From positions 26,068,880 through 26,132,879 of the forward strand of contig NC_082603.1 in the NCBI RefSeq assembly GCF_030936135.1: a stretch of DNA of 64,000 nt, read 5' to 3'. This stretch comes from Gavia stellata. Its lineage: Eukaryota > Chordata > Aves > Gaviiformes > Gaviidae. The notes beneath the pieces were generated by a model. It had not been told where the DNA came from. It made no database searches and worked only from the letters and a program-made list of their open reading frames with translations. Position numbers and translations under genes: made by a program. Positions within the stretch are counted from its first letter, which is position 1. The number at the start of each line of letters is the position of its first letter. Below are positions 1-64,000 of this stretch, piece after piece.

Positions 1-3000
1 GTGTGGCCAAACATGACCCGGCGCAAAGGTGGGTGCTGCCTTTCTGGCACCCGCCGATGTCACAGCATCACCCCATGGACCACTCTCCCCTCAGCATCCT
101 CGAGGCGGGCAGGGCTGTGCCAGCTCTCGCCTGCTGCACCCTGGCTCCACTCTGGTCCACGCTGATGCTCCCATCTCCCAGCCACACTTCTGGACCTTCT
201 CAGCTGGCCAAAAAGGTTATTTCTACAGGGGTTTGTGGAGGGATGACAGCCAGTTCCCCATTTTTGCTAGTGCTTGCCCTGGAGAACTGAGCTGGCAGGT
301 TGGCTCCAGCCGGGCAGGGGGCGGAGAGTGGGGTCGTGGATCCCATGAGATGCTCCAAACCCCGTTTTGGGCTGAAACCCTGCCGCGCGTGGCTAAACCC
401 CAGGGATGCTGCTGGAGGGTCTCAGAGTCTCGTTGCTTAGGCAAGCAGCTGCATTCCAGAGAGCTGCTCCCATCAGCGGGATGCACCGGGCAAACCCCAA
501 ACCCCTTCTCACCTGAGGCGAGCCCGGCTGGTCTCCCCTGCCCGCCACGGAGGTTTCTCCAGGGACATGTCACTTGCCTTAAGGATGCTGGCATGGATTG
601 GGGAGAGCAGCCGCAAGATGTTTCTGTGCAGGGAAGGGGCCGCTGCCAGGCGCTGGCCCCAGGCGATCAGCCCCGGGCTCCGCCGCGGCCTAATTAGCTT
701 GTTTGCATCGTTAGGCATGGGCTTGGGGGGGTGTTCAAAGGGAAGGCTCAGCTGGTTTCAAAGCAAGACTCAAAAACATCTTTACACCCAGAGAGAGGCG
801 TGATGGGGAGGCTGGGGGGGGTGTGGGGGGGCAGAATTCACACCCTGCTAACAGGGACTGATTGCTGATGGCACCATTTTCCTTGGCGTGTTGGCTAGAA
901 ATAGCCCATTAGCCTGTTGCCCCCATCCTCCTGGAGATGCAGTGGCATTCTCCTGTCCCAGCTCCCCTCCTTCCCCTGGAGCCTCTGTGGTGAGCTGGGC
1001 TCCCCGCTGGGCTGAGAGCACAGCCGGGGGGGGTGCTCCGAGCTGCTCCTCACCACCGGCTGCACCCCAACAGCTCCGGGATGCTCGGCCGGCAGCTTGG
1101 GGAAGGGTTAACCCTGGAGCCTTCCCAGCCAATTACCGCAGGCCTGACCCCACGATGCTGCTCTCTCCTTATCAGAGGGAGATGATAACCAGCTATAAGA
1201 AGTTAATGATGCTGCAGGATGAGTCACGCTCTCCCGCTGCTCTCCAGATGTTCTCATCCCTTCCCCGGGGGAATGACGGAGGGATTCCATCCGCCTGCCA
1301 CAAATAGAAGGAAAACACCCCCAAACCCCAACCTCAACCCCACACCAACCCCCTCCAGCACACAACCTGCTTGCTGACCCGCCGACAGAGCAAGCAAGCA
1401 GCCGGGGACCAGCGGAGAGCATCCCTTGTCCATGGGGGATGAAAAGCAGGAATAAATTTGGGGCTGGGGAAGGGGTGCATGGCATGACCACCAGCCCAGA
1501 GGGAAAAGCAATGGGTGCTCCCAGCCTCCCTCCACCGGGATGCCAGACCCTGCATCCCAGCAGAGGCAGAGGGGTGCCGGGGCTTTGGGCTGAGTCAGGC
1601 TGGGCAGGAAACGCCAGGACCTCTCCCGGCAGCTGCAGGCAGTTGGGGAGGTGTGAGTAAGCCCAGAGTTTCGGTAAACGCGGAGGATGTTTAGCCAAGA
1701 GGTGGCAGGGAGGAGGTGGGGGAGTTTGTTTTGAAAGAGAAGCTTGAGTGAGTCCTGCTAACTGGCTGTCCCCTGCATGTGGACACAGGTGACATCTGCG
1801 CCCACATCCCCAGCCAGCGTGTGCGTGATAGGGTGTAGACCCTGCCCAGCACCCGCAGCCTCTCTTGCAGCAGGGTGCTGCAGGGAGTCCTACAGGCTAA
1901 GCTGGATCTTGGCCGCCAAGTGCTGCTGCAGCGTGATGCTCTTGGGTGCATGGTCCCCATGGTAAAGGGGTACCCAAACCACCCATACCTGGGGCTAACT
2001 TAAATACCGACTTGGGAGTTTCCCTACCCCTTCCGGACCTTTTAGGTTTAATCATCAGCTGGTGCTGCAGGGATGTCCTTGTTGTCCAGTCATGGGGGCT
2101 ATACCTTCCCATCCACATGGATGCTGCCTGCACAAGGATCTGCACATCCCCTGGGCCCGACCAGGTGTTCGAGGCCCCTGGGCATCCCACAGTGGGTGTT
2201 TACAGGGGAACTGTGCCCGAAATCAGGGAATATTTCCCTGGCTTAGACTCAGCATCATTGTAACATCTCTATGCCAGCCCGCTGGTACCTTGTGCTGGGG
2301 TCTTGGCAGCTGCTGGGACACCTCCTGGGACACCTCCTGCCTCTGCACGGGAGCTCCTGGCAGCCCCAAACACCTCCCAGCTGGGTTTCACCTCGGCATA
2401 CCCCCGGCTTGCACTCAGCCAGGGCAGGGCTGCTGGGACCCTCTTTGAAGGGCACCCGGTGAAGCTGCCTTTCCCCCACCTTTGCTTCTCGAGGGCAGTT
2501 CCCTTTCTCAGTTTCCCCAGCAGCTATGGGAAGGGACAGCAAAAGCTCACCCCCAATTCGCCCAGATGGGTCTGGCAGGGACGTCTGCACTGCTGCCGTT
2601 TATTTACCCTTCTTTCGTCACCACCAAATATATGAGATGAGCTCATACCTCTTGCCAGGCTCTGAGGATGCAGGATTTATTTCCACTGCAGGTATAAATA
2701 AAAAGCAGCGCGGCAGGCACTGGGGCGCCTGGTTTCGGGACTAAAGTCATTGTGGTGGGGGTAGTGGCTCCGCCAGGAGAAACCAGAGCCCTCAGGGGCC
2801 TCCAACGCCCTCTGGCATCCCAGGGATGAGGATGGGGATACGCTCCCTCCCTGGGCATCCCCGTCCCAATGATGGGGGGAGTGGTGAGAGGCCCCCCAGG
2901 CTGCTCTCCCCGCCAGCCCAGCCCTTTCTGCCCAGCAGCAGCTCCTGGCAGCCCCGGTGAAGCCCCAAGACCCACCGCCGCCCGCTAATCCCCACCGAGG

Positions 3001-6000
3001 CCTGACCTAATTCCCCGGCACGTGAGTGTGTCTCCAGGCAGACTGCTCTGCGCCAGGGCCCGAGATCAAAGCGGGTAGGATGGCAGCGCAGGCATGGCAC
3101 GCCTGGAGACACCGGCTCCAATCCCCCTCACACTGCTGCCGGATTCGCCCTGGGCACCCCGGAGTGCAGGCGACTCCTGCCTGGCCCTGCCAGCGGCAGA
3201 GGCTTTTCCCAGTGCTGCCCGTGCACCTGGGGAAGGGTCTTAGTATTCGCACCTGCAGCTGGACCCCAGACCCCAGATCGGGGCACGGGTTATCCAAAAT
3301 GTGGGAGGTTTCAGTGCTTTGCCACCATCCTGGATGGGTTCAGCATCATCTGACCCATACGGGGCACCCAGGGAGCCACAGGGCAGGGGGGCCCTGCAGA
3401 GTCTCTGTGCCCTGTCCTTCCGCAGGGAGGAAGGATGAGGATGCAGACCATCCCTACCCAGCGGTGGCAAAGCACTGCCTGGCCATTACACACAGGACTT
3501 TGCAGCCATCCCCAAGCCAAGCCTCCCCAAGCTCGTGTCCCTCAGCTCCGAAGGGCTCCAGCACACACCAGCCCACCCATGGCTCTGCTGGCACTGGCCA
3601 GAGAAGGTCCCAAGTTTCCAGCTTCAGCGGCAGCCGCGAGGAGAAGGCTGGCCGGCACATCTCAGGAGGAAAGGAGTGTGGGCAGGACTCCAAGCAAGCA
3701 TGGGAAGAGAAGACATCACCCCATGGCACTGGAGGGGCTCATACACCTTGTGTCCACAGGCACTGGGGACTTTGCAGGTGATTTGCTCCATCCCGTGTGC
3801 TCCAAACAGCCGCTGAGCCACACACAGGGGACAGCAGGTATGCTGGGGGCTGGAAACCCTCGGGGTCAGCGTGTGGCTCCTGGTACGAAGGGCACAGAGA
3901 TGCCCCCAGGCCATGAAGCAGCCCCACACCTGGGCACTGCAGGGAGCACTGTGGGCAGCCAGGGTGGGTGCTGCACCCTGCCACTGCCGTTTAAAGCTCT
4001 ACTTTCTTCTTCTTTTTCTGCCCGTAACTCTTTCCCTGTGTCTGCAGTGGGACTTCTGGATGGGTGATCACCTGCAACCCTTTGGTGAGTCCCCCCAGTC
4101 CCCTGTGGGGCTGCGACTTTTCATTAAGTCCCTTTTTGGTGCCGCCATGTGACTGCAACTCTTGTGTTCAGTGGTGTTGCATGGCCCCACTCGCCTCTTG
4201 GGGCATAAGGGTCTGAATTGAGCACCGAGTGCCCTAAAACAATTAATTCTCCTCTGGAGCCAGTGTAAGCTAGCTGCAAGCCCAACCACCCTTTCGTCTG
4301 TGCTTCACCCGCCGACCTCAGTGGCATCTTGGCCGGGTGGTAGTGGAGGTGCTTGGTTCGCTGACCGCCCCCTCTATCAATAAGCTCTGTCTTTGCTTTC
4401 TTTCTTTTTTCACCTATAGATAATTTTTCTTGTGTCATCCAACATGGAAAACCCAAGTTTGGTGCACAGGCTGTAGCCAGCGGTAAGATGCCACCATCCT
4501 GCAGGACGTCACCAGCGCCAGGATGGGGACAGACTCAGCCCAGGCTGTAGAGCCATGTGGAGCTGCACTGTGTCCAAGTCCGCAGTACCCAACGTTGCTG
4601 CAGCCCCACGAGGATAGGAAACCTTCATTCCAAAGCTTGGGTGATGTTTGGCTTGGGGGCTGCCCCATCAGGCTAAGTCCCCCACGGGTAAGGGCTCCGA
4701 AAGGGCCAGGAACAGGAAAAGGGTTCGATCAGCACAACTCACGTGGGCTCCTGTGCTGCCTGGCCCCAGGGACACGATGCCTGCGGGCTTTCTGGGACAG
4801 CCAGGACCACTCTGACCTGCATGGCTCCTTGTCCCCAGAGAAACCTCCTCCTCCCCACTGGAAGTTCAGATGCTCTTTCAGTGTAGAAAACACCTTGTTT
4901 GCTCTGACACATTAAGATCTGGGGGTTAGAAAACCAACACCCAAACTTTTCCAGCCCCTGCTCCTTTTTCCTTGCACTCTCTAGCAGTTTTCCTGCCACC
5001 ACTGCCAAACGCCAATGTGATTTGGGTATTCGCGGGGAAGCTGAAACCCCCAGTGGGAACCCAGTTTTCCCCCCGGCCAAGATGTGGTTCAGTTCCAGCT
5101 GCTGCCAGCCTCGGCTCTGATTTCCCCCTGTTCCCCAAGATGGAACTTTTTCAGGTGGGCTGCTGGCAGAGATGGGGTGCTGGAGGGATCGACCATCAGG
5201 AGCGCGGGAGGAAGAGAAACGCGACCCTCACCTCTGCTGTCTCATGCATGGGGCATGCAAACTCCCATTTTTGGCAGGGATGTTTTACTCCGCCAAATGC
5301 AATGGAAGAGCCAGTATGGGAGCCAAAGCAGAGATGCTCTCCTGCCCTCCCCAGCCAGGTTTGGGCTCCAGCAGGGCCCTGGGAAAGCACCGCTGGTCTC
5401 TGGTCCGCAGGAGGCTGCAGGGGGAGCAGGCTGCCAAGCCTGGGCTCTGCCAGGATGCTTGGCCCTGGCAGGAGCATCATCCCCATGCTGTTTGCAGAGC
5501 ATCCCTCTGGCAGAACTAAGCATCAGCCCCTTCAGCTGAGAACTAGCAAATGCGTGACATGTCCTACCCCCTCCAGCCAGCTCCGGGGAGCTCTGGCTTT
5601 GCCCAGCTCAGTGTTGCTGAGCACACGGCGCAGCCCCCTGAGTTGCCAAATAAAAGAACTTATTTAGGTCCTAGAGGAGATGGGGGGCTTGGGACCACCA
5701 AGTCACTCAGGGCTGTTGGGGATTTTTCAGGGCTTTCAAATGGTTTGAAAACCATGACGGCATTTCCCTGCCCTGTGCTGGGTCCTGCAGCGGGAGATGA
5801 AAACCCAGACAGACTCAGCAGCTGCTCAGGGCTCCAGCCCAGGCTCCGGCAAAGCCAGCAGATTTTGCCCCTGGGCTGGGGCAGTCTCCCGAGGCTGGCC
5901 AGGGTTTCGGCAGTGACCGCTGCGGTGCTGCCCGGCAGCCCTGTGTCTGCTGGGGATGGTGCACCGGCTGCACGGGGAGGACGGAGGACCCGTAACTCCT

Positions 6001-7255
6001 GCACGCTCGGAAAGCAAAGCATCCTTCTCATGCTGTTGTCGCTGCCCCTGCCCAGCCTGCGCATCCATGCCCAGGGCAGCCGGGGCCGCGGGGACTGATC
6101 TCCGGATGCCTTCACCCTCTCGGGAGATCAGCCGGGAAGTCTGGACCGGGGGACAAGGCCATGTGAGAGCACACCCCGCTGCTCCTGCCTTCCCCAGACT
6201 GCAGCGGGGGCTTCCGCAAGGGGAGGAGAGCAGGGTGATGGGGTGCACCGTGCCCCCCATCATCCCCAGGGGAGCACAGCCCTCCTCAGGCAGCGGGGAT
6301 GGAGCAGCCCTGGGGACCCCCAGCATCTCCTCTCCTGCATCCCTTCCTTCTCCGCAGCCCGGTCCCCCGCCCGGCGGGGACTCGGCTCCCGGTGCGCGGG
6401 CGAAGCGATGAGGTCATGTTGCTTAATATAGCGATTTCATCACAGCCCTTCTCCCCAGCAACACGGCCCGGCTGCCGCCGGCTCCCGGCGCTGGCAGAGC
6501 CGCCGCCCCCGCCCCGCAGTGCCGTGCCGTGCCGTGCCGTGCCGTGCCATGCCGTGCCGTGCCGTGCCGCAGGCCCCGGCCGGCAGCTCCCGGGATGCTG
6601 GGCTCAAGGGCGGGCGGGGCGGGGGGGACGCGGTGCCAGGACCGGACTGTGCGGGGCTGGACCGTGCCCGGTGCCACAGTGCCGCCCTCTGGGCAGCGCG
6701 GCCGGGAGGATGGAGATGCTCGACGCAGCCCTCCCTCCCCAGGTTTGAGCAGTACACTGGATCCATCATGTCCCCAACGCCCCCGTGCCATCCCAGCCGT
6801 GAATTTAGGAGCAGGGCTGGGGAGATGGTTTCTCCCTCCTCCGCACACTGCTCATAATCCCTAAGTTCTGCAACACCCTTCCCATTCTCCTAAAAAATCA
6901 GCTTTTTCTTCCCCCTTTCTTTTTCCCTATCGCACCCACAAGAGGCTTTCTCCTGGCCCCACTTCTCGAATAGAAACCCTAAAGGTTTGCAAAACAAAAT
7001 GCTTTTCTCCCTAAAAAAAATTGAGCTTCTAATGAAAAGCCCCAGCCCTGCACCCGCATCCTTCTCAGCAGCATCACACCAGGGTACTGGGGGAGCAGAG
7101 AGGGGCTCACATACAGGCAGGACCTTACAGAGCTGTAATTAGGGCCATAACGAGATCGGAGCCAGTAACCCATCCTTGCTGTGCCCGGGTAACATCACCT
7201 CCACACCCCCCTTCCCGACCAGGGATACAGGGAGGGACGCGGCTCTGGGACTTAC
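1..7255. other. PIK3R3 intronic sequence, no recognisable exon
   Basis: Searching both strands for RhoGAP, SH2 and inter-SH2 motifs of PI3-kinase regulatory subunits, or the p55-gamma start exon, gave nothing. The stretch is GC-rich single-copy sequence with a GATA/AP-1-like island (1165-1235), an LTR-like candidate (about 4120-4440), a CpG-rich patch (about 6300-6720) and a GTGCC repeat. It is taken as intron only because upstream exons of a minus-strand gene lie to its right. Confidence 0.6.
6519..6569. repeat. (GTGCC)n pentanucleotide repeat, about 10 units
   Basis: GTGCC is repeated about ten times with one GTGCC-to-ATGCC interruption, inside a CpG-rich patch of the PIK3R3 intron. Confidence 0.9.
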
Positions 7256-7333
7256 CCGCCAGAAGAGCCTGCTTCAGCTCAGCATCCCCCAGCGCCCCAG
7301 AGGCAGATCTGTAGAGCACCTCACTGTCAAGAC
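7256..7333 (-). CDS. PIK3R3: PIK3R3 exon: early RhoGAP/BH region
   Basis: The exon is 78 nt, phase 1 to phase 1, with acceptor CTCCTCAG and donor GTAAGTCC. It encodes [19 protein letters not shown] followed by KQALLA. This corresponds to the p85-alpha exon reading [20 protein letters not shown]. GLDSE is the same as in p85-beta. It is the most 3' coding exon I can find. The next expected exon, with the RhoGAP core, is not recognisable between 1 and 7255. Confidence 0.82.
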
Positions 7334-10300
7334 CTGAGGAGCAAGCAGCCAGGAGAGAGGGGTCAGTCCTGAGCCCCAAATCCTCCCTCCAGCACAATGT
7401 AAGCGGGCAGGGACTGAGACCACCAAGCTCCCTCGCCCTGCCCACACTGCACGTGTACTGGGGTGTGTGGGGAGAGGTTTGGCTCTAGTGATACTCTTGG
7501 GGCACCTCCGAACACAGGCAGAGCGGGTGGTTGCACGTGTGCACCCACGTACACCCTGCAGATGGATGCTGTGGCTGTCCATACCTTGTTTTTCCAGTGC
7601 CTCGATGAGTCTGGCCATGGTCTGCAGCGCCTGCTCAGGGAGAGTGGGGTGCTCAGTGAGCTCTGCCTGCCCAGGGAGTCCTGTGATGGAGAGACAGGAG
7701 AGGGGACTTGGAAATTCCTGCCTGCAGGAATTCCAGCCTTTTTCCTTGGCTGTCCCAGGACAGGATCAAGCTGCTGCTTTGGCACAGCCACAACCAACAT
7801 TTCGGCTCACGCACATCCAATTTTGGAAAATTTCTCTCTTATTTTATCCTCTTTTTGCAGTAAGAGTCACCCTCAGGGGCTCAGCCACTTGCTGAGATGC
7901 AAAGACCTGCTTGGGCATGTGCCCTGCCCATGGGGAGCATCCCGCCCTGAGCGTGGAGCTCCTTCAGGCCAAAACCCCTTCCCCACCTCTCCTCCCACAG
8001 CACTGATACTGCCCCCCCTCATCACCCACAGCCCTTGGTGGCACCAAGCAGGAGATGGGGGGCCAGATCTGTACCCAGCATGGACACGGCTCCTGGCAGC
8101 TCTCACCCACTTGGATTCTCTGGTGTCTACAACAGGGTTGAGCACAAGCCCAGGGAGGACTCAGTCACCCCATTGGCTGGCACAGACTTCCACCGGCCCT
8201 TGAGGAGCCCTTCAGCCAAACGTGGGCCAGGCTTCCCACAGCGCAAATCCCCAGGTCCTGCTGGCTCCTGGGTTTTATAGCAAGAACACCTCAACTCAGA
8301 CCCTGCCAGAGAGGAGCATACCCCCTGGCAGGGGTGAGAGTGACTCTCCTTACCCCAGGGCAACATCCATCCATCCATCCATCCATCTATCCATCCATCC
8401 ATCCATCCCTCCCTCCCTTCCTACCACCCCAGCTGATAAACCTCTGCACCTGTGTGGGTTGTACCTGACAGAGACCCCAGCAGTGCAGTGCTGGGATTTC
8501 CACACCCCCCCTCTTGTTAGTGGCTTTGAGCCCCCTTGGGAAGGTGGTGGGCAGGGGGCAGGCAGGAGCAGGGGACAGTCAGGGGCTGCCACTGGCCACA
8601 GCACATCAGAGCCGCATGCGACCAATGGGGTGCAGATGGCACCTGGAAAGGCTGATGGGTCGAGAGCTCTTTACCTGTTTTATGTGGTGAGCAGGTCTGT
8701 TCTGCTAGAAATATATTTTAAAAAATTATAGCAAATTATATAAAGCCTGAGTGTGACCTTTCCCCCTAGTGAGGTGTGCTCCAGCCCGGCCAACTCCCTT
8801 GTTAGGTTCATTCTGTCTTTGATTTTTCCTGCCTGGCAGAAGGCAGGGAGCTCCCTTATGAAGCCAAAAGAGCCATAACAATTTTAAGGAATGAATAAGA
8901 AAGAAAAAGGGACTTTGGGCAGGGCCACGCTGCCTTTGACCTTTTGCAAAAACACAATCTGGCTGCGACGCGTGGATCCAGGCTCTGATCTTCACCGCAG
9001 TGATGCCCTGGTGCTCCCTGGAGAATGGGGAGGGATGCAGACCTCCAGCTCACAGGTGGCTGACCCCCAAGCCTGGCAAAAGGGTCTCCTCCGCCATCTG
9101 ATGGGGATGTGCGGGTGCCTCAGGTGGGAACGGGGAAGATTTCAGGGTTTAAAGCAAAGCAGGTGATTGGGACCCCGTGGAAAATGTCCCCACCACAGGG
9201 GTGGTTTTTTGATTAGGGAAAACTGGGTTTTGGCCTCCAAGGTAACGGCTTGGGGAAAGGTGGCAATGGTAAAAAATAACCACCTGTTTCCCCTTGGTGG
9301 AAACAGCAGGAATGGCCCCAAGCTCAGCTTGGAGCTTTAGCCCATCCTCTCCCCTCAGGGTGCCAGGCTGGACCCCAGCATCCTGAAGCACCACTCGGCT
9401 CCAGCCCTGGGTGAAGCGGAGGTGATGCCTTGCAGCAGTGATGCCGCCTGGGACAACCAGGCAGGGGCGAAATAGCCGCTGAGCTCCTGGGAAGTCCCCT
9501 GGGGACTTGGATCTGCCACAGAGCCATTTTTAGGATGTTATTTCATTAAAAAAAGACCATTCCTCCCCACAGAGACAGGCCTGGCTCCGGGGCATGGCTG
9601 GGAAATGCAGTGTCTCTCTCCCATTCAGGGGTCCCCCCGCGGCTTCACCCTGCTCGGGGTCCCCAGGGTTCCCAACCGGCACTGGGGCTCAGTGGGCACT
9701 GAGGGCACGCAGGGCGGTACGCCGCTGTCGCAGAAAAATAAGCATTTGGGCCAGCCAAAACAAATGTCCCTCAAAACCTCCGTCTGGGAATGGAAACAGT
9801 ACGGGAAGAATTTTCCAAAAAAAGAAAAAGAAAAAAGGCCCTTCTCTTCTAAGAGCATGTTGGAGATTTTTACTCTAAGGGAAATCCCACCAGCCGGGAA
9901 GTTTGGGTTTAAACCGACATAAAACGGTACATGCTGCTCTGCTGCTACAGAAAGATGTGGTTGTGGGCCAGGAATGTCCCCTGCCAAGGCACCCACGCAC
10001 CCCGGCATCACCCCAGGAAGGGTGCCCCATGGAGTGGCACCCCACGGCACAGCACTGGGGAGGCAGCACCCAACATCCCCCTGGACAGTGGGTCTGGACA
10101 CAAGACCATGGCCAGAGGATGTCCTGCAGATGGCAGCACCCTCCCCAACCTACCCCAAAACCTGGTTTTAGTGGGTTTTTCCCTATTAAAAAAATCTCGG
10201 TTTTACATTTTTTTAAATTTTAAGTAGTTATCCTCTCGCCCAAGCGCACACCGGGCTGGAGCTCCTGCACCAAGACCTTCCGTACCGGCCAGGCTCTCCA

Positions 10301-12393
10301 GCCAGGCTGCACTTGCTGCTGGGGACGTGCCTGGATCTGTGGGACATCTCCACATCCCTGGCAGTTGTGGTCAGGGGTCCCCTGGGCACATCTCCCAGCC
10401 CCTCGGAGAGGAGCCCATACCGCACCCTGTGTGGGGCAGGCGCGAGGCAACAGTGATGGGCAGCAGGGGCAGAAGCAAGAGGGTGGCTCCATGCTCTCCC
10501 ATCTCTAAAAATACTGGTGAGTGGGGCTGGAGAGCCCTTGGGTCTGCTCCTGTCTGACCCAAGTTGTCCATACTACAGCACTGAGATGGTGGGGCTCTGC
10601 CTGCCAAATAGCCAGGGGCAGAGGGCTTCTTGCATGCCAGTGAGTTTAGCTGGGAAGGGGGCTGACCCCCTAAAAGTGGCCTCCTCCCCCCTGCGATGGC
10701 AGCACATAGCTGCTCGCTGACCCAGGGCCGTGTCTGCCTCGGCACACTTGGAACATCAGTCAGGGAGGAGCACCCCTCTTTTGGTGAGGGGAGGCAGAGG
10801 GGGTTTCCCAGCATCCCTGTCTCCCCCTTTTGGGGGGCCTGAGGGGCAGGATCCACATGGCAAACCCCATACGCAGTGGTGGATGGTGTCAGGGGAAGGA
10901 GTTGCCCCATGCCAGCTGAGTCCTGCCGTGCTCAGCCCAGGGACCAGGTGGCCCCCACCCTCTTAAATCATGGTGGCAAGGGGGCCTTGAACATATCTTG
11001 GAGGGGGATGGACTCCTTGTCAGTGGGTGCCCCTCTAAACCCGGGGCCAAGATACCCCCCATGCCCAGCTAGCCCAGGAGGGAAACAGCCTCTCTGGTTA
11101 CCACATCTGCGCCTTGGTCCCAAACCGGGCAATGAGGGTGCCCAAGGCACCGGGCCGGCAGCCGGGCAGGTTTTGGACAGCCACGGCTAACGGTGGTGCC
11201 ACTGTCCCCCCAGTGATGTCTCCTGGGGAAGGAGAGCACCACGGCTTTGGCTGCGGTTGCTGGGTCGTGCTTGGCTGGAAGGGGAGTTTCTTACTTTGCC
11301 TTTTTTATTTATTTTTTTTAGCTTGGATACATTATGCAACTGCTGTGAAATCCCTCCCAGCCCCAACGCTCTTGGCCACGGTAAGTGATGAGGGCAGAGC
11401 GGCTCCACGAACTTAGCAGATCCCGGCGGAGAAATGGCTGGGGTCCCCACGCCAGGAAAGGCCCTGCCGAATATTCCCCCTAGTGCCGTGCTGCAGCCCC
11501 CGGGGATGGAGGACCCCCATGGGGACTGACCCCACCGTGTGCCCAGACCATCCCCTGTCCCAGCTTGCACAAAGTGACTGCGAGGCCAGGAGCTGGCTGG
11601 GTGCCAGCACTCACCCGGCCACCGAAAGCAGCCAGAATCAGGTGCCGCAGCAGGGGGGAGAAGAGCAGTTGGAAGAAAAGGTCCCCAGGGACTGCCATGG
11701 GGCTTTCTGCTCCTCCCTGGGGGGCCAAAGGGCTCCTGCATCTTTTCCTGCGTTCTTACAGACACGGACCCCCCTCAGCTATCCCATGCCAGCACAGCAG
11801 CCAGCCCGGGATGCTGGAGAGGAGCAACCCCTGCAGCGTGTTTGTCTCAGGGGGAGTGACACCCCAGGAACCCCCTGCCCCTCCTGCGACTGCCTCGATG
11901 CACCGGGGCGAATAATTCCCAGGGCAGCTCCTCTTTCTGGTGCCACCCCATCCCAAGGGCGGATTCCCACTGAGCCATCCCAAAAGCAAGCATGCACCCG
12001 GGCTCCACATCACCCTCGCCATCTTGCAAGGGACACCCACCCATGGGCTCCCACCTTCCCGCTCCCCCAGCACTCACCCCAGGGTGCGGGGGTCCCAGCG
12101 GGTGGTGGGGGCAAGGGCCGTGGCCTGGCCTTGGTGGCGGTGGCGACAATGCGTGTGGGACCGAGGTACTCCACGTAGGTGCCGGGGAAGTTGCCGTGCT
12201 CCTTGGTGCGCTCGTTGAGGCCGTGGAGCCAACCCTGGGGGCTGCGCTCATCCCCGTCCTTGTAGTCGGGGCCGCTGAGCAGTCCGGCCCTGCTGACCGT
12301 CAGCACGTCCCCAGGGCACAGTGCCAGGTCCTCCTCCCGGTCCTTCTGGTACTCGTAGAGAGCCCGGTACTGCAGCCCGTCCGAGGAGGCCAT
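7256..12393 (-). CDS. PIK3R3: PIK3R3 (PI3-kinase regulatory subunit gamma), SH3-containing 5' part; partial
   Basis: Regulatory subunits of class IA PI3-kinase bind the p110 catalytic subunit and recruit it to phosphotyrosine proteins. Three coding exons are visible on the minus strand: 12393-12078, 7680-7585 and 7333-7256 (316, 96 and 78 nt; 163 complete codons). All junctions are GT-AG in phase 1, so they join in one frame. Exon one encodes an SH3 domain with the ALYEY and [10 protein letters not shown] signatures, then a proline-rich tail. The next two encode [10 protein letters not shown] and LDSEVLYRS, matching the start of the p85 RhoGAP/BH region. The remaining BH, SH2 and inter-SH2 exons are not in the window and should lie past the left edge. 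PIK3R3 is chosen over PIK3R1 or PIK3R2 because TSPAN1, POMGNT1 and LURAP1 follow in the human 1p34 order. The protein alone resembles p85-beta about as well. Confidence 0.85.
7585..7680 (-). CDS. PIK3R3: PIK3R3 exon: linker and start of RhoGAP/BH region
   Basis: The exon is 96 nt, phase 1 to phase 1, with acceptor ATCACAG and donor GTATGG. It completes the glycine started in the SH3 exon and contains [20 protein letters not shown]. This aligns with the p85 segment that reads LTLPDLPEQF...LLVKLVEAIE in p85-beta. The exon length is divisible by three, so skipping it would keep the frame. An AT-rich near-palindrome, GGAAATTCC...GGAATTCC, lies about 35 nt upstream of the acceptor at 7710-7734. 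Confidence 0.85.
7681..12077. other. PIK3R3 intron after the SH3 exon
   Basis: This 4.4-kb intron holds the ATCC microsatellite and two AT-rich patches (about 8700-8745 and 10,170-10,230). No further exon of a p85-type protein was found on either strand. Confidence 0.75.
8364..8418. repeat. (ATCC)n microsatellite
   Basis: CATC/ATCC units run for about 45 bp with one CTAT interruption, then decay into CCCT units. It lies in the PIK3R3 intron between the SH3 exon and the next coding exon. Confidence 0.92.
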
Positions 12394-12426
12394 GGCAATG
12401 GCGTGGCGTGGTGTGGGTCACGCTGC
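12078..12426 (-). CDS. PIK3R3: PIK3R3 first coding exon: SH3 domain
   Basis: The ATG is at 12393-12391, with G at -3 and G at +4, so it is a strong start. The 105 codons begin [17 protein letters not shown]. Residues about 5-80 form a p85-type SH3: ALYEY in the RT loop, [14 protein letters not shown] in place of the usual GWLNGYNE, and [12 protein letters not shown] at the end. An arginine/proline stretch ([12 protein letters not shown]) follows, comparable to the first proline-rich motif of p85. The exon ends TGG G before a GTGAGT donor. The proposed 5' boundary is the TTCAG acceptor just above 12426, leaving about 33 nt of 5' UTR; that boundary is inferred from the motif only. Confidence 0.88.
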
Positions 12427-13280
12427 CTGAATCCAGCCAGGCATCGGGGGCCCGGGGTGCCCACACAGAACAGGTATGGCCGGGCTGGGGCAACGCAGCG
12501 GGAATGGGAGCGCTCCCTTCCCTGCTCAAGCAGAATAAAATCTCAGTGTTGGAAAATCTCCACGTTGGAGAGCGGCTCCTGACCCCTCCAGCCCCAAAAT
12601 TGCTGCGGAGCCACGCTGGTGCCCAGGGCTCAGCAGGATTGGCTCAGGTGTGGGCACAGAGCCTTTTCATCACCGGGGCAAATGAAGGGGAGCAAACGAT
12701 GCTAATCGGGGCGCTGGCTACAAATGTGCCGTCCTCTTCTCAGCCTGGTCTCATCTGCTTGGCGCTGGAGACCTCCTTCTCTCTGCTGGAGAGAAAGGCA
12801 GCGCGTTAGCAACCAAACCGCTGTCTTGACCCCAACCCCACCGCCCTGTCCCCCATCCCAGCCACCCCATGCCAGGGACAGCCCAGCAGCTTGCCCAGCT
12901 CCCGCTTCCCGGGGAGCTCCCGCCAGCAAGGCTCGGCCGCTGCGTGCAAGGAAAGTGCCGGCAAGAGTCTGGAAAGTAGGGCAAGAGATCACGCCACGGG
13001 CTTTTAAAATAGACATATGTGCTGAGAAACCTCCCGCCGCACGCGGCTCCCCTCCGGCAGCTCCAGCCCGGCATCACTACATGGAGCCAGTGGATGAAGA
13101 TATAGGATTTTCGGGTGGTTTTGGGTGGTGGTTTTTTTTTTTTTTTTTTGTTCCGTTTTTTGGGTGCATTTTAAAATATTCCTTCTAGAGAGACAGCTGC
13201 TGCCGACCCGCTGCCCCCCAGCTTCCCAGGGAAGAGGGACGGATGGAGGGCTGGATGACGAGCAGCAGCTGCGGGGCTAT

Positions 13281-13350
13281 CCGTCTGTCTGTCCATCCGT
13301 CTGTCTGTCCATCCATCCGTCCGACCATCCACCCGTCCGACCATCCACCC
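13281..13350. repeat. Degenerate tetranucleotide repeat (CTGT/CCAT/CCGT family)
   Basis: About 70 bp of interrupted four-base units (CTGTCTGTCCATCCGT and variants, later CCGACCATCCAC) lie in PIK3R3 intron 1, about 50 bp from the splice donor. Confidence 0.85.
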
Positions 13351-13382
13351 GCCGCCCAGACAGAGCCCTCCCGCTGCCCGCG

Positions 13383-13400
13383 CCCCCCCCCCCCCCCCCC
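13383..13400. repeat. C18 homopolymer adjoining the PIK3R3 exon 1 donor
   Basis: There are eighteen uninterrupted C on the plus strand. On the transcribed minus strand this is an 18-G run two bases after the GTAA of the predicted donor, so pre-mRNA would carry a G-quadruplex-capable tract at the 5' splice site. The exact count may be unreliable in assemblies. Confidence 0.85.
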
Positions 13401-13404
13401 TTAC

Positions 13405-13600
13405 CGGGCGCGGCGGCTCCCCCGGCGGGAGCGGAGAACGGGAGCGGAGCCGCCCCGGCCCCGCCGAGCCGCGCTCCGGCGGTGATGTCAGCGTCCCTCC
13501 TCCCCCTCCCCGGTAGCCGGGCGCCCCCCCCCGCCGCAGCGCGGCGGGGGGGGGCGCCCGGCTACCGGGGAGGGGGGGGAACTCTCAGAATAGGTGGATG
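13405..13600 (-). promoter_or_regulatory. PIK3R3: PIK3R3 CpG-island promoter and probable noncoding first exon
   Basis: GC- and CpG-dense sequence lies about 1 kb upstream of the SH3 exon. On the minus strand a good donor (CCCG|GTAAGG) places the 3' edge of a noncoding first exon at 13405. The transcription start is not fixed by sequence and may lie within or near the inverted repeat at 13502-13576. The inference rests on the donor, the CpG density, and the absence of any other donor-bearing CpG island upstream of the SH3 exon. Confidence 0.6.
13502..13576. repeat. Perfect 36-bp inverted repeat with 3-nt spacer
   Basis: The left arm 13502-13537 and right arm 13541-13576 are exact reverse complements, separated by AGC. 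The arms contain CCCCTCCCCGGTAGCCGGGC, a run of nine C (G in the right arm), and GCCGC/GCGGC at the loop. The hairpin would be extremely stable. It sits in the PIK3R3 promoter island just upstream of the predicted first exon. It may be a real cruciform element or a fold-back artefact of sequencing or assembly. Confidence 0.9.
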
Positions 13601-14253
13601 ATTTCATCCCCAGATGCAGCATCTCTGCTCCCAAATTGCCTCCTCTGAGGGATGGGGGGGTCTCCATCCATCCTTAGGGATGCTATAAGACAGAGGAGGA
13701 CCAGCACCCCATGGATTCCCCCCCCGCCCCGCCCCATACCAGCCAGCTCTCCCTGCCCCAGCACCCAGCCCCCCCAAAGAGAACCCTATCCTTTAGCCAG
13801 GATCAAAAACACGCACAGGACAGGCAAGAGCTCCTACGAAGAATCCCAGCCCAGGGATGCTCCGGTTCCTCACTCTCCTCCTGAGCATTTGCTCAGAAAT
13901 GTTCCCCAGATCCGGGGTAAGGCCTGGGCACCCCATAAAACAGCACAGAGAGCTCCCGCATGCAGCAAGGCTCCTTAAAAATTAACAAGGCAACAATTAA
14001 ATATAACAGGGCAGACAGCTTGGAGGGGGCTGGCAGGGCTCATACAGAAAGGGCCAAGCTCAGCCACAGCGGGGAAGTGCACATCGCCAGCCCGTGGCAA
14101 CAGCAGTGCTGTCGCGTGCAACAAGAACATCAGTTCTCAGCTCACTTCCAGCCAGGGGATACCCATGCCTGGGGTGCCTCTGCCCTGAGGTGGTTCGTGT
14201 GTGGTTGTTTGTGGGGGTTTTTTTTGGTTTGGGGTTTTTTTTTTTTTTTTGTA

Positions 14254-14306
14254 ATGGTTGGACTTGATGATCTTACAGGTCTTTTCCAACCTTAGTGATT
14301 CTGTGT
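14254..14306 (+). mobile_element. CR1 LINE 3'-end fragment
   Basis: GGTTGGACTTGATGATCTT, then a purine/pyrimidine stretch, TTTTCCAACC and GTGATTCTGTG match the conserved 3' terminus of avian CR1 elements as I know it. The copy is severely 5'-truncated, as is usual for CR1, and lacks reverse-transcriptase sequence. It is preceded by two T-runs. Confidence 0.8.
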
Positions 14307-15849
14307 CTCGGTGAGTCTCAGCAGAGCCAGGTACACGGGGGCATGGCCGAGCTGTCCCAATATTTGATTGTTTGTGAGGCACGGTGAAGTTGATGTGATG
14401 TTCCCAGAGGTGCAGAGGCTTAGGTTTGGGTTTTTTTAATCCTTGCTTCTCACACCGACTTCTCCAAACTGGCAGTTGCTCCTTGTCTTTGCCGCAGGTT
14501 GGGCATCCTAAAAATAGACAATACCTTAAACACGAGCTCTGGAAGTGCACTCTGGCTGAATCCAGGCCAGTGCTGGAGCAGTGCAGGGGCGGCACGAGGT
14601 CCAAAGGGGCACCCCAGGTGCTGGGGAAGGGCTGGGAAAATGGAGGCACAGAGGCCAGCAGAGCAATGCAGGAGATGTACGGACCTTCTCACCCATAATT
14701 TCAGCAAACTCCCCCCGCCGTTCCCCACAGTGCGTGGCCTGACTGTGCAGGGCAGCAGCATCCCAGGGGATTTCACCCCAGCTGCATTTCCCCAGCCAGC
14801 ACACAGCCCCCACTGCCCCACTCCCCAGCCTGGATCCAGCCCAGCTGCTGGTCTTCGAGGTTTAAAAGGTCTTTTTCTCCCCGTACCATGCTCCTGCTGG
14901 CACCGCGCTGCTGCCACAGCTGCCGGGATGGAGCCAGAGTTGGCTGCAAACAGCCAGACGCTGCCCTCCCCTCCTGCCGTGCTTCCCTGCCTGGGGCTGC
15001 CCCAGTCGTGTCCCCTGTGCCCCATTGGGGATGATGGGGTTTTGCTGGGTGCCTAAAGCCCTGCTTGGTCTCCCCAGCCTGTCCCACAGGGACTGTCAGG
15101 CCAAACAGGGCTGGACACAGTGCCAGCACTCTAGGGGCTGCCTGGGGAAAGGTGAGGAGGTGTTTTCCTCCTGGGAGAGGATTAAAGCTGGGGAGGCTGG
15201 TAGGTACATCACCATCTGATATTACTACCCATCCTATCCTAGGGTCAACCCTACATACAGGCCAGGAATTAACACAGTCCCAGCGTTCTGGGGCAGGTGA
15301 ACACTCAGGCATGAGAGCCACCATCTCCTCTTCCCAGGTTACTGAATGGGATACCTCACACCCAGCAGTACACATCTTCCCATCCCAATCTGCCTCAGGG
15401 TCCCCAAACCCAAAGGCACCATCTCCTGGTGGAGCCCAGTCCCATTGCCCCCCTCCCCAATGGATGGGGCTGAGCATCACCCCAGCCCTCCCCAGCATGG
15501 CCAGCTCCTGTCCCAGGGCCTCTCCTCCTTTTTTGCCTCCAGACATGCCCCAGCGCTCAGAGCACCCTTTACCCCCCACTCCAGTTGCACTGCAGCAGGA
15601 TCATTCCCAAAACTCCTCCACCGCGGGCTGTCCCTCACCCTGTGTCACCCCTACACTCTTAATTTAAACCCCCACCTCACTCCAGCCCAGAGGCGGGTGC
15701 ATTCCCCAGGGTGGGCAGAGGGCCCTCAGGCAGCACCCTCTGAAGAAGTAAAAGACACTTCAGGTCTTTGCTGCTCTTTATTGAGCAAGCAGAGGTCCTG
15801 CTTGTCAGGCCTGATTAGCTACAGATCCTTCCTCATTTGCTTAATAAGC

Positions 15850-15871
15850 AGCTCTCATTGCAATGAGAGCT
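15850..15871. promoter_or_regulatory. Perfect 22-bp palindrome in an AT-rich island
   Basis: The half-site AGCTCTCATTG is followed directly by its reverse complement. The centre ATTGCAAT resembles a C/EBP-type site. Flanks at 15,780-15,850 carry CTGATTAG and CTTAATAAG homeodomain-like motifs. The regulatory role is inferred from composition only. Confidence 0.45.
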
Positions 15872-18221
15872 TTGCCTTTGACTCAACCGGCCTTTGCTTT
15901 TCTGTGGGGTGTGCAGGAGGAGGCATCCTTGCACCTTGCACCCCGTTTCCCTTCGAGTCCCCCTTTGCTCACTGCCTTTACAGCCTGGGATGGGATATGG
16001 GGTGGGAGAGGGACACGCCTCCTTGCTGGGGTCCCCATGCCCTGCTGCAAGCCCCTCTCCTCTCCTGGCTGGAGGGACATCTCTTGGTGGGAGCATCTCC
16101 AGGGAATGCTTGGCAGGCACCCACCCATCTTGGCTGCCCGCCCCATCCTTCCCAAAGCAGCAGGGGCTGCTCAGCGTCATCCCATCCATGGGCTACCTGG
16201 CCGCAAAATGTGCTGGCCACACTCATGCCATGCTTCCCAGCAGCAGCCAGGGGAAGTTAGCCACATGGCTGCAAATAAATAGAGCATAAATAGAGTTGTT
16301 AACGTGCCCAGCTGGAGTAAGTGAGGCTATGAAACCAGACTGAGCCCTTCCCAGCTTGAGAAATCAGAGAGAAATGATGTTTGATTTCCACTGACATTTT
16401 GGAATCACCTTTTTTTGTTTCATCTCTGTTCCCCCCTTTGGATGGGGCCATGCTTTCTCTTCTCTTTAGGAGCAGGAAAACTCCCTCTCTCTTGTTTTCT
16501 CCCAGGGTCCCCAGGAGTGAGCTCTGGCCTCTGTGGGTTTTGGTTTAGGAAGAGCCAGGTGCTTCTTCAAACAACCTCCCAGCACGGCACCCGCGGGCAG
16601 CCGGGAGCCGCTTGCTCCTACAGCCATGCTCTGCCACTGCCGCTGAGCTGCCCGGCTAGGCTGGGGGTACCTCGGAGCCTGGGGAGAGAGGCACTGGAAA
16701 AAGCTGGAGAAACATAAGGAAAGGCTTGGGGCGCTGCCTGGGGCTGGCACTGGGACTCTTTCCTGCGTGCCTCTGCAGGGTTGAAGCTTCACAGCATGGC
16801 AGGCGCCAGGAGCTGCCGGAGTGAGTGCCGGAGGAGAGACTGCTGTGCAGGGCATCTCGGCACGGCACCAGGGACCGATGGCTCCTCAACACCGGCACTG
16901 AGCTCCAAGATTGGGGCAGGTCCCACACACCAACCCATGGCGGGAGAAAGCTCCATCAACCGGGCGGCCCCAGCCATCCTCGCTGGTGAGATATTAAGAA
17001 GATGGCCAAGGCTTCTCAGCGTGGTTCTCGCCTGCAGCAGCCCCCAGAGCATAAGCGCTCGGGCACAGGGTTGTCCTGATGTGACCCCGTGGTGCAGCCC
17101 TCCGTATCTCCGAACCCACCCGGCTCGGCTTTACAGCAGCTGGTGCCTCTACACAGCCGCCGTTAATGAATTTGGGAGGGATTTACTGGCTGGACACATG
17201 TGAGAAACAAGAAAACCTTATCCGGAGGGGTGCTGGCAGGCGGCCAGCGGCAGGGCAGGCACAGGGGACTTGCTGCAGGGCGCAAACGCGTGGCAAGAAG
17301 CTCAGCCCAATACATGGGCAGGGAGATGTCATCAAGTCCCTCTTTAATTGCATTATTAACACACAGCTAGAAACAGCATCATGATTAAAATCAGCTATGT
17401 AAGGCACAGGATCGGATCCTTACCCTGAGGGCCTCACACTGGGGGGATGCACTGCTGGGGCACGCTCGTAGCCCCCATTTATTGCCCCCATATTTACACC
17501 CTGGGCTCTGCGTGGCACAGATCATGGCACCAGATGGGGCAGCTCCCATTTTCTGGACTCAAGCTGTGGTTTTGCACATAGCCACGGAAATGGGGAGGGT
17601 TCCCCTGAAGTGGGAGCTGCAGCTGTAAGGAAATTGGTGTGGTCCCACTGCCCAGTCCCTCCCAGGGTGGGGGATTCGGTGATTTCTCCAGTTCTCCAGC
17701 CAAAATGCTTGGAGTCCTTTCGAAGCTGAGAATTGAAATACTTCATTTTCAAGATGTCAGAACCTTTTGCCTCCTGTAGAGTTTTGTTTCTCCCCAGCAG
17801 GACGAGGGAAGTGATGAATTCAGCACAAATTTGCAACATTCAGTAACTTCCATCTGCAAATCAAAAGCCAGGTTCACCTCCGGCACATTGCAGGGTGTCC
17901 ATCCATCCACCACTCTCCAGGCAACTGAACACCGGACAGACAGCTGGACAGATGCTGCCAGCCCAAAACACACACGTGAAAGTCCTTTGCAAGGGGCTTA
18001 CCTGGCTGGGGCTACCCCAAAATCCCATCAATCCCAGGCTGGTCGGGTCCCCGTGGCTGGCCCTGCCTGGGGCTTGTTACCCAGTGCTTTGCCAGGAGGG
18101 AAACTGGGCACAGGGGACATCCCCCCCTGTGCCTCAGCTGCGTCCCTGTGGATGGCATTAAGTCAAGCAAGCCCAGCTCAGCACCCCCCTGGCCTCACTT
18201 GCTGGCAGGTTGCTCAGGCTC

Positions 18222-18237
18222 ATTAGCAATTGCTAAT
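18222..18237. promoter_or_regulatory. 16-bp palindrome with paired ATTA homeodomain cores
   Basis: ATTAGCAATTGCTAAT is a perfect palindrome with two inverted ATTA cores, resembling a homeodomain dimer site. It stands out in GC-rich surroundings between the PIK3R3 and TSPAN1 starts. The function is inferred. Confidence 0.4.
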
Positions 18238-20579
18238 TCATGCAGGGGGCTGAGCAGGCTCCAGCAAGCCCCGCTGGTGGGAGGGCTGCTAGGGTGCCCT
18301 GTGCCCTGCTGGGTGTGAGATGCTGGTTTAGGTTCCCCCCACCTATTCCCAAGCAGATGCTTTGTTAGCACCACAGGCTGATTTGCCTGTACAGAGGAAT
18401 GGATGGCTGCTCCGAAATGCCTCCTCCATGCAGCCGGCAGCTGCCTGCACTGCCTCCCTGGAGCCCTGGGTAGGAGGGTCCTGTGCCCACAGGGAACCCA
18501 GCCGTTAACCGGAGGATGCCAAGGCCCGGGATCATCAGCAGGGTGGGAATTCTGCACTTGAACGCTCAAAAGGCAAAAACACAGGCCAGAAGAGGCATGA
18601 GGCTGGGAGCGGAGCTTGTAGCTTTTCCTTGAAGCAAAGCCCAGGGAGGGGTGTTCAGTGCAGACACCGTGGCTGGATCCTGACACCAGACACGTGCCTG
18701 GCTCCTGCGCTCCCCCGGGTATGGGCTAGTGGCCAGGCTGGGGACAGAGGACCTCCTCGGGGGCGACCACTTAGGCCACTTTCCTGCTCTCAGCCTCCCA
18801 GGGTCGAGTTGCTGGGGAGGAGCAGTGCTACCCACGCTCGGTGAGAGGCATCCCTGTGCTCCATAAAGGGGATGCTCGGGGTCCAGCTGGGCTGCGTGTG
18901 GGGACGGGGACAGTGGGGAAGTGGCAGGGCCCTGCTGGGGATGGGGGATGTGGGAATGTCATCGGGCTCGTCCTGCCGTGGTCAGGCCAGGCCTTCCTGG
19001 AGAGCCAGAAAATCCAGCCCCGGCTCCCTAATGGGGCTCGGATGGGCGACGCTGGGGTGCGGCCAAATCCCAGGCTGCGGCGCCAGGCACTGGGAAGGCA
19101 AGTGGAGCAGCCTGTGGCTCACCCTTTGATTTTCCCTGTGGCTGGGTACCATTGGGAATGACAGCAGGTATTTACGTATTTGCCAAAAATTTTTTTCGGG
19201 GTGGGGGGATTGTGTGCAGCTAATAAGGTCAGGCTGGGATGGGCAACTGTAGGGAGAGGGGCAATATGATGGGGGCCTTCATTTGCATTTAGGGGGCAGT
19301 GATCCCCCTTTGGGAGAGGGATGAAGGCTCAACCCCTCACTCCGAGTGGCTTTGTGGCAGCTGGGCTCACACTGCTGGACAGGCAGCTGCTGCAGGGAAG
19401 GGCTGAGACTGCAGGCAGCAAGGGGGAAAGGGTTAAAGCCCCCAGCTCCAGCACAGGTTGCATTAATACCCAGGGTGCCTGGGAGGGTTGAAGGCTTCCC
19501 CCAAATGCCACTGGGCTTTGGCTGGAGCCCAACAGGGCTGACTTCATCCTGCTGAAATGTATCATTATGGCCAGGCAGGGAATGTGCTGTGAGGTCTTGG
19601 GGCAGCCGGTCGTGGGGTGGAGTGTGCCGAGCACCCAGAGCCTGCGTTCGCCGCTTGCTGTTGCAGGACAAGGGCTCCCCAGCCTCCTGCATCGCTTCTC
19701 CGTTTGATGACAAGCTGAAGGGACACACTGTGGGTGCTGGGGAGGGGACCAACACGAGCCCCTGCCCCAAAGGTGTGCTGGATGGGCAAGAACCAGTCAG
19801 GCCTGGGGACCCAGCATCCCCCCCGTAGGCTGCTAGGCTCCTTGCTGCAGCTCCCCTCCATGGGAAACCAGCCCTGCTTCAAAGCATCTTTTCAAAGAAA
19901 ATCACTTTTGGCAGCCCTTAGGCAATGGCAGGTCTCTGCTGACCTGCTCCAGTGCTGGCATCTCTTGTGGCTGTCACTGTCCTCTCCTGCTGTCACCCTG
20001 ATGTGTCCCCGCCAGCGAAAATCTGCCTTCCTGCGCAACAGTTAGGGACGGCTTATAAATCTTGGGCTTTTCCTTTGCAAACTGCCTCGCATGGCCGTTC
20101 CCCCGTGCCCTCCTCTGCCTGCTTCTGTTTTGGCCCAGGAGGTTGGAGATTCGGGTTTTGGAGAGATCCCTGCCTGAGCAGTACCGAGCAGTGGGGCCAG
20201 CAGCGCACCCACAGCACCAGCCGGGGAAGACGGGGTCACGAACTGTGGTCTTGCCGGGAGTGGGTGGCAGAGACAGGGGGGCTCTGACCTCTGCGGCTGT
20301 CCATGGCTGGAAAACCCCAACCACGATGTGCCTACAGAGCAGGGCAGCGGGGTGGCACCCCTGCCACGGCTGCAGCATCCGCCATGGGGCGAAGCCCCCC
20401 CGGGACTGATACCGTTGCCCCCCAAAGCCCCCATCCTGGGGGTCCCAGCCTCCTGTTCCGTAGGGCCCTGTTGAGTGGGGGCTAAGTGGTGACACAGGCA
20501 GGGGCACACGCGTGGGCCCCGCGAGGGCTGTCAGCTCACAGCAGCAGTGGCACTGGGGACATCATATCCCCCACCCCGC

Positions 20580-20858
20580 GCCAAGAGGCCGCGGCGATGG
20601 GCGCGAGCAGCAGCCGGCCGGGGCGAGCGGCTCCGGCGGCAGAGGGCAGCAAGCCACCAGGCACCCAGGGACACGCGTGGCTTCGCCACCCCCGAGGGGT
20701 GGCCCCGGCGGGGGCCGGGCCGGGCGGGGCGGGGGGGGCTGCGGCGGCGCAGGCGGCCCCGGGGCCGCGCCCGCTTAAAGGGCGGCAGCGGCGGGGCGGG
20801 GGTGGCAGTGCGGTCGGGGCGGGCTGGGACGGGACTCGGGGACCTGCTCTCCACTCAG
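20580..20858 (+). promoter_or_regulatory. TSPAN1: TSPAN1 CpG-island promoter and predicted noncoding first exon
   Basis: Very GC- and CpG-rich sequence with GGGGCGGGG Sp1-like boxes runs to a CTCAG|GTAGGC donor at 20858/20859. A CCCCAG acceptor at 21021-21023 begins the exon that carries the ATG, leaving an 8-nt 5' UTR segment (GCGCAAAG) there. The transcription start probably lies in the 20,750-20,840 range but is not defined by a motif. Confidence 0.6.
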
Positions 20859-21031
20859 GTAGGCTGGGCTCGGCGTTTCGGGGAGTGGACCCTGGGGGTT
20901 CCCCCCCCTTTGCCCATGGGGAGCCCCCAGACTCCCCTGGAGGGGGGATGAGCCATGCTCGCAGCAGGGCAGTGGCTGTGTCGGGGTGGGGGCTCCCCCA
21001 TAACCTCTCTCTGCTCTCCCCAGGCGCAAAG

Positions 21032-24000
21032 ATGGGGTGCTTCACCTTTATCAAGGTCATGATGATCCTCTTCAACCTGGCCATATTTGTAAGTGCACCC
21101 CAGCTGCTGTCCTGCCCGGGGGGGCCGAGCCTGGCAGCCACCTCGTCCGCCCCGGGAAACGGGGGTGCGAGAGCAGCGCCTGGGGAGCACCCTGAGCCAG
21201 GCGTGGGGTGGGCAAAGCCTGCCCGTGTGGGCTCTCCTGCCCCTCCGTGTCCCTTTCTGTGGGGGATTGTAGGCACTTGGGCGCGGGTGGGACTTGCGCT
21301 CCTGGGACCCCGGTGGGGTGTGAGATCTGGTCTCTGGCCCCGAGCTGAGGACTGGAGCCCTGGGCTTGCGGGGGTCTCTCGCTCCAGTGGTGTGCCCAGC
21401 TCTGGCCAAAGCCCAGGGGACTGTGCTGGGCTCTAGGGACAGTGGCTGTTGCATCAGCCACCCGTGTCCTTGCCTGTGTTAAAGCGCTGGTGAGGGGTGC
21501 CGTGTGCCCCAGAGCAGGGGGGTTTGCTGGGTCCCTGCCTGGGGGGCTCTGTCTCTGTAGGGGGGCTGCCCATGTGCATGACAGCAACCTGTGGTGTTGC
21601 GGGTCTTGGATATCGGGGGTCTCCGTAGCACACACAGCCTCTTCTCCCACCCAGGGCAAAGGGTAGTGGAGCTCCTGAGAGCTACCCTGGCTCTGCAGGA
21701 GCAATGGAGCCACCTGGAAGGGGGTGCAGTGGGATATAGCCTTGGGAAGGGGGGGTGCAGAGCCTCCAGGCTTGCCCTGGTGAAACACTCCCTCCATGAA
21801 GCTCCTGCCAGGACTTGGGGCTGGTGGGGAAGGTCGAGGGGGTGGCGGGCAGGGCTGGGGCAGGCCGGAGGCAGCCCTGAGCTGACCTTGCTGGGAGCGT
21901 GTGAATGTCTGGGGCCAGGGGCTGCCCGGCTGTTCCCCTGGGTGAGGAGGCAGCTTCCCCGGATAGAGGAACTTGTGGCCGCGTGATGGTGGCCAGAGTC
22001 TGAGCTGGCTATGTGGGCTTCTCCGGGGTCAGGGGGTGGCTGGTGGCACTGCTGGCTTGGCAGCCCTGCATGGGGGTTTCTGCTCTGCTGCTGGCACCGA
22101 AATGCCTTGGGCTGGGGAATGGGGCAGCTGTGACACCACAGATGGGGATGTGCTGGTGGTGGGGTGTGTTTTGGGGTAGTGATCCACCCAGCCACCCCAA
22201 GCGTGCGGGGGCAACGCCCTGCGCTGCCCTCGGTGGCCACAAAGTCTTGCTTTGGTACGGTGGAAACTTGCAGAGGGGAGAAATACCTGTGCCAGGACCT
22301 TCCCCAAATCCCAGATCTCTGCCTGCCTGGGAGCTGACATTGTCTCTCTCCTCCCAGCTTGGTGGCGGGACCCTCCTGGGAGTTGGCATCTGGGTCACAG
22401 TGGATGGTCAGTCGTTCCTGGATATATTTGGGGCGCTTTCCTCTAGCGTCCTGCAGGTTGTGAATGTGAGCTACTTCCTCATCGTCATTGGTGCCATCCT
22501 GATGGCGATCGGCTTCCTCGGGTGCTGCGGTGCCCAGAAGGATAGCAAGTGTCTCCTGATGATGGTATGGACCTGACTTACCTCCTTATCAAGCCTCTTT
22601 TGAGCGGGGTGTCTGGTGGGGAGATCTGAGGGACAGACAGATTTCTCTGTGGAGATGTGATCCTTGGATGTGCCCATGTGGTGGAAGGCTGGGCAGACCT
22701 TGGAAAGGCAATGCTGGACCCAAAGTCTGCCCTGGGCAGGGGTGAAAGGAAGCAGAAGCTGGTGCTGAGCAGAGGTCTCTCTTGGAGCATGTCTGGAGAG
22801 ATCAGCCCCATGCAGACGGAGGGTTGGAGGACTCCAAGGTTGTGCTGCTTCTGCCTTGGAGCAGAGCTGAAGTCAATAAGACAGGGCTTGAGCCCTGAGG
22901 TAGGGTCCTGCAGCCCTTGAGAAGCAGATGGGTTCCTGGGGGCCCTGTGGACTCTGGCTGTTGCTTTGACCTCCCTCCCTTTGCTGTATCCTAGTTCTTC
23001 TCGGTGGTGCTGATCATCTTCATTGCCGAAATTGCTGCTGCCGTGGTGGCTCTGGTCTACACAGGTCTTGTGAGTGGCATATCTGAGTCTCGGGTTGGGC
23101 TAATCTGGGACCTGTCCCACCCCTTGGGAAAACAGGAGACTTTTAAGGGGCTGGCAGTGCTGCCCATGGATGGGGAAGCTGAGAGGTGGGCACTGCTGCA
23201 GGAGGAAGGGATGCTGGTCCCTGCTGGCACCAGCTACGTGGGCAGGCTGGGGCAGCCTGGCTTGGGTGAGGTTGGAGAGAACAGGGGTTCCCATTGCCCT
23301 AGAGAAATGAAGATTTGGTACAAGTTTCACCCACTTCTTTCTTTCAAAACCCTTAGCCCAGTACCAGCTGAGGCTTGACGCCTTTCTAGCTCTGATGGTA
23401 GGAGCCACAGGGGAGAGGCAGTCCCTAATGCTTCATGCTGAGCAAATTCAACCCCTTATTAGGCACCCGAGAAACCACCTGGGGAGAAAGGTGACTGTTC
23501 CCACCCTTGTGGACTTTGCCTCATTAGGCACAGGAGAAGTCAACCGCAGGGCAAGCATCATTCCTGGCTCCTGCAGTTATGCTGCTTATCAGATGACTCA
23601 CAGGTCATAAATGACCACGGTGCCATAAAGCACTGGTTAGTGGAGAAGAGGCCACGCTGTCCTCGGGACAAAGGGACACGGTGTGACATGCTCCTGACCA
23701 TGCTGGGTCTGGTTGGTCTCTTCCCTATGGGCTGAGACCAGTACAGGGGTTCTCAGCTCTGTGGTGCTCCCCAGAACTTTCTCTGATGGTGTTTCTCTGC
23801 CTCTTCTTCCAGGCAGAGACACTGCTGACGGCTGTGGTGACTCCTCTCCTGAAGGAGAAGTACGGGACAGATAAGAGTCTCACGCACATCTGGAATGTCA
23901 CCATGACAGAGGTGCGCTGCACCCTGGGGCTCCCACCTGTGGGTCAGGATGCTCCCAGCACAGGCTTGGTGGTGCACACCTGGGTGGGCCAGTGGGATGG

Positions 24001-25337
24001 GAATGGGGACACCATCGCAGTCCTGGATGTGGTGAGCTGTCACCACCCCATCAGCTTCCCAGGTGCCTGGGACCTACCCGCTTTGGATCTACTGGTCCCA
24101 TGGCTGGGGTGAGAACTGTGCATGCTGGAGTGTGAGGCAAAATCCTGGTCCCAAGAAGGCAATTGAGCACCCCCCCAGAGATGAGTTGACCTGGGTGACC
24201 CCCCTCCATGGAGCAGTGGGGTCCAGACCATGTCTGACCCAGGAGGGAGACCTGCAGGATGCTCTCCCCATCCCTTCCTCTCTCTCCCTCTTAGGTCCAT
24301 TGCTGTGGCCTGAATAACTACACAGACTTCACCGACTCCCCCTGGCATAAGGAACAGGGAACCTACCCAGAGCCCTGCTGTAGGAACTTGCAGCCCTGCA
24401 ACGACACGCTTGCCGCAACAGAAGAAGTCCCGGTACGGACACGCCAGTGGCTCTTGCCTTCTGGCAGAGCCTGATTTGGGGTGTGCCCTGGCACAGGGAG
24501 GGAGATCTGTCCTGCAGCTCCAGCCCCAGCTCTGGACATGGTGGTCCCATGGGCTTTAAGTCCTGGGGGATGCTGTGGTGGCCTTGGCTTCTCCCTGGTG
24601 GAGACAAGCAAAGATGCTACCATTGCTCCGGTCCTAAAGGGAGCTCTGCAGCAGGGTGGCATGCCTGGAGCTGAGCACGAACCCAGGCACCACTCTGTCT
24701 TTTTGGGTGATTTCCCTGCCTCTTCCCCTCCTCCCCCCCAATACTGTGCTTTGGACTGAGAAGCGGCTGAGGTGAGTTGCCCCCTGAAGCCTGCAGACCT
24801 TCTCCATGGCTGTGCAGCTCTAGGCTGGAGAACTGTACCTCCCTTTCTGGCGACGTTTTGCCCCAGAAGTTGGGAGATCGCTACCCCTTGCTCATCCTCA
24901 CCTGCCTGGTTGCCTTCTGCAGGGTTGTTTCAGTCAGATCTTGGAAGAAATCAGGACTAATGCAGGTGTGGTGGGTGGTGTGGCAGCTGGCATTGCTGCC
25001 TTGGAGGTGAGTGCCTGAGCATCACTGTGGTGCCTCCTCCTCCTTGTACCTGGAGGTGAGCGGTGGGGCTGGGACCAGCCTGGGTGGCTGAGGGGCTGCA
25101 GGGGGCTGGTGCAGCCCCATGGACCACCATATGCCCCAGGGTGGCTACTGAGCCTTCTTCCCTGGGCACACCCAGCTCTTCCTCCTTATGTGCATGGGAT
25201 GGATGCTACGAGCTGTGACCCAAACCCATGCTGGGTGGGGGGGACACACTTAGGTGGGCTGACTTGCCTCTTGTCATCCCTAGGTTGCGGCCATGGCGGT
25301 TTCCATGTACCTGTACTGCCAGCTGGATCAGAAATGA
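21032..25337 (+). CDS. TSPAN1: TSPAN1, tetraspanin-1
   Basis: Tetraspanins organise membrane microdomains; TSPAN1 is an epithelial member. Seven coding exons: 21032-21088, 22358-22564, 22995-23069, 23813-23911, 24295-24432, 24923-25006 and 25284-25337 (57, 207, 75, 99, 138, 84 and 54 nt), all phase 0 with GT-AG introns, giving 237 residues against 241 in human. The start has A at -3 and G at +4. Four membrane segments lie near residues 9-32, 53-78, 87-111 and 205-231. GFLGCCGA follows TM2. The large loop has the CCG motif (149-151) and six cysteines (149, 150, 174, 175, 181, 194). Sequons are N141-V-T, N154-Y-T and N182-D-T. Identity rests on [28 protein letters not shown] and [11 protein letters not shown], all close to human TSPAN1, plus synteny. 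Confidence 0.96.
21089..22357. other. TSPAN1: TSPAN1 first coding intron
   Basis: This 1.27-kb GT-AG intron interrupts TM1 after residue 19, the usual tetraspanin position. Nothing else was recognised in it. The other five coding introns are 277 to 743 bp and equally featureless. Confidence 0.85.
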
Positions 25338-26060
25338 CCCCACGAGGCAGGAGGATGATCTGCCCCCCCACCATGCCGGGGTACACCCAAGGTGTGCCAT
25401 GCTCTCGGGGGGACCTCATTGCTCCCTGGGCCTGATGCTGTCTTGTGCACTGTGATTTATATCTGTGTTTTGATCTACTGAGCTGGGATCTGTAGAGTTT
25501 GTGTATATTTTTGTACTGATACAGCACACTGAGTCTGTACATAGAGATCTGGGCTGTTTTTGAAGGGAGGGGGGGAAATCTGTTTGGTCTGTTTGGGAGA
25601 TAAAGCGGCACAGGGGCTGATCAGGGCTGCTGATCCGGCAGTGGCACAGCGATGCCTTGATAAACCCTTGCAGGTCTGTACTGTACCTCTCCCACGCTGT
25701 CCCCATGGTGTCCCTGTGCGGGGGCTGGCAGGACAAGGGGGCTGGCACTGGGGCTGGTCTGTGCCCCACTGCAACGTTCCATTGAACTGGGGCTGGTGCC
25801 CAGCCTTGGTGTTGTAGGTGGTAACTACACCCTCACATGGGCATGTATCTACCCCTACACCCATTTTCTGCCAGTCCTGACCTTGTCACTGTGTTGTCCC
25901 CTAAAAGAGGTGCTGGCTGGTGTCTCCCTGCCCTGGCATGACGACAGCCCTGTTGGTTCCTGGCCCTGCAGTGGCCGGGGCTGCGCTGTACTCCCTGTCA
26001 TTTCATGGCTGAGCCCCTCTCCATGTTGTAAAGAAAAATAAATTTTTCATCTTGGATACA
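25338..26060 (+). other. TSPAN1: TSPAN1 3' UTR with poly(A) signal
   Basis: After the TGA at 25335-25337 the sequence stays noncoding to a canonical AATAAA at 26037-26042, which would give a 3' UTR of about 720 nt. A second AATAAA near 26,096 could serve a slightly longer form. The end point is estimated. Confidence 0.75.
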
Positions 26061-29000
26061 AATGATTTTCTGGAGTCGATCTCAGTGCTGCCTTCAATAA
26101 ATAGCCTCTGCCTGGGGAGCACAGCAGGGCGGGGGGCTGCCTTGCCTTCCCCCCAGCCCCATGCAGGCAGCGCAGCCCTGCCTGCAGCCTGCCTGCCCTC
26201 CCTCCACTGCGGTTTCTCACCTGCTTGGTGCTTGGAAACAAGCAGCCCGGTGGTGTTTGCACAACAGCCAGGGAGTGGTGGGGGCTGCTGTTACCCTTGC
26301 AAATTCTCCCTGCCCTCCGTGCCAGCCGCTGCTCCCTCGGTAACGCCAGTTCACAGACTGAGCAACAGCTTGACTTGAAAGGCAGGGCTGGCTCAGGGGG
26401 GTTTGTACTGGTGCCGGTGTCCCCATCAGCCCCAGGAACCAGAAATGGGGTGCTTGGGGTGGTGAGGGGGAGTGGGTCCTGCCAGCCCTATCTCCGAGCA
26501 TCTCCATCCCCCAGCATTGTCCCACACCGCCTGTGTGATGCACCCATAGTCCCTCTGTGCATAGGGATGGTGGGAGGTCACAGGCAGGTTGGGGGGTTTC
26601 CAGCCACCCCCTTTCTCCAGCACTGCTCCCTCCCTGCCTTTGGCACCACCCCACCTTGAGCATCCACTCACTGTGCCTCAGTTTCCCCATTTCAAAAGCA
26701 AGGCCAAGGTGGGTAGTTTGGGGGGGTGGGTGTTGTCAAGGGCTGCTTCACCCCATTTTTGACATGAGGCTCTCTACCTCCCCGTTTGTGAGGCACAGCA
26801 CTGGGGTGGTGGCGATGAAGGACAGGGCGATCAGCAGCGGGGCAGGAGGCCAGTGTGCAAACAGCCTCCCCGCGCACCGCCTCGCTCCATGCCCGCCATG
26901 GCACCCCCTTATCAGCTCCTGCACTGGGTACGAGCCTGCACCAGGGCACCGTTGTGGCCCCTTGGGGTCCGGCATCTCCCCAGAGCCACCCAGCACCCAG
27001 CATGCTGGCAGGAGCAGCCGGGTGGCAATGGGACCCGCTCCCCGCCCCAGGTGACTCAGTCCTGGGGATGTGGGTTCTGGCTCTGCCCCATGGCAAGCCG
27101 TGGGGGAAAGCTGCCAGAAAATGGCCTTCTCTTCCTCCTTCTGGTTGGGTGAATGTCCTGGTTCTACCATAAACCAACAACCTCATGGGTGATGTCAGGG
27201 TTTTTATTCCTCTTTTACCTCTCTGAGCACATGGGAGTCGCGTGGACCCTGGTGCTGCCCAAATCCCTTCCTGGAGGTGTTGTGATGCGCAGGAGCCATG
27301 CCGGTGCCAAAAGGCACCAAGCACTGCCAGTTGGCACTGAGCTGGGCACCCCGGGGCATGCCTGGCCTGGCCGTGTCCCCCTCTGCTCCCTCTTTTTGGG
27401 GCTGCCTTGCAAAGCTGGCTCCTTTTGCCATCACCGCCGCGGGCTGGAGCGGGCTCGGGGGCGACGCGGGGCTGGCCAGAGGCTCCCGGCTTCGCACCTC
27501 TTCCCTGCCACGGGGTTTCTCCAGGTCAGGGCAGGCAGTTTCTGTGGCGCTGAGTTTGGGCAATACCTCTGAAACCACCGGCTAGTTTCCTCCCCTCTGC
27601 CTGCTGGGGAAACTCGAAGGACCGGTTTCTCCTCCCGGATGCGATTCCTCCCCGTCGTCCTTCCCAGCTCTCAGCTCCCTTGGCAGCTGAAGGGCAACAG
27701 CGGAGCAGCGGGGGGTAATCCAGGCTGGTGCAGCCTCTCCTGTGCTCCTGCTGAGCCTCTGCCCTCTGTTTCCCACTGCCCAGGCACTGCCAGAGCTTCT
27801 GGGCTCCCTGGAGGAGACCCCATCCCAGCTGGACCCCACCAGTGCCGGGACACACCTCAGCCCACCACCCGTCCCCACCAATCCATGTGGGTGCCACCAG
27901 GCATCTCCGCACCTCGTAACCCTTAGGCTTGCCTGATTCTCCCAGGCTGGCACCCGGGGTGCCTGGCAGCACCCCAAAAGCTGACAGTTGTGCCATCAGA
28001 GCGCAAGACCAAAAAGTCCCCGGGAGCATGTGGTAGCAAACAGAAACTTCCTTATTGCCCCCGGGAAGGCGTCCTTGGGCTTGAGGTGCCTGAGCAGCTG
28101 ACGTGATGGGGTGCGTGTGTCGGCGTGGAGGGGTTCCTCTTTTCCACCCATGACGCAGGGTCAGGGAGAGCAGGAGGATAAAGTCTCCCTGGCAGGGACT
28201 GCAGGCAGCAGGCAGCACCCTGCCACCCGCCAGAGCCCGGGTCACTGCTGTCTCTGGCCACATACCCTCTGGTGCTCCCTGGTCCGTGGGTTGTGCCCTG
28301 CTCCACTCCACCGCGGGCAATAACCCCCTGGGTGGGTGCCGACCAGCCTGGCCAGCCGGTGTGGGCAGAAACCCCCTGGGATGGGCAGAGCCGGTGGAAG
28401 CGAAGGGAAGGGTGGCTGAGCCTGGGGGCAGACTTTGCTTTCCTCCTGGGTCGGGTTTGCCCCTCTCGCGGCTGGGAAGGTGATGAGGATGGCGGGGAGA
28501 GAACCAGTTGTGCAGGGGGATGCTGGGCAGCAGAGCTGGGGTCAGCATCAGGTTGGGCTCAGCAAACGGGCGGTGTTTGGTCCCTGTGCTCCGGGGTTTG
28601 CTCTGTACAGGGAAACAGGGGTGCACACAGGCCCCTGCCCACCCGGAGCCCCTGGGAGCGATGTGGCATCTCTGGCCTCATCCAGTCTGCTGTGTCCCCA
28701 CAAGCCCCCATGTGATGGGTACCATCCTGATGTCACTGTATTGCCCCCTCCTGCAGCAGCCTTGGACCTTCTCCCTGTGGGAAACAGCCACTTTCGGAGC
28801 CCACATGGGGAATTTCCCCCAGCTTGGGGAGGGGGATGGCTTAAGGCTGAGCTGCTCTCTTGGTGGCACTAAGGAAGGGGCTGGTACGTGGGCTGTAGGC
28901 TGGACTGGGTGGGGTGGATCCGGCCCCCCGGCAGCCTCCTGCCAGGTGGTGTGTTTAGGCTCCCCACGAGCACAGGGTGGGGAAAGTGAGGGGCTGGAGC

Positions 29001-32000
29001 CCCCAGCCATATGGGGAAGGCAGATACCTGAAGAGCTGCCTTTCACCCCGGCAGCCCCATGGAGTGCTGGCTCATGTGTTGCCCCACCATGATGGGTGCC
29101 GTGCATGGGCCAAAGTCTCAGGAGGTTTGCGGGACGCATTCGCCACCAGCATCACGTGCCCTGGTGCACAAAGGGCAAAACCCTGCGTGGCAGAGGGGTG
29201 TGTGCTGGCAGGGACCAGGTAGCACTCAGAGTTTTAGGAAACGAGCTGCCCCCTCCCTCCTGGGAATTGGTTTTGGTGGGGAACAGGGTCGTCATGAGCA
29301 GGAGGAGGAATCGTAGCTCTTCGGGTTTGTGCTGATAAAGGCAGTGAATGGGAACCAAAAGCAAACTCATCTGGCACCAGCTGCCCAAGGAGTGCCCGCC
29401 TGCAGTAACAGCCTGGCCAGGACGTTCCCGATTGGGGAGGAGAGGACGTCCTTGAAGGGCACAGGCTGGCCCAGGGGAAGAAGTGAGGCAATGGCACACA
29501 TTGGCACAGCCTTCCTCCCTGGCTCCCCTTCTCCTCCTCCCTGCCCCAGAGATAAACCATCCTGTGTGCCCACCCAGCCCCAACGGTGCTTTCTGGGCAG
29601 CTCCGTGCCCCAGTTATTTATCGGGATAACAGAGGAGGCAATGGAAGGACTATGCAAAAGGCAGCAGGCAGGAGCTGATATTAAACCTGGGGCATTAATC
29701 ATTAACACCGCACTGGGCAGGACGCGGCATAATAACCATCACGGCAACAATCCCGGGTACCCAGTTGAAGATTAATTCGCCGCCAGGCTTTGTTAGGTCC
29801 GGGCAGAAGAGGTGGCAGCCCCGGACTGGGAGGCACAGCAGGGGATGGGGACAGGGATGGGCTGGGTGCAGGGGAAGGACCCCCTGCAGCCAGGACCAAG
29901 GGGAGAAGCCAAGCAGAGCCCCTTCCTGGGAGTGGTTTGGGCACCCTGGCGTTGCAGGGCTCTTTATAACGCAGAAGGTGCTGAAAATTGGGGATCAGCT
30001 CCCTGAGCTGCGATGTAGGTGGCTTGGGCACAGAATCACTGCCTCCCTCCCATGCAGGGATGGGGACAGGGCCAGCACACCCTAAGCGCTGGCGTCCCTC
30101 CAGCGCTGAGATCCCTCCATCCGAGAGGACCGTGTCTGTTATCCTGGCGGATGCCGGCCAGAGGGTGCTTCTCTCCATCTGTGGGGCACTGAGGGACTGA
30201 TGTGCCACAGGAAGGGTCAGCCTGGACTTTGTCACCCACATCACAGCCCATCATCCACTCCCCGCCACCCCGGCACAGAGATCCCCACCAAACAAGCACA
30301 ATGCATAAAAATAACCACCACCAGAAATGATGCAAAATTCCCCTTCCCCCCCTGCAAGCTCCGGAAAGGTCAAGTTTCATGCCAAGGCTATTTTGCTTTT
30401 GTTTAATTATCAGCCAGCTCCTGGGATGTGGAGCAGCCCGGACAGGTTCTCATTTGTATGTCTACACAAAGTGAGGCAGGCTGGGCTGTGGGGGGCCTGC
30501 GCGGGGCTGGGCGAGACCTGGGAACCGGCAACTTGGGCAGCACGTGCTAAAGCTGGTGCCGCGTGGGGCTGAACCGTGGGAGCTGGCTGGTTGGGCTTCC
30601 CACGGGGGGCAGGTGTTGGGCCAGTTGCCTGTCCGGCTTCCGGACATCCAGGGATGCTCCAGCACCTCTGGGCTGAGCCAGGAGGTGAGCAGGATGGGGA
30701 GCAACCTGACTGCCCCAAGAAGCCCCATCAGGCAATGAACCTCCACATCACCATCACCCGCAGGCGATGAGCCAAAGCTCTCCAGCAGCTTGGGACAGGC
30801 ACTCCCCTTTGAGGGGGTTAACCTGCTTTTAGCATCACCCCTCTGTTTTGGGAGGGAATGCTCCTATAAATGCAGCAGTTTGCAAACGCCAGTCCCTCGA
30901 GGTGGGCAAGATGTGGCAGGTCTCAAACCTGAGTCCGCATCACCTTGCGGGGCTCTGCCCATGGGTATCAGACCCAGAAGCTGGATCCTCCCCTTGCCCA
31001 CAGTGCCCTGGCAGGGGTGCAGCTCTGCAGGGTTTGGCCTCGGTGGGAGGCGGATGCGGATGCGGATGGGGAGGCTGCCAGGAGGTGAGAGCACTCTCCA
31101 GCGCTGCCAAGCAAAGCTCCTGGAGCTGGGGGGAAAGTCTCTGGCAAGGGGGTGCCCCCCCAAAAGCTGTGCCTGGCCCCGGGGAGAGAGTGGGAGTCAC
31201 GAAGGCAGAAGCCCAGCCTGGCTGCAGGGAGCGGGCAGGGGAGCAGGAGGCAGCTGGTCCGTGCTGGTGGCCAACACCCTCCCATTGCAGTTTCATTTGG
31301 GTCCTGTGGTCTCTGGTCCAGAAACTGGTGCACCCCCAGCCCTCCCAGGGCTCCCTGCCCCTTGGGGGCAGAAATTTGGAGAGGTCATGTGGGCCTCCTG
31401 CAAAAGGCACCCACACGGATCTGGGATGCTCTGCAGCTATTTTTTCTCACTGCAGGACCAAGCCAGCTCCTCGCCTGGCTTCGCTTCGCCCCTGCCTGCA
31501 CCCACCCCCATTGGGAGGAGCAAAGGCTGCTGTGCTGCCGAGATGGTTTTGCTGGAGGTCCCTCCTGCAGCCCCTGCTTTTGCTTTGCCATGCCCAGCCA
31601 CAACCAGGCAGGGGCTGGACAGCTGGGGAGCCCTGCTATGGCAGGACATGAGTTGTCAGGTGTCAGCTCCAGCTGTGGCTGGCTGATGGCAGGGGCCTGG
31701 TCCCCTCCAGCTACAACGTCCCTTACTTCTGCTGTGACCTTAGGCAGGAGGTCCTTATTTCAGGACCCCATTTCCCTCAAAGGAAAGCAAGCCAAATCCC
31801 TTGGGAGAGGCCCAAAATGCAGTCCAGCCCTGTGCGGCTGAGATTGGTGGATGGCGTGGTGCAAGTGCGGGGGCTGGCAGCTCGCTGCCCCCATCTCAGG
31901 ATGAGCAGCCACTTCACCCTACTGACCCCCAAAGGGACACCAAGCCAGGAGCCGAGGGCCACAGGTCTGTATTTCTCAAGGGATGGCAGCTGGAGGCGCC

Positions 32001-32340
32001 AGGGGGAGCATCGGAGCTGATTACGCCAGGCAAGAGGCCCCAGGCAGTTGGTCAGAGTTTCGGTTGGTTACTGAAGATAAAAATGATAAAGTTTGAGGAG
32101 GAAACGGTTCACAAACCTGCGCCAGCCGCTCTGGCACCACATGGCACGGCACGGAGGACCTCTGCTGGCATGGGAACCACAGGGCAGGGCCCCGGGGCCA
32201 CTGTTAGCCCATGGCTAGCCCTGCAGTGCACAGGGCAGAGATACCACAGAGGACAGGGTCTGTCCTTTCCAGGCACGTGGCCAGAGCTGGGGACCCCAGC
32301 CCTTGGCCACACGAGGCCAGCCATGAAACACACGAGGCTC
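26061..32340. other. Intergenic region between TSPAN1 and POMGNT1
   Basis: The two genes converge here and no exon was recognised. It holds an AT-rich island with GATA and HNF1-like sites (29,610-29,780), a smaller AT-rich island (30,360-30,480), a small CpG cluster (27,430-27,510), and long but unassignable frames at 27,526-28,626 (minus, 366 codons) and 30,790-31,686 (plus, 298 codons). Confidence 0.6.
29610..29780. promoter_or_regulatory. AT-rich island with HNF1-type palindrome and GATA pair
   Basis: CATTAATCATTAAC at 29693-29706 is one base from the HNF1 consensus GTTAATNATTAAC. TTATCGGGATAA at 29618-29629 is an inverted pair of GATA cores. ATAATAACC and GATTAATTCG follow. Such clustering in a GC-rich background suggests an enhancer, perhaps of TSPAN1, which is expressed in epithelia. 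The role is inferred. Confidence 0.45.
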
Positions 32341-34749
32341 AACAGCTTTGCAGTGTTTACTCTTGAAAAAATAATCCGATTCATAAAGCAGCAAGCCCTG
32401 GGGGTGCCCACACACCCAGTCCTACCATGGCCACCACACCAGAGCCTTGCTGAAGGAATGGGGATGGATGGAGAACAGCACCCAGCAGGCCCACCGCGGC
32501 CTGTGGAGAGTGGGGAGCTTGAAGCCCACCGGTCAAGTCCTGCTGTCACTGAGAGCAAGGAGCCACAGACCCCTGGTTGCTGCAGGGCAGGCAGCAGAGA
32601 GGGGAACCAGCCTTTAGCCCTTCCCTATCCATAGGACCACCTTCCCCAGCCCCAGGAGGAGCTAGGAGGAAGCCAAGCCTAAGCCCTGCCAGAGAAGAAG
32701 GGAAAGGGGGTGTATTTAGTTTCAGGGAGAAGGGAAAGGGGGCCTTGCAAACAGAGATGCCAAGGAAAGGGCATCATGGTGGAGAGTGGTAGAAGTTTTT
32801 CCAAAGCTGGGTATGGGGAGTGAGCTGCTTTCCCTGGGAAGAAGCCGGAGTCCCTTTCCCATCGCCCTGAAAGGACCTGCTTTACCCTCGAGGACCAGCA
32901 CTAGGGGTGGCAGAGGAGGGCAGGGTTGAACCCAAGCCCGGTACAGCAGTCTCAAGGGTGCCACCCTGCACCCTCTTGTTCCCCTCCTGCATCTGTTCCA
33001 TCCCTGCTGCTGGGGCAGGCATGCAAGGGACAGCACGGGTCAGAGTCCCTGCAGTCATGCTAGAGCTACGCTCTGTCCACACAGGGCTCTTTTTGGCCAA
33101 AGAGGAGCAGACTTCCCAGGTTCACAACTATTCATTCCTATGCTGGACAAGGGAGGAAGAAGAGGAACGGAGGATGGAGCCAGGGGGACAAGAGACAAAC
33201 CTCCCATGACTGCCCCCACACAGGCTGGGGGCTGCCAGCTCTCCATGCCACTTCCCTGCTATCCTCCCCTTCCCGCAAGCAATAAATAAATAAGTTAGTG
33301 TAGTGTAGACCCTGACGCTCAGTTCACAGTGAGAAAATGAAGGGGAGGAGCCCCTGTGACCACAGGGAAAGGGCTGAGCAGCAATTCTCCTCCCAAGGGC
33401 AAGCCAGAGCATAGCATACCTGCTCAAGGCTGAGGGACCTGGGCAGAGAACATATCTCTTGCTGCATGGATGTGACAGGGAGGTGCACTGAGCAAGGGGA
33501 CCAGAACTGCCCCCAGTGTGGGGGGGGGCACATTAGTACCAAGTGGCTGGGGGTGGGAGGGGGCCCTGGGGTCCTTCCTAAGGCACAGGAGGGGGGACAG
33601 GGACCCCCTCCCTCTCCCTCTGCATGAGGGGTGTACCACACCAGGAGAGCCAGGCTGCCCATCCCAGCTCAGCTCAGATTCCCTGCTAGTTAACGTACCA
33701 CAGTAAGGGTGGGGATTCAGGAGAACAAACTCCCTCTGCCTTCAGCAAGAGCTGGGGGTACCTGGCCAGAGAGGAGGGAGAGACAGGGTACAGTACCACA
33801 GGCAAGGACCACGCCAGAGCTCAGCATCTCTCGCTCCAGAGGACCCTGGTCCATCCTGCCCCTCCAGCTGGGGGGATGCCTGCTGGCTGCTCCCATCTCA
33901 CTCTGCAAGGCACTTTCACCCCATCTCCCACCACTGGGGGGGCAGGGCTGCTCCCCACAGAGAAGGTGGGTGAGGACAGTCCGAGCCTCAGCACACAGCC
34001 TGGTCCACTTCCATCTATAGTCAGCTCCAGCTCCCAGAACTGCAGAGAAAGGAAAGGGGCACCTGATTGCCCTCGTGCTGGGTATGGGGTGTCCCCTATG
34101 CATCCACAGCAAGCTCAGCTCCTCTTCAGTATTCCCTTTTGCCTATGAGCTGGGCTGCATCAGTGTCTGCAGCCCAGGAAGCAAAGCTGATGCGCAGGGA
34201 GATGTCCAACCAAACATACAGTCTTCAAGGTGCATCCATTGTGCAGGAAATAGAAGAGATGCTGGAAGATCCCTTCTTCATCATCGCATTCACCACCGGG
34301 CACAGAGCCAGCCAGGCAAGAGTTAACAAATAACACCCAGCTGGTAGGCTGCAGGACTTGCACATGAGCATGCTGCCTTCTCAGGACTCAGGGGCCAAAA
34401 AGGGAAGTAGAGGTTTTTTTTGAGGCCTCCTCTAGCCCCCAGCTGAGCATCTCCTTCCTCCAGCTTTGCCCAGCCAGGGAGCAACACGAACAGCATTAGT
34501 AAAGAGTCTGTGTTAAAAAAAAAAAGTTCCTGGGATGGGGGGTGGCATATCTACAGGGAAAGACCCTGTCCCGTGCGAGGGAGAGGGAGACCACAACAGG
34601 GGCCTGGAGGAAGCCCAAGGTCTCATTTTGCAGCCTGAAATGGGAGTCCATGTCCAGTCACCAGCCTCCAAGAGCTGCTGCCAACTCCATCTCTGCACCG
34701 TGGAGGTCTCTGTCTTCTCCCAGTCCCCCTCGCTTTCTGGCTGCCAGTC
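32341..34749 (-). other. POMGNT1: POMGNT1 3' UTR, end not firmly placed
   Basis: On the minus strand I found no canonical AATAAA in the 3 kb after the stop codon. A variant AGTAAA at 32361-32356 is followed by a GT-rich stretch and is the best candidate. The region carries no recognisable exon on either strand. Confidence 0.35.
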
Positions 34750-47889
<13,140 letters not shown>

Positions 47890-49022
47890 AGTCATTGGGG
47901 CTAGCACAGGGGCAGCCGTATGGGGTGTGGGTCAGGGTGCGTGCTGGTCCGCTTTCATGTCCATCGGGGCTCCCTGCCAGGATGGGATGGGTGCAGGGTG
48001 AGGGAGATGAGCCCCTTCAAACCCTCTCCCCAGCAAAGACAGGGCATGGCACAAGCAGTGGCCATGAATGACACTCATGTACCATAAGCAAAGCCCCATG
48101 GAGCCTCCCTGCCTGCCAGCACCCCCAGCCCTGCCGGGAGCGATCCAGGAAGCCAGGCTTTGGTGGAGAACTGTAAGCAAGGTGATGGGAAGTCCTTGAA
48201 CCCATGGGTCAGTGAGAACCTCTGCTCCAGACCAACACCTTAGCAAGGCCACTGCAGTATGGTAGGCCCACTCCCAGACTCTGGAAAAGAAAAGCGGCCA
48301 AGAGGCACGAGCCGGTGACAGGCCCCGGACCAGCAGGTGTTATGCAGGTGCCAACACTGGCCATATTGGCCTGTGGGGTCCTTGGTTGGGAGAGGCACCC
48401 TCCCCACTTGCAGCAGCAGGACTGTGAAGCAGCACCACCCCCACTAGTGGGGATGCAGCTAGCCTAGACATGGGGACCAGAGCTGGGCCATAGCGCTGCT
48501 GGAGATCCCAGCACCCCTGGGGCAGAGGGGCTGTGCCCAGCTGAGGCCAGGCTCCCCATGCAACCTGCTGGGCCTGGGGTGGGATGCAGAGGCCCGGGAG
48601 AGCCAGGGGCCCAGCCGGAGCACAGACCTCCCCCAGCAGGGCCAGAGAGGGTGGGGAGCCCACAGCAGCCGCCCAGGGCGGGACATGACTGGGGAACCCA
48701 GAGCCCTCAGGGGAAGGGCAACGGGACCCCAGCGATGCCGGAGGGAGGAGTGCGGGTATCGCAGAAGGACCCAGGCACTCGGGGGCGGGGGGCCCAAGGC
48801 TGCGGGGAGCGGTCGCGAAGGGGACCGAGGCGCTCCGGGCGGGGGGGAGGAAGGGAGAGCCAGGCGTCCAAGGACGGAGGCGGCAAGGAGCGGCGGCCCT
48901 CCCGGAGCAGTGGCGGCGGGGGGGGGGGGGGGTGTCCAGGCGCTTCGGGACCGCGGGGAGCCCGGGGGGGCGGGGAGCCGGGCGGTACGGCCCGGAGGGT
49001 GTGTGCCGGCAGCACTACTCAC

Positions 49023-49405
49023 GGTCCACGCAGCGAGGCTGCGGCGAGGCTGAGGCGGGCCGGGGCCGGGGCGGGCCAGGCTGAGCAGGGCAGGGCCCGG
49101 CTCGGCAGTGCCGCCGCCGCCGCCCCGCGAACCCTCAGCGCCAGCGCGGCCGCGCCGCTTCCGGCGCCGCAGAGACGCCGCGGGGGCGGAGCCGGAGACA
49201 GCCCCGCCCCGGGCTCCGCCCCCCAGCGCCGCTCTGCTCTCCCCGGCGGACTTCGCTGGTGCGCGGCCACCCCCCCGCCCCGGTGCGGGCAGGTGGAGGC
49301 GGGGGGCGGAGCGAAGGGCGGGGCCGGCGGGCGGGGGCGGGGCTGGGGCTCGGGCCGGGGTGACAGCGCGGCCGCCGCCCCGCGCGGCGCCGCCGCCCCA
49401 CCCGC
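49023..49405. promoter_or_regulatory. Bidirectional CpG-island promoter of POMGNT1 and LURAP1
   Basis: On the minus strand a GTGAGT donor (49022-49017) marks the 3' edge of a noncoding POMGNT1 exon 1 ending at 49023. LURAP1 begins at 49406 on the plus strand, so under 400 bp separates them. The stretch is extremely CpG-rich, lacks an obvious TATA box and carries GCTTCCGGC (49157-49165), an ETS/GABP-type site typical of such promoters. The island extends to about 48,700 and 49,620. Confidence 0.75.
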
Positions 49406-52400
49406 ATGGAGGGCGGCGGGGAGGCGCTGCCCGCCGACCTGCGGGAGCTGGCCAGCAAGGTGGGACGGCGGCCGCCCGCCGGACTGCTGCGGGGGCTGCG
49501 GGCCGAGACCGCCCCCGCACCGCCGGCACCGCCGGCACCGCCGGCACCGGCCCGCGGCGCCCGCCCGCCGCTCGCCGACCGCCTCCGGGCGCTCCGCCTC
49601 GAGCTGGTGAGTCCCGCGGCACCGCGGGCACTGCCTGCCCCCCGCCCCCGGATAACAGCGTCCCCCCCGGGATAACCGCATCCCCCCCGGGCAACGGCCT
49701 GCCACCCCCCGGTAACAGCCCCCTAATAGTGCCCCGCGCTCTGCCTGCATTTTGGGGACCCCCCCCCCCCTTTTGCTCTTTCCTGTATGGGTTAACAGCC
49801 CCCAGCCCATACCCCTCCCGGCCTTTCTCTGCCCCCCGGCCCAAGCAGCATCCCCCCCCGGGGTCCCACGGACCCCTCTGCCCTCCTCCATCCTGCCCCC
49901 CACACCACACGCACCCCCCGGGCCCTGGCTGCGGCGGGGACCGGGGTGTCCCGGGGATCGGGATTTAGGGCAGGGACCTTCGCCAAGGGCACGGTGGCGG
50001 GTCCGGTCCTGCGCGCCTGTCCCCTCCCCCCCCCGGGTGTCACCCCCTGGGTGACAAGGCACAAGCATCGCCGGGAGCTTTCCCGGGGTTCGCTTCCTGC
50101 TGGGGCTTCTCCAGTGGCTAGTAAAGGGTTGGGCTCCGGTGGCAGCCTTTCCCGGGAACCGTGGGAGTGCTGGTGGCAGCTTTCTCGCCTCCCTCTCTTC
50201 GTGGAGGGAGCAAATACCGGCGATGCCTGCGCCTCCGGGAAACGTGGCGAGATTGGGCAATGGGTTCAAGTGTTGCTGGGGGAAGGGACTCTCCCACGCA
50301 CACACACGCCGGGCAGGAATAAGCATCGTTTCCATAGGGAAAGAGGCTAAATACAATACACCCGCATCCCTGCCTGCCACTCGGGGGACTGGGGACCCAC
50401 CCAGCCTGAGCCATCCCCACCGGTGCTTTGCCCGATTCAATGTTTCCCATCCATGTAAAAGCTTTCATCGTCCCTCCGCTTTCATCCTCCCTCCACTTTC
50501 ATCCTCCCTCCGCTTTCATCCTCCCTCTGCACCGGCTTCCAGGCTGCACTCTGACCAGAGGAGAAAGGTCTGCGGGCCCTGGGTTGCTCAGAGGAGGAGG
50601 AGGAGGAGGAAGCAGCCATGGTGTTTGCTCTGCCCAGGTACAGGCAGGGTCGTCCCACAGTCTGCAAGGTCTGGCTTTGGCCGTGCGTTACTAACCTCTG
50701 CTCGGAAAGACTTTTCCTTTCTCTGCCCTGCTGCTTCTCGCTGGCCGGTAAAGAAGCTGGGACACCTCACACCCAGGGCAGCAGCCTGGAAACAGCACCT
50801 GGGTGCCCAAAACCCAGCACAGGGCTCCCCCCATCTCCCCATCCCCATGAACAGGAACCCAAATTCCCCTCCCAGCAGCAGAGACCAGCAAACCCAGTGC
50901 TCAGAGGAGAAGCTGACCTGGGAGGGGGCGGTGGGAGGAGAAGGCAGCAAAAACCCACTCTTGCCTCCCGGTCTGAGGAGGATGTTTTATCCCTAGGGCT
51001 AGATGTCTTGAAGGGAGAAGGTGCCTGCAGGTTTCATGCGTGCTGGGGAGGGGAGGAGGACGGTATCCCCCCTGCGGGGATGCTCTCCCCACTCTGCCTG
51101 CCCCTAGAGAGCGTGAGGAGGAGTGTGACGGTGCCCTGTACGGCTGTTCTTGGTACGATGTTGGTGCGGTGTACCCATGACCGCATATGGAGGAGTATAG
51201 GGAGCAGCTGGACCTAGGTCTCCTCCCACGCTACCCTTGCCTTGCTGGAGAGGGGGTTTTTTGGAGTGCAACCGGGGTGGGTCAGGCTGGCCTGAAGTAG
51301 CAGCGAATCGATGGCCAACTCTTTCCAGCAAACGATATGGAGTGCGGGGAGCGTTTCCTCACCCTCTGCTCTCGGGGTGGCTCCCCTGGCATCTCTGACA
51401 GCCACAGTTGCATGTGGCAGAGAAAAACGGGGAACCCCCCCATCAGGGGTTCCCAGCCTTCCTCCTCCCACGTCTTCTCCCTGCCAAGGCCAGAGGCTTT
51501 AGCAGCGTGTGCAGAAAAGTCCATTGTAGGCAGTTTCTGAAATAACTTGCCTAGAAAGGAAGTTTCTGCACTTCAAAGCTGGCTCCTGCCCCAATCCAGG
51601 CACATCGCTGCTATTTTTTATTTAAATCCAGCTTGAGGAGCGTGGGGAGGAGATGGGAGATCCCTTTTTTTTTTGTGTCCTCTCGACTGAGAGGCGTCAC
51701 GTGCCGAAACCCTGGCTGGACTTTTCCCAGGCTCCTTCCTTGGATGCTTTTGTTGCTGTGCTTGCTGTGGGACTGGAGGCAGGGGTCTCGAGGGACTGGC
51801 AGGTCACCCGTGGGCGGGCGGGTGACTCTGAGGGTACCGGATATTGGGGACCGGGCGCTGTGCTTAGAAATTATCCCGGGGGACTGCATAGATTTGCATT
51901 ACAGCTTGTTGGTGCTGGGGCCAGGGTGTGTTTGTGAACGAGTCCGTGGGCATCCGCAGCTCCCAGGCTGCCTGTACCTGTCCTGCAGTGGGTTTCTCTC
52001 CCTCTCCCCCCGCTGCCACCTTATTCCCTTTCCCGGCAAAATATTTGCATCCTGCGCAGGGGAAATCCAGTGGCTTTTGGCGGCCAGTATCACACAGACA
52101 GGAATGTCTTGGCATGCGGGGCTTTCTGTTAGGAAAACAGATGTTTCTGCAGCAACTGAAGTTTTGCAAAGAGCTTCCCGGGCTCGGAGGGGCAGGAGTC
52201 AGTGAGGCGAGTGGTGTGATCAGCAGTGCCTGTCCCCCCACAGTCCTCCCCTGGTTTTGGAGTGATTTGGGTCTCAAGCTCCAAATCCTGCTAAGTCACG
52301 TTGTCACCAGGCTTGGATCAGACCCTAGAATGAGAAAAGTAAATGCATGAAGGAGCCTGACCAAAACAGCCCGGGGAGTTGCTGATGGTCCAGACAGACC

Positions 52401-53505
52401 CTTGCCCTGAGCAATGCCCCTGCCTGGTCCTCTTGCCCTGCCAGCAGCCTCCCAGGGCTTGGGGGATGCTCTGGACTCAGATCTGCACCCAGTGCCTCCA
52501 GTTCCTCGCTTACCCGTGTCCCCATAGGAGACAGTGATATAAGTGCCCTGGATTTAGTTCCCTGAGCGGGTTGGTGGCCAGTGGATGCCATAAGTCATTG
52601 GTCCCCAATGGTCGTGTCCCCAGGTCTTGGCCAGGGTCCCCTGGGGTGGTTCCCTGCAGGGTGCTCTCCCATGCTGTGCTGTTCATAAAGTAGCTCAGGA
52701 GACCCGAAGCCATCGCGGTGACACCTCTGCCAGGGTGGGCTGGGACTTGGGGCCCTCGGCCACCGGGGTCACCTTGGTCCCCTCAAAAGCCCCACGCTCT
52801 CTATCTCCCCACCAGGCCTACCTGCGAGCGGTTGACGTGAAGATCCTGCAGCAGCTGGTGATGGTGAACGAGGGCATCGAGGCGGTGAAGTGGCTGCTGG
52901 AGGAGAGGAGCACGTTGACCAGCCGCTGCAGCAGCCTGGCCAGCAGCCAGTACAGCCTGGTGGAAAGCCAGGCGACCTCGCGGCGGGGCAGCTGGGACAG
53001 CCTGCAGGACCCCAACGACAGGCTGGACAGCATCTCCGTTGGTAGCTACCTGGACACGTTGGCCGATGACATGGATGAGTATTCCCAAAACGCTGCCGAA
53101 ACCGCCGCTGCATCTGCACCGGGCAGAGCCCTGGTCAGGGCGGAGCAGGATTGGGTCAGGATCGACCCTGAGAGGGGTTTTGCAAAGCAAGAGAAGGGCA
53201 AAGCGGAGCATGAGTGGCCCCACGTGGACCTCTCCCCGCCTGGGTTGCCCCAGGATCACCAGTTTGCTAAGGAGCCCCAGGTGGCCAACGGGTATTTGGG
53301 CCAGCAGCCCTCCTCTCTGGAACCAGGCAGAGACACCAAATTGCTGTCAGGGGCCGGGGAGAGGCTGGGAAAGGGGAACCCGGGTGGGAAGGCTTGGAAA
53401 GCTGAGGCTGACTTTGAGAACTGCAAACTCAACAGCAAACTGCACCTGGAGTACGATGCCCACTGGCGCTGGCTCCAGTCTCAGGACGATGTGACATTCT
53501 TGTAG
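49406..53505 (+). CDS. LURAP1: LURAP1, leucine-rich adaptor protein 1
   Basis: LURAP1 (LRAP35a) links MRCK kinase to myosin 18A in lamellar actomyosin flow and has been reported to activate NF-kB. Two exons, 49406-49606 (201 nt) and 52816-53505 (690 nt), join in phase 0 across a 3.2-kb GT-AG intron, giving 296 residues; human has about 239. Exon 1 has DLRELASKVGRRPPAGLLRG, a Pro/Ala repeat, then LADRLRALRLEL. Exon 2 opens with the near-identical AYLRAVDVKILQQLV, EGIEAVKWLLEERSTLTS and SSQYSL blocks, then SRRGSWDSL. The poorly conserved middle is longer than in human. The protein ends DDVTFL as in human, a class I PDZ-ligand-like terminus. The ATG has G at +4 but C at -3. Confidence 0.95.
49515..49553 (+). 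repeat. 9-bp coding repeat in LURAP1 exon 1 (Pro-Ala-Pro tract)
   Basis: ACCGCCGGC units repeat about three to four times in frame and encode APAPPAPPAPPAPA. The tract replaces a non-repetitive stretch in the human protein, so it is probably a lineage-specific expansion. Confidence 0.85.
49607..52815. other. LURAP1: LURAP1 intron
   Basis: Single 3.2-kb intron with GTGAGT donor and CACCAG acceptor. It begins with a degenerate C-rich repeat (about 49,644-49,726; CCCCCCGGGATAAC-like units) and contains a 17-bp minisatellite. No coding exon was recognised. Confidence 0.85.
50461..50528. repeat. 17-bp minisatellite, four units
   Basis: GCTTTCATCCTCCCTCC is repeated four times with single-base differences in the LURAP1 intron. 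Confidence 0.93.
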
Positions 53506-56500
53506 CCTGTGGCTTCGCCTTCCCAGTCCAGCTCTCCCAACTGCCTGCTCTGCTTCACTTGTCTCTGCTTGGGAGAGTTGGGGAGGCTGGGGGCGAGGGG
53601 GGGGGAGAAGGGGGTGGGCTGGCTTGGTGGTGTTGCGCTGTTTCTCTGACCCCCGTGTCAGTGTTTGGTGATGCAGCCCTAAGGGATGGGTGCCCGCCCT
53701 GTGACAAATTTCTGGGAGAGGCAGGAGGAGGTGGGTCCCCGTAAATTTAATCCTTTGCTCTGGGGTGGTGCTTGCAGGTGGCTGGTCACTCCTCTGTTGT
53801 CATTGATGTTGGTGGCGGGGAAGAGTTGGTGGGGAAACCTAGGATAGCAGGACTCCTGGGACCTCTCCCCTCTAATCCTCAGCCTCCCATCTGCAAAAAC
53901 TGGGGACCCTTCCCCCAAACCAGCCACCCAGGGAGGACAAGAGATGCTCCCACACATCCGCAGCTCGACGGCACCAGCATGCTCGGTGTAAGCTGTGGGG
54001 CAGGACCATCAGCAAGCCATCCTTGTCAGATGTGCTCATTTCCATTGTTGTCTTCAAGGCCAGTGTCCATCCAGGGTAGAGTTGTCCTGGGGCACCTGGG
54101 GTTTGGCCACAGCACATGGTGGATGCTAAAACCCCCTCCCTGTCGGGTAAAGCCCTGCCTGGTTTAAACACCTCTGTGAAGCTGATCTGAAGTGTGATCA
54201 GGGTGGTCACCGTAGCTGCTTCCGTTGGGCTGGGGAGCCTTCTTCCGTGCTCGGCGGAGGAAAGATGACGGTGCAGACTTCCCTTCTGATTCGTGATTAC
54301 ACGAGAAGGGCAAAGCACTGGGTGGGAGGTGGAGATCCAGTTCTCCCAGTTTGTTTCTGGACTGTCTCCCAGCTCGGGACCGAGTCCTGCAGAAACCCTG
54401 GGATGCGGCAGCCGATGGGCAGCCTGGTAAAGCCTGAGGGGCTCAGACTCCTAAAGGCTCGTGTTTTCCCGTAACTCAGCATGATGGGGGTCATGGCTGG
54501 GATTCACCATCTGTGTGATGAATGGTGCCAGGTCTCTGCCCCCTACCAGCAACCAGAAACATGAGGCTTTTCCACTGGGGTGGATTTGCAGCAACCCTGC
54601 CCTGGAGACATCTTCTCTGTCCTTTTAGCCTTGGCTTCTGCCTGTGCCTTTTACTGTCCACCCACCATGCCTCCCCGCACACCCCTTGCACCTCGCTGGC
54701 TTGTAGAGCATGGCTAGCGGCAGCTGTGTGTGAGCTTGGGCAGGACCCGCTCCCTTCACCAGATGATGCAGGGAAGGACCTGGGCATCCCGCAGTCCCCT
54801 GCTTCGAGGAGAGGGGCTCTTCCACGCATGTGGACAAGCCTGGAGGGTCCTGGCTTCAGAACCCACGGGTACATCTGTCCCCAGCTGAGTGCTGTGATGG
54901 CTTTGCTTTTGCCACAGTGCTGTCATTCCCCTGCCTGCATGGGTCACAGCCTGGCTCTTCCCTTGCTGGGGTGGTTGGAGCGGAGACAACATCTCCTGAA
55001 GGCAATGGTAAGCCAAGAGAGAGGAAAGACCTGGCTGTGACTATTTGTAGATGCGAGATGTGAGCTGGCTGTGGTTAGGAAGGCGGTCGGGTGTACGATG
55101 GGTTCAGCTTCATATCTCTGAAGCAGCACCTTCAGTGGAAACTGCCCTCTGTGCCGAGACCCCCGAGCACGCTCCCTTCCCCTGCAGATCCTCAGGGCTT
55201 CTCTGGATGGACATGGAGAGCAGGACAACGTCCAAAATTCCTGGAGATGGTACCTGCCAAGGACTTGAGGGAATCCCAGTAAACCGGGACCAGGTTGCCC
55301 CACGCGAGCATCCCATCTGCCTGCCGCAGAGCAGCCATGCTTGGCTTGCTGTCGCCTGTGAGCAGCTTGAGGCTCCCTGCGCAGCTCTGCCACTGCGGCT
55401 GAGCCACCATGTCCCCCAGGGCCGGCTGTCCTCCGCTTTTTTCCTAGCTCTGCATGTGATGAAACAGCTGAGGGTCCCTGGAGGAGACGGGGTAAATCCT
55501 CCAGCGCTGTTAAAATCGTTCTCGACAAAAAATAGCTGGCTTAATAAATGGTAGCGTTTCTCCCAGGCCATGCTGTCGGTGCGTTGCCAAGCTTATGGGG
55601 CTTTCTAGGGGAAGGGGAGAGGCTCCTGTCTGAAATGCCCTGGAGCTGCTGGCAGCTCTGCAGGCAGGGCAGGTTTAGCCCCCAGTCCTGGAACAGGCAC
55701 AGACCACGTGTCTGGGGAGCTGTCCCTTCTCATATCAGGGTGGTGACACCTAAAATCGTGCTTCCTGAAGCAGCTGGGTACCTGAGCACATCTGCCGGGA
55801 GCGAGGATGCTGGTGAGACTGGATCTCCAGGAGATGGGGCATATTGAGCTTGGCTGAACTATGTCTCCAGCTACAGATGGCAGCTTTGCCCTTCCTGCCC
55901 CAAATTTCCAGGGAAGACCTTTCTAGGTGTTTGCAAGCCCTCTTAGGTGTGCTGGGGTCTCCATTTGCTTCCCTTGTTCTCCCCCCTCCACACAGGACAT
56001 CCGGGAGGCGTCTGGGTGTAGGGCAGAGACTTCTCCAGCCCAGCCTGGGGCGGGAGCAGCCACAACTCTGATTTCAGGCTGTTGGGATTTGCTCCTGGGT
56101 GCGTCCCTTCAAAACCACTGGAGCCGGTGCTCATGCAAACATCAGCCTTTCCAAAGCAAACGCAAGCCGCTTATCCAGCCCTGCCATCCCGGTCTCAACA
56201 TCCGTTCCGGCTCCTGGCTTTGAAACCGTGAGCTTTTGCAGATGGAGAGGTGGATGCTGGAGCCAGCAGGACTCGGCAGGATTTCCCCATTTTCTGCTGG
56301 GCTGAGGTAAAAAATAAAATAAAATTAAGAAAACCTTAGAAACAAAATGCCCAGCCCATTCCTCTTCTAAACCGAGACCCCGGTGGTCGGATGGCTCTGT
56401 ATCACCACAGGTGAGGCTTTGCTGGGGCTCCCCTGGGCATGGACTCTTCAGCCTAGTTCACAGGAGCCTAAGTTGCCCATAGCCCCAAAATCTGGATGTC

Positions 56501-58650
56501 CCCCAAATCCCAGCCCTTGGAGCTGGAGGGATGGATGAGATCTTCTCACAGTTTTCCTGCCATCCCCTGCCCTGTCTCCAGCCTGCCTGGACAAGGGGTC
56601 ACCCACCTCCAGGCTTTGCCCAGGCACATGCAGAGCCAACGTGTCCCAAACCTGCCCCGGGGAGACACCCCAGGGACCTCTGTCTTGCTGTAAGGTGGGT
56701 ACAGCAATGGGGTGCAGAGCACCCATGGGTGGGAAACAGCCTGCAGCGCAGATCTGCAGCCTCTTTCTTCATGCTGCCCCGGGAGGAGCAGTCTGCCTGG
56801 CCCTGCCTGCTGCTGCCCTTGGGCTGTTCTTGGGCTGCTCAGCACCAGTATCAGGTGAGAAAACAAGGAGATAAAGCAGGCAGGATCCCAGCCCATGCCA
56901 GAAAACACCCACCTCTGTTACAATAAAAACACCAGCAAGCCTATTTTTTTTTCAAGATATACACAGAGATTAGACTGTCTTAACGAGGCAGTAAAACACT
57001 TTAATAGCTCCCCTTGTTAGTTATTAAAAAGTCCCCTGGGCTTTCCCCTCCCTGCATGCAGCTCGGCTCCAAAAGGGCCTGTCCCCTGAGCACTGCAGCC
57101 ATTTAAGCAATTTATGTTAGTTCCTGCGGGGAGGCAGTGTGAAAATGGCCTTTTCTCAGGGGGGAAGAGCCTGGTCCCCATGGTCGGAGGGGAGGTGGCA
57201 TCCAGCCCCTCTGCCAACCACCGTGGCCTTTGGTCTGGTAGCCCCATGGTGCCACACAACCCCATGGACTCGCTGGTGTGGGGTGCGTCGCCGTGGGGTG
57301 TCCTGGGGACGAGGTGCAGGGGATGTGTGGATGCAAGCGCAGCCTGCGGGGCCGGATCCTGGCACCCCCACCCTCCTCGGGGCTGTGGGGGGAATGCTCC
57401 CTCTTTTCCCTTGTACTGTTCCCTGTGCATTGCTCAGGGATCAGGTGCTGGGAGGAAAACTCTGTGTACCAGGGCTGCTTGGGGCTGCTCTAAAATGCAC
57501 CCTTTGGGCCATGCAGAAGCACCGGCTTGTCTCAAGGCTTGTCTCAGACCTCCCTGCCACAGCCCTGCCTCTGGCACCCGCTGCTCGGAGATGAAAAGTT
57601 AAAAAAGGTCCAGATGAAACAAGTCTAACCCGGGGCTGATGGCATCCTGCCTACTGGTTCCCCCAAGCTGAGCACGGGCTGCTTTGCAGGGTGACCTGCT
57701 TGAAAATCAAACCCCTCAAGAGAAGGTTTCCAGCCAGAGTGGTGTGAGGAAGTGACCCGGTGACACCAGTGGCAGTGGGGGGTGTCCCCTGGGCCACCCC
57801 AGCCCACGGGGGAGTGGTGGGCTGGTGCACGCCAAGGTTCTCTGTAAGCCTTGCTGGGGAGCAGCGCTGCGTGTGGACCCCTGGGCTTGTGCTGCCTGAC
57901 CCATTGCAGGCAGCGTGGGGCAGGAGAGGCCAACAAATAGGCCAGGAAGGGCTGGTCATGCCCCCAAGCCCTGCTCTCAGCCCCAAGGTGTTTTTGCGGC
58001 AGGGATGGTCTCCTGGGAAAGGCTGAAGTGTTGGTGCTGGTCAGAGCAAAGTGGTGATCCCCAGGGAGAGCCCTGGGATGCCAAAACCACCTCCAGTTCA
58101 GGACGGCATTCAGTTCTGGTCCCCGGGGGACCTGGCACACAGCCTGGCCCCATCGTTCAGCTCTCCTCAGGCCAGCATCTCTCACCCAGCCCGTTCCCCA
58201 TGCCTTGCCCAGGACCCCCCAGTGTGGGGGGTTGGTTTAAACCAGCCCCCCAGAGGGTTCTTGTGTCCTGGGTTTCCAGCTGGTTTCCAGTTTTTCCTTC
58301 CCACTGCCCCAGGGTTACAGATCTCCAAGGTAGGAACCTCCTACGGGTTTTGTGCAGAGGCAGCCGAGAAGAAGGGAGAGATGTCACCCAGTGACCATCT
58401 TCTAAAGAAAGGGCTTGTAGCGTGTGCTCAACCTCTATTACACACTGGAGAAGCCACACTGGGCGGGGGATGCTGCCACTGCCCAGGGCGGCTCAGGCAC
58501 CAAGTGGGAGTCTCACGGTCACCTCCTGCCTCCTCCTCACCCGTGGGACCCCCCCCCCCGAGCTCCCCCCCCCGAGTCTGCTCTTGGTGTCAGTGGCTGA
58601 GTGACCCGGAGGCTGGTGAACACAGGAATAAAGCTGGAGCACGAGCCAGG
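53506..58650 (+). other. LURAP1: Probable LURAP1 3' UTR and downstream sequence
   Basis: After the TAG at 53503-53505 no coding sequence is recognisable. Canonical AATAAA hexamers lie at 55543-55548, 56313-56318 and 56318-56323 (overlapping), 56922-56927 and 58627-58632. Any could end the transcript; I cannot choose between them from sequence. The 3' UTR would be 2 kb or longer if only these are used. Confidence 0.4.
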
Positions 58651-61600
58651 AGCAATTCAGCCTTTGGGAAACGCCTCCCCGGGCTGTTCCCTGCTCCGCT
58701 GGCAGCAGGCCAGGCCTTTGCTTTGGAGATTAATCCTCCGGCTTTAGAGCTTCCCGTCGCTCCTTGGGAGTGAAAAACAAGCGTGACTGCTCTGGGGCCT
58801 TGTGGGTGTGTGGGCATGGATGGGTGATGAAGACAGGCTTGGGCTTGGGGACACTGGGTGCCAAGAGGGAGCGGTGGCACAGCTCTCCCCTTCCTCCTCC
58901 CGGGGTGGTGGGCACCCACCCTGGCCCATCAGGGTCCCAGCTGTGCCACCTTCTCCTTCCCACTTGTGCGCCCCATCACTTGGCAAGAGCCCCCCCCGCC
59001 TCCCACACAGGGCTGGGACCTGGGGACGCCCCTGCTCAGTGCCACCCCAGGGGTGACACCAAAAGCTGCGTGTCCCCAGGAGACGTGTGTGCTCCTGCCA
59101 CTGCCTCCTGCCCGCCACCCCTGCTTCAGTCCCCGGCAGGGAGGGGAAGAAAAATCTGTATTGCTCTTCTGAAAAACTAATCTGCTTTCACCCTCTTAGC
59201 GCAGCCTGACCTAGAAGAACCCCCCATTTTGTGGTTTGGTTTTTGTTTTTTTTTTTTTTTTTTGTAGGGTGTTTAAAGGGAAAATTACAGCAAATGTGTT
59301 GTGAAGAGGCTGTGGGAGACAGGGCCAGACCTGTAGCAGGAGGAAAGCGGTGCAGGCAGGGTCTGAATGGTGTTAGGCAGGATTTCTCACGTTGCCCTCT
59401 CCTGCAAGACCCCCTGGTCCCAGGAGCCAGAGAAAATTACATCTGCTGTGGGCAGTAAAACAGAAACAGTAAAAGGTTAAAAGGTGTGTTGGGTTCCCGC
59501 TGTCAGGGTGCAGAGTCAGGGGGACTTTTGGCTGGAGAGAAGCAAAAGCTGAGCTGCTTAAGGGAGAAATCACGCAGCAGCCGGGAGGGCAGCAGGGGCT
59601 GGTGGGGGGGGCAGGAATACTGCCTGGCCAGGGCTGATGGCCCCGTGCCACACGGCCACCTCCCAGGGGGATGTCGGGATACGTCCCCGTTGGGGACACC
59701 AGTGGGGAAGGGAGGGGAGCAGGACCAGAGGAGGATATCCCCAAATGGGAGTGAAGCAGCTGCAGTGCTTGTTGTCCTCCCTGGACAGCTGTGGTCCTGG
59801 GGGGGTGACCAGGACTGGGGCTCGGTGGGGGGACAGTGCTGGCCACTGGGACGGGGACGGGAGGTGAAATACACCCACTCCCGCCCCATCACACCTCCTA
59901 CTGCCCCATTGCACATTCCTTCTCTCCAGCCCTCTCTGTCCCCAGGGATGAAGCCTGGATGGCCCAAATGCCATCCCCGGCTTTGTGGGTGCAGCCTGGG
60001 TAAGGGAAACCAGCCAACCCAGCACCAAAACCACCCTGGTAAACCACTGAAGATCATGGCTTGGGGGGTTACGTCCAGGCTCATCGGCTGCCCTGCAAAG
60101 GGCTCTGCTCCTGCGCTGCGGGGCCAGGAGCGCTGTGCCCCTTCCCCGCTCCCTCCCTGCTTCAGTTTCCCTCTTATTAAAGGTGGGGGGGATTTGAAAG
60201 GAAAGAAACCCCCAGCCTCCCCTAGCATCTCCTGCTCCCAGGGACTTTCTCGTGGCTATGCCATGGGGCTGGTTCCAGCTCCGCCAGTCTCGGACCAGAT
60301 CGGGGAGGCCAGGCAGTTGCTCCGGTGCTCATCCATGCATCTCTGTACGTCTATCTGTCTGTCCCTCCCCGGCAGGGTGCCATGAGTGGGAGGGGGGTGG
60401 AATGCTCACAGTCCTCCAACGCCTTCTGCAAAGGGGTTTTGAACCCAGAACTGGCCCCAGCCGGGATCTGTGCCCTGGGAGAGAGGCGATGCTGAGAACC
60501 AAAGGGGTTTGAGACAGTTTTTGTGCAGCAGCCCCATTTCAGAGGCTCAGCCCCAGGCCTCGGGGCAGGAGGGTGCAGGCGGTGTGAGCAGCAGGGATTA
60601 CGGCGGCTATAAAAAGCACCAGCATCTCTCTTCCCTGTTCCCTAAGGCGCTTAGGGGAGGAAAGAGGGACTTAAAGAGCAACCTCCTGCACCAAAGAGGT
60701 GCAGGGACTGGAGCAGTCAGAGCAGCCCCACGCCCTCATCAGCCCTCTTCCTTCTCAGCACTCACCAAAACCTTTCTTGGGTAAAGCAGCCCCCCACACC
60801 TCTTCCCATGGACCTTCTCCCTGGGCCCCTGATCTTGGATGGCTTGTCTCCTGCTCGGAGGACATGGAGGACAAGGAAAGGGCTGGGGAGGAACAGCCCA
60901 GCCCAGGGTGGGGTTCTTGGTGGCTAAGAAGAGCAGATGAGGTTGCTGTACCATTTGCACAGGTCCCCATACAGATCTCCCTTCTCCATCCTCTCAGCCT
61001 TGCTCGTCTGCCTGGTCCTGTCCTGCCACCCTGCTTCAGAGGTCCTCTGAGGGTGCTGGAGATGTCCCCCAGAATGCAGCCAGCTGCAGGGGTGGGTGGT
61101 GGACTGAAAGCCACAGATTTCTTGGAGGGACAGGGGCTGCTTTCAGCCAAAAGCCACACTCTGCCTCTGGTGTCCGGAGATGAAGTGGCTCCACGGTTTC
61201 TTGGGACTCTCCGACAGGCTCGCAAGCATCCTCAGAGCTCAGCCCTAGTGTAGTGGTCTGGTGACATGTTTGGGGACAAATTAGGGGGAAGGCAGGTGCC
61301 AGATGATGGCAATGATGCAGGGATGGGGGTATGCGAAGGAAAGTGGCGTGGGAAACTGCTGTCCCCTGTGGTTTTGCACCGGCATGTGGCATGTTCCACC
61401 AGGGTGAGTAGAGAAAGCAGCTACAGCCATGGGGTCCTGCACAACTCCTGTGCCAGCCTGGTTCCTGGCATTGACCAGGCGTGACCCTGTGGCTCACGGA
61501 GACAGACGGACAGCCGGTGGTTCCCCCCGCCATGCACACTGCCATAAAGTTACCCGAGGGCTCGATCAGTCCAGGGGATGGACAGAGCACCAGGATCCCT

Positions 61601-64000
61601 CCTTGCATCCCTGCAAAAGAGGGGCTTCAAAGGAGGGGTCCTGGCTCCAGGAGGCTGAGGAGAGGAGTGAGCCAGAGGGCACTTCCCCGCAGGCTCCTTC
61701 CCAGCCTTGAGCAGCCGGGCGGACCCCGGTGCAGGTGGCCACAGGAGGGAGCTTGGCTCCTTCCTTCTCCTCCTGCTCAGAGGACTGTGGCCTGGGGTGG
61801 GTGACAGCCACGCTGGCCCTGGAAGCGAGCTGCTGCTTGGTGCAGGAGCAGCTCCCCATGGTCAAATAACAGCACGTGGGACCCAGGATGTCTTGGGAAG
61901 GGAGGAAGAACCTGGATGGAGCGGAGGTGGCTGCCTCCATCCTCAGGGAAGCCCCCACCTCATTTCCAGCAGCTGGTGGGTGATGGGTCCCCAAGGCAGA
62001 AGAGCCGCTGGGGCTATTGCCTGCAGCCACAGGGGGACCAGTTGTGCCTGGTGAATGGCATGTCCCCGTGGCAGGGACCAGTCCCTTCCAGAGCAGTGCC
62101 AGTGCTGGACACATGGTCTCACTGTTCCCCCACAGCAGCGGCTGGGAGCACCTGGGTGACCCCAATGCTTAGCACATAGAAGTTGACAGGGCAGGTGAGG
62201 AAGGAAACCAGCCGCCCTAATCTGTACAATCTCCTGTTGCCCAGGAATCTGGACCTTCCCTGTTTCCCCAGCCCACCCCCAGGGACTGACAGACCTGGGA
62301 TCACCCCCCAGCACCACACCTCCCTGCTGCCATGGCATCGCTGCCCGGCTCCCCTCCAGATCCCCAGCACAGGAGCCGGTTGGCAGCTGCCAGAGCACCC
62401 ACGGTACAAACCCAGGGCCAAAAAAATGTGAGAAAAATTATGGAGGCAGTGATGACGCATTTGACTGGAAATGGTTAATTACTGGGGGGAGGCTTGTGGT
62501 ACTGCTACCGCCTTTGCTTGCTGCAAAGCTGACAAAACCCCAGCATGGGACCGCTGGTAATGGCTCTCATTAAAAGCCATCAGAGCAGGAGGTTGAAACC
62601 AAATCCATTTTCCCTAACTGCTTTCAGAAGGGGAAAATGATGCTCTGGCCCCTGCTATTAGGGGTGCACTGGGCTCCTCAGGCTGGGAAAGGCAGGGCTC
62701 ATTTCCCTGAACGCAGAGGCAGAAGTCCTGACCACTTGCCTTTTCCTGAGATCGGGTCTCTGGCCCATCAGTATAGCCTTTTTTTTAAGTTCAGGGAAGA
62801 TGTGGAGATCGAAAGGATCTTTGTAAGGAAGAGGCGCTGGGACCAAGGAACGAGCTTGGCCTGGTGCCTCCACTCTGCTGTACGCAGAAATGATGGATCC
62901 TTGTTTAAAACCCTGGGCAGGAAAAGAGCTAGCCTTAAAATACCAATGAAACCATCAGGATGCTCCTTCTCCCACTTGGCTTGGGAGCTCGCCCCCCCCC
63001 TTGGCTGCTGCTGGCTTCCCCTGATCCCCTTAAAAAGGGGGGAGTGGGGATCTGCCTGTAGTTAGCAACGGGAAAGGATGCCTTTGGGCAGAGAGAAGTG
63101 TCAGGAAGAGAAAAAGGCAGTTTTGGGTGGTGGTGCCCTGTCAGGGAAGAGGAAGGCACCCAAGGAGACAAGGAAGGTCTCCCCTCTTCATCAGTGCATG
63201 CACATGTGGCTGACCCCAGCACAGAGCCAGCACCCCCTAGTTTTGGGGTGATGAGGGTGATGTCCATGCTGGGATGAGTCTGAGGGATGCAGCCATATAG
63301 GGGCTATTTTCCCCCATGAAGAGCTGGGGTCCCTGCCCTCCCCTCCAGCCATTTTCATCTGAGAACAGGGGTTTGCCAGGTCCCAACAGGACTGCTCCCG
63401 GTCAGGGGATGCTGGGCTCAACCAGCGCTGGTGGTGGCAGGGAGGTGGTGGCCCTGGACTGGCCCTGGGCACAGGGGAGGAAGGGTCCTTGGGGAGGTGG
63501 CCCTGGACTGGTCCTGGGACTGTCACCTCTCTGCACCACAACCGCAGGATGCACCTGGTGAAATGGGCTGCGAGCTGGAGCTGCAAAACTAAGGGGAGGA
63601 GTGATGGCGCAGGCAGGTCATCGATGTACTGGGCTGGATTTGGCCCCTGCTGACCTTTCAGTGCCTTTCTGCAGCCCCCGACTGCAGCCCCAGCTCCCTG
63701 CTGCGTCCTGAGTCTGTCCCCAGAAACACAGACCCCCCCATTTCTCAGGCAGCCTCCTCGTCTCCTTCGCCCTTTTCACCACCCCATCCCCGGGACAGCC
63801 ACATGCCAAAGGACTGCCCAGCTCCTCTCTGGCTTGTTTCTTTTGCGAGCTTTGTTTGGTGGGTGTATTTTGCATTTGGGTTTTTTTTGCTATTCACAGG
63901 GAAGAAAGGGAGGTCACAAACCCACGGGCAGATGCCAGGGAAGGGCTGATGAGCCCGGGAGAAGGGGTGATGCCACGCGCCCCGGCAAGGTCCTTAGAGG
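58651..64000. other. Downstream intergenic region; no RAD54L exon recognised
   Basis: Human order predicts RAD54L next on the plus strand. I found no segment resembling its N-terminus or helicase motifs. The region has a long T-run (about 59,248-59,264), an AT-rich island with homeodomain-like sites (62,430-62,630), and an imperfect duplication near 63,436-63,520. Confidence 0.55.

Follow-up and report, generated by a model that had tools for sequence, protein, structure and literature searches.

Class IA PI3K regulation has been described from mammals, in which two genes encode p85 and a third encodes p55 only. Homologs of p55-gamma have been reported to be devoid of the Rho-GAP domain, with metazoan sequences taken from Ensembl (PMC4617754), and p55-gamma has been described as being without about 300 to 400 N-terminal residues (PMC11720314). 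Six words relating to birds or to isoform choice are absent from the text of the former paper (PMC4617754). In other papers, the label p85-gamma was given to Pik3r3 in a table (PMC10062291) or was used in the text but replaced by p55-gamma in the table (PMC9768098), and tortoise PIK3R3 was named in enrichment tables only (PMC7449761). Among the matches listed from the open-licence literature, no title or abstract beginning presented a PIK3R3 product with an SH3 or RhoGAP domain. A long PIK3R3 may well be present already in automatic annotations of birds or reptiles.

We analyzed a stretch of 64,000 nucleotides of the Gavia stellata genome, referred to here as the window (C10:26068880-26132879, where C10 is contig NC_082603.1; assembly of 1.32 Gb in 1185 contigs). 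The window very likely covers the 5' portion of a PIK3R3 gene with the full p85 architecture and two starts (i.e., for a 731-aa p85-gamma and a 463-aa p55-gamma). The PIK3R3 locus was taken as 90 kb of C10, which contained no N and agreed exactly with window positions 1 to 21,000. All p85 matches on C10 near the window were on the minus strand and ran from 26.081 to 26.004 Mb. The resulting gene model is as follows.

Window 12393-12078, minus strand: coding exon 1 (ATG, p85-type SH3, PR1-like motif RPRPLPPPP); GT donor, phase out 1
Window 7680-7585, minus strand: coding exon 2 (linker and BH/RhoGAP start); flanked by AG and GT, with phase 1 at both ends
Window 7333-7256, minus strand: coding exon 3 (BH/RhoGAP), within the Pfam RhoGAP match; flanked by AG and GT, with phase 1 at both ends
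C10:26067210-26067079, minus strand: exon 4 (BH), beyond the window
C10:26064207-26064006, minus strand: exon 5 (BH), beyond the window
C10:26063640-26063555, minus strand: exon 6 (BH), from a splice-and-phase scan, 365 bases after exon 5
C10:26032283-26032178, minus strand: p55-gamma start exon, inside intron 6 (E = 2e-19 against typed human p55-gamma)
C10:26014618-26014507, minus strand: exon 7
C10:26012164-26012066, minus strand: exon 8
C10:26010610-26010430, minus strand: exon 9
C10:26009621-26009496, minus strand: exon 10
C10:26008732-26008590, minus strand: exon 11
C10:26007437-26007261, minus strand: exon 12
C10:26006433-26006359, minus strand: exon 13
C10:26005981-26005811, minus strand: exon 14
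C10:26004384-26004183, minus strand: exon 15

The six upstream exons (exons 1 to 6) correspond to SH3, PR1, and BH/RhoGAP, and the nine shared exons (exons 7 to 15) correspond to PR2 (proline-rich), nSH2, iSH2, and cSH2. Splicing of exons 1 to 15 yielded 731 aa and splicing of the p55-gamma exon to exons 7 to 15 yielded 463 aa, each with zero internal stops. All 14 introns were GT-AG, and both starts (the exon 6 side and the p55-gamma exon) reached exon 7 in phase 1. An earlier sequence-only reading of this DNA had claimed that the SH3 exon and the next two exons splice together in frame, which agrees with the phase 1 joins and GT-AG borders found here. Its placement of p85-type exons at PIK3R3 proved to be an understatement, as the remaining BH exons and the SH2 part follow beyond the window, also on the minus strand of C10. 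The joining to the PIK3R3 SH2 exons that it envisaged is also favored by the predicted protein: the upstream exons are in frame with the SH2 exons, and the p85 domains of the product lie above the Pfam cut-offs.

On the minus strand of the raw sequence, the SH3 exon has an open frame that starts with the ATG at 12393 and continues to position 12078, where a GTGAGT donor follows. When typed human proteins were compared with the window by tblastn, the SH3 exon matched p85-beta (E = 3e-23) and p85-alpha (E = 5e-20), exon 2 had weak matches (best E = 0.16), and exon 3 had no listed match in its own reading frame. For the SH2 part, the same search yielded nothing better than an E value of ~1.6 within the window, chance hits with E values of a few tenths aside. 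Thus, from the window, only the SH3 exon exceeds chance, and exons 2 and 3 are supported via the whole gene.

Exon 6, which BLAST missed, was sought by scanning for open frames that resemble exon 6 of the paralogs and are bounded by suitable splice sites in the required phases. The exon listed above scored 32, against 1 for the only other candidate in the 49-kb stretch. Across the 90-kb locus, the next best of nine candidates also scored 1, and the antisense controls reached a maximum of 16 for the locus (22 candidates) and −4 for PIK3R1 (6 candidates). Chance similarity was ruled out for exon 6 by these scores (32 versus 1 on the same strand and 16 for the best antisense candidate).

In the 731-aa model, SH3, RhoGAP, two SH2, and iSH2 domains were above the Pfam cut-offs in one frame. 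The RhoGAP match (E = 7e-21; residues 128 to 272) is independent of exon 6, because these residues sit in exons 2 to 5. The SH3_1 match was partial, covering half of the profile (24.0 bits versus a cut-off of 22.9), and was likewise narrow in bird p85-alpha (23.7 bits). Regarding known structures in the PDB, the N-terminal 312 aa matched residues 2 to 314 of human p85-alpha (E = 2e-67), and the SH3 part matched p85 SH3 structures with E values down to 1e-24 (p85-beta SH3, 3o5z). Structure prediction for the SH3 exon alone gave no usable fold (mean pLDDT, 45).

The assignment of the locus to PIK3R3 had been made from synteny, and it was upheld by the p55-gamma-specific start exon, the SH2/iSH2 grouping, and the neighboring genes. 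The SH2-iSH2-SH2 part grouped with human p55-gamma and not with p85-alpha or p85-beta (FastTree, six sequences; local support, 1.000), and its domains were 93 to 98% identical to those of human p55-gamma. Three of the neighbors lie in the window.

Window 21032..25325, plus strand: TSPAN1 exons, outside PIK3R3; typed human TSPAN1 gave six tblastn hits, from E = 1e-18 (best) to 0.11 (weakest)
Window 36518..37223, minus strand: POMGNT1 exons; a typed POMGNT1 fragment gave three tblastn hits, the best with E = 1e-27
Window 49406-49606 and 52798-53502, plus strand: LURAP1 exons; typed human LURAP1 gave tblastn hits with E = 2e-6 and 1e-39

A MAST-family kinase gene (C10:25952689-25959408), taken as MAST2 and named from position and similarity, lies ~45 kb past the last PIK3R3 coding exon. 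TSPAN1, POMGNT1, LURAP1, and MAST2 form the human PIK3R3 neighborhood. A UQCRH query matched nothing in the window at E values up to 0.5. The human gene, whose product is p55-gamma (461 aa), is thus the same gene by start exon, SH2-iSH2-SH2 identity, and neighbors; it differs in that its product starts at the p55-gamma exon, whereas the G. stellata gene has intact SH3 and BH exons upstream.

A genome search with typed p85-alpha detected three p85 loci, i.e., C44 (PIK3R1), C32 (PIK3R2), and C10, and the paralog models comprised 724 aa (PIK3R1) and 727 aa (PIK3R2). PIK3R1, which encodes p85-alpha and p55-alpha, resembles PIK3R3 in its domain order, in its 15-exon layout, and in a p55-type exon located within intron 6 in both genes, but it is a separate gene with lower identity to PIK3R3 (SH3, 55%; BH, 39%). 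PIK3R2, which encodes p85-beta, shares the domain order and exon layout and has the nearest SH3 (63%) and BH (42%) in the genome, but it too is a separate gene, and the search for a p55-type exon in it gave no convincing match (best E = 3.0). The BH identity between PIK3R1 and PIK3R2 was 45%. Eight of the 15 exons (exons 4, 5, 8 to 12, and 14) had equal lengths across the three genes, and lengths were not forced. Phase agreement among the paralogs, including the shared phase of exon 2, is partly built in, because the script used for the PIK3R1 and PIK3R2 borders mostly demanded the PIK3R3 phases (two PIK3R2 exons were placed by hand).

The age of the upstream half was assessed with an SH3+BH tree of five sequences (bird PIK3R1, PIK3R2, and PIK3R3 and human p85-alpha and p85-beta; JTT+G4), for which 5 of the 15 possible trees were compared, each representing one placement of the PIK3R3 part. 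The best placement was outside both bird-human pairs (AU, 0.957). Placement with bird or human p85-alpha had an AU value of 1e-6; that with bird p85-beta was rejected by AU (0.002) but kept by SH (0.18), and that with human p85-beta, a sequence that failed the composition test in the tree data, was only marginally rejected (AU, 0.049; KH, 0.054; SH, 0.23). A position outside both pairs suggests that the upstream half predates the bird-mammal split and that the human p55-gamma-only gene is a reduced form. The tree evidence favors the earlier suggestion of an ancestral form, with the upstream half probably lost on the way to the present human gene. A tree of the SH3 exon, which the sequence-only reading had proposed as a check, was less decisive: with five sequences, it did not choose between a position outside both pairs (AU, 0.53) and one with human p85-beta (AU, 0.59).

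The context of the start ATG at 12393 (GCCATTGCCATGG) is good, in keeping with the strong Kozak context that had been claimed, and CpG-island-like 500-bp bins lie 5' of exon 1, where a CpG promoter had been proposed.

Window 12872..13871, minus strand: CpG-rich stretch 5' of exon 1; three overlapping 500-bp bins, o/e 0.62-0.80, GC 0.59-0.70

This stretch is a probable promoter of the long form. One further CpG-island-like 500-bp bin covers the SH3 exon itself, and a CpG-rich stretch also lies 5' of the p55-gamma exon (C10:26032501-26034000). The outer edge given by the earlier reading, 12426, held in part: an AG immediately precedes it, a short way 5' of the ATG, but that AG was not listed as acceptor-like in our scan, which favored other sites upstream of the ATG (e.g., before 12785 and 12484). 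Separately, a second CpG-island-like stretch was observed in intron 3, 0.4 to 1.1 kb past exon 3 (window 6122-6871; o/e 0.68-0.81; GC 0.70-0.72), and is possibly another promoter. The 1.3 kb 5' of the start (window 12394-13721) contained 19 ATGs, each with a stop before the start codon; if some of these fall in the 5' leader, upstream frames may hold back the long form.

We infer that a long p85-gamma mRNA joining exons 1 to 6 to exons 7 to 15 is made in G. stellata, the one genome from which the bird evidence for a long PIK3R3 comes. A transcript from the upstream CpG-rich promoter would skip the p55-gamma exon and encode p85-gamma, and an internal promoter would give p55-gamma. This working would parallel that of PIK3R1 (p85-alpha and p55-alpha), with a long and a short product sharing one p110-binding half. 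The iSH2 and SH2 sequences are conserved, and p110 and phosphotyrosine binding is predicted from them; by analogy with the p85 family, p85-gamma would bind and restrain p110 through iSH2/SH2, and phosphotyrosine would recruit it. In contrast to p55-gamma, it could also associate with proline-rich partners, bind GTPases via BH, and form pairs with other p85 chains by way of SH3-PR1 and BH. According to the p85 literature, the added half allows dimers mediated by SH3-PR1 and BH, binding of PTEN and GTPases, and altered PI3K restraint (PMC7458397, PMC5593529); carried over to p85-gamma, the same effects would be expected. The N-terminal half would have been present in the bird-mammal common ancestor and lost en route to the human gene.

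Alternatively, exons 1 to 6 might be a silent remnant, intact yet unused or only recently dropped, so that the species makes p55-gamma alone, as humans do. We consider this unlikely. The BH part has diverged from those of PIK3R1 and PIK3R2 (39 to 42% identity), and its differences at codon position 2 are slightly higher in the PIK3R3 pairs than between the other two genes: the fractions at positions 1, 2, and 3 were 0.42, 0.33, and 0.67 for PIK3R2 versus PIK3R3 (183 codons), 0.47, 0.36, and 0.70 for PIK3R1 versus PIK3R3 (185 codons), and 0.48, 0.29, and 0.69 for PIK3R1 versus PIK3R2 (185 codons). Overall, the pattern is that of selection on the protein; old divergence dominates it, and at position 2 the signal is a little weaker in the PIK3R3 pairs. 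Against a remnant, the 910-bp frame and all splice sites are intact despite a separation that is probably older than the bird-mammal split, and the CpG-rich stretch sits upstream. Under neutral decay, such a frame would have a mean life of 4 to 11 My and a chance of staying intact for 50 My of 1e-2 to 3e-6, both being rough values based on assumed substitution rates of 1-2e-9 per site per year, with indels at 5 to 10% of substitutions.

It is very unlikely that exons 1 to 6 belong to a transcript of their own, terminating short of the SH2 exons and encoding an SH3-BH protein only. Intron 6 is 49 kb long, which counts against the long form in that all of it would need splicing out, and it contains the p55-gamma start and its CpG-rich stretch; P3R3URF is also listed in human databases as a separate upstream reading frame gene. 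However, the donor at the end of exon 6 fits the consensus and has the phase required by exon 7, and PIK3R1 has the identical layout with its p55 exon within intron 6. Least credible of all is that the locus or its upstream half is PIK3R2 or a later PIK3R2 copy, a reading to which the MAST-family gene near PIK3R2, the nearest SH3, and an SH3-only tree that does not reject a grouping with human p85-beta would lend some support, but against which stand the complete PIK3R1 and PIK3R2 loci in the same genome, the p55-gamma exon and SH2 part, the adjoining TSPAN1, POMGNT1, and LURAP1, and the full SH3+BH tree. As a candidate identity for the locus itself, PIK3R2 (GC-rich, with a MAST neighbor) was ruled out by the presence of PIK3R2 and a MAST-family gene on C32 and of PIK3R1 on C44.

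If the two-start PIK3R3 gene holds true, a full bird p85-gamma would change the count of p85-type subunits, and the p55-only state of PIK3R3 would be derived, with the short human form apparently reduced from a longer ancestral gene. It would also suggest an ancestral two-promoter gene whose outputs were split later (i.e., PIK3R1 both, PIK3R2 p85 only, and human PIK3R3 p55 only). Insulin and growth-factor signaling in birds would be affected, with different p85 dosage and dimers.

Several residues of known role are retained in the predicted protein, as the earlier claim of conserved motifs had it: the SH3 residues Y12, Y14, D21, W55, P70, and Y73 and the RPLP core of PR1. Other BH positions show differences (I127Q, I133A, M176L, and R228A), and given these changes any activity of this BH domain is putative. 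R274 of p85-alpha has been implicated as a RabGAP arginine (PMC7458397). Its equivalent is present as R270 in the PIK3R3 model and as R in bird p85-beta, and bird p85-alpha has K. A more speculative scenario, which we regard as doubtful overall, is that the ancestor of birds and mammals already had in PIK3R3 a third complete p85 gene (p85-gamma and p55-gamma), that mammals dropped the p85-gamma half, and that birds run three full p85 subunits; with the bird RabGAP arginine in p85-gamma and p85-beta, the GTPase-directed work given to p85-alpha in mammals would move to other paralogs. In the PIK3R1 BH exons (C44:25605001-25625000), bird p85-alpha has K at R274 and G at R151 of human p85-alpha, and bird p85-beta and p85-gamma both retain arginines equivalent to R274 and R151.

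Other observations concern base composition and the surroundings of the three genes. Third-position GC was 0.80 in PIK3R3 exons 1 to 6 versus 0.45 in exons 7 to 15, and it was even over comparable stretches of PIK3R1 (0.36/0.37) and PIK3R2 (0.81/0.83). Window 48001-50000 is very GC-rich (0.68 and 0.80 per kb), contains the first LURAP1 exon, and is probably the LURAP1 promoter region. Four MAST-family loci were found, namely, the C10 gene described above, C32:2233691-2235812, C44:25221579-25232060, and C38:100689-102923. Three of these lie near PIK3R genes, including those ~14 kb from PIK3R2 and ~350 kb from PIK3R1, an arrangement that fits an ancient whole-genome duplication in early vertebrates.
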